A stretch of DNA of 64,000 nt, taken from contig JAFDZP010000007.1 in assembly GCA_018266835.1 (NCBI GenBank), positions 1 through 64,000 of the forward strand. The letters are read 5' to 3'. Shown piece by piece: positions 1-64,000 of the stretch. The notes below the pieces were generated by a model, which was not told the origin of the DNA, searched no databases, and saw nothing but the letters and a program-made list of their open reading frames with translations. A program made the position numbers and the translations under genes. The DNA comes from Bacteroidota bacterium. GTDB taxonomy: Bacteria; Bacteroidota; Ignavibacteria; Tepidaquicellales; Tepidaquicellaceae. The stretch's first letter is position 1. Every line of letters begins with the position of its first letter.

Positions 1-3000
1 TTGAATCGAACCAATGTTTGCATTATAGTTATGGATTGCCAATTGTACTAATCTATTATTTAATAACATCATCTTTTTTTCATTGTTACTTAATCTATCT
101 AACTCAGAAAGTTTTGAAGTAACCTGAGATTTCAATTTATTGAGAAAGATGTTTGTTATGACAGAGTTCTTAACATCAATTTTTGCTCCAATTGATTTAA
201 TTTTTAGATTGGTATTGATGCCCTTTATTATAGCGTTATTTACAAGGTTCATAAGCCCGATATTTTCGAAATTATCTCCTTCATGATAATGAGCTAGCAA
301 ACTGTCAATTATTAATCTATATACTCGGGATTTGTTTAGATTAGCATAAAATATTTCTTTATCATCACCGGATGTATTTATTATATTTTCATAATCATTT
401 ACAGCCGGAGTTAAAAATTCTTCTTCAACTTTAGTTTCTATTTTCAGGTCACGAGATCTCTTTGATATTATTGTATCTGTTGAGCTGTTAGCAATATTGG
501 AATAGAATGATTCTAAAGTTGACAAATCAGAATTATTAATTACCGATGTATAAAAAATATTGTTTAGTGCTACAACCTTAGAAAAATTGGTATCCTGTAG
601 ATTGTATAAATCATATGCATAACCTAAAGCAGCATTATTATTATTTTGATTTCTGGAAACCATAAAATTACCTAATAATAATTCGGATTGTGGAATTTCA
701 GAATTATCTTCATTTATAACTCCGAAACCGCATGGAGTGAAATCAAAATTATCCGCATAATTTTTATAACTAAATGAATAAGCCGGAACTAATCTTCCAC
801 TAGGGTTACCGCCCCAAGCATTTCCGCTACAATAAATCATAGGAGGTGTTACATATATTTCCGAGTTAAAGATAAGGGTATCAGGTTGGTCTCCTCCCGA
901 ATGTAAATAATCTTCAATGATATTATGTCCATTGTTAATTATAGGATCACTGTTATAATTTTTATCATTATCACAATAGATTTCAGGTCCGGCACTATTA
1001 AAAATATGATTTGACCCTCCTATTTCATAGGTTTGATTTATTGTGTAACCTGGCGTCATTAAGGGATGTGAATTGTTAGTCAAAAATAATCCTACTCCAT
1101 TATTTTCCATTTGATTACTATACAAAACAGGTTGAGAATTATCTAAAAGAACACCATATTGCATACAATTACTTATTGAATTGCAATTATATGACCCACC
1201 GGAAGCGTAACCAACTATTCCAGTCGAATAGCCGTCATTTGAATTTGCTCCTGTAATTGTATTTCCGTAGATATCCCCGTAAGGACAATTGAGCATTGCT
1301 ATACCAAACTGACCAATATTGTTTAAAGTATTATTTCGAATATGTGCGATGTCAACGTCGGAGCAGCCAATAGATGTATATTGATAATTTGAATTGCAAT
1401 TAAATGTATTATTTAAAATATCGACTTGAAATAAATCCGGATGAGCATTTTGAATTACTATATCATGAGCTATGGAGTTATTAAAAACACAATTTTCTAT
1501 ATCCATATGTTGAATATAATTTGCTTCTATTCCTGTTAAAGCATTGCTAAGTGTTACTTGACTAAATATAATATTTCCACCGGTCAATTGTATTCCCTTC
1601 CATGTTTCATTTACATTTTTGGGAGATAAAGTAACTCCGCCGCCGCCAACCACACTATATATTGATGAGTTGTCAAGAACAATTCCGGAATTATTTTTAA
1701 ACTTCCAAACATTTCCAACCTTCAAATTAGCTGAATGTAAAGAAATATCATTATCAATTTCAGCCCCTACACCTGTGGAAGCTAAGTAGATATTACAATT
1801 TGATAAATCTATTTTTGAATAATTTCTGTTTTGTACCAAGGCAATATCGTAAAAATCAGGATCAGAGTAATTTGTCTCTGAGACATTAATGTTCCTGAGA
1901 ACTATTGGATTAGTTCCACCGGTGTTAAACATAGTAAAATCCCTAATATTGCCATTGGTATTCTGAAGTTTTATATTTTCAACTACAATAGAGTCTAACT
2001 GAGACGTTCCTCTACATTCAATTCCTGCAACTGTATTAATATAACTTTCACTTGTATTGGCATAGTTAGCACCTTTGAATAATATTGGATTATTATCATG
2101 TGTTCTACTTTTAAATGGTCCTAATACAAAACTTCTTCCTGCAACACCTTCAATTTCCGTATTCTCGTAAAATATATAATTAGCATTTGGGTCATTTTCA
2201 TGATAGTAAACTTTATCAGAAAGTGAATACATCTGTGGAACACTTCCCCTGTTATATACTACATGTTGATAGTCAGGTGGCTCTGAAATTGTATATTGGA
2301 GAGTAAAGCTTATTCCGCTGTTAACATTACTGTAATCATTTTGATTTATATTTGTCAGTTGTATACCTGTTTTGAGATTTTCTCCTGAAAAAGTCCTTTG
2401 AGTAAGAAATGATTTATAAGCTCCTGAAACATCAGCATGAGCAAAAAAATGAAGTGGATTTCCTATACTCCCGCACATTTGGCTGAGTAGAACAGTAGGA
2501 TCTGCTGGTTTTATTATTATTGTAGGATCTTCTCCTGAGCACGAAGAAACAGGTTGAGGAGTATACGGAGAGTAGTGCCAAATTAATAAACCTCCTTTAA
2601 AATCATTTATGTTATCGGTTACTATTTGCCTGTCAAATCCAATTCTTTTTCTGTTTTCCAATATAAAACATTCACCAGCCAGATGATCCGGGGAAACTGT
2701 TGGCTTACCGTAAATCGTAACAATGCCGCATTTATTGCTGGTTTCGATCGGTGGTAAATTTGTTTCTGTCATTGAATGTTCATAAGGTACTGCATCTAGC
2801 CATCCTTTTCTGAGTTTATAGACGGGATTTGGATGTGAAGGACAATTCAAATCTCTAGTCATAAAAACATTCATTAAATCATATCTGCCTGAAACTGTAT
2901 GTCCCCAACCGAATGCACTATGTCCAAACTCATGTGCCATATTACTAAATCCATCAATTCGGCATGCAATTTCATCCGGTTTTGCGTTCATGTCTCGTAC

Positions 3001-3888
3001 AATAATGCCGTCAGAAAATCCTAAACCTTTAAATCTATATGATGAACCGGCAAATACAAAAATGCATTTACCACCTGCTGCATTAAAACTTGTATAATCA
3101 AACGGCGTTTGCCCATGTGAATACATGTATTTCAATTTTTTAATCATATCTTCCTGCATAAGTTGAAGTCTGCTTACATCATCTGCAATAGGGGGATTTG
3201 TATATGTATACCAGTAATAATCCGGCATATACGATGTAGCTTCCGGTCCATACTTATTTTTATCTAATGTAATATACTTTATTATTTGCTTTCCGTTTGG
3301 TAAAGTTATATAGTCATTTACAATTCCCTGATAATCATTTCCGGAATTTGGATGAGTAGTCGCCGGTATTACATCTAGCATATTGGATGAAACCTCTTTC
3401 CAATATTGTCTCATACTTCCATATGCCTGGTCGCCATACATACTGTTATGGGTCTGATAATCAGGATGTGCACTGCCCTGGTAAGTATTTGTTATATCAA
3501 AAAACATGTTATATCTATCCTGCCATGAATATTTAGCTGCATTTGTATATAGCGTATGAGAATTTCCCGAAACAACATAGGGCGATAAATCGTTTGTTAA
3601 GCCTATTTCACCGGCTGCGTCAAAATTCGGAACATACTGTAAATCACTTGTATATATAGGCTGTTCACCATTGTCACTGCGTCTTCCGTCCGGAAAGTCA
3701 AAATAAATAACTGCCAGTTGAATTGTCTGTGAGGTTTTCCAGCTTGCAGATAAATATTCAGGTTCTTGTTGAATTGAATTGACGTTTGTAAAACACTTAT
3801 CTATTTCTGTATTTTGAGCAAAAGCTAAATTAGAAATAATCAATATTGCGTATAAAAATATACCCAATATATAATTAACTTTTTTCAT
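1..3888 (-). CDS. secreted M6-like metalloprotease with beta-helix region (C-terminus outside window)
   Basis: Reading the minus strand from the ATG at 3888, the frame stays open to the window edge (1296 codons), so the stop and C-terminus are not seen. The first about 24 residues are a signal peptide (MKK, hydrophobic core, then AFAQ). HEFGHSAFGWGH at residues 319-330 is a zinc-protease motif, followed by YDLMN (Met-turn-like) and KLRKGWLD, as in M6/immune-inhibitor-A-like peptidases. The spacing to the third ligand is one residue longer than in HExxHxxGxxH/D. After about residue 600 the sequence is rich in N, G, I and S with short repeating strands (for example GIEANYIQHMDIENC), as in right-handed parallel beta-helices. 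It is probably exported and exposed on the surface or released; a type IX sorting domain may lie beyond the edge. It sits inside the putative integrated element and is likely cargo. The protease class is well supported, the exact family less so. Confidence 0.8.
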   Translation of the reverse strand, partial: MKKVNYILGIFLYAILIISNLAFAQNTEIDKCFTNVNSIQQEPEYLSASWKTSQTIQLAVIYFDFPDGRRSDNGEQPIYTSDLQYVPNFDAAGEIGLTNDLSPYVVSGNSHTLYTNAAKYSWQDRYNMFFDITNTYQGSAHPDYQTHNSMYGDQAYGSMRQYWKEVSSNMLDVIPATTHPNSGNDYQGIVNDYITLPNGKQIIKYITLDKNKYGPEATSYMPDYYWYTYTNPPIADDVSRLQLMQEDMIKKLKYMYSHGQTPFDYTSFNAAGGKCIFVFAGSSYRFKGLGFSDGIIVRDMNAKPDEIACRIDGFSNMAHEFGHSAFGWGHTVSGRYDLMNVFMTRDLNCPSHPNPVYKLRKGWLDAVPYEHSMTETNLPPIETSNKCGIVTIYGKPTVSPDHLAGECFILENRKRIGFDRQIVTDNINDFKGGLLIWHYSPYTPQPVSSCSGEDPTIIIKPADPTVLLSQMCGSIGNPLHFFAHADVSGAYKSFLTQRTFSGENLKTGIQLTNINQNDYSNVNSGISFTLQYTISEPPDYQHVVYNRGSVPQMYSLSDKVYYHENDPNANYIFYENTEIEGVAGRSFVLGPFKSRTHDNNPILFKGANYANTSESYINTVAGIECRGTSQLDSIVVENIKLQNTNGNIRDFTMFNTGGTNPIVLRNINVSETNYSDPDFYDIALVQNRNYSKIDLSNCNIYLASTGVGAEIDNDISLHSANLKVGNVWKFKNNSGIVLDNSSIYSVVGGGGVTLSPKNVNETWKGIQLTGGNIIFSQVTLSNALTGIEANYIQHMDIENCVFNNSIAHDIVIQNAHPDLFQVDILNNTFNCNSNYQYTSIGCSDVDIAHIRNNTLNNIGQFGIAMLNCPYGDIYGNTITGANSNDGYSTGIVGYASGGSYNCNSISNCMQYGVLLDNSQPVLYSNQMENNGVGLFLTNNSHPLMTPGYTINQTYEIGGSNHIFNSAGPEIYCDNDKNYNSDPIINNGHNIIEDYLHSGGDQPDTLIFNSEIYVTPPMIYCSGNAWGGNPSGRLVPAYSFSYKNYADNFDFTPCGFGVINEDNSEIPQSELLLGNFMVSRNQNNNNAALGYAYDLYNLQDTNFSKVVALNNIFYTSVINNSDLSTLESFYSNIANSSTDTIISKRSRDLKIETKVEEEFLTPAVNDYENIINTSGDDKEIFYANLNKSRVYRLIIDSLLAHYHEGDNFENIGLMNLVNNAIIKGINTNLKIKSIGAKIDVKNSVITNIFLNKLKSQVTSKLSELDRLSNNEKKMMLLNNRLVQLAIHNYNANIGSIQ

Positions 3889-4062
3889 ATTTTAATGTTT
3901 TTAGTGTTATAAAATAGGGCAGCTCTATATACTTCAAAAAAGTATATAAAATTAATAATTATCCGTTGGCGCGTGTAATTTATTAAGGGGCTGTCCCTGT
4001 GATTTTAAAATTGTTTTTTTAGGAAAAATTTTACTACGGTCCTTTATTCATTCTTTTTTATT

Positions 4063-5559
4063 TTATTTTAATAAAATTAGTTTTTTAGTTTCAAATGATG
4101 TTCCCCCAATAAATAATTTATAAAAGTAAACACCACTGCCAATTGCAGAAAAATTATATTTTATTAAATATCTTCCCGGAGTAAAATTCCCCTCCATTAA
4201 TTTTATTTTTTCTTTTCCAAGTAAATCATATACAATAATTTTAATATCTTCTGACCTATTTACGTCGAACATTATATTTGTTTCAGGATTAAAAGGATTT
4301 GGATAGTTTTGATATAGTTTGTAGTCAGAAGGAATTTCGCTTGAAATATTATGAATTGCTACTGTGCTGTCCGGCTTGTTGTATGATCGAATATTACCGA
4401 ATATATCTCGGTTTCCAAGCCTGGTATCAGTCCATGTAGTTATTATTCTTTCATTCGAAAAAACAAAATCTGCAAATGATTGTTCTTCAAATGGAAACAA
4501 GCTTGAAACTGCAAATTCATTCCCTATGAAATTCCCTGATGAATCTGCCCTAAGCATATAAGTTATTCCGTTCAAGTCATTATTATAGCTTAAAATAAAA
4601 TTTCCATTCCTTAATTTTTTTACGTTTGGATTAAATCTTTCTACTCCTTGGTTTCCGTATAAAGTATTATCGCCTTTTCTTACTCCGTCTTTATTATATA
4701 ATTGATATACAACACTTCTTGAATTGAACCCAAGATTGTAATAAGAAAACACAATGCAAAATCTTCCCACACTATCCGAAGAAACAACAGGATTAGTATA
4801 ACTATCAAATGCACCTGTATTATTGTTTACTTGTAATCTGCCGCCGATAGGACTTCCACCTGCACTAAATAATTGTGCCAAAATGTTTATTGCTCCGCTT
4901 CCATTACTTTCAGACCAAGCTATAATGAAACTGCCGTCATCTCTTACAGATAATGCATTGTAATCCTTATTGACAGTAGTATCAGTTACAAGGATATTAT
5001 TGCCAATTCTGGTTCCTGCCGAATCAAATTTTTGATATTTTATTGCTGAATATGCCCAATTTTGATTGACTTCTAACCAGCTTATCAATAAATAACCGTT
5101 TGTATTTATAGCTATCTTATAGTTTCTAATTACATTTAAATTATTATCTTTAAAATTATTTGTTGTTGAAATAGAATCACCATATTTATTGAAATGTTTT
5201 ATTCTATAGAAGTAGCTGTTGCCAATTTTTTCATTCCAAATCACAAAAAAATTACCATTGGGCTTTACTACAATTTCGGGGTCATAGGCAAAGATTGTTT
5301 GTGAATTTATTTTTGTATTATTTCCAAGTATAGTTCCATTAAATGAATATCTCTGAAAATAGACATCAGAAGAATCGTTCCTTCTATTATCATTCCATAC
5401 AATAACAAAGTTTCCCAAAAGATCAGATCCTATTCTAGATTTACTTTGCGAAAAATTTGTAACATCACTGTTAACTCTAAAATCCTGAACAAGTTGAGGG
5501 AAAGCTTTTGTAGTTACTAGTAAACAAATTATATAAATAAACAAATAATACTTTTTCAT
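4063..5559 (-). CDS. secreted protein with type IX secretion sorting domain
   Basis: 498 residues. The N-terminus is a signal peptide (MKKYYLFIYIICLLVTT, cleavage near AFPQ). The middle (about 25-400) has repeated motifs of the type FVIVWND, FFVIWNE, FIIAWSE and IITTWTD, spaced about 50 residues apart, which suggests a beta-propeller made of hydrophobic strands. The last about 85 residues are a type IX sorting domain: YQNYPNPFNPETNIMF, then SGVYFYKL and the end TKKLILLK. The mature protein should cross the outer membrane and be attached or released. No catalytic motif was recognised, so the function is unknown. It lies between the metalloprotease and the integrase genes, same strand, 174 bp from the former, and is probably cargo of the integrated element. 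Confidence 0.85.
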   Translation of the reverse strand: MKKYYLFIYIICLLVTTKAFPQLVQDFRVNSDVTNFSQSKSRIGSDLLGNFVIVWNDNRRNDSSDVYFQRYSFNGTILGNNTKINSQTIFAYDPEIVVKPNGNFFVIWNEKIGNSYFYRIKHFNKYGDSISTTNNFKDNNLNVIRNYKIAINTNGYLLISWLEVNQNWAYSAIKYQKFDSAGTRIGNNILVTDTTVNKDYNALSVRDDGSFIIAWSESNGSGAINILAQLFSAGGSPIGGRLQVNNNTGAFDSYTNPVVSSDSVGRFCIVFSYYNLGFNSRSVVYQLYNKDGVRKGDNTLYGNQGVERFNPNVKKLRNGNFILSYNNDLNGITYMLRADSSGNFIGNEFAVSSLFPFEEQSFADFVFSNERIITTWTDTRLGNRDIFGNIRSYNKPDSTVAIHNISSEIPSDYKLYQNYPNPFNPETNIMFDVNRSEDIKIIVYDLLGKEKIKLMEGNFTPGRYLIKYNFSAIGSGVYFYKLFIGGTSFETKKLILLK

Positions 5560-6180
5560 AATTTATTTTTGACCTATTTTACGAACTAAAATTAAGTAAG
5601 CAGATTTAAATTCTGTAAAATTTAACAGAATAAATTGTATTGTTGATTTCGAGTAAAATGAATTTTTGTTTTCTGACGGCATAGATAGCACTTTAAAAAT
5701 ATAAAATTTAAATGAATCCATTAAACCAGGATTCAAAAAAACCTGTGCCACTAAGTTTTTGAATTGTTAGTTTATAATGAGATAAATTTACCTTACCTAA
5801 ATTATCTCATATTAAAGTATATGGAGTTTATTATAACTATGAATTCATAATAGTCTATTTATTATTATAATCTTAAATAGTAATAAAAACGAACGATGAA
5901 AATATAAACTTTCATAACAAAAAAAATGTGTTTATTCTAATAATGAATAAAAAATTCTTCTAAATATTATTAAATTTTTTACCGGTTCGCCGTCTCGGAT
6001 TTTTTATAGAAATTTCTTATCAGTGGGTTATAAGAAATATTTATTTCAATGTAAAATTAATCTTATGCTAATTATATGTCAAGTATAATTTTTTAACTTA
6101 ATAAAAATTTAATATCATAGTTTCAAGAAATAAATTCCAAATTCAACAAATCTATAATCACCCGGAATTTCTCCGGGCAA
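5560..6180. other. AT-rich non-coding stretch between secreted-protein and integrase genes
   Basis: No convincing gene here. A 62-codon minus-strand reading frame (5563-5751) has no recognisable features and is taken as chance. Visible structure: a perfect 9-bp inverted repeat ATTTCTTAT/ATAAGAAAT at 6012-6020 and 6030-6038, the palindrome ATGAATTCAT near 5840, and a GC-richer patch near 5980-6000 in otherwise very AT-rich DNA. The promoter of the 4063-5559 gene should lie in the right part of this stretch; no clear consensus was seen. Confidence 0.5.
6161..6177 (-). terminator. short hairpin just after the integrase stop codon
   Basis: CCCGGA and TCCGGG form a perfect 6-bp stem with a 5-nt loop, 3 bp past the end of the integrase gene on the minus strand. 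No strong U-run follows, so it may be a weak terminator or a 3'-end stabilising hairpin. Confidence 0.5.
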
Positions 6181-7263
6181 TTATTCTTGAATCATCTTAG
6201 GAAGGATTTGTATAGAAGAGTTTTCGATTTCAGCTTGAATGCTTACGATCTCTGGTAATGCATAGTATTTCATAGTTGTTGCTAGTTTCTTATGATGAAG
6301 CAATTTACTTACGAATTCTACTCGAACTCCGGCGTTTAACATTCTTGTTGCAAGAGTCTTACGGAATGTCTTGAGCGTAATTGTATAGTTGTTTGGTATA
6401 TCAAAACGCTTCTTCATTCTGCGAAATCTTTGACCAATACTTCCACGTGTAAATCCTTCAAATAACTTCTGGTTTTTTGTTAAACTTAGCAGCGGTTTCA
6501 TTTCTTCTTCTATAAATATTCTCAGTTCTTCGTATATCGGAAATGTTCTGAATAATTTTGTCTTTGACACATTAAGCTTTATATAGCTTTCCTTCATTAC
6601 AAAATTATCCGAAGTTAAATTTAATGCATCTATCACTCTCATACCAGTTAATGAAAGGAAAACAAACAAAATGTATAGTTTGTAATCCAAATGCTTTGTT
6701 TCTTCAAGTATTTTTAAAAGCAAATCATCTGAAAACACAATAATTTCTTTTTCGATTTCTCTCGGACCTGGAACATTTCTGCAAGGAGATTTATCTAGTA
6801 TGTCTTCCTTAAACAAATAAGTAAAAAACATTTTTATGTAAGTATAATTTGTTCTTTGAGTAGCATTACTAACGGTAGCTTTGAGTAACCGTAGATAGCT
6901 TGTAATATCTGAAGAACGAATTTTATCGATTCTTCTTTCCGGTTCAACTACTTTTGAAAATTTATTCATTGCATTTATAAACATGTTCTGATGTTCGATA
7001 CTGCTGTTTGATAAATGATTCTGATATTTTTCAATTGCTGAATAGAGGGTAAGCTCAGAGGTTTCAAGCTCTTTAAGTATTAATTTTCTTAATAATGAAT
7101 TTTCATTCTTTGTTTCGTAAAGTGCTTCAATCTCCTTGCGTTTACTTCTACCTAATTCCCAGTTACGTTCATTCGGAATGAGTGCCAAGTTTTCTCTTAC
7201 CTTATGTCCAGCTTTATTGTACTCGATATGCAGTTTATTTCTGTATACAAATAATGATGCCAT
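6181..7263 (-). CDS. tyrosine recombinase / phage-type integrase
   Basis: 360 residues, the usual length. Known role: site-specific recombination by a covalent 3'-phosphotyrosine intermediate, for integration and excision of mobile DNA. Seen: an N-terminal core-binding region (about 70-160, ending in MFFTYLFKEDIL) and a catalytic domain with Arg209 in SLTGMR, Lys298-x-x-Arg301 in LKTFRKTLAT (Lys replaces the more common His), His323/His324 in LLHHKK and Tyr333/Tyr334 in MKYY as nucleophile candidates. The full R..(H/K)xxR..H..Y set is present, so it looks intact. It starts 2 bp after the excisionase-like gene, suggesting one transcript. The tRNA-Ala fragment about 600 bp away is the probable target. 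It resembles integrases of conjugative elements and phages of Bacteroidota; the kind of element cannot be told from this. Confidence 0.93.
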   Translation of the reverse strand: MASLFVYRNKLHIEYNKAGHKVRENLALIPNERNWELGRSKRKEIEALYETKNENSLLRKLILKELETSELTLYSAIEKYQNHLSNSSIEHQNMFINAMNKFSKVVEPERRIDKIRSSDITSYLRLLKATVSNATQRTNYTYIKMFFTYLFKEDILDKSPCRNVPGPREIEKEIIVFSDDLLLKILEETKHLDYKLYILFVFLSLTGMRVIDALNLTSDNFVMKESYIKLNVSKTKLFRTFPIYEELRIFIEEEMKPLLSLTKNQKLFEGFTRGSIGQRFRRMKKRFDIPNNYTITLKTFRKTLATRMLNAGVRVEFVSKLLHHKKLATTMKYYALPEIVSIQAEIENSSIQILPKMIQE

Positions 7264-7265
7264 AT

Positions 7266-7577
7266 TTATTTTTTAATTCTTGATTTCATGATTTGATATA
7301 GTGAAGAATGTCTATTCTCCCTTTCCCCGACTTTATTATTATTCATTTTATTTGACACATCAGATTCAAGTTCGTCCATATCGAAACTAGTAACGTAAGA
7401 AATAATACTTTGAACAGGAACATAAATTTTATTATTAATTGTTTTAGAAATTAGTTTTTTATCTCTGATTAGTTTTAAAAGATTACCTCTTCTAATGCCA
7501 AGTCTTTTCCTTGCTTCATTTAGTGAAAGTAATCTTAACTCCGGAAATTTTTCGTTTTCAATTTTATTTTGATTCAT
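7266..7577 (-). CDS. excisionase-like / MerR-type helix-turn-helix protein
   Basis: 103 residues. Residues about 14-60 (LSLNEARKRLGIRRGNLLKLIRDKKL, then VPVQSIISYV) match the winged helix-turn-helix of excisionases and HTH_17-type proteins: a helix, a turn, a recognition helix around RRGNLLKLI, and a wing ending in a conserved hydrophobic strand. The C-terminal 40 residues are charged and low in complexity. Known role in such pairs: bending attachment-site DNA to favour excision and sometimes repressing the integrase. It is 2 bp upstream of the integrase on the same strand, which fits. Two direct 11-bp repeats upstream (7640-7661) are candidate binding sites. It could instead be a transcription regulator of the element. 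Confidence 0.8.
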   Translation of the reverse strand: MNQNKIENEKFPELRLLSLNEARKRLGIRRGNLLKLIRDKKLISKTINNKIYVPVQSIISYVTSFDMDELESDVSNKMNNNKVGERENRHSSLYQIMKSRIKK

Positions 7578-7639
7578 AGTTAGAATAATAATTAGTATTT
7601 ACCTTTTTAAAATTTATTATAATTAGAATTTGATTTTCT

Positions 7640-7661
7640 GTCAGCAGTTTGTCAGCAGTTT
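7640..7661. repeat. tandem 11-bp repeat upstream of the excisionase-like gene
   Basis: GTCAGCAGTTT occurs twice in direct tandem (7640-7650 and 7651-7661), between the excisionase-like gene and the tRNA fragment. Direct repeats in this position are typical of arm-type integrase or excisionase binding sites. That role is inferred. Confidence 0.6.
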
Positions 7662-7857
7662 TTGACAAGATTGGAACAAAAGGGAAACAAAGTCATTTTA
7701 TGGCAACAAGAAAATCTACCCTATTATATAGAGTAAATTATTCCATATATTGTAAATTTGTGCAAAATTGAACAGAATCGAAGTATTTATTTTTTGTATT
7801 TTATAAAGCAAAGAATTATTTACTGAAATTTAAAAATAGCACAAAATCGTTTGTCAC

Positions 7858-7905
7858 TGCATGGCATGCAAGAGGTCAGCGGTTCGACCCCGCTATTCTC
7901 CACCA
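7858..7905 (+). other. attachment site: displaced 3' fragment of tRNA-Ala(GGC)
   Basis: Seen from left to right: the last bases of the 5' anticodon stem (TGC), anticodon loop ATGGCAT with anticodon GGC, the 3' anticodon stem GCAAG, a variable loop, a T-arm (AGCGG stem, TTCGACC loop, CCGCT), the 3' acceptor strand ATTCTCC, A and an encoded CCA. The matching 5' acceptor strand (expected GGAGAAT), D-arm and most of the 5' anticodon stem are absent upstream, so this is not a working tRNA. The break falls in the anticodon stem, a usual crossover zone for tyrosine recombinases. With the integrase to its left it marks the right junction of the element. Confidence 0.8.
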
Positions 7906-7910
7906 ATTTA

Positions 7911-7950
7911 AAAGCCCGATAAATTAAATACTTATCGGGCTTTCGTTTTT
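7911..7950 (+). terminator. intrinsic terminator of the tRNA-Ala gene
   Basis: A perfect 12-bp stem (AAAGCCCGATAA at 7911-7922 with TTATCGGGCTTT at 7932-7943) and a 9-nt loop, then CGTTTTTT. It lies 5 bp past the encoded CCA and belonged to the original tRNA. It may also end transcripts of the convergent 7974-9446 gene. Confidence 0.85.
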
Positions 7951-7973
7951 TAATGACGCTCACTTTATAATTT

Positions 7974-9446
7974 TTATCTGTTGTATATCAGTTCTTTTAT
8001 TTTACTTATCAGCCAGACATTTTTTGTTTCCGACATAAATTTTTCCAGATCATACATTTCCTTTTTTTTCTCTTCTTTATCGGAAAGCATTGCTGTGAAT
8101 TTTACCAGCAGTTTCATTCCTGCAATAAAATCCTTACCTGATTTTCTGTAATTTTCAGAGACTTTTTTGTTATCCTTTAAATAATGTGAAAAGGCATCAA
8201 TGGCATAATTAATATTTTCAAGATAAGATTCAGATTGTTTCATAAGCTCATAAAAATTTTTTAACTGCATCAGTTTCATATCATAGGTAAACACTTCATT
8301 TGCAAATCTGAATTTTGAAATATAATCCAATGATGTAATGTAATCTCCCTTATAATGATTAAGATATGCGTAAGAATAATTTAGCATATTTTCTTTGAAA
8401 TCTGGGTTTAGTTTTTCAGCGTATTCTTCGATATACTTTTCAGTCCAGTCTATATCTCCGGCATGAAGTCCCGCAAGCATAAACATTTTGAAAGTTCCTG
8501 CGTTGATATATATAATTTCTCCCGATGGAAACAATCCCTGCGAGAGTCCAAACTTTACAAACTCAAACTTAAGCTGAATTGTCTGCTCCGAAGGATTAGC
8601 GGTGTAGTAATTTAAAACCGATGTGAAATAATTCATCTTATGTCTGTGGTCAAGGGTATCGAATGTATCCATATAAACTTCATTCAGCTTCATATACAGA
8701 TGCTCGAATTTTTTATTCTTAAGCATCGTGCATAACAAAATAATATCAAGTTTTATTTTTTTATAGTTGGGATAATCGGGGCGGAGATTATCCAGAAATT
8801 TATCGAGCTCGATGTTATTTATCAGAAGTGAAAGCTGCTCTGTTTTTCTTTGTATATTGTAAGATTCAGAGTTCACTTTCAGACTATTTAACAGGTGTGA
8901 AGAAATATTAACAAAGAATGTAATTAAATCCTCGCTCTGACTTTCGACTACACCATATATTTCCGGATTTTTATTTGTAAGGCTTTTAAAATGAAATATT
9001 AAATTTTTCAGCAAAATCATCTGAATCTCACGGATAAATCCTGAGTCCAGATCTTCTTCCATCAACAAAGTTTCTTCTGCTTTCTTTTCACCTAATGCAT
9101 AAAGCGCCCGGTGAGAATATCCTTCAATGAGAAGATAGTTATAATAGAAATTCATGTTCTTCAGGGAGTCTACTGCTATATAATCATCAAGTATCTTGCT
9201 GAAATCGGAGTTCAATGTGCGTAATATTTTTGATTGTTTTCCTTCCTTGTCATCAAGCTTACCGAAATAACTTTTAAGAAATTTTTCTTTGCTGATTTCA
9301 AAATCAGGATGATACTTCATAATGCATTCATAGTACTTCGTGAGGTCTCTTCCAGTGCTGAAGTAGGGTGATAAGATGAATTTTTTGAAGTCTTTTATAT
9401 CAGAACTATTAAAGGTTTTTAATACACTTATGATTTTTTCGTTCAA
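7974..9446 (-). CDS. conserved helical protein of unknown function, paralogue A
   Basis: 490 residues, no signal peptide or membrane segment, so probably cytoplasmic. It is not recognised as a known enzyme. The N-terminal about 90 residues carry DFKKFILSPYFS and KYHPDF; these and the C-terminal half (DWTEKYIEEY, ENMLNYSYAYLNHYKGDY, SLDYISKF) align with the protein at 57456-58892 (FEDFVASPYFN, KYYPEF, DWLEKFIDEY, ENMKNYSKGHLYYQRKDY, SLEHITKV). The C-terminal part looks like paired helices of the TPR type, suggesting a scaffold or protein-binding role (inference). It is the first host gene right of the integrated element, convergent with the tRNA terminator, and one of two minus-strand paralogues flanking the plus-strand polysaccharide locus. 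An open point is whether the pair regulates the locus. Confidence 0.85.
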   Translation of the reverse strand: MNEKIISVLKTFNSSDIKDFKKFILSPYFSTGRDLTKYYECIMKYHPDFEISKEKFLKSYFGKLDDKEGKQSKILRTLNSDFSKILDDYIAVDSLKNMNFYYNYLLIEGYSHRALYALGEKKAEETLLMEEDLDSGFIREIQMILLKNLIFHFKSLTNKNPEIYGVVESQSEDLITFFVNISSHLLNSLKVNSESYNIQRKTEQLSLLINNIELDKFLDNLRPDYPNYKKIKLDIILLCTMLKNKKFEHLYMKLNEVYMDTFDTLDHRHKMNYFTSVLNYYTANPSEQTIQLKFEFVKFGLSQGLFPSGEIIYINAGTFKMFMLAGLHAGDIDWTEKYIEEYAEKLNPDFKENMLNYSYAYLNHYKGDYITSLDYISKFRFANEVFTYDMKLMQLKNFYELMKQSESYLENINYAIDAFSHYLKDNKKVSENYRKSGKDFIAGMKLLVKFTAMLSDKEEKKKEMYDLEKFMSETKNVWLISKIKELIYNR

Positions 9447-9598
9447 TTTCTTGGGGTTTCTTCGTGCGGTAATGTATTTTTAAATAAAGAAAAAAACAAT
9501 CTATTATTTTGAATAGATGCGGTGTATAAGAAAATTTGCTGTGGCAACTTTAAAAATTTCTCTTTGCAAACCGCAGTGCATATTTACTAATTTGCGGA

Positions 9599-9626
9599 TG
9601 TGCACAAATGGTGCACGCTGCGTGCA
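9599..9626. promoter_or_regulatory. paired palindromic operator-like sites
   Basis: Between divergent genes, TGTGCACA (9599-9606) is a perfect palindrome. TGCACGCTGCGTGCA (9612-9626) is a second inverted repeat (TGCACG/CGTGCA around CTG). An outer pair CCGCA/TGCGG (9571-9575, 9593-9597) lies beside them. The cluster stands out as GC-rich in AT-rich DNA. It precedes the small ribbon-helix-helix-like gene by about 50 bp, so that protein might bind here. Binding is inferred. Confidence 0.45.
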
Positions 9627-9674
9627 CTCTCCCAAAACATCGTCCGCACGAAAAGATAATTCAAATTCTCCCAA

Positions 9675-9860
9675 ATGAAAAAACAAACTAAAAAAGCACG
9701 GGGATATAGACTGTTCCCTCAGACACAAAAGCAGATTGCGAAAATACAAAAACTGCTTAATGCTGATTCAGATAAGGCAATCTCAACAGCATGCGACTTT
9801 TTTTTGAAGCAGCATAGTGATGTAAAAGAAAAAGCAAAATTTTTAACAACTAATTTATAA
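9675..9860 (+). CDS. small ribbon-helix-helix-like protein
   Basis: 61 residues, basic N-terminus (MKKQTKKARG), then a pattern that fits the ribbon-helix-helix fold of Arc/MetJ/CopG-like DNA-binding proteins. It has a short strand (GYRLF), a helix (QTQKQIAKIQKLLN), a turn (ADSD) and a second helix (KAISTACDFFLKQHSD). Its stop is 4 bp before the ATG of the secreted protein at 9865, so the two are probably co-transcribed. Operator-like palindromes lie about 50-75 bp upstream of its start, which suggests autoregulation and control of the following secreted-protein genes. No toxin partner is visible. It is short and assigned by pattern only, so it could be another small helical protein. The ATG is not preceded by a clear Shine-Dalgarno, as is usual here. 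Confidence 0.55.
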   Translation: MKKQTKKARGYRLFPQTQKQIAKIQKLLNADSDKAISTACDFFLKQHSDVKEKAKFLTTNL

Positions 9861-9864
9861 TAAT

Positions 9865-11685
9865 ATGAAAAAAATAATATTTACAATGTTCTTAATTCTG
9901 ATTTCCCAATCAGTTTTCTCTCAACAAAATAAAACTCCGGGAATAACTCACACGGAAGTTACAAGCAGTTCCGTACCTGATGCAAGGATTACTGAAGTTG
10001 TAAAGAATTTAAATGATGCAAGACTTGCTAACGATTTAGTATCCACTAAATATTGGCAGGAAAAACTTAATCAACTTACTTCTCCGCAGAAAATACAGTC
10101 CTCAAACGATGCATTTAATTTTTCCAGAGGTTCAGAAAATTATAATCCCGGCGAAGTATTAAATCTTACAAGAATAACGAGTTCAACTGTAATAGCAAAC
10201 TCTATCTCAAGAGAAAGAATTAATGGAATTATTTTCGCAGCAATTGGCGTTTACGGCGGTCCGACAACTCCCGATACACTTAAGATATACAAATCTACTA
10301 ATAACGGTTTAACCTTTTATTTAATGTACGGAATTTCTCAGTCAGAATTAAAAATAGATTATAACGGTGTGGATGCAGAAGCAGTATCAAAAGGTGATTC
10401 TGCTTATGCTTTCGTTGCTATGTCTTATACACTGTCAGGTTACAAGTCAATCTCTGTAATCAGAATCCGTGAGGATGGAGACATGGTATCAATATTGAGC
10501 GCTGCCGGCTCGCCAACGTATGTATATTCAAATGCCAGAATTACCAGCGATAATGCCGTATTTTCAACAAGTACATATATATATTTATCTCTGACATTAG
10601 ATTCTGTTGCAGGCGGAAGAAATCTTAAATCAAAATTGTATTACATTCCCGATATATATGCGTCTTCTATATCGGCTCTTTCAGGTTATCAAAGTAATGC
10701 AGGCGGACAATATGGATATTATGTAGCCGGGATATCACCTGATTCTGCAAAATTTGAAACAGATATTGCCTGCGTTAACGGAGTTGGCAATATAAACCTT
10801 TTGTATACTGTTACGGTTGTGCGCGGAATTCCCGGATTATTCGGCAGCGGCACTTCACTTCATTTCACAAGAAGTGATACATATGGTACTACAGCTCCCA
10901 CTTTATTTAATACAACTGACCCCGGGTTTTTGAAAGAAAGTCCAAGAATTGCAAGTACAGGATATCAGAATAATTCAGCGATGGTTACAGTGCGTAGATT
11001 ATATGGCGGAGGAGACTGGGACCCCTATTATTTCTACACATCAAACATTACTGGAGGAGCTCCGATTTTTGATGCAAACTATATTGATGAATTTTCCGAT
11101 ACTACTACAGGAATTTCAGTTGCAGGCAGACCAAGATCCAACGGTTCATATTTATTCGCATATAACAACAGAAGAGGAGAAAATTTCAGCGCAGTAAACA
11201 GCAGGACTTTTAATGCAGGTGTAATGGGAAGCACCGTGCAAATGAATCCAACAAATGTTGGCGGCACAAACTATTACGGATACGCAAGTCCAAGTTTTAG
11301 AAATGTAAATGGTGATTCATGTCTTGTAATCTGGAGTGGCCCTGCCGGTAATGGAAGCTATGTGACAGGCGGCTGCTCGGGAACTGTTTTCACAGGTACG
11401 GGTAATTCAAATTCAGCTGCAGATAATTTTCATCTGTCACAAAATTATCCTAACCCGTTTAACCCTTCTACAATAATAAATTATTCATTGCCGGTCCAAA
11501 GCAATGTATCAATAAAAATATTTGATGTACTTGGAAAAGAAATAAACAGTTTGATAAATGAAGTGCAGACAGCAGGAATTCATTCTGTTGAGTTCAATTG
11601 TATCAATCTGCCGAGCGGTGTTTATTATTACAGAATTGAAGCAGGAGATTTTGCAGATACAAAGAAAATGCTGCTGGTTAAGTAA
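9865..11685 (+). CDS. secreted protein with type IX secretion sorting domain
   Basis: 606 residues. A signal peptide covers about residues 1-20 (MKKIIFTMFLILISQSVFSQ). A spacer follows (about 20-110), then a strand-rich, Gly/Ser/Thr/Tyr-rich region with motifs such as LKIYKSTNNGLTF, compatible with a BNR/sialidase-like beta-propeller. The last about 87 residues form a type IX sorting domain: LSQNYPNPFNPSTIINYSL, FDVLGKEI, LPSGVYYYRIE, TKKMLLVK. It should be exported by Sec and then cross the outer membrane by the type IX system. No catalytic residues were recognised. It follows the small regulator by 4 bp and is followed by a strong hairpin, then by another sorting-domain protein. The three genes look like one module for surface or secreted products. 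Confidence 0.85.
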   Translation: MKKIIFTMFLILISQSVFSQQNKTPGITHTEVTSSSVPDARITEVVKNLNDARLANDLVSTKYWQEKLNQLTSPQKIQSSNDAFNFSRGSENYNPGEVLNLTRITSSTVIANSISRERINGIIFAAIGVYGGPTTPDTLKIYKSTNNGLTFYLMYGISQSELKIDYNGVDAEAVSKGDSAYAFVAMSYTLSGYKSISVIRIREDGDMVSILSAAGSPTYVYSNARITSDNAVFSTSTYIYLSLTLDSVAGGRNLKSKLYYIPDIYASSISALSGYQSNAGGQYGYYVAGISPDSAKFETDIACVNGVGNINLLYTVTVVRGIPGLFGSGTSLHFTRSDTYGTTAPTLFNTTDPGFLKESPRIASTGYQNNSAMVTVRRLYGGGDWDPYYFYTSNITGGAPIFDANYIDEFSDTTTGISVAGRPRSNGSYLFAYNNRRGENFSAVNSRTFNAGVMGSTVQMNPTNVGGTNYYGYASPSFRNVNGDSCLVIWSGPAGNGSYVTGGCSGTVFTGTGNSNSAADNFHLSQNYPNPFNPSTIINYSLPVQSNVSIKIFDVLGKEINSLINEVQTAGIHSVEFNCINLPSGVYYYRIEAGDFADTKKMLLVK

Positions 11686-11702
11686 GCCGGTTAAATTTCT
11701 CA

Positions 11703-11733
11703 GCCGCTGCTGCTTATCTCCCGCAGCAGCGGC
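11703..11733 (+). terminator. strong GC-rich hairpin between two secreted-protein genes
   Basis: GCCGCTGCTGC (11703-11713) pairs perfectly with GCAGCAGCGGC (11723-11733) around a 9-nt loop. It lies 17 bp past the stop of the preceding gene. The tail is A-rich rather than T-rich on the plus strand, so it may be a partial terminator or an mRNA-stabilising hairpin. Confidence 0.7.
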
Positions 11734-11766
11734 AAATTAAAATATAATAAATTTAATAATATCCCC

Positions 11767-14391
11767 ATGAAGAAAATTATATATAACTCCGCTTCCATTC
11801 TGGTATTATTGTTCCTCATATTTTTTTTAACCAATGCTACAATATTTAAAAAAATTGATATAGACAGTGATGAGGGATATGAAAAAAATGATATTGAAAA
11901 TAATCAGAAGAAAACTGAACATGAAGCCGAGGGCGAAGGTGAAGAAAAAGAAAACCCTGCCTATGTGAAACTTTCCGTTCAGGAAACAGCAGACTTATGG
12001 GAAAAATATGAAAGCACCTTAAAAAATTCACAGGTTGATAACGCCTCTGACCCATGGATTTCTATGGGTCCGAAAGGCGCATTCAACAGGCTGACTCAGG
12101 TGCCGGGATCAAAATTCAGCGGTAAGATATTAGACATTGAAATTACCAATCAGGGATACTTCAGGATTGGAAGCGCTAATGGAGGATTATGGGAGCAGCT
12201 TTTCATAGGAGAACCTGTGTGCTTAACAGATAATATCACCTCTCAAAAGATAGGTGCGTTTGCTTCGAATTTTCTTAACCCGGATGAAATTTACGTCGGT
12301 ACAGGAGAAATTGGAGGAGGAAGAGACGGTACAGGAATATTTAAAACGACAAACAAAGGTGTAAACTGGGTAAACATTTTACCTGCAAATAATTCTTTAT
12401 ATTTAGCTGCCGTATCAAAAGTCCTTTATAATCCTCTTTACCCGGAAATAGTTCATATATCGGGAGCAGGACAGCTTAATAATTACCTGAGGACTACTAA
12501 CGGAGGAACAAACTGGCGGGCTATTAATATTGGAGGCATGACTACAATTTCTGATTTAGTAATAAATCCTCTTGACCCCACTATTCTTTACGCTGCTGTG
12601 TGGGGCAGTAATGCCGCTACGAATATATTCAAAACCACAAACTCGGGCAGTACCTGGAATGCAATGGCATCTACTTCAGGGCTGCCAACAGCTAATTTTG
12701 GAAATACTACTCTTGCAATTTGTAATGACCAGCCAAATATTTTGTATGCTTTAATTGCAAACAGCACCAACAATAATTTGCTGGGTGTTTATAAAACAAT
12801 TAACGGTGGAACAAACTGGAACAGATTAAACACTCCGACGGAATTTGATATTTTAAACGGACAAGGCTTTCATGCAAATTCAATTACGGTAAGTCCGCGG
12901 GACCCGAATAAAGTTTTAGCGGGTGGTGTTTATTTAATCCGTTCAAGTGACGGCGGAACAAACTGGACTGCAATAACAAGTCCGTCAATTCAGCCCGGCA
13001 CTGTAAATCCCAATGTACATGCAGATATACAATCATTTGAATGGAACGAAAACGGAACTACTTTATACCTGGCAAATGACGGAGGGCTTGCGGTTTCATC
13101 CGATGCCGGAGTGACGTATAACACAAATATAAATTCATTCCCGATAACGGAGACAGTATATTTTGATTATAGCGAAGGCAACAATAATTATCTGGCTTCA
13201 GGAGTGGAACATAACGGAACAGTAGTGACAAGCAACGGAGGAGCTACATGGAATCACACACAATATGGTGACGGTTCCGGAGCGGCAATACATCCTACAG
13301 ATCAAAACTTATATTACTCGACAGTCGGAGTAGTGCCAAATAATCCCGTTCCGTTCTACCCAAGCTTCAGTACTAACTCGGGATTAACATGGACCGGTGT
13401 TACAAACAATATTACAGGAGGATGCGGGCAATGGTACAATCAGATTAAAAGTTCTCGTACTCCGAATAATTTCCAGATATTTGTTCCTATATGCAAAGGT
13501 ATGTGGAGGTCTACCAATAACGGAGCAAACTGGCTGAATTTAAATATGCCGATGACTGCAACGGGATATTTAGACTATGGTTTTGATGTCATGCCGTTAA
13601 CAAACCAGTTATTTGTTCCTACAACGGATTCTACTACATCTAATACTGGTAAATTATATACAGGAATTAGCCAGGCATGGTTTGATATATCTCCTAATAT
13701 TGGCAATAAAGTAATTCAAAAAGTTAAAGCAGCATTCCTGCTTCTGGCAATTGTAAGAGGCAGTATTGATTCTACAAATAAAATATACAAGATGTCTGCA
13801 GACAGAGTTTTAAATCCCGAGTGGACAAAGGTACCTTCAAACGGAATATCACAATATCCGCTGACAGATATTCAGCTTGATTACTCTGATACTAACAGGA
13901 TGATAGTGGGAACTCAGGGATGGGGATGCTTTATTACAACTAACGGAGGACAAAACTGGTACCCATGGAACGAAGGTCTTCCGAAAGGAATGATTATACA
14001 GGAAATGAAATTGATAGACTCAGCACAGGGAGAAGATTACGTCTTAATCTCTACTTACGGCAGAGGAATTTTTAAAAGAAAACTTAATGCAAAAGTAATT
14101 TCTGTTTCAGACCCGGTTGAAATACTCAAACAGTATGAGCTAAATCAAAACTATCCGAATCCTTTTAATCCGGTTACAACAATTAAATTTAATATTCCAA
14201 AAAAGGAGTATGTAAAACTTAGTGTATATGATATTAACGGAAGAGAAGTTTCAACACTTGTAGACAGGGTAACTCACAGCGGAATTTATACTGCAAGCTT
14301 TAACGGTGCCGATTTTCCAAGTGGAGTTTATTTTTACAAACTCACAACTCCATCATTTACCCAAACTAAAAAAATGATATTAGTAAAATAG
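11767..14391 (+). CDS. secreted Asp-box (sortilin/VPS10-like) beta-propeller protein with type IX sorting domain
   Basis: 874 residues. Residues 1-25 are a signal peptide or anchor (MKKIIYNSASILVLLFLIFF). Residues about 32-62 are a strongly acidic, Lys/Glu-rich linker. The body (about 85-780) holds about ten Asp-box-like motifs S/T-x-D/N-x-G-x-x-W (for example TTNKGVNW, TTNGGTNW, TTNSGSTW, SSDGGTNW, TSNGGATW, STNNGANW), typical of BNR/VPS10-type propellers. The last about 86 residues are a type IX sorting domain (LNQNYPNPFNPVTTIKFNI, FPSGVYFYKL, TKKMILVK). Asp-box propellers bind or cut glycans or proteins; sialidase catalytic residues were not identified, so no reaction is proposed. A wobble-paired hairpin follows. 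Confidence 0.88.
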   Translation: MKKIIYNSASILVLLFLIFFLTNATIFKKIDIDSDEGYEKNDIENNQKKTEHEAEGEGEEKENPAYVKLSVQETADLWEKYESTLKNSQVDNASDPWISMGPKGAFNRLTQVPGSKFSGKILDIEITNQGYFRIGSANGGLWEQLFIGEPVCLTDNITSQKIGAFASNFLNPDEIYVGTGEIGGGRDGTGIFKTTNKGVNWVNILPANNSLYLAAVSKVLYNPLYPEIVHISGAGQLNNYLRTTNGGTNWRAINIGGMTTISDLVINPLDPTILYAAVWGSNAATNIFKTTNSGSTWNAMASTSGLPTANFGNTTLAICNDQPNILYALIANSTNNNLLGVYKTINGGTNWNRLNTPTEFDILNGQGFHANSITVSPRDPNKVLAGGVYLIRSSDGGTNWTAITSPSIQPGTVNPNVHADIQSFEWNENGTTLYLANDGGLAVSSDAGVTYNTNINSFPITETVYFDYSEGNNNYLASGVEHNGTVVTSNGGATWNHTQYGDGSGAAIHPTDQNLYYSTVGVVPNNPVPFYPSFSTNSGLTWTGVTNNITGGCGQWYNQIKSSRTPNNFQIFVPICKGMWRSTNNGANWLNLNMPMTATGYLDYGFDVMPLTNQLFVPTTDSTTSNTGKLYTGISQAWFDISPNIGNKVIQKVKAAFLLLAIVRGSIDSTNKIYKMSADRVLNPEWTKVPSNGISQYPLTDIQLDYSDTNRMIVGTQGWGCFITTNGGQNWYPWNEGLPKGMIIQEMKLIDSAQGEDYVLISTYGRGIFKRKLNAKVISVSDPVEILKQYELNQNYPNPFNPVTTIKFNIPKKEYVKLSVYDINGREVSTLVDRVTHSGIYTASFNGADFPSGVYFYKLTTPSFTQTKKMILVK

Positions 14392-14404
14392 TTTGATTAG
14401 AAAC

Positions 14405-14438
14405 TAAACCTGGCAGGATTAAAAACCTGTCAGGTTTA
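14405..14438 (+). terminator. intrinsic terminator after the propeller gene
   Basis: TAAACCTGGCAGG (14405-14417) pairs with CCTGTCAGGTTTA (14426-14438) over 13 positions with one G-U wobble and an 8-nt loop. It lies 14 bp after the stop codon and ends the 9675-14391 module. Confidence 0.75.
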
Positions 14439-14589
14439 ATTACCTTCTTTCATCTTCCCTCCGTCCTCATAATTCTTTTTCACATTAATAACACACTCTG
14501 CTTTTCAAAATTCCCGCTTTCAAAATCAATGTTTTATTTGATTTTCAAAGACCGTATATATTTTGAAATAAAATAAGTATTTTTAAAGA

Positions 14590-15750
14590 ATGGCTGAAGA
14601 AAAAAGAATAATAAAAATATCGGAACCTGTACTTGGTGAAGAAGAGTGGCTGGCTGTTAAAGAACCTTTGAATTCCGGTTGGCTGACACAAGGTCCAAAG
14701 GTAAGGGAGTTTGAAGAAAATTTTGCAGCACGTCATCAGGTCAAACATGCAGTTGCAGTCACAAGCGCAACAACAGCGCTGCACATTGCTGTTGCGGCTT
14801 TAGATATAAAGCCCGGCGATGAAGTAATTGTTCCGGCGTTTACCTGGGTAGCCACCTCTAATGCTGTACTTTATCAGGGCGCAAAAGTAGTTTTTGCTGA
14901 TATTGATACAAGTACCTTCAATATTAATACCGACGATCTAAAAAAGAAAATAACAAATAAAACTAAAGCTATAATACCTGTGCATCTGTTCGGACTGTGT
15001 TCTGAAATGGATAAAATTCTGGAAATTGCAGGTGATATACCAATAATTGAAGATGCCGCCTGCGCATCCGGAGCTTCGTATAAAGGTAAATCCGCGGGAA
15101 GTATGGGAAATTTAGGATGTTTCTCATTTCACCCGAGAAAATCTGTAACAACAGGTGAAGGCGGTATGGTTACAACAAATAATGATTCACTTGCCGATAA
15201 ACTACGAAAATTAAGAAATCATGGAGCTTCAAGCTCAGAAGAAGAAAGATACAATGGACCAAAGCCTTATCTTATGCCTGATTTTAATCTTTTAGGATTT
15301 AACTACAGAATGACCGATATACAGGCTGCGATTGGTATAGTTCAGTTAAAAAAACTGGATAAATTTATAGATGAAAGGGCAAGGTGGGCTGAATTTTATA
15401 TTGAAAAGCTTTCTGCTATAGATTGGATAAGTACTCCTTCATTTTCAAACGATTATAAACACGGCTGGCAGTCTTTTGTTATAATGGTAGATGAGAACAA
15501 ATCTCCCGTTACCAGAAACAAAATAATGGAATATTTGCAAGATAATGGAATTTCCACCAGACCCGGTACACATGCAGTACATATGCTGAACTATTATTCA
15601 AAACTATACGGGATTAAACCTGAAGATTACCCTAATGCAAAAAAAGCAAACGATTGCTCAATTGCACTGCCACTTCACAACAAAATGACTGAATTGGATT
15701 ACGAATACACTATCCACCATTTAAACAAGGTTAACAATTCACGATTTTAA
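14590..15750 (+). CDS. DegT/DnrJ/EryC1/StrS-family sugar aminotransferase
   Basis: 386 residues, normal family length. Known role: PLP-dependent transfer of an amino group from glutamate to a keto-sugar nucleotide. Seen: the family start GWLTQGPKVREFE, the PLP-phosphate segment TSATTALH, the acidic PLP partner in IIEDAACASGA (Asp155), and the Schiff-base lysine Lys184 in SFHPRKSVTTGEGG; also NYRMTDIQAAIG. Complete. It is separated from the main locus by about 330 bp and a hairpin at 15795, so it may be its own transcript or the promoter-proximal gene. It is one of three aminotransferases of this family here; the partner dehydratase for this one is not clear. Which sugar it acts on cannot be told. 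Confidence 0.9.
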   Translation: MAEEKRIIKISEPVLGEEEWLAVKEPLNSGWLTQGPKVREFEENFAARHQVKHAVAVTSATTALHIAVAALDIKPGDEVIVPAFTWVATSNAVLYQGAKVVFADIDTSTFNINTDDLKKKITNKTKAIIPVHLFGLCSEMDKILEIAGDIPIIEDAACASGASYKGKSAGSMGNLGCFSFHPRKSVTTGEGGMVTTNNDSLADKLRKLRNHGASSSEEERYNGPKPYLMPDFNLLGFNYRMTDIQAAIGIVQLKKLDKFIDERARWAEFYIEKLSAIDWISTPSFSNDYKHGWQSFVIMVDENKSPVTRNKIMEYLQDNGISTRPGTHAVHMLNYYSKLYGIKPEDYPNAKKANDCSIALPLHNKMTELDYEYTIHHLNKVNNSRF

Positions 15751-15794
15751 AATCTAATTTACAAACCATTACTTTCAAATAACTTATTTCAATT

Positions 15795-15827
15795 AAATTG
15801 CAGCAGTTTTTGGTACTGCTGCAATTT
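15795..15827 (+). terminator. hairpin after the first aminotransferase gene
   Basis: AATTGCAGCAGT (15796-15807) and ACTGCTGCAATT (15815-15826) pair perfectly; one more A-T pair extends it. The loop is 7 nt. It is 45 bp past the stop codon. The following tail is only moderately T-rich. Confidence 0.7.
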
Positions 15828-15956
15828 CGAAATATCTTATTATAATTTAATTAAAAAATATTGAAATTCATTGAAAAATCAAATTTTTTGGCTTTTTTTA
15901 GCCCTTCTACTATATTGAAATTGAGGCTATTTCTATGTATATTTAATATTCCTTTT

Positions 15957-16069
15957 TATCGCAATTTTTTATATCTGTGATAGAACTGGCGGAGCTATAG
16001 GTTTTGCTCTACGGTATTGTAAAAACAATAAAATAGTGTCGTAAATAATTGCAATTTTACATTGCGATA
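15957..16069 (+). promoter_or_regulatory. structured leader before the polysaccharide operon
   Basis: In the 331-bp gap before the export gene (15751-16081), TATCGCAAT (15957-15965) and ATTGCGATA (16061-16069) can pair over 9 bp and close about 95 nt. Inside are a hairpin GGAGC/GCTCT (15991-15995, 16006-16010, one wobble) and a perfect one, TATTGT-AAAA-ACAATA (16015-16030). The segment GGCGGAGC at about 15989-15995 recalls, but does not match, the ops core GGCGGTAGCG used by NusG-type antiterminators in front of polysaccharide operons. The leader ends 12 bp before the first ATG. No clear -10/-35 promoter was seen. Confidence 0.4.
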
Positions 16070-16081
16070 TAAAAATATTTT

Positions 16082-16621
16082 ATGCCAATAAAAATTTTAA
16101 GATTTTCAATAGTATTTGTAATAGTTTTCTTTACTTTTTCTAATGCATCCTTTTCCCAGGATACAACTTTAGTGATAGGAAACAAAGTTTTAAAGCAAAA
16201 AATTAATTACTATGATTTCTCAGACCCTACTAAGATAAATTTCGAAGTCACAGTCTGGGGTAGTTTTAAATCACCCGGTAAATACATTGTACCCGAGGGT
16301 TCAACTTTGATAGATTTAATAACTTTTGCAGGTCTGCCGCTTTACAGTGAATTGCTTGAAGATGTAACCCTTTTGAAAGCAAAAAATATTTCATCAAAAT
16401 ATGAATCTGCTAAGGTTTTGAAATATAATTTTAAGAAATTTTTTGATAAAAATACATCTAATTTTAATATTGATAATCCTTTATTAGGTCCGGGAGATAT
16501 AATAGTAATCCCTCTGGAAGTTGAAAAAAGTTTCTGGGATTACTTTAAAGATGGATTAATAATAATCGGACCGATAGCTTCAATACTTTCGGTTATTATT
16601 GCATTAAATAATAACAAGTAA
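16082..16621 (+). CDS. small SLBB-domain polysaccharide export protein with C-terminal membrane segment
   Basis: 179 residues. Residues 1-26 are a signal peptide (hydrophobic, ending ASFSQ). Residues about 53-143 fit an SLBB-type domain: VTVWGSFKSPGKYIVPEGSTLIDLITFAG, then DVTLLKA and LLGPGDIIVIP. Residues about 156-176 form a membrane helix. Known role of the family: periplasmic or outer-membrane export of polysaccharide (Wza-like). It lacks the larger export domain of Wza, so it may be a truncated accessory, with the real Wza encoded elsewhere. It is first in the operon, 15 bp before the Wzc-like kinase, a usual pairing. The C-terminal helix resembles the inner-membrane or barrel anchor of some export proteins. 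The export role is well supported by context; the pore role is uncertain. Confidence 0.75.
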   Translation: MPIKILRFSIVFVIVFFTFSNASFSQDTTLVIGNKVLKQKINYYDFSDPTKINFEVTVWGSFKSPGKYIVPEGSTLIDLITFAGLPLYSELLEDVTLLKAKNISSKYESAKVLKYNFKKFFDKNTSNFNIDNPLLGPGDIIVIPLEVEKSFWDYFKDGLIIIGPIASILSVIIALNNNK

Positions 16622-16636
16622 CAATTAAAATATTAA

Positions 16637-18895
16637 ATGGATAATTCTAATAATAATACAAACGAGAAAATAAATTCCACCTTAGACAGCGAAAATTCTG
16701 AAGAGGTAAGGAGGTATTTATTCATTCTTTTACAGAATAAGTATCTGATTATTTCTCTTATTGTAGTGGGTTTTTTAACAACTTTTCTTTATTCTAAAAA
16801 CTTAAGAGACATATATGAATCTAAAGTCACGATTAAAATAGAAAAGCCGCAAGGAAACGTTTTAGATGAATTCAGAATGCAGGAATTCGGTCAGGAGAAA
16901 ACATACATTTCTAATCAGATTGCTTTAATTAAAAGCTATATTGTTAGAAACATGGCTGCTCAGAGCCTGCTTGATACCCTAAGAAAAGAAAAAGTTTACA
17001 AATCTTTCAGCCATCTTGTAAGATATAAAGAAAAAGATACAATTGTAATCAATGAACTGGCACTTCGTGAACTTCTCTCAAAAATTGTAGATGTTACAAA
17101 CCCAAAAGGTGTAGATAATCTTGAAATATCTGTAAAAGGGAGCTATTTCAAAGAAAATCAGTTAATAGCTTATACCATGGCAAACTCATATATACAGTAC
17201 AATCTGGATATGAGCAGAGCACAGTTAACATCAATAAGAAAACTTTTAGAAGAAGAGAAAAAGAAAAAATTTGACGAACTATCCTTAGCTGAAGGCAATC
17301 TTGAAGATTACGAAAAACGTACCGGTATTGTAAGCATGGAGCAAAATGTAACTAATCTTATCTCAAATTCTTCCGAGCTTCAGGCATTAAAGAATTCAAC
17401 CGATATAGAAATTAAAGTTGCCGAGACAAAAGCAAACCAGCTTACTGCAGAATACTCTAAAATTGACCCTGCTTTGAATAATTATATTACAGCAAAGATA
17501 AATGAACCATTGCTGGATAAAATTCAGGCGGAACTTGCTGACATAGAAATTAAAAAACAGATTGCTATCTCCGATGTAAAAAATGCAACAGTCAGAGCAC
17601 AGATTGAAAAAGATGCTGATAATAAAAAAGCTGCTTTACAGAATGAATACGACAGACAGATTGAAATATTAAGAAAAAGTGTTGACGCTGTTACGCCTCA
17701 GAACAGAGCCGATTTATCTAATGACTTGCTGAAATCACAAATCGATTTACGTGCTTTAAGAACTAAACAAAACGCAATACAGTCTATTATCAGAAGATAT
17801 GATGCTAAATTTAATGAATTACCATCCAATGTTATAGAATACGCAAAGCTTGAAAGAAATAAAACAGCTGCGGAAAAACTATACACAACTTTAGAAGGAA
17901 AATATCAGGAAGCGCTTATAAATGAACGTTCACGATTAGGTAATGCATCTATAATTGACCCGGGTACAGATAATTACGGACCTATCGGACCGAACAGAAT
18001 ACGATTAATACTTATCGGTACATCTGTCGGGCTCGCATTAGGTTTATTATTCACATTTGCGTTAGATAAATTTGATAAGACCATTAAAACTCCTGAAGAG
18101 TTAGAAAACAAAGGTGTCAGTGTTCTTTGCTGGATTCCTTCAATTGAAGAACTTGACATTTCAAATTCGCCTCACCGGGAATTCCTCATGGGTGAAAAGA
18201 GCAAATCAAATATTTCCGAATCCTTCAAAGCGCTCAGAACAAGATTGCAGTTTTCAAAACTTGAAGAAAAACCGCTTAAGTCTATTCTGATAACTTCATC
18301 GATACCTTCTGAAGGTAAAACGACTGTGTCTGTTAATCTTGCGGGAAGTTTTGCTCTTGCAAATAAGAAGACACTTATACTTGACTGTGACTTAAGAAAA
18401 CCTAGAACACATACAATATTCGATTTAGAAAGATACCCGGGATTGAGTGATTATCTTTTTTCTAACTGTACACTGGAAGAAATTACAAGACCGCTTGATA
18501 TACCGAATTTATTTATGATTACGGCAGGTACCATTCCTCCGAATCCGTCTGAAATTCTTGGTTCCACACAAATGAAGAAATTCATGGCTAAGCTTGAAGA
18601 AATTTATGATGTAATAATAGTTGACTCACCGCCTTTTATCAGCGTTACAGATGCAGAAATACTTTACAATATTACAGATGGAACAATTCTTGTTGCCCAA
18701 TCTAATAAAACAATCAAAAGAGCGTTCTACAGCGCCTATCAAAGATTAACTTCTGTTAACAAACATAACTTATTAGGTGTAGTACTAAATAATTTCAAGT
18801 ATAAAGCATCCTACGGATACTATTACGAATATTATTATTACTACTCACAAAGCCAAAAGAGTGTGACTTCAAAGAAAAAGGGAGATAAGGTATAA
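16637..18895 (+). CDS. Wzc-like polysaccharide co-polymerase with tyrosine autokinase domain
   Basis: 752 residues, normal for the class. Known role: inner-membrane co-polymerase that sets chain length and links polymerisation to export, with cycles of tyrosine phosphorylation. Seen: an N-terminal Wzz segment with membrane helix 1 (about 37-52), a long periplasmic coiled-coil region (about 195-430), helix 2 (about 456-475), and a BY-kinase domain with Walker A (SEGKTT, Lys561), Walker A' (LILDCDLRKPR, 580-590) and Walker B (VIIVDSPP, Asp663). The C-terminus is a tyrosine cluster (Tyr726, 728-730, 732-736) that fits autophosphorylation sites. It follows the SLBB protein by 15 bp. Its stop codon lies in the loop of a terminator hairpin. 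Confidence 0.92.
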   Translation: MDNSNNNTNEKINSTLDSENSEEVRRYLFILLQNKYLIISLIVVGFLTTFLYSKNLRDIYESKVTIKIEKPQGNVLDEFRMQEFGQEKTYISNQIALIKSYIVRNMAAQSLLDTLRKEKVYKSFSHLVRYKEKDTIVINELALRELLSKIVDVTNPKGVDNLEISVKGSYFKENQLIAYTMANSYIQYNLDMSRAQLTSIRKLLEEEKKKKFDELSLAEGNLEDYEKRTGIVSMEQNVTNLISNSSELQALKNSTDIEIKVAETKANQLTAEYSKIDPALNNYITAKINEPLLDKIQAELADIEIKKQIAISDVKNATVRAQIEKDADNKKAALQNEYDRQIEILRKSVDAVTPQNRADLSNDLLKSQIDLRALRTKQNAIQSIIRRYDAKFNELPSNVIEYAKLERNKTAAEKLYTTLEGKYQEALINERSRLGNASIIDPGTDNYGPIGPNRIRLILIGTSVGLALGLLFTFALDKFDKTIKTPEELENKGVSVLCWIPSIEELDISNSPHREFLMGEKSKSNISESFKALRTRLQFSKLEEKPLKSILITSSIPSEGKTTVSVNLAGSFALANKKTLILDCDLRKPRTHTIFDLERYPGLSDYLFSNCTLEEITRPLDIPNLFMITAGTIPPNPSEILGSTQMKKFMAKLEEIYDVIIVDSPPFISVTDAEILYNITDGTILVAQSNKTIKRAFYSAYQRLTSVNKHNLLGVVLNNFKYKASYGYYYEYYYYYSQSQKSVTSKKKGDKV

Positions 18896-18912
18896 GCCTT
18901 ATCTCTTCTTTT
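18882..18912 (+). terminator. intrinsic terminator overlapping the stop of the Wzc-like gene
   Basis: GAGATAAGG (18882-18890) pairs perfectly with CCTTATCTC (18897-18905), with the TAA stop in the 6-nt loop region, followed by TTCTTTTT. Translating ribosomes would hinder folding, so it could act as a partial terminator or polarity point before the sugar-synthesis genes. Confidence 0.7.
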
Positions 18913-19006
18913 TCCACTATTCATTAGTAATACATCAAACTTATCTCACGTATTTTCTTAGTTTGAACAAACTATCAGAAAAAATTTCAATTAAATTTAC
19001 ACCTAA

Positions 19007-20017
19007 ATGTTCTCAAAAAAAGCATTATTAATTACCGGTGGCACCGGTTCATTCGGCAAGGCTTTTGTAAAAACTATATTAGAAAAATGGCCTGATATAC
19101 AAAGACTCGTAATTTTTTCCCGCGATGAGCAGAAACAATTTGTAATGGCTCAGGATTATCCTGAAGACAAATATCCTATGATAAGATTTTTTATAGGTGA
19201 TGTAAGGGATTACAGCAGATTGAAACGGGCTCTTGAAGGCATAGATTACGTTGTGCATGCTGCTGCAATGAAGCACGTTCCTATTGCAGAATACAATCCG
19301 GATGAATGCATTAAGACTAATATCATAGGGGCAGAAAATCTTATTAATGCATGTTTACAAGCTAATGTACAGAAAGTTGTTGCGCTCTCAACAGATAAGG
19401 CAGCAGCTCCGATAAATTTATACGGAGCAACCAAACTTGTTTCTGATAAACTTTTCATAGCAGCAAATAATATAAAAGGATGGAAGCCGATTACATTTTC
19501 AGTAGTAAGATACGGTAACGTAATGGGTTCAAACGGTTCTGTTATTCCTTTCTTCCTTAAAAAACAAAAAGACAAAGTACTTCCTATAACAGATCCCAAC
19601 ATGACAAGATTTAATATAAGTCTTGCTGAAGGTGTTGATATGGTGCTTCATGCATTTGAAACCGCATGGGGCGGAGAAATTTTTGTTCCGAAAATACCAT
19701 CGTACAGAATAACGGACGTAGCCACAGCTATAGGTCCTGATTGCGAACAGAAAATTGTAGGAATAAGACCCGGAGAAAAGATTCATGAAGAAATGATTAC
19801 TACATCAGATTCATTTTATACTTACGATTTAGGAAAGTATTATACTATAATTCCATCTACACCAAGATGGAATGTGGATGATTTTATAGCGAAATTCAGC
19901 GCAAAGAAAGTAGAACCTGAATTTAAATACAACTCAGGTGAGAACGACGATTGGCTGACGGTAGAACAAATAAGAAGTTTAATAAAAAAACATGTTGAAT
20001 CAGAATTTGAAAATTAA
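19007..20017 (+). CDS. pseB: UDP-N-acetylglucosamine 4,6-dehydratase (inverting), PseB-like
   Basis: 336 residues. Known reaction: UDP-GlcNAc to UDP-2-acetamido-2,6-dideoxy-beta-L-arabino-hexos-4-ulose, first step of pseudaminic acid synthesis. Seen: NAD(P) motif TGGTGSFG (10-17), catalytic STDKAA with Asp130 and Lys131, and Tyr139-x-x-x-Lys143 (YGATK); VRYGNVMGSNGSVIP is typical of this group. Size and motif spacing match PseB/FlaA1-type short dehydratases rather than the long membrane-bound type. It is 2 bp before the PseC-like aminotransferase, which uses its product. It is the first gene after the terminator at 18882-18912 and probably has a promoter in the 110-bp gap. Confidence 0.9.
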   Translation: MFSKKALLITGGTGSFGKAFVKTILEKWPDIQRLVIFSRDEQKQFVMAQDYPEDKYPMIRFFIGDVRDYSRLKRALEGIDYVVHAAAMKHVPIAEYNPDECIKTNIIGAENLINACLQANVQKVVALSTDKAAAPINLYGATKLVSDKLFIAANNIKGWKPITFSVVRYGNVMGSNGSVIPFFLKKQKDKVLPITDPNMTRFNISLAEGVDMVLHAFETAWGGEIFVPKIPSYRITDVATAIGPDCEQKIVGIRPGEKIHEEMITTSDSFYTYDLGKYYTIIPSTPRWNVDDFIAKFSAKKVEPEFKYNSGENDDWLTVEQIRSLIKKHVESEFEN

Positions 20018-20019
20018 TA

Positions 20020-21255
20020 ATGAGTGAACTTAAAGATAAAAAGATAATTAACTCCGGCCCGATTCCTTACGGAAGACAAAACATAACTGCTGACGATATT
20101 AATGCCGTGACAGATGTATTAAAATCAGATTATCTGACACAAGGTCCGAAGATAGCTGAGTTTGAAAATAACTTTGCAGAATATATCGGAGCTAAGTATG
20201 CTGTAGCGGTGGCTAACGGAACAGCTGCATTGCATTTGTGCGCATTAGCTCTTAATGTAAAACCCGGAGACAAAGTAATTACCACACCTATAACATTTGC
20301 TGCTTCTGCAAACTGTGTAAGATATTGCGGCGGTGAAATTATTTTTGCAGATATAGACCCGGAGACATATTTAATAAATGAAAACTCTGTAAGAAAAATT
20401 TTAGAAAGCGAACCAAAAGGTTCAGTTAAAGGAATTATTCCCGTTGATTTTGCCGGAAGACCCGTTAACCTTGAAAAAATTAAGAGAATTGCCGAAGAGT
20501 ATAATCTTTGGATAATAGAAGATGCTTGTCATGCCCCGGGAGGATATTTTACCGATAGCGCCGATACAAAACAATTTTGTGGTAACGGTAATTTTGCTGA
20601 TCTTGCAATTTTTTCATTCCACCCTGTAAAACATATAGCTTGCGGTGAAGGCGGAATGATAACAACTAACAATAAAGAGCTTTACGATAACCTTTTAATG
20701 TTAAGATCTCACGGCATTACAAGAGATGTTGATTTATTTGAAAACTCAGTGAACGAAGCATCAGGTTTTTTTAATAATGAAGAGAATACAAATGATTACC
20801 CGGGTTGGTACATGGAAATGCAGCAGCTGGGGTACAATTACCGCCTTACAGATTTTCAGGCAGCGCTTGGTACTTCACAGTTGAAGAGAGCAGATGAAGG
20901 TCTTGCAAGAAGAAGAGAAATTGCAGCGCAGTACTTTGAAGCATTTAAAAACACCGGCTGCATTAAAGGCCAGTCAGGTGTTGTTGAAGGACATGGTTAT
21001 CATTTATATATAATAGAAGCAGAAGACAGATTAGGTCTGTATAATTATCTGCGTGAGAATGATATTTTTGCACAGGTACATTACGTTCCGACTCACTTAA
21101 TGCCTTATTATAAAAAATTCGGATGGAAGCAAGGTGATATGCCTTTTGCTGAAAGCTACTATCAGAATTGCCTGAGTCTTCCTATGTATCCCACACTGAC
21201 AAACGAGCAGCAAAACTTTGTAATACAGACAGTATTTGATTTCTATAAAAAATGA
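20020..21255 (+). CDS. pseC: UDP-4-amino-4,6-dideoxy-N-acetyl-beta-L-altrosamine transaminase, PseC-like
   Basis: 411 residues. Known reaction: PLP-dependent amination at C4 of the PseB product with glutamate. Seen: IPYGRQNITADDINAV at the start, PLP segment NGTAALH, EDACHAPGG with Asp168, and the Schiff-base lysine Lys204 in FSFHPVKHIACGEGG; YNYRLTDFQAALG follows. HPVKHI-CGEGG is characteristic of PseC. It directly follows the PseB-like gene (2 bp) and overlaps the next gene by 4 bp (ATGA), so translation is coupled. Well supported. Confidence 0.9.
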   Translation: MSELKDKKIINSGPIPYGRQNITADDINAVTDVLKSDYLTQGPKIAEFENNFAEYIGAKYAVAVANGTAALHLCALALNVKPGDKVITTPITFAASANCVRYCGGEIIFADIDPETYLINENSVRKILESEPKGSVKGIIPVDFAGRPVNLEKIKRIAEEYNLWIIEDACHAPGGYFTDSADTKQFCGNGNFADLAIFSFHPVKHIACGEGGMITTNNKELYDNLLMLRSHGITRDVDLFENSVNEASGFFNNEENTNDYPGWYMEMQQLGYNYRLTDFQAALGTSQLKRADEGLARRREIAAQYFEAFKNTGCIKGQSGVVEGHGYHLYIIEAEDRLGLYNYLRENDIFAQVHYVPTHLMPYYKKFGWKQGDMPFAESYYQNCLSLPMYPTLTNEQQNFVIQTVFDFYKK

Positions 21256-22115
21256 CCCCTGCATTAAAAACTTCCAAACTTGCTTTAGGCACAGTACAAT
21301 TTGGATTTAAATATGGTATAAGTAATACTTACGGTCAGACTTCTCTCAAAGAAATAGGTGAAATTCTTAAACTAGCTTTTGATAACGGGATAAGAACTAT
21401 TGATACAGCAAGACATTATGGAACAAGCGAAGAGAATCTCGGTAATTTTAAATTAGACGATTATAATATAGTATCAAAATATTTTGATACTAATGATGAA
21501 AAGACACTGAGACAATCTCTGGATGAATCTCTCAAAAGTTTAAAGCAAAAAAGTTTATACGGATATATTGCTCACAGTACTTCCACATTGTTTGAGCATC
21601 CTGAACTCTGGGACATTTTAAATCAGTTAAAAGCAGAAGGTCTGGTTCAAAAAATTGGAGCTTCTATGTATGCTCCTCAAGAGCTTAAAATGCTTTTAGA
21701 TAAAAAAATGGTTCCGGATCTGATACAAATTCCTTTCAATATTATAGATAACAGGTTCGAACCTTACTTCCCTATCTTAAAAAGTTACGGAACGGAAATA
21801 CATACACGTTCTGCTTTTTTACAGGGAATTTTTTTTATGGATTACAACAAACTTAATTCATACTTTAGCGAGCTTGTTCCATTCCTTAAAGAACTAAACT
21901 CAAATTTTCCTGATTCAAATTCTAAAGCAGGCTTTCTTTTAAATCATTGCGTTAGCAATAACAATATTGATAAGGTTGTAATCGGGGTAAATAATGCAGA
22001 GCAACTATCCCAAAATATAAATTCACTGCAGCAGGAAATTCCCTCCGTGAATTTCAGTACCGATTTGAGAATTTCAGAAAAAATATTATTGCCATCTAAC
22101 TGGCCGCAAAATTAA
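21252..22115 (+). CDS. aldo/keto reductase in the nonulosonic acid block
   Basis: 287 residues. Family: NAD(P)H-dependent reduction of aldehyde or keto sugars on a TIM barrel. Seen: LALGTVQFGFKYGIS, then the catalytic set Asp51 and Tyr56 (TIDTARHYGTSE), Lys76 (IVSKYF) and His108 (YIAHST). All four are present, so it should be active. It overlaps the PseC-like gene by 4 bp (ATGA) and is followed after 2 bp by an SDR. Such reductases recur in nonulosonic acid gene clusters, but canonical pseudaminic acid synthesis needs none, so a modified sugar is implied. The substrate is unknown. Confidence 0.85.
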   Translation: MTPALKTSKLALGTVQFGFKYGISNTYGQTSLKEIGEILKLAFDNGIRTIDTARHYGTSEENLGNFKLDDYNIVSKYFDTNDEKTLRQSLDESLKSLKQKSLYGYIAHSTSTLFEHPELWDILNQLKAEGLVQKIGASMYAPQELKMLLDKKMVPDLIQIPFNIIDNRFEPYFPILKSYGTEIHTRSAFLQGIFFMDYNKLNSYFSELVPFLKELNSNFPDSNSKAGFLLNHCVSNNNIDKVVIGVNNAEQLSQNINSLQQEIPSVNFSTDLRISEKILLPSNWPQN

Positions 22116-22117
22116 AA

Positions 22118-22912
22118 ATGAATTATCCACCCACTATAGATTTAACGAATAAAGTAATAATTGTTTCCGGAGGATATGGACATCTCGGCAAATCAATAGT
22201 AAAAGGTCTGCTCCTTCACAATGCTATAGTAATTGTAGCGGGCAGAAGCAAAGAAAAATACGATGATATCTTAAAAGAGCTTGATGAAAAACATTTAGTA
22301 AATGTTTCCTTTCAGGAATTTGATATATCTGACAGCAAATCAATTCAAAAAGGATTTGAAACAGTTTTTAATAAACACGGAAGGATAAATGTACTTGTTA
22401 ATAATGCTTGCTACCTTGAAGGTCAAAATCCTGAAACAATGACGGATGAAGAATGGCAGTCTGGGGTTACAGGAACATTATCAAGCGCCTTTTGGTGCAC
22501 AAGAGATATAATTCCATATTTAAGGAAAAGCAGTCCTGCATCAATCATTAATGTTTCATCAATGTATGGAGTTATTGCTCCTGATTTTCAAGTGTACGAC
22601 GAATCCCCTGCTTATTTAAATCCTCCGCATTACGGAGCGGCGAAGGCAGGCTTATTACAATTAACAAGATATTATGCCAGTTATCTCGGAAAAGAAAACA
22701 TAAGGGTTAACTCAGTTACTCCGGGACCATTTCCATCTAAAGAAGTTCAAAAGGATAAAGTTTTTGTTGATAAACTTGCAAACAAGACACACCTAAAAAG
22801 AATTGGAGAGCCCGAAGACATTGCAGGGGCATTTGTTTTCCTTGCATCTGACGCAGCAGCTTTTATAACCGGACAAAATATAGTCGTCGATGGCGGCTGG
22901 ACAGCAATTTAA
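22118..22912 (+). CDS. short-chain dehydrogenase/reductase
   Basis: 264 residues, classical SDR length. Seen: cofactor motif SGGYGHLG (17-24), NNA at 95-97, catalytic Ser147/148 in NVSSMYG, Tyr172-x-x-x-Lys176 (YGAAK), the family segment RVNSVTPGPF and the C-terminal FLASDAAAFITGQNIVVDGG. It resembles the PtmA-type SDRs found in legionaminic/pseudaminic clusters; this likeness is from memory of the family and is not proof of substrate. It sits between the reductase and the fused synthase/cytidylyltransferase, suggesting a redox step on a precursor or on the nonulosonic acid itself. Confidence 0.87.
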   Translation: MNYPPTIDLTNKVIIVSGGYGHLGKSIVKGLLLHNAIVIVAGRSKEKYDDILKELDEKHLVNVSFQEFDISDSKSIQKGFETVFNKHGRINVLVNNACYLEGQNPETMTDEEWQSGVTGTLSSAFWCTRDIIPYLRKSSPASIINVSSMYGVIAPDFQVYDESPAYLNPPHYGAAKAGLLQLTRYYASYLGKENIRVNSVTPGPFPSKEVQKDKVFVDKLANKTHLKRIGEPEDIAGAFVFLASDAAAFITGQNIVVDGGWTAI

Positions 22913-22927
22913 AAAAATTTTCACTAC

Positions 22928-24691
22928 ATGATTTATAATATACTAGAAGTCGCAAATTCCCATGGTGGAAATTTTGATTATCTACTTTCACTGATAGAAG
23001 AATTCAGTGAATACAAAGGCTACGGCATGAAGTTTCAACCGCTGCATCCTGATATGCTTTCAACTGAAGACTATGAGGGATATCCTATTTACAAAGAATT
23101 GATGTTTACTCCCGAACAATGGGAAAAGATTTTATCAAAAGCTAATGAAACAAAAGAAATCTGGCTGGACTTATTTGATCTGTACGGAGTTGAAGTATTT
23201 GTAAAAAACAGAGATGTTGTGAAGGGAATAAAATTTCAATCTTCAGTTTTATACAATGACGTTTTATTGAATGAGTTATCAAAACATAAACTCAAAAATA
23301 TAAATCTTGTAATCAATGTAAGCGGATATGAAATAGAGCAGATACAGGAAAGAATTAATTCTCTCAATGAAAGATTAGAACCCAAAGAAATTTTGCTTGA
23401 AGTCGGATTCCAGGCTTATCCTACTTCCCTTTTAGATTCGGGATTTGTAAAAATTCAGACATTAAAAAATATTTTCCCCAACAGAATTGTATTTGCCGAC
23501 CATGCTGCGGGAGAAAGCGAAGATTCTATCTGGCTTCCTGTTGTAGCTGCTTTAAACGGCGCTGATGTAATTGAAAAACATATTAAGCACAGCAGTCTAG
23601 AAACAAAGTACGACCATTTCTCAGCAATAGATATCGACAGGTATAGAAAATTTACAGCCAATCTTGAAAATTATTTAGATTTAAAAAACCGTCCTTTCAT
23701 TAACGAAAAGGAAAAAGAGTATTTAAGAAATTCAATACAGGTACCGATTTGTAAATCCGGTCTGGAAGCAGGTCAATTGATTAACACTTCAACTGATTTG
23801 GATTTCAAACGTTCCGGAAAACCCGGATTGAATGCTTTGCAAATTAAAGAGCTTGTTGAATCTTTTCATATCCTTGCAGTTCCTAAAAAAGCAGGTGATA
23901 CTTTTTTAAAAGAAGATTTTAAAAAAGCAACGATAGCAATTATAATAGCATGCAGATTAAAATCTGCAAGGCTGCCTAAAAAGGCATTACAAAAAATCGG
24001 CAATCTTCCTTCTGTGCAAAAATGTATAAAAAGCTGTCTTAATATTTCATCAATTAATCATGTAATACTTGCAACATCAACATTAGAAGAAGATGCCGAA
24101 TTAAAAGACCATACTTACAGATCTGATGTAATATTTCACAAGGGAGACCCTGATGATGTAATACAAAGATATCTTGATATAGCTGATAAATTGCACATTG
24201 ATGTTATTATAAGAGTCACAGCTGACAGCCCGTTTACATCTCAGGAATTTGCAGATTATCTTTTACATGAGCATTTTAATTCGGGTGCAGATTACACTGC
24301 GGCTGTAAAATCTGCTTTAGGTGCAGATGTGGAAGTGATAAATACTCAGGCACTTCATAAAGTTAAAAATCATTTCAAGAGAGCGGACTATTCAGAATAC
24401 ATGACATGGTATTTCCAAAACAATCCTGAGCATTTCAAACTCCACATTACTAATTTACCTGAGGAGTGGGTAAGAGATTACAGACTTACTTTAGATTACC
24501 CCGAAGATCTTGAATTATTTAATAAGATAGATGCTGAACTTAGTAAAGAAGATCCTGAGTACGGCACAAAAGAAGTGATTGCTTTACTTGATAGGACAGA
24601 TCTTTCAAAAATAAATCAGCACATTACTCAAAGATACGTTGTTGATAAAGAATTGATTGATACGCTTAATGAAGTTACGAAGATTAAGTAA
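22928..24691 (+). CDS. fused NeuB-like synthase, SAF domain and cytidylyltransferase
   Basis: 587 residues in three parts. Residues about 1-240 are a divergent NeuB-type TIM barrel: Glu7 in LEVANSHGG, Lys35-Phe-Gln37 in MKFQ, DLFDLYGVE in place of FSTPFD, ADH at 190-192 and EKH at 216-218. All landmarks of sialic-acid-type synthases are recognisable but altered. Residues about 265-335 (SIQVPICKSGLEAGQLI, then GKPGLNALQIKELV) fit an SAF/antifreeze-like domain. Residues about 336-587 are a cytidylyltransferase of the PseF/SpsF type, with the CTP motif ACRLKSARLPKK (341-352) and TADSPF (431-436). Condensing and CMP-activating steps are usually separate proteins. A second, canonical synthase occurs at 28024, so the N-terminal domain may have another substrate or be regulatory. 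The stop and next start overlap (TAATG). Confidence 0.85.
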   Translation: MIYNILEVANSHGGNFDYLLSLIEEFSEYKGYGMKFQPLHPDMLSTEDYEGYPIYKELMFTPEQWEKILSKANETKEIWLDLFDLYGVEVFVKNRDVVKGIKFQSSVLYNDVLLNELSKHKLKNINLVINVSGYEIEQIQERINSLNERLEPKEILLEVGFQAYPTSLLDSGFVKIQTLKNIFPNRIVFADHAAGESEDSIWLPVVAALNGADVIEKHIKHSSLETKYDHFSAIDIDRYRKFTANLENYLDLKNRPFINEKEKEYLRNSIQVPICKSGLEAGQLINTSTDLDFKRSGKPGLNALQIKELVESFHILAVPKKAGDTFLKEDFKKATIAIIIACRLKSARLPKKALQKIGNLPSVQKCIKSCLNISSINHVILATSTLEEDAELKDHTYRSDVIFHKGDPDDVIQRYLDIADKLHIDVIIRVTADSPFTSQEFADYLLHEHFNSGADYTAAVKSALGADVEVINTQALHKVKNHFKRADYSEYMTWYFQNNPEHFKLHITNLPEEWVRDYRLTLDYPEDLELFNKIDAELSKEDPEYGTKEVIALLDRTDLSKINQHITQRYVVDKELIDTLNEVTKIK

Positions 24692-25674
24692 TGAAAATTG
24701 CATTCATTACAGACGGCAACAACACGCTTGGAATGGGACACGTTTATCAGGCAATTACATTGGTAAGCTTCCTGAAAGAAGCTGAGAGTTCACTGCAAAT
24801 ATTTTTTCTGACTAAGAGTGATACACATGTAATTGATTTATTAAAAAAATCCGGATGCGGAGTTACTTATTGCAAAGATGATGAAGCAATTTTTGAAATC
24901 TTAAAAAAAGAATCTCCGGATAGAGTTATCTTCGATAAGCTGGATGTTGCTCCTTCTCTTGCTCAAAAGATAAAAGAAGAATTAAAGGTTAAGCTCGTCA
25001 TTTTAACAAATCTGACCGATGCTAATAAATATGCCGATGTAACAGTAATGGCCGGCATGGGAAGTAACTTTCAGAATATATATTCTAAAGATAAAACCAC
25101 TGGACAGGTACAATTCTGGGGACCAAAATACTGGCTCCTAAGATCTGAATTTTACGAATACACTAAGACAACAAACAGAGAACAACCTGTCAAAAATATT
25201 ATGCTAATTTTCGGCGGTGCCGATCAGGCTAATTTATCTACTCATGTTACAGATGCCCTGTTTAAGTCCGGTGAAGTTTATAATATTACAATAGTGCTTG
25301 GTTCAGCATTTGAAAATTATGATGAGTTGAATAATGTTCTGGAAAACAATAAGCAATCAGAAACAAAGGTAAATATTCTCAAAGGATTAACTGAAGTAGC
25401 TAAAACAATGAGTGTTCAGGACGTGATATTTGCATCTCCGGGACTCTCTTTTTTTGAAGCACTATTAGTCGGAGTTCCCGTATTGTGCTTTCACCAAAAT
25501 GAGTTTCAATATAACGCATGGAAGGGTCACATACCTACTCTCGATAAAAATGAGTTGGAAAAACTTCCTTCCATTATGAAAAATAAATCTTTCATTTATC
25601 CTCAGGATGAATTAATTACATCTATGGAAGTCGGTAAAGGAAAGAATGAAATAGTTACAGAAATTTTAAACTGA
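24691..25674 (+). CDS. PseG-like UDP-sugar hydrolase
   Basis: 327 residues. Known reaction of PseG: removal of UDP from UDP-2,4-diacetamido-2,4,6-trideoxy-beta-L-altrose before condensation with phosphoenolpyruvate. Seen: DGNNTLGMGHVYQ (8-20), the glycine-rich loop with His17 at the position of the PseG catalytic base; GGADQANLSTHVTDAL as the second-domain nucleotide-binding turn; SPGLSFFEALLVGVPVL as the C-terminal uridine-binding segment. The usual Arg after GHxxR is Gln20 here. GT-B-like two-domain architecture. It overlaps the preceding stop codon by one base, so it is coupled to the fused synthase. Substrate inferred from neighbours. Confidence 0.82.
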   Translation: MKIAFITDGNNTLGMGHVYQAITLVSFLKEAESSLQIFFLTKSDTHVIDLLKKSGCGVTYCKDDEAIFEILKKESPDRVIFDKLDVAPSLAQKIKEELKVKLVILTNLTDANKYADVTVMAGMGSNFQNIYSKDKTTGQVQFWGPKYWLLRSEFYEYTKTTNREQPVKNIMLIFGGADQANLSTHVTDALFKSGEVYNITIVLGSAFENYDELNNVLENNKQSETKVNILKGLTEVAKTMSVQDVIFASPGLSFFEALLVGVPVLCFHQNEFQYNAWKGHIPTLDKNELEKLPSIMKNKSFIYPQDELITSMEVGKGKNEIVTEILN

Positions 25675-25690
25675 GATTAAATTTTATAAA

Positions 25691-26716
25691 ATGAATAAGA
25701 AGATATTAGTTTTTGGAGCAGCAGGTTTTATGGGTACATATCTGATAGATGAACTCTCTAAGCAAAATTATGATATTACCGCTACCGATATAAACGAAGC
25801 GGGAGAAAAGTATTACAAAGGAAAAAATATTCCTTATATCTATGTAGATATCACAAAGCAGGAAGAATTTGAAAAGCTGCCAAAAGAAAAATTTGACGCT
25901 GTGCTTCACCTTGCTGCATTTCAGCCTGCAAATGTAAGCGCTAAGAATTACGATCCTAAGACATACATAAATGTTAATGTGATAGGTACACTAAATATTC
26001 TTGATTACTGTAAAAAGAATGATACAGGAAAAATTATTTACGCAAGCTCACACAGAAACACACAGGGACTTTGGGTAGATAATAAAGCAATTAAAGAAGA
26101 AGACGGAAGAAGTATAAAATACACCGGTGAGTATGCTATGTTCAGTATATCAGAAACAGCTGCGCAGGATTGTGTCCTTCATTATGCAGCGCAATACGGA
26201 TTAAGCAGTATAATTTTCAGATTGCCGCCTGTTTATGGCTTTGGTCCACATACTGAAATTTTCAAAGACGGAAAACCAATTAAGACAGGTTTTCAGATAT
26301 TCATAGATAACTCAATAGCATGCAAGCCGCTTGAGCTATGGGGCGATGCTAATAAGGGAAGAGATATAGTTTATATAAAAGATGTAATTGATGCGTTTGT
26401 AAAAGCAATTAACAGCAGTACTGCAAAAGGATTATATAATATTACCTCCGGAAGATATTTGACTTTGCGTGAAGAAGCAGAAACAATTGCTAAAGTTTTT
26501 TGGGGAGATGACAGTGAACCAATAATAATTGAGCGTCCTGAAAAAAACAATGGGATGGATGCATTTGTATATGATATAACTAAAGCAAAAGAAGAGCTGG
26601 GCTGGAGCCCGCAGTATTCATTTGAAGATATGCTTCATGATTATATAAAAGAAGGTAAAGATAATAAATTTGGATACCTTGTTGAAAAGAGAAAGACAAT
26701 GTTAAAAGAAGGATAA
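25691..26716 (+). CDS. NAD-dependent epimerase/dehydratase-like protein lacking the catalytic Lys
   Basis: 341 residues. An extended-SDR fold: GAAGFMG (9-15) for NAD, HLAAFQPAN, a Ser/Thr segment YASSHRNTQ, RLPPVYGFGPH, RDIVYIKDVIDAFVKAI and LGWSPQYSFEDML are all in place. The catalytic Tyr148 is present (GEYAMFS), but the residue four later is Ser152 instead of Lys. With the Lys missing, ordinary epimerase or dehydratase chemistry is doubtful; the protein may bind a sugar nucleotide without turning it over or use another residue. It lies in the nonulosonic acid block between the hydrolase and the acyltransferase. The substrate is unknown. Confidence 0.8.
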   Translation: MNKKILVFGAAGFMGTYLIDELSKQNYDITATDINEAGEKYYKGKNIPYIYVDITKQEEFEKLPKEKFDAVLHLAAFQPANVSAKNYDPKTYINVNVIGTLNILDYCKKNDTGKIIYASSHRNTQGLWVDNKAIKEEDGRSIKYTGEYAMFSISETAAQDCVLHYAAQYGLSSIIFRLPPVYGFGPHTEIFKDGKPIKTGFQIFIDNSIACKPLELWGDANKGRDIVYIKDVIDAFVKAINSSTAKGLYNITSGRYLTLREEAETIAKVFWGDDSEPIIIERPEKNNGMDAFVYDITKAKEELGWSPQYSFEDMLHDYIKEGKDNKFGYLVEKRKTMLKEG

Positions 26717-26760
26717 AAAACAAATCTATTTTTTAAATAAATTAAACCGGAGAATCTATT

Positions 26761-27294
26761 ATGTCTGAATTAAAATTAGAAGGTCTTGAGTTAATGGGTG
26801 AAAACGTTAAATCAAAATTAAAATCATGCGGCGAGGGCGTTGTTATTTATCCTATGGCAAAAATTGCATTTCCACATGTAGTTGAATTAGGTGCTCACAC
26901 AAAAGTCCGTGACTTTGCATTTATTTTTGCAGGTGAAGGATTGATAGTCGGTGAATACACAGATATACAACCTCACACAGTAGTATGGGGCGGCGGATTA
27001 ACAATAATCGGAAGCAGAGTTTCAACAGGACCCGGTACAGTATTTTTATCAGCAACTTATTCCCATGAAAAAGGAATGAAGATGGTTGACGGTATGGGTG
27101 AGAACTCAAAAGTTAAAGGCGGCAGACTTGAAATAGGCGATGATGTTTACATAGGTGCTAACTGTACAATCATGCCTGTGAAAATAGGTGAAGGCTGCGT
27201 AATCGGAGCAGGAAGCTTTGTCGGCAAAGACTGCGAACCTTGGGGAATTTATGTAGGAAGTCCTGCGAAAAGAATCGGTACAAGAGAAAAATAA
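26761..27294 (+). CDS. left-handed beta-helix acyltransferase
   Basis: 177 residues of hexapeptide repeats, for example IVGEYTDIQPHTVVWGG, IGDDVYIGANCTIMPVKIG and GCVIGAGSFV, ending in IYVGSPAKRIG as in sugar O/N-acetyltransferases (PglD, WbbJ, maltose acetyltransferase types). Known role: transfer of acetyl or other acyl groups from CoA to a sugar. In the canonical pseudaminic acid pathway the N-acetylation at C4 is done by PseH, a GNAT enzyme; none is seen in the block, so this protein may substitute. The exact acceptor is unknown. It is co-directional with short gaps to both neighbours. Confidence 0.85.
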   Translation: MSELKLEGLELMGENVKSKLKSCGEGVVIYPMAKIAFPHVVELGAHTKVRDFAFIFAGEGLIVGEYTDIQPHTVVWGGGLTIIGSRVSTGPGTVFLSATYSHEKGMKMVDGMGENSKVKGGRLEIGDDVYIGANCTIMPVKIGEGCVIGAGSFVGKDCEPWGIYVGSPAKRIGTREK

Positions 27295-27320
27295 TATTTA
27301 AATTTACAGAATAAGAAAAG

Positions 27321-28031
27321 ATGAAGTGCGCAATAATGCAGCCAACATATTTACCATGGCTGGGATATTTTGATTTAATAAGAAATGTTGATAAGTTCGT
27401 TATCTATGACCACGTTCAGTTTGAAAAACAATCGTGGCAGCAGCGTAACAGAATAAGGAATAAAGAAGGCGAGCTTATGCTTACAATGGCGGTAAAGCAT
27501 GAAAAGGGATTGGAAAGAAGAGTGAAAGATGTAAAGATTGATTATTCCAGAAGTATTCCGGCAAAACACTTAAATTCTATAAAGCACTCTTATGCACGTT
27601 CAAAGAATTTTTCAGATATATTTCCTGAGTTAGAAAATATTTACCAAAAAAATACTGAGTTCCTATTGGATTTAAATATTGAGTTAATAAATCTTGGGAT
27701 GAAGTATCTCTCCATTTCCAAAGATTTTATATTCTCAAGCGAAATGGATGTTCAGGGACAAAAAGTTGAAGGAATAATTGATGTCTGTAAAAAACTTGGA
27801 GCTGATAAATATCTTTCGCCCGTTGGTTCAAAATTATATATCGATGAGAATAATATTTTTCCTGAACATAATATTGAACTTTCGTATCAGGATTTTACGC
27901 ATCCTGTTTACAATCAGGTCAATTTCAAAGATTTCATTAGTCATCTTTCTTTTATAGATTATTTATTTAATGTCGATTTAGATGAAGTAAAAAAATTTGG
28001 AAATTTAAAACCGGAAAATCACCATGTTTAA
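27321..28031 (+). CDS. WbqC-like family protein
   Basis: 236 residues. The N-terminus CAIMQPTYLPWLGYFDLI, then VDKFVIYDHVQFEKQSWQQRNRIRN, is the hallmark of the WbqC family, widespread in O-antigen and nonulosonic acid gene clusters. Its biochemical role is not established; it is often placed near aminosugar and carbamoyl or acyl modification genes. No membrane segment or signal peptide. The gene overlaps the next one (PseI-like synthase) by 8 bp, so it is translationally coupled to it and probably acts in the same modification step. Confidence 0.88.
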   Translation: MKCAIMQPTYLPWLGYFDLIRNVDKFVIYDHVQFEKQSWQQRNRIRNKEGELMLTMAVKHEKGLERRVKDVKIDYSRSIPAKHLNSIKHSYARSKNFSDIFPELENIYQKNTEFLLDLNIELINLGMKYLSISKDFIFSSEMDVQGQKVEGIIDVCKKLGADKYLSPVGSKLYIDENNIFPEHNIELSYQDFTHPVYNQVNFKDFISHLSFIDYLFNVDLDEVKKFGNLKPENHHV

Positions 28032-29079
28032 AGATGAAATAAAAATAGAAAATATTACTATAGGTAAAAATCATAAGCCTTTCATAGTTGCTGAAATGTC
28101 GGGTAACCATAATCAATCTCTTGATAGAGCATTTGCAATAGTTGATGCTGCAGCAGAGTGCGGCGCACATGCAGTTAAATTGCAGACATATACTGCCGAT
28201 ACAATTACTATGAAGGGTGCTCATACTATTATGGAGGAAGGTTCATTATGGCATGGAAAAGAATTGCATGAGTTATATAAAGAAGCATACACACCTTGGG
28301 AATGGCATGGACCTATTATAAAGAGAGCAAATGAAAAAGGACTGATTTGCTTCAGCTCCCCTTTTGATGAGACAGCTGTTGATTTACTTGAATCACTCAA
28401 CACACCGTTATATAAAATAGCATCATTTGAAAATACCCATCACCCTTTGCTTAAAAAAGTAGCGCAAACAGGCAAGCCTGTTATAATGTCTACAGGAGTT
28501 TCCACTCCTGCAGATATTTACGAAAGCATTCAGGTGTTACGAAATAACGGATGCAAAGAATTAATATTGTTAAAATGCACAAGTACATATCCTGCCACTC
28601 CAGAAAATACAAATCTGAAAACTATACCTCATATGAAGGATTTGTATTCTTGTCCCATCGGCTTATCTGATCACACCATGGGTATAGGAGTTTCTATTGC
28701 AGCAGTCTCTTTAGGAGCAGTAATGATAGAAAAACATTTTACATTAAGCAGAGCAGAAGGCGGAGTTGATTCGGCATTTTCTATGGAGCCTCATGAAATG
28801 AAAAGTTTAGTTATAGAGACTGAAAGAGCATGGCAGGCATTAGGTGAAATAAAGTACGGGATACAAAAAGTCGAGAAAGAGAATGTAATGTACAAACGTT
28901 CAATTTACGTTTCGAAAGATATCAACGAAGGCGATGTATTTTCCGAAGAAAATCTGAGAGTAATTCGCCCCGGTTATGGTTTATTGCCGAAATTTTTTGC
29001 AGATGTCTTAGGCAAAAAATCTTCTAATGCTATAAAAGCAGGTACTCCATTAAAATGGGAACATCTTTTTAAACCTTAA
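28024..29079 (+). CDS. pseI: pseudaminic acid synthase, PseI/NeuB family
   Basis: 351 residues. Known reaction: condensation of a 2,4-diacetamido-2,4,6-trideoxyhexose with phosphoenolpyruvate to give pseudaminic acid. Seen: IVAEMSGNHNQ (Glu24, Asn28, His29), VKLQTY (Lys52, Gln54), CFSSPFDETAV, VIMSTGVST, LLKCTSTYPAT, GLSDHTMG (215-217) and IEKHFTLSRAEGGVDS, then a C-terminal SAF domain (about 291-351). The MSGNHN form and VKLQTYT are typical of PseI rather than of sialic acid synthases. Complete and probably active. It overlaps the WbqC-like gene by 8 bp and closes the sugar-synthesis block. A 163-bp gap with hairpins follows. Confidence 0.9.
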   Translation: MFKDEIKIENITIGKNHKPFIVAEMSGNHNQSLDRAFAIVDAAAECGAHAVKLQTYTADTITMKGAHTIMEEGSLWHGKELHELYKEAYTPWEWHGPIIKRANEKGLICFSSPFDETAVDLLESLNTPLYKIASFENTHHPLLKKVAQTGKPVIMSTGVSTPADIYESIQVLRNNGCKELILLKCTSTYPATPENTNLKTIPHMKDLYSCPIGLSDHTMGIGVSIAAVSLGAVMIEKHFTLSRAEGGVDSAFSMEPHEMKSLVIETERAWQALGEIKYGIQKVEKENVMYKRSIYVSKDINEGDVFSEENLRVIRPGYGLLPKFFADVLGKKSSNAIKAGTPLKWEHLFKP

Positions 29080-29106
29080 CAATTTACTTCCATCATTGTT
29101 AGTATT

Positions 29107-29132
29107 ATTGTTTAATTTTATTGTTAAACAAT
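29107..29132 (+). promoter_or_regulatory. inverted repeat after the PseI-like gene
   Basis: ATTGTTTAA (29107-29115) and TTAAACAAT (29124-29132) form a perfect 9-bp stem with an 8-nt loop, 28 bp past the stop codon. No long T-run follows, so it may be an RNA-stabilising element or operator. Confidence 0.45.
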
Positions 29133-29184
29133 AACGGTTTTAAGGAGTCAGAAGTTTTCTAATATTTTAATCATCCTCACAAAT

Positions 29185-29225
29185 TTTATTTCTACGGGGG
29201 AAATAAAAGGGAGTAATTCCCTTTT
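29185..29225 (+). promoter_or_regulatory. two overlapping hairpins before the SGNH gene (attenuator-like)
   Basis: TTTATTTC/GAAATAAA (29185-29192, 29200-29207) and AAAAGGGA/TCCCTTTT (29205-29212, 29218-29225) are both perfect 8-bp stems but share bases 29205-29207, so they are mutually exclusive. The second is followed by CGTTT. Lying 18 bp before a start codon, they could modulate transcription or translation into the transferase part of the locus. Function inferred. Confidence 0.4.
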
Positions 29226-29242
29226 CGTTTATATTATAGATT

Positions 29243-29884
29243 ATGCGAGTTTTATTTTTAACGGATTCGTTATCATTACCCAGAAAATATAAGACCGGTG
29301 TTGCAAAATGGGAAGATACCTATGTGAACTTACTTAAAAAAGCACGCCCCGATATTGAATTTATTCACGTAGGTTTAGGCGGCGGCACCATTACTCAAAT
29401 ATTTCTTCTTTTAAATTATTATAAGTTAACAAATCCAGATCTGGTAATATTGCACTCAGGTATTGTAGACTGTGCACCGAGAGCTTTAAGTCAGTTAGAA
29501 CTTCAGCTTGTAATTAAATTAAGAATATTCCGATTGGTAAATCCGTTCACAAATTTTTTCAGAAAGCATAGAAATATTTCTTACACAAATCCTAAAGAGT
29601 TTGAAGAGACAGTTGTAAAAATTAAAAACGTATTTCCGGATGTTCCATTTGTTACTATCGGTATTCTTCCGGGATGTGATGAATATGAAAAAACAGTACC
29701 TGGTATAACAAAAAGAATTAATACATACAACGAGATATTAAGAAGAAATTCTACATATATTTCTAATGAAGATTTTCCAAGAGACGGTATTATTGAAGAC
29801 CATCATCATTTGAATGAAAAAGGTCATAAAGTTATTTTTGACAAGATACTAAATCTACTTAGTTCGGATAAATATAAAGATTGA
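29243..29884 (+). CDS. SGNH/GDSL-type hydrolase or acyl-transferase-like protein
   Basis: 213 residues. Seen: Asp8-Ser9 in LTDSLSLP (block I), GLGGGT around 44-48 (block II), and DHHHLNEKGH (186-195), matching the catalytic DxxHLN of block V. The conserved Asn of block III is replaced by Val75 in HSGIVDC. Family role: ester hydrolysis, often removal of O-acetyl or related groups from carbohydrates. No signal peptide, so probably a cytoplasmic step on precursors. It is after the hairpin pair and overlaps the flippase start by 4 bp (TTGA). The missing Asn makes activity uncertain. Confidence 0.75.
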   Translation: MRVLFLTDSLSLPRKYKTGVAKWEDTYVNLLKKARPDIEFIHVGLGGGTITQIFLLLNYYKLTNPDLVILHSGIVDCAPRALSQLELQLVIKLRIFRLVNPFTNFFRKHRNISYTNPKEFEETVVKIKNVFPDVPFVTIGILPGCDEYEKTVPGITKRINTYNEILRRNSTYISNEDFPRDGIIEDHHHLNEKGHKVIFDKILNLLSSDKYKD

Positions 29885-31236
29885 GTCTTGCACAGACGAT
29901 TGCAAATAAATACTTAATGCTAAGAACATTATTTACTAAAAAGGCGAGTTCAGGAAAGACTGTTGCTTTCATGGGATTTTCCAGCATCTTCAACAGTGTT
30001 ATGTTGATGGCTTCGGGTATTTTAGTAGCCCGCTGGATATTACCGGAAAGCCTTGGGTTATTCAATTCTTTCAATATAATTACTTCTTATATAATTCTCG
30101 TTCAGGCAGGCGTACCGAGCGGATTGAGCAGAGAACTTCCCTTTTTTATGGGAAGAAATGAAGTTAGTAAAGCTGAGGAAATGGCAGCTGTTTCAAACTA
30201 CTGGGGATTGATGTTAGGAGGTATTTGTATGGTATTAGGAATTCTTGGTTGTATTTATTTTCTTTTTACAAAGAACTATGAATATGCCGCAGGCAGTTTA
30301 GTCATCGGAGTAACTTCATTTCAGGCTCTATATATTACCAAGTATATTAAAGTCCTCTACCGCTCCAATAATGATTTTAACAAACTTTCTGCCATTGAAA
30401 TCATAGGTGCAGTTACAGCTTTTGCAAGTATAGTTTTTGTATGGAAATTTGGATTTTACGGATTATGTATGCGTGCCGGTTTATTATGTATTGTTGATTT
30501 TTATTTTGCGTTCAAATGGCGCCCTCTTAAAGTTGGACCCAGATGGAATAAGAAAAGTTTTATTGCTATTATGAAAGTTGGAATGCCGATTTATTGGGTG
30601 GCAAATGTTTATGGATTGATGCCGATCTTTCAGAGAACTGCAATACTTTCTTTAGGCGGGACAAAATCTCTGGGATTGTTTACTCTCTCCGTAGTTGTAG
30701 ATAATGCCATGGGTGTTCTTAAAAATGCAATCAGCAGTAACAGCTTTCCTAAAATGGCTGCAGCCTGGGCTAAAGGAGCATCCTTTATGCAATTGCTGAA
30801 AATCCCATTGAAGATGATAATTTTTTCAATCTTAATCAGCGCAGGAATTGCTGCTGTGGGATGGCAAGTATTGCCATTTTTTGTTCAAAAATTTTTTCCG
30901 AATTACTTTGAAGGTGTTCCTGCTGCGCAATGGTCGTTAATAGCAGGATGTGTCGGGTACATTCTTGTTTTTTCGAATGTCTATATGATAATACAAAAAA
31001 ATGTTGACAGGCTTTTTTCATTTGTTACAGGTATTGCAGCATGGCTCATTTCACTTTTTGTATTAGTAAAGCTTAACGGATACAGTTTATCGATTTTTCC
31101 GATTTCAATGATGGTAGCTTATATTTTTATTTTTCTTGTTGATGTTTTGAATTTTAAAAGATATTCCCGTACTGTTGCTCCTTTAAGTTTCGAAGCGACA
31201 CCTGATATAACTGATGAATTGAACGATGTTAAATAG
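29881..31236 (+). CDS. wzx: Wzx-like oligosaccharide flippase
   Basis: 451 residues with a dozen or more hydrophobic segments, such as FSSIFNSVMLMASGILVARW, YWVANVYGLMPIF and IAAWLISLFVLVK. Family: polysaccharide transporters of the MOP superfamily, which move lipid-linked repeat units across the inner membrane. The start is TTG at 29881, overlapping the TGA of the SGNH gene; an internal ATG at about 29917 is possible, but the overlap favours TTG. It is followed by a GT-B protein that overlaps by 11 bp and shortly by the polymerase gene, the usual Wzx/Wzy layout. Confidence 0.87.
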   Translation: MSLAQTIANKYLMLRTLFTKKASSGKTVAFMGFSSIFNSVMLMASGILVARWILPESLGLFNSFNIITSYIILVQAGVPSGLSRELPFFMGRNEVSKAEEMAAVSNYWGLMLGGICMVLGILGCIYFLFTKNYEYAAGSLVIGVTSFQALYITKYIKVLYRSNNDFNKLSAIEIIGAVTAFASIVFVWKFGFYGLCMRAGLLCIVDFYFAFKWRPLKVGPRWNKKSFIAIMKVGMPIYWVANVYGLMPIFQRTAILSLGGTKSLGLFTLSVVVDNAMGVLKNAISSNSFPKMAAAWAKGASFMQLLKIPLKMIIFSILISAGIAAVGWQVLPFFVQKFFPNYFEGVPAAQWSLIAGCVGYILVFSNVYMIIQKNVDRLFSFVTGIAAWLISLFVLVKLNGYSLSIFPISMMVAYIFIFLVDVLNFKRYSRTVAPLSFEATPDITDELNDVK

Positions 31237-32191
31237 TTTATTGCGATTTTTTACAGGACGAGAAATAATCTTATATACCCGCCACAGGCAGACTTTACCT
31301 TTAATTAATAACGAAACTAAAAAAAAGTATTTTTTTGCACAATATACCTTGCTTTGGAAGCTTACCTTTCCTTTCGGAAGAAATTCAAGCTTAAGATACA
31401 GAGTGATGGCGATATTTCTTAATATTGTTTCCCCAAAATATATTTTAGATGTTAACTGGATTATGAAGTACCATACTCTATTTTACGTATGGTGTAAAAA
31501 ATCCAGAAATTCAAAATATGTTGTAGTTCAGCACGGAATTTATGCAGCGGGTATTATTACAGAAATGTCGCACAGATTCACTAAGTGCGATGTTATGCTC
31601 TGCTGGAGTGATTATTTCAAAGAAGTTTTATCGGGATATAATCAGGGAAAGAAAACAAAATTTTATGTAATTGGTAACCCGGTTTACAATCAGTATGACA
31701 GAAATAGTTTTGAATATAAAAAAGATATTGGCAACAAAATTTTAATTGCTATATCCCCTATGGGAGGAGAGCGTCTTAGAAAACTTACAGAGTTTAAGAA
31801 TAATCTGGAAAGCATGAATTTTACAGTAAACATTAAAGAGCATCCGCTTCAATCATCGATGGAAAAACCTCTTACAGGTTTTAATAAGATAACAGGTGAT
31901 TTATATACTATACTAACCTCGGATGAATACGATATTGTAATGTGTGATACTTCTACAAGCCTTTTAGATGCAATATTTTTTAAAAAATATGTTATGTTTT
32001 TTTCACCGGAAAACACGACTATTCATTACACGGATAATATTTATTCTAAACATTTAAGAAATTTTGCTGACGAATATATATCAATTAACACGAAACAAGA
32101 CTTACAAAGCAAATTAAACATTTCAGACCAGGAAAACCTGTTCAGTCAGTTAGTTTCTCCCGGTGTCAACAATTTAAATATGCTTAATTGA
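31226..32191 (+). CDS. GT-B-type glycosyltransferase (polysialyl/CDP-glycerol transferase-like)
   Basis: 321 residues. Not a GT4 enzyme; motifs VVVQHGIYAAG (about 106), IKEHPLQSS (about 205) and MCDTSTSLLDAIF (about 235) resemble the GT-B fold of polysialyltransferases and CDP-glycerol glycerophosphotransferases, which use CMP- or CDP-linked donors. Next to a CMP-nonulosonic acid pathway it is a plausible nonulosonic acid transferase (inference). It overlaps the flippase gene by 11 bp and the next glycosyltransferase by 4 bp. No signal peptide; a cytoplasmic or membrane-associated enzyme. Confidence 0.7.
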   Translation: MLNSLLRFFTGREIILYTRHRQTLPLINNETKKKYFFAQYTLLWKLTFPFGRNSSLRYRVMAIFLNIVSPKYILDVNWIMKYHTLFYVWCKKSRNSKYVVVQHGIYAAGIITEMSHRFTKCDVMLCWSDYFKEVLSGYNQGKKTKFYVIGNPVYNQYDRNSFEYKKDIGNKILIAISPMGGERLRKLTEFKNNLESMNFTVNIKEHPLQSSMEKPLTGFNKITGDLYTILTSDEYDIVMCDTSTSLLDAIFFKKYVMFFSPENTTIHYTDNIYSKHLRNFADEYISINTKQDLQSKLNISDQENLFSQLVSPGVNNLNMLN

Positions 32192-33381
32192 ATATTTTAT
32201 TTGTAAATACATCTGAATTTAGCCGTAATGCCGGAGGAGTTGGCACTGTTACTTATGCATTAACGAAGGAGTTTTTAAAAAAAGAGTGTAATGTATATTA
32301 TATGTCCTTAAAAAAAGGTGATGAAAAGCTGACAGACTTTAACGGCATTCGTCACTTTTTTATTCCAGATGAGACCAATTTTATTGCACCGGAGAATACA
32401 AATTTTATAAAACAATTACTCAATAAGTACGATATAGATATTATAATTAATCAGGCCGGCTTTAATGTTCCTGCTTTGAAAGGGTTGAACGCTGCAAAAA
32501 ATGAAAAAGTAAAAATAATTACAGTACACCATAATTGTATTTTATGTCTTTATAAGAATTACCGCCATATAATTACGAAAAGTTATGGCAGTCATAGATT
32601 TTTTAAACTTATTAATAATCCAATCGGATGGTTTTTACTAAACATTCAATTTAAGATTAAACATTCCGGATACTTTAAATTTATAATCAATAATTCCGAT
32701 AAACTTGCTTTGCTTTCGGTAAATTTTATAGAAGAGCTTAAGTTTTTTGTAAAAAATTTACCTGAAGATAAAGTAGTAGCTATTTCCAATCCTGCGCCTT
32801 ATGAAGCTGTACCGGGTATCGAAGATAAGAAAGAAAATATTTTATTATATATAGGAAGAATTGAATATCAGCAAAAAAGAACTGATTTATTACTTGAAAT
32901 TTGGAAATTACTTTATAAAAAACATCCCGACTGGAAACTGGAAGTTATCGGTGAAGGACCGGCAAGAAATGATTTAGAGAAAAAAATCAAATCTGAAAAC
33001 ATAGAGAGAGTGACATTCCATGGTTTTCAGGACCCCAAAGCGCTGCTGGAAAAAGCAAAATTTTTTTGTATGACTTCTGCTTTTGAAGGCTACGGAATGG
33101 TTTTAGTTGAATCTCAGGCATACGGAGTTGTCCCCTTCGCTTTCGATTGTTTTACCGGATTAAATGAAATAATAAAAAATGGCTCTACAGGTAAAGTTAT
33201 CAAACCATTTGATATAAATGAATATGCTTCAGAACTGGAAAAATTAATGACAAATGAATCTGAAAGAATGAAAATAGCCATTGAGGGACAAAAAGCTGTT
33301 GAAAAGTTCAATGCTTCTAAAATTGCTGATGAGTGGATTAATTTATTTAAAAAACTATTGAATAGTAAACCTATCAGATGA
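32188..33381 (+). CDS. GT4-family glycosyltransferase
   Basis: 397 residues. Seen: N-terminal donor-fold start NILFVNTSEFSRNAGGVGTVTYAL, C-terminal ILLYIGRIEYQQKRTDLLLEIW, LEVIGEGPARNDL, VTFHGFQDP and the Ex7E-like MTSAFEGYGMVLVESQ. Known role: retaining transfer of a sugar from a nucleotide donor. The start is TTG at 32188, overlapping the TGA of the previous gene; it is needed to keep the first Rossmann strand. It overlaps the polymerase gene by 4 bp (ATGA). The specific sugar is unknown. Confidence 0.88.
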   Translation: MNILFVNTSEFSRNAGGVGTVTYALTKEFLKKECNVYYMSLKKGDEKLTDFNGIRHFFIPDETNFIAPENTNFIKQLLNKYDIDIIINQAGFNVPALKGLNAAKNEKVKIITVHHNCILCLYKNYRHIITKSYGSHRFFKLINNPIGWFLLNIQFKIKHSGYFKFIINNSDKLALLSVNFIEELKFFVKNLPEDKVVAISNPAPYEAVPGIEDKKENILLYIGRIEYQQKRTDLLLEIWKLLYKKHPDWKLEVIGEGPARNDLEKKIKSENIERVTFHGFQDPKALLEKAKFFCMTSAFEGYGMVLVESQAYGVVPFAFDCFTGLNEIIKNGSTGKVIKPFDINEYASELEKLMTNESERMKIAIEGQKAVEKFNASKIADEWINLFKKLLNSKPIR

Positions 33382-34664
33382 TAAGAAACGCCAGAAATAA
33401 ATTATCCCTTTACATATTCTTTTTTATTTGGCCTTTTGCCGGGTTTTTATATGCTGCGAAGAAAATACTAAATAAAAATTACCATTTTGTAATTCTTATG
33501 TTTGCTTTTCTATTCGGGTATAGCGTATATGCTTTTAACGGCGATATTGTTTCTTACGCAGATAGTTATGAGGAAGTTTGCAAATATGACTATGCGGATT
33601 ACTGGTACCTGTTGGTACACACATATTCATCTGACAGACTGGCAGATTATAATGCAAATACGGTTACTACTCAGGCTGATATCTATGCACTAACCTTACA
33701 ATTTTTACTAAGCAGAGTTACAGATAATCCAAGATGGTTCTGGGGTATTGTCTCAGTAATTTATACGTATCTTGTTCTGAAATTTATTCTGGAAGCTGCT
33801 TCTTTACTGGAAGGTAAGTCATCTAAAATTCAAAAAATATTTTTTGCGGCTTTATTACTGACAGTGCCGTTCTATGTAGGTGTAACGGGGATAAGATTTT
33901 GGACTGCGTTGTTTTTATTTATGATTTATGCAATAAAATTTATTAAGAAGGGAGATATAGTCTACTTTTTTATAGCATTCAGTTCTGTTTTTATACATTA
34001 TACATTTTTAGTACCCGTTATTTTATTATTGATATACAGATTTGTTCGGCTTTCCAGATTATTAACATATACTTTAATCTTAGTCTCGGTAGCTTTCTTT
34101 TCTTTAACAACTGCTACAACATCTCTTAATTTTATAAAAAACCTCACCTCAAATTTTGATGAGACAAGGATTGATTCTATAACCGATAATTATACTAATG
34201 TTGATATTTACTCGGATGTAGTTGATCAGAATGATGTTGCTAACTGGTATGTTAAACTTGACGGTGTCGGTTTTTTATACTTTCTTATAGGGATATTCCT
34301 TCTTGAATATTCAGGTCTTTTTAAGTGGAAAAAAAATGAATTTATCGAGAGGCTTGAACCTTTTCATGTTATAATATTTTGTATCTCGTTAATTACATTT
34401 AATCTCGGTTCTATCGGAAGATTTTGTTATATATTTTATTTAGTCAGTTTGCTGCGGCTTGCAATATTAGCAGGATTAAACCCACATAACAGAATTTTAA
34501 AAACACTGGGATATATCACTTTGCCATTATTAATAATACACGTTCTGCTTTCCTGCCGCGCGGGATTCTATTTCGTAGACCCTCTTTTACTGGTGGGAAA
34601 CCCGGTTATTCTTATTTTTATGCAATCAAGTATAAGTCTTTCAGAATTAATTGTCGGACATTAA
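33378..34664 (+). CDS. EpsG-type O-antigen/exopolysaccharide polymerase (Wzy-like)
   Basis: 428 residues with about ten membrane helices (for example YIFFFIWPFAGFLYAA, FVILMFAFLFGYSVYAF, ILLTVPFYVG around 155-170, VYFFIAFSSVFIHYTFLVPV). The motif GDIVSYADSYEE near 60 and NPRWFWGIVSVIY, then FVGVTGIRFWTA-like TVPFYVGVTGIRFW, match the EpsG family. Known role: polymerisation of lipid-linked repeats in the inner membrane. Neighbours (flippase, glycosyltransferases) support this. It overlaps the previous gene by 4 bp. Confidence 0.82.
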   Translation: MIRNARNKLSLYIFFFIWPFAGFLYAAKKILNKNYHFVILMFAFLFGYSVYAFNGDIVSYADSYEEVCKYDYADYWYLLVHTYSSDRLADYNANTVTTQADIYALTLQFLLSRVTDNPRWFWGIVSVIYTYLVLKFILEAASLLEGKSSKIQKIFFAALLLTVPFYVGVTGIRFWTALFLFMIYAIKFIKKGDIVYFFIAFSSVFIHYTFLVPVILLLIYRFVRLSRLLTYTLILVSVAFFSLTTATTSLNFIKNLTSNFDETRIDSITDNYTNVDIYSDVVDQNDVANWYVKLDGVGFLYFLIGIFLLEYSGLFKWKKNEFIERLEPFHVIIFCISLITFNLGSIGRFCYIFYLVSLLRLAILAGLNPHNRILKTLGYITLPLLIIHVLLSCRAGFYFVDPLLLVGNPVILIFMQSSISLSELIVGH

Positions 34665-34685
34665 TATTTTCACAAAATTTTAAAC

Positions 34686-35810
34686 ATGCAATTAAATTCT
34701 GAATTTCTGAAAAATGGATTTACTAATTTCTTAGGGTGGAAAACAAGCCGTAAGATATTAGTAATTGAATCGGATGATTGGGGCACAAATAGAATGCCTT
34801 GCAAAAAAGTATTTGATATTTTAGATAAGAAAGGTTTTAAGCTGGATTCGCATTACAACAGACTGGATACCTTAGAGACCGGAAAAGATTTAGAAATGTT
34901 GTTTGAAGTATTAAGTTCTGTAAAAAATTCAACTAACGTTAGCCCGGTGATGACTGCTAATTATTTAGTAGCAAATCCGGATTTCGATAAGATCAGAGAG
35001 CATAATTTTGAAAATTATTTCTATGAAACTTTAACAGAGTCCTCTGTTAAGAATCCCTCAGTTAAGGAATCTATGGAGATTATGAGAAGCGGAATTGAAA
35101 ACAAACTCTTTTTTCCGCAATTTCATGGCAGGGAGCATCTCAATTTCAGAACCTGGATGCATGCTTTAAGATCTAACCACCAGCAAACAAAAATTGGATT
35201 TGATTACGGATTTTTTTCTTTGAAAACCGATTCTGAATTTTCTAAAAGAGGCCACTATCTGACCGCATTAGATTTATATTCTTCTAAAGATTTACAGGAA
35301 GTGGAAGACGCACTTACAGACGGAATAAATATATTTGAAACGATATTCGGATATCGCCCAAAATCTTTCATTGCTCCAAATTATGTCTGGCATAAAGATA
35401 TTGAAAAATCTTTGAAAAGTGCAGGAGTAGATTTCATTCAGGGACAGAGAAATCAGGTTTCACCTATTTTAGATAAAAACAACTACAAATCTATTTTTCA
35501 TTACACCGGACAAAGTAATATTCATAATCAGAAATATTTAGTCCGGAATGTTCACTTTGAACCCTCTTCTGATGAGTCAATTGATTGGGTTAATCAATGC
35601 TTAAAAAATATTTCAGAAGCATTTTTCCTAAAAACTCCATGCATTCTCTCAACTCACAGAGTTAATTTTATAGGGACTATTTCCCCTGAAAACAGAGGAA
35701 ATAATTTAAGAAAGTTTAAAATACTTTTACAGGAAATCATAAAAAGATGGCCTCAAGTAGAATTTCTGAGCACAGTTCAGCTTGGAGAATTAATTCAGAA
35801 TAAAAAATAA
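34686..35810 (+). CDS. NodB-fold polysaccharide deacetylase-like protein, copy 1
   Basis: 374 residues. Seen: IESDDWG (Asp30/Asp31) and FHGREH with His147 and His151 (HxxxH), matching the Asp-His-His metal triad of NodB-fold carbohydrate esterases; FIAPNYVWH near 230 and ILSTHRVNF near 320 are the later motifs. Residues 15-30 begin LGWKTSRKILVIESDD. No signal peptide, so it probably acts in the cytoplasm on lipid-linked or nucleotide-linked sugars. A clear paralogue at 49550-50677 shares GWKT-RKI, DTLET--DLE, PQFHGREH and ERGNN/DNRK-like ends. Deacetylation of an N-acetyl sugar is inferred. Confidence 0.75.
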   Translation: MQLNSEFLKNGFTNFLGWKTSRKILVIESDDWGTNRMPCKKVFDILDKKGFKLDSHYNRLDTLETGKDLEMLFEVLSSVKNSTNVSPVMTANYLVANPDFDKIREHNFENYFYETLTESSVKNPSVKESMEIMRSGIENKLFFPQFHGREHLNFRTWMHALRSNHQQTKIGFDYGFFSLKTDSEFSKRGHYLTALDLYSSKDLQEVEDALTDGINIFETIFGYRPKSFIAPNYVWHKDIEKSLKSAGVDFIQGQRNQVSPILDKNNYKSIFHYTGQSNIHNQKYLVRNVHFEPSSDESIDWVNQCLKNISEAFFLKTPCILSTHRVNFIGTISPENRGNNLRKFKILLQEIIKRWPQVEFLSTVQLGELIQNKK

Positions 35811-35811
35811 T

Positions 35812-37701
35812 ATGTGTGGAATTACCGGTTACATAGATTTTAATAATACTACCCCCTCCGGTGTTTTAGACAAAATGGTAAAAACTATTGCCCATCGAGG
35901 CCCTGATGATTGCGGCTCAGAAATATTTAATCTGAGCAGCGCTCAAATAGGCTTAGGGCATACAAGATTATCAATTATTGACCTTTCTTCCTGCGGTCAT
36001 CAGCCAATGCATTTTAAGGATTTATGTATCACTTATAATGGAGAGATTTATAATTATCTCGAAATAAAAAAGGAATTGGTTGAGCTTGGTCATAAATTTA
36101 ATACGGGTTCCGATACGGAAGTAATTCTTCATGCCTATGATGAATGGGGTATAAAAGCAGTTGACAGATTTATTGGGATGTTTGCAATTGTGTTATTTGA
36201 TAAAAAGAAAGAAGAAATTATTTTGATCCGTGACAGAGCCGGGGTTAAGCCTCTCTATTATTATTTTAAAGACGGCATTTTTATCTTTGGCTCTGAACTA
36301 AAATCTTTCCATAAACATCCAGGCTTTAAGAAGGAAATTGATTTGAGCGCTTTGTCTCTATATTTTGATTTCGGATATATTCCTTCCCCATTTTCAATTT
36401 TTAAAAATTGTTTTAAACTTGAACCCGGTCATTATTTAAATCTCAGATTATCGAATCAAGAATTAAAAAATAGTACTTATTGGGATGTAAGAGATTTTTA
36501 CAAAAAAGATAAACTAAAATTAAGTTATCCCGAAGCGAAAAGAGAACTTCATGAAATTCTTGAATCAGCATTTAAATACAGAATGGTATCTGATGTTCCG
36601 GTCGGAGTTTTTTTAAGCGGCGGATATGATAGCACTGCAGTTGCTGCATTACTTCAGAGAGAACTTTCAGGAAAGCTTAAGACTTTTACAATAGGATTTA
36701 GTGAAGGTAATAACGAAGCACCTTTTGCTCAGGCATCTGCTAAATATATAGGAACTGACCACACAGAATTTTATTGTACTACAACTGAAGCACAGTCTAT
36801 AATTCCAAAACTTTCTTACTATTACGATGAACCTTTTGCAGATAGTTCTGCAATACCGACAATGCTAATAAGTAAACTTGCAAGAGAACAAGTTACTGTT
36901 GCTTTATCGGCAGATGGCGGAGATGAGTTATTTGCCGGATATTACAGTTATGTTTCTCTCTGGCAAAAGATGGATTTGATTAACAGAATTCCTCCTAAAT
37001 TCAAAGGAAATGCAAAGTTCTTTTTCGCGATAGCTGAAAAATTAATTCCTGATTCAAAAATAAGTCTAACACATAAAATTAACAGTGTTTCGAAAGCACT
37101 AAATACGGATAACAATCAGCAGGCAATTGATTTATTCCGAATGATGAACAGCCTTCCGGAATCTTATAGAAAAAGTATATTCAATCAAAGCTTCGAAGAA
37201 TATACACACGGGTTTTATCAGGAAAGCGGCGGTTATAAAAATGCTATGGAAATTGTGCTTGCTGCGAATTTTCAGATGTACTTGCAAAACGATATACTTA
37301 CAAAGGTAGATAGGGCAACAATGTCTGTTGCTTTGGAAGGCAGAGAACCTTTATTGGATCATCGATTAGTTGAGTTTGCTGCTCAGATACCATTTGAGTA
37401 TAAATCTGACGGTCACATAGGGAAACGCATATTGAAAGATATCTTACATGAATATGTTCCGCAATCTATGATGAACAGACCTAAATCCGGTTTTTCATTG
37501 CCAATCAATAACTGGCTAAAAAATGATTTAAGTTATCTGATAAAAATTTATTTAAATGAAAAAGCACTGTCTGAATCCGGATTATTTAATACAAACTTTA
37601 TCACAAATCTTGTAAAAATGTTTGAAAATGATAAGCTGCATTACAACTCTCTTATCTGGAGATTATTGATGTTTCAGATGTGGTACAAAGAATGGATGTG
37701 A
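35812..37701 (+). CDS. glutamine-dependent asparagine-synthase-like amidotransferase, copy 1
   Basis: 629 residues. Known reaction of the family: glutamine hydrolysis (Cys2) and ATP-dependent amidation of a carboxylate. Seen: MCGITGYI with Cys2, HRGPDD (28-33), TYNGEIYNY, ATP loop SGGYDS (269-274), and C-terminal ALSADGGDELFAGYYSY and REPLLDHRLVEFA. In polysaccharide loci such enzymes amidate uronic acids or other sugar acids. It is 1 bp after the deacetylase-like gene and just before the UDP-glucuronate 4-epimerase-like gene. SGGYDS replaces the more usual SGGLDS. Confidence 0.87.
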   Translation: MCGITGYIDFNNTTPSGVLDKMVKTIAHRGPDDCGSEIFNLSSAQIGLGHTRLSIIDLSSCGHQPMHFKDLCITYNGEIYNYLEIKKELVELGHKFNTGSDTEVILHAYDEWGIKAVDRFIGMFAIVLFDKKKEEIILIRDRAGVKPLYYYFKDGIFIFGSELKSFHKHPGFKKEIDLSALSLYFDFGYIPSPFSIFKNCFKLEPGHYLNLRLSNQELKNSTYWDVRDFYKKDKLKLSYPEAKRELHEILESAFKYRMVSDVPVGVFLSGGYDSTAVAALLQRELSGKLKTFTIGFSEGNNEAPFAQASAKYIGTDHTEFYCTTTEAQSIIPKLSYYYDEPFADSSAIPTMLISKLAREQVTVALSADGGDELFAGYYSYVSLWQKMDLINRIPPKFKGNAKFFFAIAEKLIPDSKISLTHKINSVSKALNTDNNQQAIDLFRMMNSLPESYRKSIFNQSFEEYTHGFYQESGGYKNAMEIVLAANFQMYLQNDILTKVDRATMSVALEGREPLLDHRLVEFAAQIPFEYKSDGHIGKRILKDILHEYVPQSMMNRPKSGFSLPINNWLKNDLSYLIKIYLNEKALSESGLFNTNFITNLVKMFENDKLHYNSLIWRLLMFQMWYKEWM

Positions 37702-37726
37702 TAAATTAACATTATAAAATTTATTA

Positions 37727-38740
37727 ATGAATTATACTCCTAAAAAAATATTAATAACAGGCACTGCAGGGTTTATAGGATTTCATCTTGTAAAATTGTT
37801 ATCTGAACAGGATGTTACTATTACCGGATTAGATAATATAAATGGATATTATGATACACAATTGAAAATTGACCGTCTGTCCGAAACCGGAATTGATATT
37901 AATGATTCATCTGAAACCATTCAAAGCACTAAATACAAAAATTATAGATTTCTAAAATTAGATGTAACTGACACTGAAAAAATCAGTAAGCTTTTTAAGG
38001 AAGAAAAATTCGATACAGTTGTACACTTAGCTGCTCAGGCCGGAGTAAGATATTCAATTACAAACCCTGAAATATATGTACATTCGAATATAATAGGATT
38101 TCTGAATATACTTGAATGCTGTAAAAATAATGATGTTAGGCATTTAATATATGCATCAAGCTCATCTGTATATGGTAACAATGAGAAAGTGCCATTCTCA
38201 GAAACAGATTCAGTAGATTTCCCCGTAAGCATGTATGCTGCTACTAAAAAAAGTAATGAATTAATGGCTCATACTTACAATCACGTGCATAAACTCCCTT
38301 CAACCGGACTAAGATTTTTCACTGTTTATGGTCCATGGGGTAGACCTGATATGGCTCCTTACTTATTCACGAAATCCATTATGGATGAAATACCAATCAA
38401 AGTCTTCAATAACGGTGATTTATATCGTGACTTTACTTATATAGATGATATAGTTTGCGGAATTCAAAAAGTCGTGTTAGCAGGACCGAACTCACAGGGA
38501 TATGCGGTTTACAATATAGGAAATAATAAACCGGTTCATCTACTGGAGTTTATAAATGTAATCGAAAAGTTCACGGGTAAAACAGCAGTAAAAAAATGGT
38601 TACCTATGCAGCCGGGAGATGTATATAAAACTTATGCAGATATTAGCGCTCTCTCTGAAGCAGTTGGTTACAAACCGGAAATTGATATCGATGAAGGTAT
38701 TGAGAAATATGTAAAATGGTTCAAAGAATATTATAAATAA
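37727..38740 (+). CDS. UDP-glucuronate 4-epimerase-like NAD-dependent epimerase
   Basis: 337 residues. Seen: NAD motif TGTAGFIG (11-18), YASSSSVYG, catalytic Tyr170-x-x-x-Lys174 (YAATK), and the segment RFFTVYGPWGRPDMA followed by LYRDFTYIDDIV, the signature of UDP-glucuronate 4-epimerases (GAE/LspL/Cap1J type). Reaction: UDP-GlcA to UDP-GalA. All catalytic residues are present. It lies between two asparagine-synthase-like genes, suggesting that galacturonic acid is later turned into an amide. The UDP-glucose dehydrogenase that would supply it is not in the window. Confidence 0.88.
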   Translation: MNYTPKKILITGTAGFIGFHLVKLLSEQDVTITGLDNINGYYDTQLKIDRLSETGIDINDSSETIQSTKYKNYRFLKLDVTDTEKISKLFKEEKFDTVVHLAAQAGVRYSITNPEIYVHSNIIGFLNILECCKNNDVRHLIYASSSSVYGNNEKVPFSETDSVDFPVSMYAATKKSNELMAHTYNHVHKLPSTGLRFFTVYGPWGRPDMAPYLFTKSIMDEIPIKVFNNGDLYRDFTYIDDIVCGIQKVVLAGPNSQGYAVYNIGNNKPVHLLEFINVIEKFTGKTAVKKWLPMQPGDVYKTYADISALSEAVGYKPEIDIDEGIEKYVKWFKEYYK

Positions 38741-38769
38741 TTTTTTCAATAAATATATTTTAACATAAT

Positions 38770-40644
38770 ATGTGCGGTATAGCAGGATTGATAATTAAGT
38801 CCGGACAAAATTACGATTTCACAAAATTCAGAGATGCAACAAAATTAATGTCTCATAGGGGGCCTGATAATTTTGGAGAATATTACAGCGGCAATCTTGC
38901 GCTTTTTCATTACAGATTAAGTATTTTAGATTTAGAAGAACGTTCTAACCAGCCTTTTTTTAATGACAACAAGGATAAAGTAATAGTTTATAACGGTGAA
39001 ATATATAATTACAAAAGTCTTGCTTCGGAATACAATTTTAAACTTCACACAACTTCAGACACAGAAGTAATACTCAACACAATTGATGCTAAAGGGATTG
39101 ATGCTGTTAAAGAATGGAACGGGATTTTTGCTTTTGCAATGCACGATACTATTAAAAATACTCTGACTCTTGCAAGAGACAGATTTGGTGTTAAACCACT
39201 TTATTTTTTTGAAGATGATTACTGCATAGCTTTCTCATCGGAAGCAAAAGTAATAATGAACTGGTTAGACTCCTTTAAATTGAATTTTCAGGGGTTATCG
39301 GAATATATGTGGTATGGCAATACACTCTCATTGCAGACAATGGTTGACGGGATGATTAAACTTAAGCCCGGGATTACACGAGAAATTGATTTAAATAATT
39401 TTAATCAGACTGATAAAGTTTATTGGTCTATTGCTAAAGATATTAAACAAGACAATAAATCTTCATTCGACCAGTCCGCCGCTAATGTAAAGGATTTACT
39501 TGAGAAGGCTGTTCAAAAGCAGCTTGCCAGTGATGTACCTATAGGAATATTATTAAGCGGAGGAATTGACTCTAGCGCAGTTACAGCTTTTGCTTCACGA
39601 CACGTAAACGGTAAACTAAACACTTACTCTGTTGAATATGATTTTAATATTGGCGATAAAAGTGAATTAGCCAAAGCCGATTTAATAGCAAAAAAGTTTA
39701 ATACTAACCATCATGAATTTAAAATAAATTCAGCTGATTCAATTGATATCTTTGAGATGTTGGTTTTGCAATATGATGAGCCCTTTGCTGATGCGGCGAA
39801 TATACCTTTATATATGCTTGCCAAGGAATGTAAATCGGATGTAACTGTAGTATTACAGGGAGATGGAGGAGATGAATTATTCGCAGGTTACAGAAGATAT
39901 AGCTTATTAAATTCTTTAGCCTTTTGGAAATTAGCGACTAAAATATCCAGCACCTTTTCACGAAACGGTTTTATTAAACAGCGTTTAAAGCGTATGTCAG
40001 TTGCTTTAAATCAAAAATCTGATGCTATGAGAATGGCTTTCTTTATGACACAAAATACTCTGGAGAGAAAGCCTGAATCAATATTTCAACCTGAATTTTT
40101 CAATTTATTATCGCTGCAAAATCCTTTTCAGGAATACGTTACCAAGAATGATATTTTCAGTGACAAAGACTTAGTACAGCGAATGCTTTATACAGATTTT
40201 GAAATCTTACTACCGCATACTTTCCTTGAGAAGGTTGATAAAGCAACGATGAAATGCAGCATAGAAGCGAGGGTTCCTTTCCTTGATAATGATTTGACTG
40301 AATATGTAATTTCATTACCATCATCTTATAAAATAAAAAAAGGTGATAAGAAGTTTTTGCTTAAAGAAAGTTTAAAAGGTATAGTGCCGGAATCTATATT
40401 AAATGCGCCTAAAAGAGGGTTTGATGTTCCCTATAAAAAATGGCTGAAGACAACCATGTATGAATATTCAAAATCAAAAATATCCGGATATAAAAATCCT
40501 AACAATCTTTTAGATAAAAATGTCTTGCTTAACATGCTTGAAGAGCACAAAAACGATATAGCTGATAACGGAGTAATTCTTTGGAAGGCATTGATATTAT
40601 TAGTATGGCTTGAGAACTACGAGAAAAAATTAAAATTTGATTGA
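38770..40644 (+). CDS. glutamine-dependent asparagine-synthase-like amidotransferase, copy 2
   Basis: 624 residues. Seen: MCGIAGLII with nucleophile Cys2, HRGPDNF (29-35), VYNGEIYNY, ATP loop SGGIDS (263-268), VLQGDGGDELFAGYRRY and EARVPFLDNDLTEYV. Diverged from the copy at 35812-37701 (a duplication is likely old). Two such enzymes in one locus suggest two amidation sites or two acids. It overlaps the next glycosyltransferase by 8 bp. Confidence 0.87.
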   Translation: MCGIAGLIIKSGQNYDFTKFRDATKLMSHRGPDNFGEYYSGNLALFHYRLSILDLEERSNQPFFNDNKDKVIVYNGEIYNYKSLASEYNFKLHTTSDTEVILNTIDAKGIDAVKEWNGIFAFAMHDTIKNTLTLARDRFGVKPLYFFEDDYCIAFSSEAKVIMNWLDSFKLNFQGLSEYMWYGNTLSLQTMVDGMIKLKPGITREIDLNNFNQTDKVYWSIAKDIKQDNKSSFDQSAANVKDLLEKAVQKQLASDVPIGILLSGGIDSSAVTAFASRHVNGKLNTYSVEYDFNIGDKSELAKADLIAKKFNTNHHEFKINSADSIDIFEMLVLQYDEPFADAANIPLYMLAKECKSDVTVVLQGDGGDELFAGYRRYSLLNSLAFWKLATKISSTFSRNGFIKQRLKRMSVALNQKSDAMRMAFFMTQNTLERKPESIFQPEFFNLLSLQNPFQEYVTKNDIFSDKDLVQRMLYTDFEILLPHTFLEKVDKATMKCSIEARVPFLDNDLTEYVISLPSSYKIKKGDKKFLLKESLKGIVPESILNAPKRGFDVPYKKWLKTTMYEYSKSKISGYKNPNNLLDKNVLLNMLEEHKNDIADNGVILWKALILLVWLENYEKKLKFD

Positions 40645-41725
40645 GCTGAAATCTCCTCAAAAAAAATATAAAGTGTGTTTTGTATTGCCGACTTTAACTA
40701 TAGGCGGCATGGAACGCGTGATGTCTGAACTTGCAATTTATTTCGCGCAAAAAGAAAATGTTGAAGTTCATTTTTTATTGATGACTAAGAAAGAAAGATT
40801 TTATGAACTGCCTGCAAATATCAGAATATATGAACCTGAATTTGATTTCAATGTTATCGGCAACCGGGTTACTGCACAACTAAAAACTTTAAGTTTTATC
40901 AGAAAAAAAATTAAGGAAATAAATCCTGACAGTGTATTAAGTTTTGGCATAAAGTATAATTCATTTGTTTTATTCTCATCATTATTTCTTAAGCCGAAAG
41001 TTTTCGTTTCTGACAGATGCCGTCCGAGAAGCCTTGGCTTAGTCCATGATTTTTTAAGAGCAGTATTGTACAGAACTGCTTACGGAATAATATGTCAGAC
41101 AGAAATTGCAAAAGAAATTATGTTCGGGATAACTAAACATAAAAACATAACGGTAATTGGTAATCCACTAAAGAATTTCAATATTCCGGAAAATACTGAA
41201 AAACAGAATGTAATTCTTTCAGTAGGAAGAATGATTGATACAAAAAGATTTGATGTGCTTATAGAATTTTTCAAGAAAACTAATTACAAGGACTGGAAAC
41301 TTATTATTTTAGGAGACGGTCCTGAAATGCCTAAATTACTGGAATTGATAAAGAAGCTGGACCTATCAGAAAATGTTTTTTTACCGGGCAACCAAAAAGA
41401 TTTAAGCGAATATTATAAAAGTGCGAAAATATTTGCATTCACTTCAAACTCAGAAGGATTCCCAAACGCGTTAGGAGAAGCAATGGTTGCGGGACTGGCT
41501 CCTATCTGCTTTAACTTTGTTGCCGGCTCTGCTGATTTAGTTATAAATGATAAGGATGGTTTTTTAATACCTATGGGTGAAAATGAATTATTTATAAAGA
41601 AACTTCAGGAATTAATGGACAATGAAAACCTACAAAAAAAATTCGGGCTTGAAGCAAAATCACACTGCGAAAAATTTTCGCTTTCCGGTATTGGAGAACA
41701 ATACTATAAATTCTTAACACAATGA
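40637..41725 (+). CDS. GT4-family glycosyltransferase
   Basis: 362 residues. Start TTG at 40637, inside the end of the preceding gene, is needed for the first strand KVCFVLPTLTIGGMERVMSEL. Other motifs: ILSVGRMIDTKRFDVLIEFF, LIILGDGPEMPKL, VFLPGNQKDLSEYYKSA and the Ex7E region TSNSEGFPNALGEAMVAG. A retaining, GT-B enzyme using a nucleotide sugar. Coupled to its neighbours by overlaps of 8 and 4 bp. The sugar is unknown. Confidence 0.88.
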   Translation: MIELKSPQKKYKVCFVLPTLTIGGMERVMSELAIYFAQKENVEVHFLLMTKKERFYELPANIRIYEPEFDFNVIGNRVTAQLKTLSFIRKKIKEINPDSVLSFGIKYNSFVLFSSLFLKPKVFVSDRCRPRSLGLVHDFLRAVLYRTAYGIICQTEIAKEIMFGITKHKNITVIGNPLKNFNIPENTEKQNVILSVGRMIDTKRFDVLIEFFKKTNYKDWKLIILGDGPEMPKLLELIKKLDLSENVFLPGNQKDLSEYYKSAKIFAFTSNSEGFPNALGEAMVAGLAPICFNFVAGSADLVINDKDGFLIPMGENELFIKKLQELMDNENLQKKFGLEAKSHCEKFSLSGIGEQYYKFLTQ

Positions 41726-42258
41726 GCTGGAAAAGAATTATTTCAAGAATATTTTTTCATATTCAAAAGTTTTTAATAGGCTACTTAGCTTATTTCAACT
41801 CAAGATTATATATGAAATTTTATAACCGGTTACTTAGCAAAGCCGGTATAAAATTCAACGGAACACCAAGATTTATTTCTAAAAGCGCTTCATTTGATAA
41901 CTTCAATTTTGTAACACTTGGTGACAGGCTAACCATATCTTCAAATGTATCTTTCCTGACACATGATTACAGTTTAACGACAGCTTTAATTTCTATTAAT
42001 GAAAAACCTAAAACCGATACAGCCGTTTTAAAAGAAATTACTGTTGGTGATAACGTATTCATTGGTATGAATTGTATTCTATTGCCGGGGACTAAGATTG
42101 GCAATAATGTTATTGTTGGTGCGGGAAGTGTAGTAAGGGGCGATGTCCCTGATAACAGTATAATAATGGGAAACCCTGCAGCAGTGGTTACTGATATAAG
42201 GGATTATGCAAATAAAATGAAGAAAAAGGATATAAAATTATTTGCTGATAAAAAATAA
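41722..42258 (+). CDS. hexapeptide-repeat sugar O-acetyltransferase
   Basis: 178 residues. Repeats such as VGDNVFIGMNCILLPGTKIG and VIVGAGSVVRGDVPDNSIIMGNPAAVV show the left-handed beta-helix fold; the catalytic His lies in FLTHDYSLTT (H75 or nearby). Similar to WbbJ/maltose O-acetyltransferase types. Likely adds an acetyl group to the repeat unit. It starts within the 3' end of the preceding glycosyltransferase gene (ATGA overlap), so it is in the same transcript. Confidence 0.87.
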   Translation: MSWKRIISRIFFHIQKFLIGYLAYFNSRLYMKFYNRLLSKAGIKFNGTPRFISKSASFDNFNFVTLGDRLTISSNVSFLTHDYSLTTALISINEKPKTDTAVLKEITVGDNVFIGMNCILLPGTKIGNNVIVGAGSVVRGDVPDNSIIMGNPAAVVTDIRDYANKMKKKDIKLFADKK

Positions 42259-42282
42259 TAACATTACAACAGGAATTTATTA

Positions 42283-43413
42283 ATGACGAAAAGGAAATTT
42301 TTATTTAACTGCTCTACTAATATAGTCGGAGGCGGATTAAAAAATTCTGCTTTCTTCATAAAGCAGGCGATGAATAGTGATAAGATTGAGTGGAACTTTG
42401 CTGTTTCTAAAGAAGTCAAAAATCTTCTTGAAGCATGGGGAATACAAACAAATGATTCTTTTCATGTTTTTGAAAGTACACCAGCGAGAGATAAATCAGC
42501 AAGAAAAAAGTTATCTGATTTAGTAAAAAAAATATCTCCTGAACTTGTCTTTACAATGGCAGGTCCGGCATACGTAAAGTTTTCATCTTTACATGTGCAG
42601 GGCTTAAGTAATCCTTATGTTACCCATGCAGATTGGGAAGGATTTATGCTAAGAGGAAGTTTTTCAAAAGCAGTAAGTTTTTTACTTCAAACTATTGTAC
42701 AGCTTTGGTGCAGCAGATGGGCTGATTATTTTGTTTTTCAGACAGATGAAGCAAGAAATCAATATTGCAAAAGGGCATTTATAAATAGAAAAAGAACGAC
42801 TGTTATCAGCAATGCTTATGATTTAAACATGAAGTCACAGTTGGAATCATTGGAAGAAAAACAAAACGGAAAAATAAGGATTATATGCCCCGCTCCTTCT
42901 CACTCGCATAAAGGCTTACAATTCATTCCGGCAATTGCATATGAATTGAAAAAGATTTTGAATAAACCTTTTGAATTTGTTTTAACGATAGATAAGGATT
43001 CAATGTGGAATAATATCGTGGGAAATTCTAAAAGATATAACGTTGAAGAAAATGTAGTTACACGCGGCAGCTTTAATTATTCTGAAGTAGTAGGGATATA
43101 TAAAGATACTGATTTAGTTTTTGTTCCAAGTCTGGTAGAAACATTTTCAGCCACATATCTTGAAGCAATGGCTGCAAAGAAACCATTGTTGGTTGCTGAT
43201 AAAGGATTTGCAAGAAGTATTTGCGGAGATTCAGCGGTTTATTTAAATCCCAAAGAACCTGTCAGTGCTGCAAAGAAGATTAATGAAGTTCTGAATAATG
43301 AAGCATTAAAAAGAGTCTTATTAAAAAATGGAATTACAACGCTCCAAAAATACGGAGACCATAAAGAAAGATTCAGCAAAATTGAGAATTACTTGTTAAG
43401 CATAAAGAGTTAA
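42283..43413 (+). CDS. GT4-like glycosyltransferase
   Basis: 376 residues. The N-terminal domain starts FLFNCSTNIVGGGLKNSAFFI; the C-terminal domain has IICPAPSHSHKGLQFIPAI, a loop near VVTRGSFNYSEVVGIYKD and the Ex7E-like LVFVPSLVETFSATYLEAMAA. It lacks the N-terminal GGxxR motif seen in others but has the GT-B pattern. Donor and acceptor unknown. Same strand, 24 bp after the acetyltransferase. Confidence 0.83.
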   Translation: MTKRKFLFNCSTNIVGGGLKNSAFFIKQAMNSDKIEWNFAVSKEVKNLLEAWGIQTNDSFHVFESTPARDKSARKKLSDLVKKISPELVFTMAGPAYVKFSSLHVQGLSNPYVTHADWEGFMLRGSFSKAVSFLLQTIVQLWCSRWADYFVFQTDEARNQYCKRAFINRKRTTVISNAYDLNMKSQLESLEEKQNGKIRIICPAPSHSHKGLQFIPAIAYELKKILNKPFEFVLTIDKDSMWNNIVGNSKRYNVEENVVTRGSFNYSEVVGIYKDTDLVFVPSLVETFSATYLEAMAAKKPLLVADKGFARSICGDSAVYLNPKEPVSAAKKINEVLNNEALKRVLLKNGITTLQKYGDHKERFSKIENYLLSIKS

Positions 43414-43447
43414 CATTTTGAAACAAATCTAATATATAGTTATTAAT

Positions 43448-44125
43448 ATGGATGCAGTAAAATTACATGATTTGAATGCCGGTGTCTTTAACAAAAGATA
43501 TGAAGAAAAAAACAGCTTTAAAGACAGACTTTCTGTCTGGATAAATTTATTCAAAAAATATTTTTCGGATAATTCAAAGATAATGGAACTTGGCTGCGGC
43601 CCTGGGCTAATGACTAAAGAATTACTTAAGATGGGTAACCATGTTGATGCAATTGACGGCGCCGGAAAAATGATCGAAATAGCAAAAAAAAATATCGGTG
43701 ACTTAACTTCAGTGAATTTTACGGAAGCATATATATCCAAAGAGTTTCTTTCTAAATATGAAGATAACAGTTACGATAATTTTATATCTTCAAGTGTTCT
43801 TGAGTATATAAAAGATTTTGATTCTATACTTGATGAAGTAAACAGGATTCTGAAACCGGGAGGTATTTTCATTTTTTCCATTCCAAATAAACAAAGTTTA
43901 TTCAGAATAGTTGAGAGAATTACTTACAAACTTTTTAAAAAGCCTTCTTATGTAAAATTTATATTTACACAAAAATCTAAAAGTGAAATTCAGAAATTAC
44001 AGCAAAAGGGCTGGAAAATTCTTGACATTGTTTTCAACGGAGAAGTGCCTTACTATTCTAAACTCACAGCTTTCCTGCCTGGCCAGTATCAAAAAACAAT
44101 GATGATTGTAATAATTAGAAAGTAA
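43448..44125 (+). CDS. class I SAM-dependent methyltransferase
   Basis: 225 residues. Motif I IMELGCGPGLMTKELL, acidic residue in HVDAIDGAGKMIEIAKK, SSSVLEYIKDFDSIL (motif II/post-II) and LKPGGIFIFSIPNK (motif III) fit the Rossmann SAM-binding fold. Known role of such genes in glycan loci: O- or N-methylation of a sugar. It follows the glycosyltransferase by 34 bp. A 107-bp gap follows it, before the bi-domain oxidoreductase, where a new promoter could lie. Confidence 0.87.
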   Translation: MDAVKLHDLNAGVFNKRYEEKNSFKDRLSVWINLFKKYFSDNSKIMELGCGPGLMTKELLKMGNHVDAIDGAGKMIEIAKKNIGDLTSVNFTEAYISKEFLSKYEDNSYDNFISSSVLEYIKDFDSILDEVNRILKPGGIFIFSIPNKQSLFRIVERITYKLFKKPSYVKFIFTQKSKSEIQKLQQKGWKILDIVFNGEVPYYSKLTAFLPGQYQKTMMIVIIRK

Positions 44126-44232
44126 TTTATTTCAAAATTATTATTACATCTTACAAATGCGTTCTGCTTTTTAACAAAGAGTATCAATTCACATATTTTG
44201 ATTTATAAAATTAATACAAATAATATTTTTAC

Positions 44233-46371
44233 ATGAAACAAATAATCCAATCATTTCAAACGGGTAATACAGAACTTATAGATGTTCCTGCACCAAAAGT
44301 ATCGGCAGGTTCATTATTAATAAAAACAACACACAGCTTAGTTTCACTTGGGACGGAAAGAATGCTGGTTGAATTCGGAAAGGCAAACTTAGTATCAAAG
44401 GCAAGACAGCAGCCGGATAAAGTCAAGCAGGTAATGGATAAAATAAAGACTGACGGATTAATGCCTACTCTTGAAAATGTTTTCAAAAGACTCGAGCAGC
44501 CTTTGCCTTTAGGTTATTGTAATGTTGGTGTAGTTATTGCTGTTGGAGAAGGTGTCTCCGGTTTTGCAGTGGGTGACAGAGTTGCATCAAACGGTAAACA
44601 TGCCGAATATGTAAATATTCCGAAAAATCTTTGCGCTAAAATTCCTGAAAATGTAACACAGGAAGAAGCTTGCTTCACTGTCATAGGTGCAATCGGATTA
44701 CAAGGCATGAGATTATGCGCTCCTACATTCGGTGAAACCATTGTAATTATAGGCTTAGGGTTAATTGGATTACTTACAGCGCAAATGCTTTTAGCTAATG
44801 GATGCAAAGTTATTGGAATAGACCTCGACGAACAAAAGTGTGAGATGGCAAGGAAATGGGGAGTAATTACTGTCAACACTTCAAAAGGTGATGACCCTGT
44901 AAAAGCTGTGCTTGAAAACACGGATAACTATGGGGCAGACGGAGTTATTATAACAGCTTCAGCAAAATCAAATGATATAATTTCTCAGGCTGCACAGATG
45001 AGCAGAAAAAGAGGAAGAATAGTATTGGTTGGTGTTATAGGATTAAATTTAAGCAGAGCAGAATTTTTTGAAAAAGAATTAACTTTTCAGGTATCTGCAT
45101 CATACGGTCCCGGAAGATACGACGAGAACTATGAACAAAAAGGGATTGACTATCCCCTTCCCTTTGTACGCTGGACTGAGCAGAGAAATTTCACAGCGAT
45201 ATTGAATGCAATATCTCAGGGTAAGTTACATGTAAATGATTTGGTAACTGAAGTTATAGAGCTTGATGATTATCTGAAAATTTACGGGGAAATCGGTTCA
45301 AGTAAATCAATTGCTTCTATATTAAAATACCCTGTAAAAGATAATGTTAATGAAAATCCTAATACAATTAAAATAGGTGATGCTGAATTTAAGGGTAAAA
45401 AAGGTGTAGTAGGAATAATTGGAGCCGGTAATTTTACAAAGATGACTATGCTTCCTGCTATGAAAGAAAGTAAAGCTAACTTCAAATACATTGCATCACA
45501 AAACGGAGTGAATGGAACTATACTTGCAAAGAAATTTAATTTTTCTCACAGCACAACTGATTACAATGAGATTATAAATGATCCGGAAGTTGATACGGTT
45601 ATGATTACAACCAGACATAACACTCATGCTAAATTTACTGTCGATGCATTGAATGCAGGGAAACATGTATTTGTAGAAAAGCCTTTAGCTTTAGATGAAA
45701 AACAATTAGATGAAGTACTTGAAGCTTACAGCAAGCAGCAAACAAAAACCTCTTTAACAGTCGGATTCAACAGAAGATTTTCACCGCATATACAGGCAAT
45801 TAAAAAAGCTTTGGGAGGAAATCCGGGACCTATAAATATTAATGCAACTATGAACGCAGGATTTATTCCTGATAAAGTCTGGGTGCATGATATGGCAGTT
45901 GGCGGAGGCAGAATAATTGGTGAAGCATGTCACTATTTGGATCTGTGTACTTATATTGCTCAATCAGAAATTGTTTCAGTCTGTATGAATTCAATGGGAG
46001 AGATTTCAAAAGAAAACACAGATAATGCAAGTATCCTGGTTAAATTTAAGAACGGCACTAATGCAGTAATAAATTATTTTGCTAACGGTTCTAAAGAATA
46101 CAGCAAAGAAAGAATTGAAGTTTTCTCACATGAGAAGACATATATTATGGATAACTTCAGAACAACAACAGCTTATGGTGATAAAAAATTTAAAAATTTA
46201 AAAACAGCAATTAACAAAGGTCATAAAATTCAGTTCGATCAATTTATTCAAAGAATACAGGAAGGCGGAAAACCGTTAATTCCTTTCAATGAAATTGTAA
46301 ATGTTACAAAGGCTTCTTTTGCAGCGATTCAAAGTTTAAAAGAAAACAGATGGGTAGACGTAAGTGAATAA
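44233..46371 (+). CDS. bi-domain oxidoreductase: MDR alcohol-dehydrogenase-like plus Gfo/Idh/MocA
   Basis: 712 residues in two fused parts. Residues about 1-365 are of the zinc-alcohol-dehydrogenase-like MDR type (VSLGTERMLVEF near 37, GYCNVGVVIAVGEGV near 94, cofactor loop GLGLIG at 174-179). Residues about 390-712 are a Gfo/Idh/MocA oxidoreductase: GIIGAGNFTKMTM, MITTRHNTHAKFT, EKPLALDEKQLDEV. Such fusions recur in O-antigen and capsule loci beside heparinase-like genes, as here (24 bp downstream). The sugar substrate is unknown. The MDR part has no obvious zinc-ligand cluster in its N-terminal region, so the first domain may be zinc-free. Confidence 0.87.
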   Translation: MKQIIQSFQTGNTELIDVPAPKVSAGSLLIKTTHSLVSLGTERMLVEFGKANLVSKARQQPDKVKQVMDKIKTDGLMPTLENVFKRLEQPLPLGYCNVGVVIAVGEGVSGFAVGDRVASNGKHAEYVNIPKNLCAKIPENVTQEEACFTVIGAIGLQGMRLCAPTFGETIVIIGLGLIGLLTAQMLLANGCKVIGIDLDEQKCEMARKWGVITVNTSKGDDPVKAVLENTDNYGADGVIITASAKSNDIISQAAQMSRKRGRIVLVGVIGLNLSRAEFFEKELTFQVSASYGPGRYDENYEQKGIDYPLPFVRWTEQRNFTAILNAISQGKLHVNDLVTEVIELDDYLKIYGEIGSSKSIASILKYPVKDNVNENPNTIKIGDAEFKGKKGVVGIIGAGNFTKMTMLPAMKESKANFKYIASQNGVNGTILAKKFNFSHSTTDYNEIINDPEVDTVMITTRHNTHAKFTVDALNAGKHVFVEKPLALDEKQLDEVLEAYSKQQTKTSLTVGFNRRFSPHIQAIKKALGGNPGPININATMNAGFIPDKVWVHDMAVGGGRIIGEACHYLDLCTYIAQSEIVSVCMNSMGEISKENTDNASILVKFKNGTNAVINYFANGSKEYSKERIEVFSHEKTYIMDNFRTTTAYGDKKFKNLKTAINKGHKIQFDQFIQRIQEGGKPLIPFNEIVNVTKASFAAIQSLKENRWVDVSE

Positions 46372-46394
46372 ACTCAATATTTCGTTTTTTTAAG

Positions 46395-48266
46395 ATGAGC
46401 CCGAAAAAATTATTATGGTATTTAGAAACGTCTTTAAAGCTGGGTGTAACTGATGTACTGTATGTTACAAAATATAAATTTTTACTAAAGAAAGGTTTAT
46501 TAAAGAAGAAATTTCCTCAAAAGGCAGTTACTTTTGATAAATTTTTTTATAAGCCCATAGCTAAAGTTGAAAATTATCCCGTTGACTGGAAAATTAAACT
46601 TTTTAAAGAAGCGGATGGTCTAATTGAGGGGAATTTAAAATACTATTCCTTTCATTCAAAGAAATTAGGGAATCCTCCGAATTGGTTTCTAAACCCTTTC
46701 AATAATAAAGAATTTCCCGAGCATAATAAACATTGGACAGAGCTGCCCGACTTTAATAACAACATTGGTGATATTAAAAACATATGGGAAGCTTCTAAGT
46801 TTGACTGGATAAGCGTTCTATCACGAGCCTATGCTGTAAGCGGCGATGAAAAATATTTAGATACTTTAAACAACTGGATTTTCGACTGGACTGAAAAAAA
46901 TAAATATAATTCCGGTCCTAACTGGAAATGCGGTCAGGAAACATCTTTCAAGTTGTTTAATTTACTTTTAGCTGCAGTCATTTTTAAGCAGGATAAAACC
47001 CCTGCAGATTCATTAATAAAATTAATTGAGTTATTCTTATACAGAATTGATGCTAACATCAGATATGCTACTTCACAAAGGAATAACCATGGTACAAGCG
47101 AAGCTGCTGCTCTTTACATAGGAGGAAACTGGCTTGCTTCAGTATCCGGTGAAAAAAAATCCGAATACTTAAAAATTGCCAATAAAGGTAAGAGTTTATT
47201 AGAAGGTTTAGCTGCTCAGTTAATTTATAATGACGGAAGTTTTTCACAGCATTCAGTCACATACCACAGAGTTCTTTTAGATACACTTTCTTATGTGGAG
47301 TTCTGGAGAGAGAAATTGAAGCTTAATGAGTTCAGCATTGAATTCAAAACAAAAGCATTAAAAGCCGGAGAGTGGATGGCATCTATGATTGATGAATCCG
47401 GTGACTGCCCCAATCTTGGCTCGAATGACGGAGCTATGGTTTTAAATATACATTCATGTGACTATAGAGATTTTCGACCCGGTTTACAAACTAATCAGGC
47501 ACTTTACAAAAATGAATATTGCTTTGAAGATGGAGCTTATGATGAACCAATCTACTGGCTTGGAATAAATAAATCAGAATTAAAAAAAGTAACTCTCACT
47601 AAAGAATCTAAAGTTTTTCAGGGAGGGTATGTAATAATGAAAGGAAAACAATCATGGGCAGCACTACGTTTTCCTTTTTTCAGATTCAGACCAAATCAGA
47701 ATGATATTTTTCACTTTGATTTATGGTACAAAGGCAAAAATATATTGATAGATTCCGGTTCATACTCTTATAATCCCGGAAAAGATTTTAAAGGTCCTGA
47801 TTTAAAATCAGTACATGCTCACAATACAGCTTCGTTTGATGGAGCTGAACAAATGCCGCGCATAAGTAAATTTCTTCTTGCAAAATGGATTAAGCCCGGT
47901 ACAGTAGGAGAAATAAAAACAGAAGATAAATATTCAGGCAACTGGGGAGGGAGTTATACTGATTACCGTGGAAATTCTCATGGAAGAAAAGTTGAATGGA
48001 ATGATAATGATTGGACAATAACAGATAAATTATCCGGAAATGCAAAGTCGGTTAAACTTGGATTTAATTTTTATCCTGATGATTTTAAAATAGATAAAAA
48101 CATCATAAATTTTTCATGGGGTAAAATTGAGGTTTCGCAAAATGCGTCAGTTGAAATAGTGGACCATCAGGTCTCATTATATTATTGGAACTTTCAGCCC
48201 GCTAAAAGAATATTAATATCTTCTGCAAACAATTCGATAATTATTACTAAAATAAGTTTAAACTAA
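46395..48266 (+). CDS. heparinase II/III-like protein
   Basis: 623 residues, no signal peptide. An alpha-helical toroid (about 90-380) with NNHGTSEAAALYIGGNW and FSQHSVTYHR, followed by a beta-sandwich domain with FHFDLWYKGKNILIDSGSYSYNPG and HNTASFDGAEQMPR. These match the heparinase II/III family of polysaccharide lyases, whose active-site Asn/His/Tyr residues are near those motifs. Many such genes in polysaccharide loci lack export signals and could trim or process intermediates. It lies directly after the bi-domain oxidoreductase, with 0 bp to the following glycosyltransferase. Confidence 0.85.
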   Translation: MSPKKLLWYLETSLKLGVTDVLYVTKYKFLLKKGLLKKKFPQKAVTFDKFFYKPIAKVENYPVDWKIKLFKEADGLIEGNLKYYSFHSKKLGNPPNWFLNPFNNKEFPEHNKHWTELPDFNNNIGDIKNIWEASKFDWISVLSRAYAVSGDEKYLDTLNNWIFDWTEKNKYNSGPNWKCGQETSFKLFNLLLAAVIFKQDKTPADSLIKLIELFLYRIDANIRYATSQRNNHGTSEAAALYIGGNWLASVSGEKKSEYLKIANKGKSLLEGLAAQLIYNDGSFSQHSVTYHRVLLDTLSYVEFWREKLKLNEFSIEFKTKALKAGEWMASMIDESGDCPNLGSNDGAMVLNIHSCDYRDFRPGLQTNQALYKNEYCFEDGAYDEPIYWLGINKSELKKVTLTKESKVFQGGYVIMKGKQSWAALRFPFFRFRPNQNDIFHFDLWYKGKNILIDSGSYSYNPGKDFKGPDLKSVHAHNTASFDGAEQMPRISKFLLAKWIKPGTVGEIKTEDKYSGNWGGSYTDYRGNSHGRKVEWNDNDWTITDKLSGNAKSVKLGFNFYPDDFKIDKNIINFSWGKIEVSQNASVEIVDHQVSLYYWNFQPAKRILISSANNSIIITKISLN

Positions 48267-49514
48267 ATGCGAGTTCTATACTTTCACCAATATTTTTGTA
48301 CTCCTGAAGGAAACTCAGGAATACGTTCGTATGGGATGGCAAAACATATTGTTGATAGCGGAAATAAAGTTACAATGGTATTTTCTGAATCACCAAGATT
48401 AAAATCACCGATTACTATTCCCTATAATAATGGAATGAGAAGAGGACAATACGAAGGAATCGATTTAATTGAGTTCAATCTGAAGTATAATAATAAACTG
48501 AGCCTGTTCAAACGGGCGTTAGTCTTTTTTAAATTCTCGCTTCGCAGCATTAAGTTAGTCTTCAGCGAAGATTACGATATTGTATATGCGACTTCGACTC
48601 CATTGACAGCGGGAATTCCGGGAATAATAATGAAATTATTCGGGAAGAAAAAACCTTTCGTTTTTGAAGTAAGAGATTTGTGGCCGGAGCTTCCAAGAGA
48701 AATGGGAGTTGTGAAAAATAAATTTGTGCTGTGGGGAATGGGAGTACTTGAATCTCTATCATACAACCTTGCCGATGCCTGCGTTGCTCTATCACCGGGA
48801 ATTGAAAAAGGAATCAGAAAAGTTTTAAAGAAAAAAGATAAACCTGTCTATCTTATACCTAATGGATGTGATTTAGATATTTTTACGCCGGGCAGACACT
48901 CAAAAGATATCATACCGGGAGCAAAAGAAGATGACTTCCTTGCAGTATTTACCGGCGCACATGGTCTGGCAAATGGCTTAGAGGCTGCAATTAATGCTGC
49001 AGCTGTTTTAAAAAAATCAGATAAAGGTAAAAATATAAAATTAGTTTTTATCGGAGACGGCGCTTTAAAGGCTAAGTTAGTAAAAAGAGCTCAGGACGAA
49101 GGGTTAGATAATTGTGTTTTTTTAAGTCCTGTTCCTAAAAAAGAACTTGTGAATTATCTTAAAGCCTGCGACGTAGGGCTGATGCTGCTGGCTAATATCC
49201 CTGCTTTTTATTTTGGGACTTCTCCAAATAAGTTTTTCGATTACATCTCGATGGGAATGCCAATTCTGAATAATTATCCCGGATGGCTGGCTGAAATGAT
49301 TACTGAATATAATTTAGGAATAGCAGTAGAGCCTGATAACCCTGAAGCATTTGCAAATGCATTAATAAAACTTAGTGAAGATAAATCAAAGCTTGAAGAA
49401 ATGAGAATTAATTCAAGAAAGCTTGCTGAAGAAAAATTTGACCGTTTAAAATTAGCAGATAAACTAAATGAAGTTTTAGAGAAAACAGTTTCGGTATTCA
49501 ATAAGAAAAAATAG
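48267..49514 (+). CDS. GT4-family glycosyltransferase (WbuB-like)
   Basis: 415 residues. Seen: LYFHQYFCTPEGNSGIRSYGMAKHI at the start, EVRDLWPELPREMG in the middle, and ILFIGDGALKAKL-like VFIGDGALKAKL and CVFLSPVPKKELVNYLKACDVGLMLL near the end. The family of EVRDLWPE enzymes includes L-fucosamine transferases; that specificity is not provable here. Its ATG is the base after the stop of the heparinase-like gene. A membrane-associated, retaining GT-B enzyme. Confidence 0.87.
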   Translation: MRVLYFHQYFCTPEGNSGIRSYGMAKHIVDSGNKVTMVFSESPRLKSPITIPYNNGMRRGQYEGIDLIEFNLKYNNKLSLFKRALVFFKFSLRSIKLVFSEDYDIVYATSTPLTAGIPGIIMKLFGKKKPFVFEVRDLWPELPREMGVVKNKFVLWGMGVLESLSYNLADACVALSPGIEKGIRKVLKKKDKPVYLIPNGCDLDIFTPGRHSKDIIPGAKEDDFLAVFTGAHGLANGLEAAINAAAVLKKSDKGKNIKLVFIGDGALKAKLVKRAQDEGLDNCVFLSPVPKKELVNYLKACDVGLMLLANIPAFYFGTSPNKFFDYISMGMPILNNYPGWLAEMITEYNLGIAVEPDNPEAFANALIKLSEDKSKLEEMRINSRKLAEEKFDRLKLADKLNEVLEKTVSVFNKKK

Positions 49515-49549
49515 TTATTCAAAATAATTTACATTTTTAAAAAAACATA

Positions 49550-50677
49550 ATGAGTTTTATAGGGGATTTAAAGCAAAATATGTTTTCCAATCTGAAAAAT
49601 ATTGTTGGATGGAAAACAAAACGAAAGATTGTTGTATTTTCAGTTGATGATTATGGGAATGTTCGTGTAGATTCAAAAGCAGCAAGAGAAAATATGGATA
49701 AAGCAGGTCTTAAAGTACTTTCAATTTTTGATGCCTATGATACATTAGAAACTTCAGAAGATTTAGAAATATTATATAATACTCTATCATCTGTTAAAGA
49801 TAAACACGGAAACCCGGCTATCTTCACACCTTTTGCAGTACCTTGCAATATAAATTACGAAAAGATGGCTGAAAATAATTTTGAATCTTATTATTATGAG
49901 CTATTGCCTGAAACGTTTTCAAAATTAAAAAACTATGCTAATGCCTGGAATTTATGGAAAGAAGGGATTGCAGATGGTTTGATGGAACCTCAGTTTCACG
50001 GAAGGGAGCATATGAATTTAAAAGTATTTGAAGATAAGTTAAAGAAAAAAGATCATGAAGTATTGACGGCTTTAAAGAACAGATCTTATACAAGCATTTC
50101 CGGTTCCGGATATGCTACTATTTCTTACACTGCAGCTTTTGAATTCTGGGACTTCAAAGAAAATGAAAGATTCGACGGTATAATAAAAGATGGATTAAAT
50201 AATTTTGAAAAAGTTTTTGGCTATCCTTCCACTCATTTTAATGCACCCGGAGGTGCAGAGCACCCGGTCATTCATAAATCTCTCAGTGAAAAAGGTGTTA
50301 AGTATTTAGATGCGGCATTTATTAAAAGAGAACATCGTGACAGAGAAAAGTTTAAGAGGGTTTTTAACTATACGGGTAAAAGAAATGATTTGAACCAAAT
50401 GTTCATGGTGAGAAATGTAGTTTTTGAACCAAGTTACCAGACAGGTATTGACTGGGTTAACTTCACAATGAAACAAATTGAATCTGCATTCCGCTGGAAT
50501 AAACCCGCAGTAATCAGTTCACATCGTGTAAATTTTTGCGGTTACATCAGTGAAGATAATAGAAAGCTAGGCATCAACAGACTTGGTGAACTGCTAAAAA
50601 AGATTACCCAAAGATGGCCTGATGTTGAATTCATGTCAGCCAATAAATTAGGTGATTTAATTTATCAGGACAGATAG
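49550..50677 (+). CDS. NodB-fold polysaccharide deacetylase-like protein, copy 2
   Basis: 375 residues, paralogue of 34686-35810. Seen: VFSVDDYG with Asp33/Asp34, PQFHGREHMN with His150 and His154, FNAPGGAEHP, and VISSHRVNFCG. The triad Asp-His-His fits metal-dependent deacetylases of the NodB fold. No signal peptide. It is 3 bp before the PglC-like priming transferase, so it might act on the lipid-linked first sugar or on its nucleotide precursor. Two diverged copies in one locus suggest different substrates. Confidence 0.75.
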   Translation: MSFIGDLKQNMFSNLKNIVGWKTKRKIVVFSVDDYGNVRVDSKAARENMDKAGLKVLSIFDAYDTLETSEDLEILYNTLSSVKDKHGNPAIFTPFAVPCNINYEKMAENNFESYYYELLPETFSKLKNYANAWNLWKEGIADGLMEPQFHGREHMNLKVFEDKLKKKDHEVLTALKNRSYTSISGSGYATISYTAAFEFWDFKENERFDGIIKDGLNNFEKVFGYPSTHFNAPGGAEHPVIHKSLSEKGVKYLDAAFIKREHRDREKFKRVFNYTGKRNDLNQMFMVRNVVFEPSYQTGIDWVNFTMKQIESAFRWNKPAVISSHRVNFCGYISEDNRKLGINRLGELLKKITQRWPDVEFMSANKLGDLIYQDR

Positions 50678-50680
50678 TTA

Positions 50681-51286
50681 ATGTACAGATTTTTTTTTAA
50701 ACGGGTTTTAGATTTTATTTTAAGCTTGATAGTTCTGATTGTTCTTTCACCTTTTCTTGTTTTATTCACTTTAATACTTTTAGCAGCCAATAAATCTACT
50801 GCATTCTTTTTTCAGGAGCGACCGGGCTTACATAAAAAGCCTTTTAAAGTCATCAAGTTCAAAACTATGAATGACAAAAAAGATAAGAATGGAAATCTGC
50901 TACCTGATGTTCAGAGAATTACAAAAATTGGTTCATTTGTCCGCAAGTATTCTATAGATGAACTGCCTCAATTTTTCAATGTTCTAATTGGTGATATGAG
51001 TTTGATTGGACCAAGACCTTTATTGTTCAAGTATATCCCGCTATATAGTAAAGAACAGGATAGAAGACATGAAGTAAGACCGGGTATAACAGGTTTGGCG
51101 CAGGTCAACGGACGCAACAGCATAAGCTGGAAAGAGAAATTTGAGTTCGATGTTTATTATGTCGATAACCTGTCATTTTTTTTAGATATGAAAATTTTAT
51201 TCCAGACAGTTTTAAAAGTGATTAAAAGAGAGGGTGTAAACCAAAGCAGTGACAGACCTATGCAGCCGTTCAATGGAAACAATTAA
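50681..51286 (+). CDS. PglC-like initiating sugar-phosphate transferase
   Basis: 201 residues. Known role: transfer of a sugar-1-phosphate to undecaprenyl phosphate, the first step of repeat-unit assembly. Seen: one re-entrant membrane helix (about 11-35) with Pro24 in LSPFLVLF, FFQERPG (Glu46/Arg47), KFKTM, the catalytic dyad Asp93-Glu94 in YSIDELPQFFN, SLIGPRPLL and VRPGITGLAQVNGRN. Small monotopic PglC architecture, without the extra N-terminal membrane helices of WcaJ/WbaP. Complete. It is coupled to the deacetylase-like gene and followed after 6 bp by an ATP-grasp gene. Confidence 0.9.
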   Translation: MYRFFFKRVLDFILSLIVLIVLSPFLVLFTLILLAANKSTAFFFQERPGLHKKPFKVIKFKTMNDKKDKNGNLLPDVQRITKIGSFVRKYSIDELPQFFNVLIGDMSLIGPRPLLFKYIPLYSKEQDRRHEVRPGITGLAQVNGRNSISWKEKFEFDVYYVDNLSFFLDMKILFQTVLKVIKREGVNQSSDRPMQPFNGNN

Positions 51287-51292
51287 CAAATA

Positions 51293-52300
51293 ATGATAAT
51301 CAAAAGAGTTTTATATTTATCTTACTACATTAGAAAGTTAAACAGAAAAATGTTTAAATCTTTTTCCGCACATGTGAAAAAAGAAAATTCAATTTCTTCC
51401 CTGAGTTTATATTCAGATATTTTGCGAAGCAGTTTAAAATATAATATATCAATACTTGAATATTTTCAGTTTCATTTTATTAATTTAAATGATAAGGAAA
51501 GAAATACATTTGCAGGAACAGGATTTATGTATGAATATCAGCTGTTGATGAATCCCAAGTCAACCAGATTTGTTCTGGAAAACAAACTTATTTTTTTAGA
51601 GAAATATGGGAAATTCATAAAGCATAAGTTTTGTTCGCTCTCAAATATTGAGAAAAATCCTGATGCAGCAAACGAAGTGCTGAAAAATAAATCAGGTAAA
51701 ATAGTTCTAAAAAGTTCTGACGGACAATGCGGTATCGGCATTGAAGTAAGAAACACCAATGAGTTTACTCCTGAAAAATTAAGGCAAAGACTCATAGAGA
51801 CGGGAAATAACATGGTGGAAGAATTTGTTGTGCAGCATGACGACATTATGAAAATTTCTCCTTCAGGTTTGAATACAATCAGAATTATAACTCAATTGAA
51901 TAGCAAAGACGAAGTTGAAATTTTAGGTGCAAGATTCAGAATATCCGTTAACTCAAGCGTTGATAATTTAGCGGCAGGAAACATAGCCGCTCCTATAGAT
52001 GAAAATACCGGAGTTGTTAACGGTCCCGGTGTTTACAGCGATATTACAAAACCAGATGAAATAGTTCATCCAATTACAAAAGAAAAGATACTCGGATTTA
52101 AAATTCCTTTTTGGAGTGAAACATTAAATTTAGTTAAAGAAGCCGCTCTCTCAAATAAAACAAACAGATCTATTGGCTGGGACCTGGCAATTACAAATGA
52201 TGGTCCGGATATAATTGAAGGTAATCATGACTGGTGCAAACTTTTATGGCAGCTTCCGGTTAAAAAAGGTCTGAAACACGATTTAGAAAAATATTTATAA
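51293..52300 (+). CDS. ATP-grasp protein of the sugar-transfer-associated family
   Basis: 335 residues. Seen: KIVLKSSDGQCGIGIEV (ATP-grasp lysine and glycine-rich loop), MVEEFVVQHDDIMKISPSG, NTIRIITQLN and GWDLAITNDGPDIIEGNHDW as the Mg-binding end. The family is found beside sugar transferases, as here. Known chemistry of ATP-grasp enzymes: ATP-dependent ligation of a carboxylate to an amine or hydroxyl, through an acyl-phosphate. The substrate is unknown. It sits 6 bp after the PglC-like gene and 6 bp before a second ATP-grasp gene. Confidence 0.82.
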   Translation: MIIKRVLYLSYYIRKLNRKMFKSFSAHVKKENSISSLSLYSDILRSSLKYNISILEYFQFHFINLNDKERNTFAGTGFMYEYQLLMNPKSTRFVLENKLIFLEKYGKFIKHKFCSLSNIEKNPDAANEVLKNKSGKIVLKSSDGQCGIGIEVRNTNEFTPEKLRQRLIETGNNMVEEFVVQHDDIMKISPSGLNTIRIITQLNSKDEVEILGARFRISVNSSVDNLAAGNIAAPIDENTGVVNGPGVYSDITKPDEIVHPITKEKILGFKIPFWSETLNLVKEAALSNKTNRSIGWDLAITNDGPDIIEGNHDWCKLLWQLPVKKGLKHDLEKYL

Positions 52301-52306
52301 AAAGTA

Positions 52307-53377
52307 ATGATTAAAATTTTAGTAACAGGAATCGGCGGACCTACTCCCCGTTCATTTGTAAGAGCAATAAAATGGTTCGGCGGCGAAGAAGGCAAGCAGT
52401 TTGAATTTATCGGAGCAGATTGTAATCCCCGATGCTATGGATTATATGACAAAGAATTTTTTAGCAAAACATTTATTGTTCCCAGAGCAGATGCGGAAAA
52501 TTACTGGGATAAAATGAACGATTTAATATCGGAGAATAATATTGACGGAGCAATTATATTACCTGAAGTCGAAGTTTTAGAATGGGCAAAAAACTCCGGA
52601 AAACTTAAAAAGAAAATAAAATTTCACTTACCCGATTATAACCTGGCTGTGAAACTTATCAATAAGCATACTTTACATTTAAGTCTTGAAGGGACGGATT
52701 ATATTCCAAAATATTTTCAGTTAAATCCTAAAGAATACTCTTATAATGATTTAAAAAATACTGTCGGAGAAATTTTCTGGATAAGAGCAACGGAAGGTTC
52801 CAGCGGATTAGGTTCTTTAAAAATTACCAGTGAAGAATCTTTAAAACAGTGGATTTCTATTAATCCTGCAGTTAAAGAATTCATTGCGTCTGAATTTCTT
52901 CCCGGAAGAAACATGGCATGCAAACTTTTATACTTCAACGGAAAATTATTGAGAACAGCATGCGCAGAACGGGTTGAGTATATAATGGCGAAAGTTGCGC
53001 CTTCAGGAATAACAGGTAATACTTCATTCGGCAGATTATTAAATGAGCCCGGTCTCGTAGATATGTCTATCAAAGCTATCGAAAAAATTGCGAAGGAAAA
53101 TAATACTTCACTTAACGGTATTTTTACTGTAGATTACAAAGAAGATGCCGACGGAAATCCAAAGATTACTGAGATAAATATAAGACATGTTGCATTTACA
53201 TCTTCAATTGCTGCAGGAGGCGCTAATTTACCATTGGATACGCTGACCGCGTTATTCTTAAAGAACCCTGAAGAAATGGAAGTAATAAACTATAAATTCC
53301 CTGATGATCTGATATTTTTGAGAGATGTGGATTCATACCCAATTGTTATGAAAGAAAGTGATCTGAAACAAATTTAA
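52307..53377 (+). CDS. ATP-grasp ligase-like protein (carbamoyl-phosphate-synthase-like)
   Basis: 356 residues. N-terminal domain: ILVTGIGGPTPRSFVRAI and GADCNPRCYGLYDKEF, a Rossmann-type preATP-grasp fold. ATP-grasp domain: EIFWIRATEGSSGLGSLKIT, EFIASEFLPGRNMACK and NGIFTVDYKEDADGNPKITEINIRH (metal-binding Glu/Asn). It resembles ligases that join an amino acid or carboxylate to an amine. Located between PglC-like and PglE-like genes, so it may acylate the amino group of a 4-amino sugar (inference). Nothing seems missing. Confidence 0.83.
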   Translation: MIKILVTGIGGPTPRSFVRAIKWFGGEEGKQFEFIGADCNPRCYGLYDKEFFSKTFIVPRADAENYWDKMNDLISENNIDGAIILPEVEVLEWAKNSGKLKKKIKFHLPDYNLAVKLINKHTLHLSLEGTDYIPKYFQLNPKEYSYNDLKNTVGEIFWIRATEGSSGLGSLKITSEESLKQWISINPAVKEFIASEFLPGRNMACKLLYFNGKLLRTACAERVEYIMAKVAPSGITGNTSFGRLLNEPGLVDMSIKAIEKIAKENNTSLNGIFTVDYKEDADGNPKITEINIRHVAFTSSIAAGGANLPLDTLTALFLKNPEEMEVINYKFPDDLIFLRDVDSYPIVMKESDLKQI

Positions 53378-53390
53378 ATTTGATTATAGT

Positions 53391-54134
53391 TTGATCAAAT
53401 ACTGGTTTCATCCATTTAATATCTTTTGGTTATTATTCTTTATTGGAATTGCAGCACTTCTGATGAAGAAGGAAAATTTTTACATTCCATTATTTATTTT
53501 AGCTGCCTGCTGGTTCTTTCTTTCGACAAATTATTTAATACCAAAACTTTTAATTTCACAATTAGAAAATAAATATTCGCCATATACATCAAAAATTTCC
53601 AAAGATACATCTGTTTATAACATAGTAGTTTTAGGAGCAGGGTTTACGGAGAATAAAAAGCTGCCGTTTAATGACCAGCTCTCCCCTTCTGCTCTTTCAA
53701 GATTAATTGAAGGAATAAGAATTTATAACCTTCATCCAAAAAGTAAATTAATAGTATCAGGTCCGGGATTTGAAGGAGAAATTTCGCAAGGTGAAGTATT
53801 TAAAAAAGTTGCTGTGTCTCTGGGTATAGATTCTTCTTCTATAAACATTATAAATACAGCTACCAATACATATGAAGAGGCTAAAAAATATACTGAGAAA
53901 TTCGGGAAAGATTCACAGGTTATTCTTGTTACAAGCTCTTACCATATGCCCCGTGCGATGACAATGTTTGAACATAACGGAATTAAACCAGTACCCGCTC
54001 CTACAGATTTTAAATTCAAAAATAACAAATTTTCACCGATGCTTTTTTTTCCATCTATTGAAAATATGCATTATGTTCAGATAGCTATAATTGAATACAC
54101 CGGTTTAGTATATGCTAAATGGTTTTTATTTTAA
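53391..54134 (+). CDS. YdcF/ElyC-like membrane protein (DUF218)
   Basis: 247 residues, TTG start at 53391, required for the first membrane helix. Two N-terminal hydrophobic helices (about 8-25 and 29-50), then a DUF218 domain with NIVVLGAGFTENKKLP, SALSRLIEGIRIYN, KLIVSGPGFEGEISQGEVF and ILVTSSYHMPRAMTMF. Related proteins act on or near undecaprenyl-linked carbohydrate in the cell envelope (ElyC/SanA), but the reaction is not known. It lies between the ATP-grasp gene and the PglE-like aminotransferase. Confidence 0.82.
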   Translation: MIKYWFHPFNIFWLLFFIGIAALLMKKENFYIPLFILAACWFFLSTNYLIPKLLISQLENKYSPYTSKISKDTSVYNIVVLGAGFTENKKLPFNDQLSPSALSRLIEGIRIYNLHPKSKLIVSGPGFEGEISQGEVFKKVAVSLGIDSSSINIINTATNTYEEAKKYTEKFGKDSQVILVTSSYHMPRAMTMFEHNGIKPVPAPTDFKFKNNKFSPMLFFPSIENMHYVQIAIIEYTGLVYAKWFLF

Positions 54135-54166
54135 AAAAAATATTTGTCGAATATAAATAGTAATGA

Positions 54167-55351
54167 ATGAGCATTAATAATTCCTTTGAAACACCTGCCG
54201 GTGAGAAAGAAAAAATATATCTTTCTTCTCCGCACATGGGTGGAAATGAACAAAAATATGTCAGCGAAGCATTTGCTTCAAACTGGGTTGCTCCATTAGG
54301 ACCAAATGTTAATGGATTCGAAGTTGATTTACAGAATTTTACTCATGTAAGCCATGCAGCGGCACTATCATCAGGTACAGCAGCTATTCACCTTGCGTTA
54401 ATTCTATTGGGTGTAAAGCCCGGAGATTACGTAATATGCCAAAGTATGACTTTTTCTGCATCAGCTAATCCCATTGCTTATTTAGGCGCAAACCCTGTGT
54501 TTATTGATTCGGAAAAAGATACATGGAACATGTGTCCGGACTCACTTAGAAACGCAATAAAAGAATTAACAGCGTCCAATAAAAAGCCTAAGGCAATCAT
54601 TCCTGTTCACCTTTATGGAATGCCTGCTAAACTTGATGAGATAATGGCAATTGCGACAGAATTCGAAATCCCCGTACTGGAGGACGCAGCAGAAGCACTA
54701 GGATCAACGTACAAAGGAAAGCCGTGCGGTTCATTCGGTAAATTCGGAGTTCTAAGCTTTAATGGAAATAAAATTATTACAACAAGCGGAGGCGGCGCAT
54801 TAATTTCGGAAGATGATGGATTAATTAAGAAAGCAAGATTTTTATCAACACAGGCAAGAGATAACGCACCACATTATCAGCACTCCGAAATTGGTTATAA
54901 CTACCGAATGTCAAATATTTCAGCAGGTATTGGAAGAGGCCAGATGGAAGTATTACTTGATAGAGTTGCAGCAAGAAGAAATAATTTTATAAGGTACAAA
55001 GAATTTTTTAAATCAAATGATGCTGTTACATTTTTAGAAGAACCGAATAGTGATTTTTATTCCAACAGATGGCTTACCACAATTTTAGTTGATTCAGATA
55101 AATCAGGAGGAGTATCAAGAGAAGATATAAGACTGGAATTTGAAAAGGAGAATATTGAAGCAAGACCACTTTGGAAGCCTATGCATTTACAGCCGGTATT
55201 TGAAGGCTGCAAATACTTTGGAACTGATGTCTCAGAAAAAATATTTGATACCGGTTTGTGTCTTCCTTCCGGTTCTAATTTGAGAGAAAGTGATTTTGAC
55301 AGAATTTTTAATTCATTAGAGAAAGTTTTTAAAAATAATAGAAGCTTTTAA
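54167..55351 (+). CDS. DegT-family aminotransferase, PglE-like
   Basis: 394 residues. Known role: amination of UDP-4-keto-6-deoxy-GlcNAc to UDP-4-amino-4,6-dideoxy-GlcNAc in bacillosamine-type synthesis. Seen: YLSSPHMGGNEQKYV, SSGTAAIHLAL, LEDAAEALGSTYKG (Asp173) and FNGNKIITTSGGGA with Lys202 as the Schiff-base residue; the SFNGNKIITTSGGGA form is typical of PglE. A retaining 4,6-dehydratase (PglF) to supply its substrate was not found in the window; the only dehydratase here is PseB-like. Followed by the Wzi-like gene, 15 bp downstream. Confidence 0.87.
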   Translation: MSINNSFETPAGEKEKIYLSSPHMGGNEQKYVSEAFASNWVAPLGPNVNGFEVDLQNFTHVSHAAALSSGTAAIHLALILLGVKPGDYVICQSMTFSASANPIAYLGANPVFIDSEKDTWNMCPDSLRNAIKELTASNKKPKAIIPVHLYGMPAKLDEIMAIATEFEIPVLEDAAEALGSTYKGKPCGSFGKFGVLSFNGNKIITTSGGGALISEDDGLIKKARFLSTQARDNAPHYQHSEIGYNYRMSNISAGIGRGQMEVLLDRVAARRNNFIRYKEFFKSNDAVTFLEEPNSDFYSNRWLTTILVDSDKSGGVSREDIRLEFEKENIEARPLWKPMHLQPVFEGCKYFGTDVSEKIFDTGLCLPSGSNLRESDFDRIFNSLEKVFKNNRSF

Positions 55352-55366
55352 ATTAACCCCGTTAAA

Positions 55367-57058
55367 TTGAAAAATATAGCAAAAATTTCTTTTGCCGTTC
55401 TTTTGTTTCTGGTAATACTTAAGGGAAATTCATACGCGCAGGTAGATCTGGTAGAAATGCATGACTACATTTACACTTATCTTGAAAGAATGTACAACAA
55501 TGGAATTATTCAGAGTTATAATTCTTCTATTTCTCCTATATCACGCGGAAGTATTATAAAATATTTATCCGAAATAAGAGAGAACCAAAATAAAATTTCT
55601 GCAACAGATAAAAGTTTCTTAAAAAAATATCTGGTTGAATACAACGTCGATAATAATGATAACAATGAAATTTCTTTTTTGAGCAAGCCTTCATTAGCCA
55701 ATGTTTTTAACAACGAGAAGCAGAAATATCTTTATATATACAAAGATTCTACATTCAATTTTTATTTAGATGGACTTGGTAATTTCACTGAACGAATTTT
55801 CAGAGGTGATTCTCTAGGAAATCACAAGTCACTCACGGGAGAACTTGGAATAAGATTCAGAGCTAACTACAATGATATTGTAGCAGCATACTTGCAGGTA
55901 TCAAACGGTGATCAATTATCCGGTACTCCGGAAGATTTTGAAGCTGTTAAAAAAACTAATCCTAAAATTAATGCAACAGGAAGTATTTCTGATTTTACCC
56001 GAACATTTTTTGACAGATATGAAGGATATCTTCGTTATCAGGCAAAAACAAATTGGGTTGCAGTATCAGTAGGAAGATACGGATTATCTCAGGGAGCAGG
56101 ATTTATAGATAATCTTTTTATGTCTAAAAACAGCATACCTTTTGATTTCGTAAAATTGGATTTGAATAGCAAAATATTCCGCTATTCTTATTTATATGGA
56201 AGTTTGCGGGGGGACTCTCTGGGTAAAAATTTAGATTCCAAAAGTATAGCTTCCCACAGGTTAGATATAAACGTTTCTAACTCTTGCAGAATCGGATTTT
56301 TTGAAAGCATTATAATCAGCAATTCCCCTTTTAGTTTTACTTTTTTAAATCCTATCAGTTTTCTGACATCTGCTGAATTTAACAAAGCATCGCAGGGAAC
56401 GAACAAAGATATTAATAACTCACTTCTTGGATTTGATGTTTTTGTAAAACCGGCAAATAAACTTTCACTTCAAGGGTCTTTACTTGTTGATGATTTGAAA
56501 TTCTCTACCCTGTTTACTTCGGAGTCATCAAAAATAAATAAATTTGGTATTCAAGGCGGGGCGTTCTGGACCGATGCCTTTACTGTTCCAAATTTAAATT
56601 TAAAACTCGAGTACACACGTTTATCTGCATTTGTTTATTCTCATTCATCAAATAAAAGTACATATACTAACTGGGATTATTCTTTAGGGCATGCGTTGCC
56701 TCCGAACTCAGATGAAATTGCTGCACAGCTCGAATATCCTATATCAAGCAGATTAAAAATGAAAGTGGATTATAAGTTTCAAAGATCTGCCGATGGTTTT
56801 GTAAAAGATGCAAACGGAAATATTATAGAAAATTATGGAGGTGAAATTAGCAATTCAACTGCGCAATACCAAAGCACTTCAACTTTTTTAAAGGGCGACA
56901 GAAAAAACAGGAACATTGTTGAAATCAATCTTGAGTTTGAGCCTATAAAACAATATTACATAAATATTAATTATGTTAATAAAATATTTGATAACATTTT
57001 TGAAAGCAGAAGTTTAAAAGATAATTATTTTACCGTAACAGCAAAAGTGGAATATTAA
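55367..57058 (+). CDS. Wzi-like outer membrane capsule-assembly protein
   Basis: 563 residues. The TTG start at 55367 keeps a signal peptide (residues about 1-24, ending NSYAQ). The rest is rich in beta-strands with alternating hydrophobics and ends in an aromatic residue (FTVTAKVEY), as in outer membrane barrels. Segments such as YLRYQAKTNWVAVSVGRYGLSQG and GIQGGAFWTDAF match Wzi/capsule-assembly proteins, which bind polysaccharide at the surface. It is the last gene of the plus-strand locus and ends in a terminator. The barrel prediction is by eye. Confidence 0.82.
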   Translation: MKNIAKISFAVLLFLVILKGNSYAQVDLVEMHDYIYTYLERMYNNGIIQSYNSSISPISRGSIIKYLSEIRENQNKISATDKSFLKKYLVEYNVDNNDNNEISFLSKPSLANVFNNEKQKYLYIYKDSTFNFYLDGLGNFTERIFRGDSLGNHKSLTGELGIRFRANYNDIVAAYLQVSNGDQLSGTPEDFEAVKKTNPKINATGSISDFTRTFFDRYEGYLRYQAKTNWVAVSVGRYGLSQGAGFIDNLFMSKNSIPFDFVKLDLNSKIFRYSYLYGSLRGDSLGKNLDSKSIASHRLDINVSNSCRIGFFESIIISNSPFSFTFLNPISFLTSAEFNKASQGTNKDINNSLLGFDVFVKPANKLSLQGSLLVDDLKFSTLFTSESSKINKFGIQGGAFWTDAFTVPNLNLKLEYTRLSAFVYSHSSNKSTYTNWDYSLGHALPPNSDEIAAQLEYPISSRLKMKVDYKFQRSADGFVKDANGNIIENYGGEISNSTAQYQSTSTFLKGDRKNRNIVEINLEFEPIKQYYININYVNKIFDNIFESRSLKDNYFTVTAKVEY

Positions 57059-57083
57059 AAATTTTATAATATCAATTTTTATC

Positions 57084-57118
57084 AAGCCTGAAGAGAAAAT
57101 TCTTTTCGGGCTTTTTTA
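57084..57118 (+). terminator. intrinsic terminator of the polysaccharide locus
   Basis: AAGCCTGAA (57084-57092) pairs with TTCGGGCTT (57105-57113) with one wobble, followed by a TTTTT run. It lies 25 bp after the Wzi-like stop codon and ends the operon. Confidence 0.85.
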
Positions 57119-57146
57119 TTTGCTATTGACAATTCTTACATTAAAT

Positions 57147-57174
57147 CTGACAAGATTGTCAGTTAAAATATAAT
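57147..57174 (+). promoter_or_regulatory. promoter with embedded perfect palindrome
   Basis: CTGACAAGATTGTCAG (57147-57162) is a perfect 7-2-7 inverted repeat. CTGACA (57147-57152, one change from TTGACA) and TATAAT (57169-57174) are 16 bp apart, so they form a plausible -35/-10 pair with the palindrome covering the -35 box and part of the spacer. A protein bound there would block polymerase. Its RNA would start near 57181 and read into the RNA candidate at 57277-57390. A second TATAAT is at 57250-57255. Activity is inferred from sequence. Confidence 0.55.
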
Positions 57175-57276
57175 TTACTAAGTATTATCTCTAAAAATAT
57201 GCTAAAAATGGCTCTTTTTTGATAAGTCCTTTTGGCACGGAAAATGGAATATAATAAACCGAGAAGGGTTAAATTT

Positions 57277-57390
57277 ACAGTGAGTGTTAGGACTAAATCA
57301 GAGTGGTTCTGATTGAAATCCGGTATCAAACATCTATCTGGAATTGGGGTTACAGCTAGATATTTCATACGCACTCACTGTTTTTTTTTT
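57277..57390 (+). ncRNA. candidate structured small RNA with intrinsic terminator
   Basis: ACAGTGAGTG (57277-57286) and CACTCACTGT (57372-57381) form a perfect 10-bp closing stem. T10 (57381-57390, the first base also in the stem) follows directly. Inside are a 7-bp hairpin AATCAGA-GTGGT-TCTGATT (57296-57314) and a 9-position hairpin ATCTATCTG/CAGCTAGAT (57332-57340, 57353-57361, one mismatch) with a G-rich 12-nt loop, so the RNA is a three-way junction. It has an upstream promoter candidate, lies between two terminators and in no credible gene. No match to known families (6S, SRP, RNase P, tmRNA) was seen. A short inverted-repeat mobile element is an alternative explanation. Confidence 0.5.
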
Positions 57391-57426
57391 ATTCTGAATT
57401 TCGAAAGATTTTTTTGAATAAAGTAA

Positions 57427-57450
57427 AAGGGACGAAGCAATTCGTCCCTT
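57427..57450 (-). terminator. intrinsic terminator of the minus-strand paralogue gene
   Basis: AAGGGACGAA and TTCGTCCCTT (57427-57436, 57441-57450) form a perfect 10-bp stem with a GCAA loop. On the minus strand it is 6 bp beyond the stop codon and is followed by a T-rich tail; on the plus strand it is followed by TTTTA, so it may work both ways. Confidence 0.8.
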
Positions 57451-57455
57451 TTTTA

Positions 57456-58892
57456 TTATTGAAAATCAAGTTCGGTAAGCTTCCTTCGCACCCAAGTCAT
57501 ATCTCCTATCGATTCTTTAATACACTTATTAATTTTAAATGTATCTTTTTCTTTTCCTTCCTTAATCTTCACAAGTTCCCTTACAGCACTTATGTATCCC
57601 TCGTAATATGTAATCCATTCAGCAGGCAGATTGGCTTTTTTTATGTAATGATTAAAATTATCCAGAGTAAAATAAAGCTGTTCAATTTCGTTTAATTCAT
57701 AATAATTTTCGGCAATCAATTTATAACTCTGATGTTTGAACATAAAATTATCGGACTTAACTTTCGTTATATGCTCAAGTGATTTATTATAATCCTTACG
57801 CTGATAATACAAATGTCCCTTGCTGTAGTTCTTCATATTTTCCTGGTAAGCAGGATCAATTTCGGGAATGTACTCATCAATAAATTTCTCCAGCCAATCA
57901 AGTTCATTTCTATAAATAGCGTTTGTCAATATATAACTAAATAATAAATAATTCAGATAACCCTTCTCTCCTGCCTTGTAAATCTTCTTTTCGAGCATGC
58001 TCTTATAAATATCCAGTAGCACTGCTTTGCCTACAGAACTATGTGAGGCAATATTATTAAGCTGTACATACAAAGAGTATCTCTCACCTTCAGCAAATAA
58101 CAGATAATTTTTTTCAACTAAATTGTAAAATTTGGTGAATGAGTCATGGTCATTATAATCCATCAATGCTTTTGACATGTAATAATAAATTGAAACAATA
58201 TTATAATCCTTTTCCGAAATCTCTTTTATTCTGTTCAAAACTTCCTCAGTATTTAAATGACTTAAAAACTCACGCAGAATACTTTTATCATAATAAACGT
58301 TGGTATTCACTTCTGTTGCATGCAAGTTATGCATTACTTTAAACAGCTTTATAAGAAAGAAATAAATAAGATTATTTCCGTAAAGATTATTAACAGGTAC
58401 TCCCATAGCATTACTGCTGAATAAAATATTATCTTCATACTGTTCATCCAGCACAGCTCGGTCCCAGTAATAATATTCATTTACTATAAGATTATCTTTA
58501 TCATAATCTTTTTTGATATCGTCGTAATAATTTTTAAATGTCTTTGAGAGTCCCTTTGTCAGCAGCTCTCTGGAAACCTTTATTTTAAATTCCGTGCTAT
58601 CCCTTTCATATGCTTCATTTCCAAGAAACTTCAGCAGCAATTTATATAATTCTGACATCTGATTCCGAAGCACTCCGTCATTAAAAGCTTTTCCTTTATA
58701 CAGTTTACTGTAAATTTTTTCTTTCGTGAGAGCCTCATCTTTAAATTCCGGGTAATACTTTTTTAATTCTTTAAATAAAGAAACTACTGATGGCTTTTTA
58801 TTAAAATAAGGAGAGGCAACAAAGTCCTCAAAGCTTTTCAGTTCTTCTTTCGAAAGGCTTGAAAGGACTTTTATAAGGTTAGAATTCAGCAT
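57456..58892 (-). CDS. conserved helical protein of unknown function, paralogue B
   Basis: 478 residues, no signal peptide or membrane segment. It aligns with the 490-residue protein at 7974-9446 along its length: FEDFVASPYFN, LKKYYPEFKDEALTKEKIYSKLYKGKAF, DWLEKFIDEYIPEID, ENMKNYSKGHLYYQRKDYNKSLEHI. Mostly amphipathic helices, the C-terminal third TPR-like, which suggests protein binding. The function is unknown. It is transcribed against the polysaccharide locus and with its paralogue brackets that locus. A palindrome (58921-58943) lies 28 bp upstream of the start codon. Confidence 0.85.
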   Translation of the reverse strand: MLNSNLIKVLSSLSKEELKSFEDFVASPYFNKKPSVVSLFKELKKYYPEFKDEALTKEKIYSKLYKGKAFNDGVLRNQMSELYKLLLKFLGNEAYERDSTEFKIKVSRELLTKGLSKTFKNYYDDIKKDYDKDNLIVNEYYYWDRAVLDEQYEDNILFSSNAMGVPVNNLYGNNLIYFFLIKLFKVMHNLHATEVNTNVYYDKSILREFLSHLNTEEVLNRIKEISEKDYNIVSIYYYMSKALMDYNDHDSFTKFYNLVEKNYLLFAEGERYSLYVQLNNIASHSSVGKAVLLDIYKSMLEKKIYKAGEKGYLNYLLFSYILTNAIYRNELDWLEKFIDEYIPEIDPAYQENMKNYSKGHLYYQRKDYNKSLEHITKVKSDNFMFKHQSYKLIAENYYELNEIEQLYFTLDNFNHYIKKANLPAEWITYYEGYISAVRELVKIKEGKEKDTFKINKCIKESIGDMTWVRRKLTELDFQ

Positions 58893-58920
58893 AGCAGATT
58901 ACAAATAAAGTTTAAAAATA

Positions 58921-58943
58921 TTCAATTATAAGCCATAATTGAA
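58921..58943. promoter_or_regulatory. palindrome in the divergent intergenic region
   Basis: TTCAATTAT (58921-58929) and ATAATTGAA (58935-58943) form a perfect 9-bp inverted repeat with a 5-nt spacer, between divergent genes. It is an operator or a bidirectional regulatory site candidate. No protein is assigned to it. Confidence 0.4.
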
Positions 58944-59042
58944 CTTTTCGAGAGTTATTAGGAATTTTTGCCCGATTACAAATTGAAAAAACTTTCTTTG
59001 AATTGAAAGCCCAAAAGCATTAGTTTGAGGCACAAATTTGAT

Positions 59043-59423
59043 ATGTCAATAAGATTAAATTCAATATTAATGCAGCCAATTTTAATTCTCAGGAATGAGA
59101 AAATTAACTCTCAGGTACTTGTAAAATACTGTAAACTTGAAAATGGCATCTGGTCTTTTACTTTAAATAATACAACTAAAAATATATATAAAGCTTTTCT
59201 GGAAAGTTATTGTAACGATTTAACAGGCAATATTTTATTTAAAGAATCTTCATCTGAGTTTTTTATCCACCCCGGCGTTATGACTGTCTCCGAAAAACAG
59301 ATAGGTTTTATTATTTCTCAATTTTACCCCTCAGAAAATTTAACATCAGTTCAATATAAAATATCAGTTTGCGTCAGGCAGAAATTCGGTCCTGACTTAG
59401 GTTTTCATCACATTGAGTTATAA
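59043..59423 (+). CDS. standalone copy of a domain found in the following large secreted protein
   Basis: 127 residues from the ATG at 59043; a TTG at 59025 would add six residues and is less likely. No cleavable signal peptide. Residues about 30-115 (IWSFTLNNTTKNIYKAFLES, GNILFKESSSEFFIHPG, MTVSEKQIGFI, SVCVRQKFGPDLG) align with residues about 35-140 of the 1287-residue protein (LWLVTLKNMSQTTFKVYLLG, DGLIFEATTREFDLPPG). So it is a single-domain relative. Function unknown. It precedes the large gene by 37 bp on the same strand. Lacking a signal it may be a decayed or partial copy, or an intracellular partner. Confidence 0.6.
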   Translation: MSIRLNSILMQPILILRNEKINSQVLVKYCKLENGIWSFTLNNTTKNIYKAFLESYCNDLTGNILFKESSSEFFIHPGVMTVSEKQIGFIISQFYPSENLTSVQYKISVCVRQKFGPDLGFHHIEL

Positions 59424-59459
59424 CAAGCAATTAAAAAGTTTTTCAAAATTAAATAAAAT

Positions 59460-62400
59460 ATGCTGCAAAAATTAAAACTGTTACTTTTTATCTCCCTGTT
59501 TTTTGCAATTACTCCCTTGCTGAAAGCAGAAGTAATTGTTCAGCTGAAACCTCCTCCTCCCGGGAAGTTGAATGTTGAAAATCTCTGGTTAGTCACTTTG
59601 AAAAATATGTCGCAGACTACTTTCAAAGTTTATCTCCTTGGCCAGCTGACAGAAAATTCAGACGGATTAATATTTGAAGCAACAACGCGCGAATTTGACT
59701 TACCTCCCGGTTCAACAACTGTCACCGTCAGCGATGTAAGTCCTATCAATGCAAAGTTTCCAAAAGATAAATATAAAAATGTTTTGATGCAGACGGGTGA
59801 AGTTCCTTCAGGGAATTATACTATCTGTGTAACTGTAGAAATGAAGAACGGCTCAGTGCTGGGAAACCAATGTATAACTCATCAGGTAAATATTGCATCT
59901 GCAATAAGTTTATTCAAACCTGATAACGATGAAGTTGTTAAAGAAAAAAATCCGACATTCAGCTGGGCTCCCTTGCCGGGAAATAATCAGTACAAGTTTA
60001 TCCTCGCTGAAAAAAATGGAACTCCGACGCAATCGATTAGCACACCGATTTTTGAAAAAACTGTTAACACTCCCGTGCTGGTTTATCCTCCTTCTGCAAC
60101 TACTTTAATTGCAGGAAATACATATTACTGGAGAGTAACTCTTTTAGATTATAAAGGTGACCCTTCACCACAATATCAAAGTGAGATAAGAGGGTTCAAG
60201 ATGTTCAAAGAAGAAACAACTCCCGTAAATAACGGCGACGGATTTATTCAGCTTGTCTCTCCAACAGATGACGGAAATCTCGATGTCTCCCAGCTTCCCG
60301 GAATAAATAACACAACATACACCGGATTCAAATTCAGCTGGAAAAAAGCGAACACAAACAAATCTATTACTAAGTACATACTAAAAATTTATAAGAAAGC
60401 GACAACAGGCCGTCAAAATATTGAGAACGCAACACCTGATTATCAGAAGGATATCACTGACGGAATAAATTCTGAAAATCAATCAACAAGCATAACGGTT
60501 GAGATGGGTATTCTTGATAAAGGTTCAGAATACTACTGGAAGATGGAAGCTTTCTCTCAATCATATATAAATCAGAATAACGGCATCGTAGGAAAAAGCG
60601 ATGTCTACGCTTTCAAAGTCATAGGAGGTGAAGACCTTGCAGGCGATGTAAAAGGATTCAAGATTGGCAAATATACTATAAAGGTCTCAACTATTACAAA
60701 CAAGAGTCCGTCAAATTTTGCCGGTACCGGTAAAGTTACACTATGGGCAAACGGACCTGAAGTAGATGTTAAGTTCAGCGATCTTGAAATCCAGAATTCT
60801 GCCATGCAGTGGAAGGTAACAAAAGGACAGATTCAATCAGAATTTGCCGCAGGAAAATTCAAGCCTGTAAAGCTTGACCATTCAGAAACGCAATCATTTT
60901 TTAACGGCAAAATAATAAGTCTTACCACGGAAGGTGCAACGATTCAGGGATTTATAACATCCCAGTTTCCGCTGCTTACGACTTCAAGCATAAAGATAAA
61001 CGGAAACATGTACCCTGTTCCTGCCAACATTGGTATTCAGTCCACTGAAACATGGTTCAAAGTCGATCCTGATACAAAACTTTCTGTAGATAATTTAATC
61101 TGTAAAGAAGATGCAGATTACACTTTAACAGAGCCGGCAGGATTCAAAATACATTTCCTGGCTCTCAAAACATCGTTCACTCTTGTATCGAACAAACTTA
61201 CTTTAAAGCTTGGCGGAATTATAACTCTGCCCGATAATATAAAACAATCTTCAGGTGATAAAATCGAAATTACTTTTGATAACCAGAAATCTTTAAAATT
61301 TTCAAAAGCTCTTAACCTTGCAGCATTCACTGTGCCTGTTAATAAAAAGAAAGATGTCAATTTGTTTGTAAAAAGTCTGACAATTGATCTGATTCCAAAA
61401 GATACATGGAAAGGCGGAGTAAGGATTGAGAACGCAACTCTCAAATTTGAATATGGCAGCGGATTTACAGATATAGATTTGACGCCAAGCAATACTTCCG
61501 GTGATTTATTTATGAATGCAAAAGGTCTTACAGCTAAGACAAGCATCACCGGTATGAATTACAAAAGTAAATTTTACGGCTTCGATTGCACAGTTGATAA
61601 ATTTAATCTCGACTACAAAAACGGTGCACTCAATAATTGCAACTTCACAGGCGGTGTTTACATTCCCGTGGTCAGCTTAAACTTAAACTACAATATTCCG
61701 ATAAGTGATTTTGGAATAGGTAAAGGATTTTTAGATATAGATAACACAAATCTTGGCAGCATGTATTTATTCGGCAGCGCGCCATCTGAGTATGACAGAC
61801 TTAAGCTGAATTTAAAATCAGCAGTAATAAAACAAAACAAAGTTGTATTTCAATCTGATTTAACTTTAGACAATACTCAGAATAATAATCTTACAACCGG
61901 AGCAATGAATGCATACAGCTTCTTTGTAAGGTCAGATGCAGTAATCGGGTTTGAGGAAACTGAAAGCTCCCCATATAAATATCTTGATTTAGATAATTAT
62001 TCAAACTCAACTTATCACGGTTACGATGTTACCATTTCAAAAATCCGTTTCAGAAATCTAAACGGCGGAAATTATTACTTCGATGTTGCAGGTAAAATAA
62101 TTCTTGCAGAAGATTTATCAGGTGAAGGCGGAAGTGACTTCGGACTATCATATAAATTTTACAGAAATCCGAACAAAGGCGGAAGCGGTTCAGAGGTTTC
62201 TTACGCTAATGAAGTTGAGCAAAACGAAATAGGTGTTAGCTTTCAAAACTCGGAATCATCATACTCTGCTTCAATTAAATACATGACGGGTGACCCGACT
62301 TACGGCTCCGCTTTCATGGCATCGTTCGATATGACAATGCACGACCCGACTGAAATGATTGTATCCAGCAGAATAATATTAGGCAAAGCGCCGCAAGGAT

Positions 62401-63323
62401 TCAAATACTGGTTTGTTGAAGCGGGAGCTGAATTTCAGAACAATCCTATTGCAATCGGTATCGGTGACTTAGGTGTTTACGGATTCAAAGGAAGAGTCTA
62501 TTCAAAAATGAAACATACAGGTGTCGGTATTGGAAACAATACTTACGTTCCTGATGCAGGAACAACATTCGGAGTATATGCAGAAGTTCCTTTCATGTCA
62601 ACTGAAGACGCCGGCAGAAAGATCTGGGGCAAAACTTCATTTGAAGTTACAATAGGAAATGGATTTAAAAGCATTCTCACAGGCAATGTTTACATTCTTT
62701 CAGACGGAGTCGGGAACACAAATGCAAAGATATACGGTGATGCCGTTATAACAGTAAGCACAACTCCTGCATTCTTCAGCGCAGATGTTAACGTAACTGC
62801 AAACATGGATAATGTAGTATGCGGCAAAGGCAACCTTGCATTGTACTTCGGTTCTGATACCTGGTATCTGAATGTCGGTACAAAACAAACTCCGGTTACC
62901 ATGAACATCTACTGCGGACCAACAACTGCTACTGCATATGTTGATTTAAATTCTTCCAACATTGCATTCGGAGTCGGCTATTCAGTTGATTCAGGTCCCC
63001 AGCACTGGGCAATCTTCTACGGCAGAGCATGGGGCAGTGTAACTATTGATGGTAGTCTTGCCTACTCACCGTTCCAATTCACAGGCGGTGCAGTTATTAC
63101 AGGCAGCGCAGAGTTGGGCTTCCACTATAATGTTTACTTCGATGAAGGTGATTTAACCGTGCTGTCAGGCTCAATTACAGCAACTCTGCAGGCAACACTT
63201 CCGAATCCTGTATGCTTTGCAGGTTCAATTAGCGCTAAAGGCTGCTTCTGGAAATTCTGTAAAACGGTAACTTTAAAAATGAGATATAAAAACGGATCTT
63301 TTGCATTTGAAGATCACTGCTAA
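59460..63323 (+). CDS. very large secreted protein with Fn3-like repeats
   Basis: 1287 residues. Signal peptide about 1-24 (LLLFISLFFAITPLLKAE). Residues about 30-140 hold a domain shared with the preceding small protein. Then come Fn3/Ig-like segments (ISLFKPDNDEVVKEKNPTFSWAPLPGNNQYKFIL; FIQLVSPTDDG-like at about 265). A long strand-rich C-terminal part follows (about 400-1287), which includes GEGGSDFGLSYKFYR and GFKGRVYSKMKHTG. It ends in a Cys-containing tail KGCFWKFCKTV...DHC, not a type IX sorting domain. Probably surface or envelope-associated. No catalytic motif recognised. Single exon-like ORF without break. Confidence 0.85.
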   Translation: MLQKLKLLLFISLFFAITPLLKAEVIVQLKPPPPGKLNVENLWLVTLKNMSQTTFKVYLLGQLTENSDGLIFEATTREFDLPPGSTTVTVSDVSPINAKFPKDKYKNVLMQTGEVPSGNYTICVTVEMKNGSVLGNQCITHQVNIASAISLFKPDNDEVVKEKNPTFSWAPLPGNNQYKFILAEKNGTPTQSISTPIFEKTVNTPVLVYPPSATTLIAGNTYYWRVTLLDYKGDPSPQYQSEIRGFKMFKEETTPVNNGDGFIQLVSPTDDGNLDVSQLPGINNTTYTGFKFSWKKANTNKSITKYILKIYKKATTGRQNIENATPDYQKDITDGINSENQSTSITVEMGILDKGSEYYWKMEAFSQSYINQNNGIVGKSDVYAFKVIGGEDLAGDVKGFKIGKYTIKVSTITNKSPSNFAGTGKVTLWANGPEVDVKFSDLEIQNSAMQWKVTKGQIQSEFAAGKFKPVKLDHSETQSFFNGKIISLTTEGATIQGFITSQFPLLTTSSIKINGNMYPVPANIGIQSTETWFKVDPDTKLSVDNLICKEDADYTLTEPAGFKIHFLALKTSFTLVSNKLTLKLGGIITLPDNIKQSSGDKIEITFDNQKSLKFSKALNLAAFTVPVNKKKDVNLFVKSLTIDLIPKDTWKGGVRIENATLKFEYGSGFTDIDLTPSNTSGDLFMNAKGLTAKTSITGMNYKSKFYGFDCTVDKFNLDYKNGALNNCNFTGGVYIPVVSLNLNYNIPISDFGIGKGFLDIDNTNLGSMYLFGSAPSEYDRLKLNLKSAVIKQNKVVFQSDLTLDNTQNNNLTTGAMNAYSFFVRSDAVIGFEETESSPYKYLDLDNYSNSTYHGYDVTISKIRFRNLNGGNYYFDVAGKIILAEDLSGEGGSDFGLSYKFYRNPNKGGSGSEVSYANEVEQNEIGVSFQNSESSYSASIKYMTGDPTYGSAFMASFDMTMHDPTEMIVSSRIILGKAPQGFKYWFVEAGAEFQNNPIAIGIGDLGVYGFKGRVYSKMKHTGVGIGNNTYVPDAGTTFGVYAEVPFMSTEDAGRKIWGKTSFEVTIGNGFKSILTGNVYILSDGVGNTNAKIYGDAVITVSTTPAFFSADVNVTANMDNVVCGKGNLALYFGSDTWYLNVGTKQTPVTMNIYCGPTTATAYVDLNSSNIAFGVGYSVDSGPQHWAIFYGRAWGSVTIDGSLAYSPFQFTGGAVITGSAELGFHYNVYFDEGDLTVLSGSITATLQATLPNPVCFAGSISAKGCFWKFCKTVTLKMRYKNGSFAFEDHC

Positions 63324-63334
63324 AATAAAATTAT

Positions 63335-64000
63335 ATGAACAAATACATAAAAATAATATTTCTGATTTTAATTTTTTCACAGGTATCTTTTGCGCAAAAC
63401 TCATTTGTAAGAGCAGGATACTCTCCCAAAGAAAAATCAGTAATCATAAAATGGTTTCAGGAAAAAAACCGCTTCGATGATGGAGTAAATATTTACAGAA
63501 AAGATAACACCGATAACAACTGGATAAAGCTGAACGATAAGCCGTTAAAAAAACCTGCTAAGCTTACTGAAAGCGAAGCAAAAGCAGGTGATAAGAACTC
63601 AGCCATTTATAATTACATTTTATACAATGCTCCGAAAGATGCGGTTGATTATGAGAACTGGGAATTCACTCTTATTCTCAAGACCTTGCTTGATAATGAC
63701 TTTGCAAAATACGCTGCAATGAGTTATTCGGATAGCAAAGTTGAAGCAGGTAAAAAATATACTTATAAAGTAAGCTATATCAGCGGAGGTTCAGAAGTTG
63801 AATTAGCATCTTCCGATGAAACAGGTATAGATGAAGCTGCTTCAATTGTTAATAATTCATTAACCCTTCTACAGAACAACGAAAAAATATTTTGCAACTG
63901 GAATACGGAGCAGGATAAATTTATTGCTTACAATATTTACAGAGATTCAAAGAAACTAAACGACAAACCTATTTTTGTTTTTGATACAGAAAAGAAGCAG
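63335..64000 (+). CDS. secreted protein, truncated by the window edge
   Basis: 222 codons seen, continuing past 64000. Signal peptide MNKYIKIIFLILIFSQVSFAQ (about 1-20). Two tandem segments look like Fn3 or similar beta domains: FVRAGYSPKEKSVIIKWFQ, KYTYKVSYISGGSEVELAS. The next repeat starts around NEKIFCNWNTEQDKFIAYNIYR. The pattern (short strands, Trp in IIKWF and CNW, NIYR) fits the repeat units of secreted Bacteroidota adhesins. 11 bp after the preceding gene, so probably co-transcribed. C-terminus and secretion route unknown. Confidence 0.8.
   Translation, partial: MNKYIKIIFLILIFSQVSFAQNSFVRAGYSPKEKSVIIKWFQEKNRFDDGVNIYRKDNTDNNWIKLNDKPLKKPAKLTESEAKAGDKNSAIYNYILYNAPKDAVDYENWEFTLILKTLLDNDFAKYAAMSYSDSKVEAGKKYTYKVSYISGGSEVELASSDETGIDEAASIVNNSLTLLQNNEKIFCNWNTEQDKFIAYNIYRDSKKLNDKPIFVFDTEKKQ

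Follow-up and report, generated by a model that had tools for sequence, protein, structure and literature searches.

A NeuB-like barrel, an SAF domain, and a cytidylyltransferase fused in a single protein of pseudaminic acid gene clusters

Pseudaminic and legionaminic acids are nonulosonic acids (NulO) that decorate flagella, capsules, and O-antigens. The window analyzed here, a stretch of 64,000 nucleotides from a Bacteroidota bacterium of the Ignavibacteria, carries a pseudaminic acid gene cluster with a three-part fusion gene in its midst (Table 1). The cluster also encodes a separate PseI, 3.3 kb downstream of the fusion, in which the canonical residues are kept. No PseF-type gene lies within the cluster; a sub-threshold PseF match is located elsewhere in the genome, on a different contig and next to a further NeuB-family gene. 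A GNAT-type PseH was likewise not seen in the cluster, a missing step that the hexapeptide acyltransferase may fill. An aldo/keto reductase, mostly accompanied by an SDR, stands beside the cytidylyltransferase gene in the window (21252-22912) and in loci L061, L071, L082, L055, and L149, and both genes adjoin the fusion in L061, L071, and L082 and the SAF-cytidylyltransferase gene of Priestia described below. The aldo/keto reductase is absent from this position in the closest relative, L058, and probably represents an optional sugar modification. NulO clusters are repeatedly flanked by a gene for a small protein whose start is of the DSLxLP type (29243-29884 in the window, 7127-7831 in L050, and 8967-9617 in L052), and the window copy has no match in NCBIfam.

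Table 1. Genes of the pseudaminic acid cluster in the window, with the domains and pocket residues of the fusion (residue numbers of the fusion; replaced or retained positions in Neisseria NeuB numbering).
Feature	Coordinates	Strand	Basis or remark
PseB	19007..20017	+	TIGR03589, 508 bits, cut-off 408
PseC	20020..21255	+	TIGR03588, 466 bits, cut-off 424
Aldo/keto reductase	21252..22115	+	annotated in cluster
Short-chain dehydrogenase (SDR)	22118..22912	+	annotated in cluster
NeuB-like barrel / SAF / SpsF-type cytidylyltransferase fusion	22928..24691	+	587 aa, Pfam and AlphaFold model
NeuB-like (beta/alpha)8 barrel	22928..23692	+	residues 1-255, model strands and residue table
D81, replaces Thr110 of PEP site	23168..23170	+	Asp for Thr/Ser110 in 30/30 fusions
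V107, replaces Glu134	23246..23248	+	Val or Ile in 28/30 fusions
N130, replaces Ser154	23315..23317	+	Asn in 30/30 fusions
Q162, replaces Asn184	23411..23413	+	Gln for Asn/Ser184 in 30/30 fusions
A190-D191-H192	23495..23503	+	Ser213 to Ala in 28/30 fusions (else Thr); metal ligand His215 retained
E216-K217-H218	23573..23581	+	Glu234 and metal ligand His236 retained
SAF / antifreeze-like domain	23723..23926	+	residues 266-333, structural alignment, R295 kept
Cytidylyltransferase domain	23927..24688	+	residues 334-587, Pfam and 6oew match
PseG-like UDP-sugar hydrolase	24691..25674	+	TIGR03590, 141 bits, just below cut-off 153.6
NAD-dependent epimerase/dehydratase	25691..26716	+	annotated in cluster
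Hexapeptide acyltransferase	26761..27294	+	annotated in cluster
WbqC-like protein	27321..28031	+	annotated in cluster
PseI, canonical pseudaminic acid synthase with SAF	28024..29079	+	TIGR03586, 490 bits, cut-off 340

The fusion is read from a single unbroken ATG frame of 587 codons. Pfam assigns NeuB to residues 50-248 (50.3 bits versus a gathering score of 22.1) and CTP_transf_3 to residues 337-534 (86.2 bits versus 22.6). Pfam finds no match to SAF (PF08666) in the window protein, although it does call this domain in unfused relatives. In an AlphaFold model made from 29 relatives (mean pLDDT 91.5, pTM 0.72), eight barrel strands (residues 3-7, 33-36, 77-81, 98-103, 126-130, 154-159, 187-191, and 214-219) are followed by an SAF-like segment and then by the cytidylyltransferase. 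Residues 1-332 of the model superpose on residues 19-349 of Neisseria NeuB (1xuu; Z 28.1, rmsd 3.3, 317 residues aligned), a range that extends to the 1xuu C-terminus and thus covers the SAF/antifreeze-like domain. The best solved match of the other half, residues 333-573, is the Leptospira cytidylyltransferase 6oew (Z 26.8, rmsd 2.4, 234 residues). The initial annotation had described a fusion of a divergent NeuB-like synthase, an SAF domain, and an intact cytidylyltransferase at this position, and frame, Pfam, and model all agree with it; its landmarks E7, K35-F36-Q37, A190-D191-H192, E216-K217-H218, and the CTP motif at 341-352 are present. Profiles for its three proposed domains recovered the NeuB and cytidylyltransferase parts above cut-off, and the SAF part, uncalled by Pfam, is covered by the structural alignment. 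A frame error splitting two genes, or an assembly artifact, is excluded by at least 27 independent full-length relatives with the same domain order. The three-part fusion is real.

To describe the NeuB half, 30 fusion N-halves were aligned to 30 canonical rows (same-locus synthases, others, and nmNeuB); some of the 30 rows are one locus fetched twice or near-copies, so that 30 is not a number of independent lineages. The alignment is without gaps around positions 110, 134, 184, and 213, and a shift of one residue is possible at 154. Like the PseI/NeuB synthases (TIGR03586; nmNeuB 1xuu; C. jejuni PseI 8h2c), the N-half consists of barrel plus SAF over residues 1-332, and the window barrel retains E7, K35, Q37, K102, Y164, H192, E216, H218, and D229. 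Equivalents of Glu25, Lys53, Gln55, Lys129, His215, Glu234, His236, Asp247, and Arg314 are found in 30/30 fusions, the metal ligands His215 and His236 corresponding to H192 and H218 of the window protein, and the equivalent of Tyr186 is found in 29/30. The swap-domain arginine, Arg314 of Neisseria NeuB, is R295 in the SAF domain; in NeuB it contacts the N-acetyl side of ManNAc and orders the N-acetyl sugar (PMC6795526).

Unlike these synthases, the fusion has positions 110, 134, 154, 184, and 213 replaced (Table 1), carries an attached cytidylyltransferase, and occurs with a true PseI besides. The co-resident canonical synthases retain the usual residues at all five positions, and the substituted residues Asp81, Asn130, and Gln162 are themselves invariant among the fusions. 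The fusion scores 34.0 bits against the PseI equivalog TIGR03586, below its cut-off of 340.25. In nmNeuB, PEP is surrounded by positions 110, 129, 131, 132, 182, and 184 (PMC7371886), and an Asp at 110 would lie beside the acid groups of PEP, which counts against PEP binding. The initial annotation had regarded loss of catalytic residues as grounds against its reading, and such loss is seen on the PEP side in nearly all relatives, while the metal and sugar side is retained. It had overlooked both this systematic change and the PseI gene downstream. In close pairs, dN/dS is similar in the barrel (0.04-0.10) and in the cytidylyltransferase half (0.05-0.12), indicating that the barrel is constrained and in use. 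These values, together with the invariance of the new residues, rule out a decaying pseudogene half. Judged by its residues, the N-half most likely does not carry out the condensation.

In the cytidylyltransferase half, R343, S346, R348, L349, K352, D433, R519, and D523 are invariant across 29 sequences. The PseF family TIGR03584 was not among the families matching the fusion at E <= 0.01, and the fusion is closer to SpsF/KdsB-like sequences, with a role and a place in the pathway that would be those of PseF. Whole-genome searches found PseF above cut-off in only 1/22 fusion genomes. This, along with the motifs and the cluster context, suggests that the C-half is probably a CMP-pseudaminate synthetase. 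Other NeuA-like genes are present in many fusion genomes, and the PseF function could therefore come in trans.

The initial annotation had proposed searching for the same fusion elsewhere, and a scan of named genomes returned 30 relatives, 27 of them with the whole fusion, at 32-69% identity; the scan patterns were taken from the barrel, and barrel-less forms would escape them. The fusion occurs in the Bacteroidota (Mucilaginibacter, Adhaeribacter, Flavobacterium, and Chryseobacterium), Ignavibacteria, Balneolaceae, Bacillota (Anaerobacillus and Anaerosolibacter), Candidatus Brocadia, Syntrophaceae, Sulfurovum, Magasanikbacteria, and Pelagibacteraceae. Nearly all relatives sit in pseudaminic acid clusters: at most 10 kb from the 27 fusions there are PseB-like genes in 22 cases, PseG-like genes in 19, PseI in 19, and PseC in 17, with several loci ending at contig ends. 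In whole-genome searches PseI was above cut-off in 21/24 fusion genomes. The other three are metagenome assemblies, and in one of them, L081, a canonical NeuB-family synthase lies two genes from the fusion. The spread over many phyla with conserved cluster content suggests that the cluster carrying the fusion has been transferred between phyla. A plasmid search revealed no close fusion; an Azospirillum plasmid match with 96% coverage turned out to be two separate genes.

NeuB homologs with an altered pocket also occur as unfused, accessory genes. In every case seen, the accessory NeuB adjoins a separate cytidylyltransferase gene and a canonical NeuB is present in the same cluster. Five such pairs are in legionaminic-type clusters (L050, L051, L086, L132, and L133) and one is in a pseudaminic cluster (L149, with PseB, PseC, an aldo/keto reductase, accessory NeuB, cytidylyltransferase, PseG, and PseI). 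These pairs share the altered PEP pocket and retained metal site with the fusion and differ from it in being separate genes. The unfused signatures are Ala213, or Asp110/Gln184; the legionaminic set has Glu or Asp in place of Lys129 and Gly at 154, the L149 protein retains Ser213, and the accessory types are unlike each other at 110, 129, and 154. A search of 395 genomes with the A4 profile found the legionaminic type only in those used to build the profile, so this type is rare in the sampled phylum. The two genes of the pair are in-frame in L050 (8277-10130) and L051 (8115-9986), with a single stop plus one or two further codons between them. The best fold match, the solved structure 3g8r, was considered as an accessory NeuB and rejected, since it retains KIAS and carries STH instead of SDH.

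Two further proteins of 558-559 aa (L052, 7304-8983; L131, 7841-9517) are barrel-cytidylyltransferase fusions without SAF, have a different altered NeuB site, and each adjoin a second, canonical NeuB gene. The order is reversed in L128 (7869-9614; G159), in which a cytidylyltransferase (residues 2-244) precedes a NeuB (246-581) that retains the canonical residues except for Ser at the Arg314 position; by these residues it, rather than the window fusion, is the stronger candidate for an enzyme that truly combines synthase and CMP-synthetase. An unrooted NeuB tree sets each of four types (canonical, fusion, legionaminic-accessory, and L052/L131) apart from the rest by a supported branch. In the cytidylyltransferase tree the fusions form one group, and its sister (support 100/99) is a protein encoded on the Priestia megaterium plasmid NZ_CP085435.1 (L055, 6899-7870) and annotated as "spore coat protein". 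This Priestia protein (P0001) has only an SAF domain, weakly matched, before its cytidylyltransferase, and its gene belongs to a complete pseudaminic acid cluster on the plasmid with an intact PseI alongside, a cluster position like that of the fusion. On the simplest reading of domains and tree, the Priestia lineage would have lost the barrel. The SpsF-type enzymes 6oew and P0001 share fold and catalytic motifs with the fusion, 6oew being without both NeuB and SAF, and some SpsF-type genes have no accessory NeuB partner, such as those beside canonical NeuB in L056 and L057.

Cytidylyltransferase fusions as such are common and already known. We found others with a PseG-like domain (L139 and L140) and with a class-III aminotransferase (L014 and L036). 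Fusions among other pathway proteins were also seen, namely PseG-PseH (L062, 11783-13243, 486 aa) and PseC joined to an SDR-like domain (L076, 2607-4763, 718 aa). Published NulO-cluster fusions include SpsF with an aldo/keto reductase in Vibrio B9-25K2 (PMC7371886), in which the SpsF domain replaces NeuA as in the window fusion, and NeuB with a phosphatase in Leptospira (PMC3438082), but the partners are different and a second, pocket-altered NeuB domain is not reported for either. In the open-licence literature searched, neither the NeuB-SAF-SpsF fusion nor the accessory NeuB signature was described.

We propose, with a probability of roughly 0.6, that the fusion is a CMP-activating enzyme in the role of PseF whose rebuilt N-half binds and presents the sugar without PEP condensation. 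The separate PseI would make the nonulosonic acid, and the SpsF-type domain would transfer CMP to it from CTP. The N-half would descend from a NulO synthase in which barrel, metal site, sugar-side residues, and SAF arginine were preserved while the PEP pocket was rebuilt, and would no longer condense with PEP. The retained metal and sugar side suggests that it binds a sugar and presents or alters it; with a metal ion it most probably holds pseudaminic acid or the 6-deoxy-diacetamido-altrose precursor and presents or conditions it for the attached cytidylyltransferase. We thus infer a CMP-pseudaminate product, loss of PEP use, and hand-over of the sugar. Besides a possible PseF function in trans, two points temper this proposal. 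The lysines equivalent to K53 and K129 act on PEP in canonical enzymes and are retained, so some PEP binding by the fusion is possible, and SpsF-type genes manage without an accessory NeuB, which leaves the need for the barrel unexplained.

The initial annotation had instead favored one protein performing both steps, the N-half condensing PEP with either the sugar used by PseI or a different acceptor and the C-half then activating what is formed. The metal ligands, both lysines, and the sugar side would suit such an enzyme, three genomes have no PseI above cut-off, and L128, with its near-canonical site, indicates that proteins of this kind exist. Nevertheless, the replacement of Thr110, Glu134, Ser154, Asn184, and Ser213 in essentially all 30 fusions, while canonical PseI retains them, and the presence of PseI in the window and in most fusion genomes make this explanation improbable, the more so as the three exceptions are metagenome assemblies and L081 has its canonical synthase nearby. 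The fusion as sole synthase of the pathway is unsupported for the same reason. Use of another acceptor is possible, and the suggested channeling of an unstable product could hold only in a weaker form, with the fusion receiving what PseI makes.

If the PEP site is lost, the NeuB half could instead be a non-catalytic pseudoenzyme or scaffold that serves dimerization, stability, or allosteric control of the cytidylyltransferase. The SAF domain gives a domain-swapped dimer in NeuB (PMC6795526), and the sister Priestia protein would, by its gene context, work with SAF alone. A scaffold would have no need, however, of the metal ligands or of the Glu25, Tyr186, Asp247, and Arg314 equivalents conserved in 29-30 of 30 fusions, nor of invariant replacement residues, and we consider it rather doubtful. 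About as doubtful is new chemistry, which overlaps with our main proposal: the rebuilt barrel would be an active, PEP-free metalloenzyme whose substrate is the nonulosonic acid or the precursor, and which might, for instance, epimerize it or mutarotate it to the anomer that the synthetase takes. The coordinated and invariant replacement of the pocket around a retained metal and sugar side, the strong constraint on the barrel, and the coupling to cytidylyltransferases in pseudaminic and legionaminic clusters alike are consistent with it, but the differences among accessory types at 110, 129, and 154 make a single common reaction uncertain. We know of no NeuB-family enzyme with PEP-free chemistry of this type.

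More broadly, and as a tentative suggestion, the fusion and the accessory proteins may form a new class of NulO-synthase-derived, metal-dependent, PEP-independent enzymes or sugar carriers that several lineages have joined to CMP-NulO synthetases, by fusion or within an operon, and that act on the free nonulosonic acid after condensation and before activation. Should the CMP-activating enzyme regularly have a rebuilt synthase domain as its partner, pathway predictions based on counting NeuB genes would overcount the products, and an undescribed step or carrier would lie between synthase and activation. The signature D110, N154, Q184, and A213 lets annotators tell accessory NeuB from true synthases.
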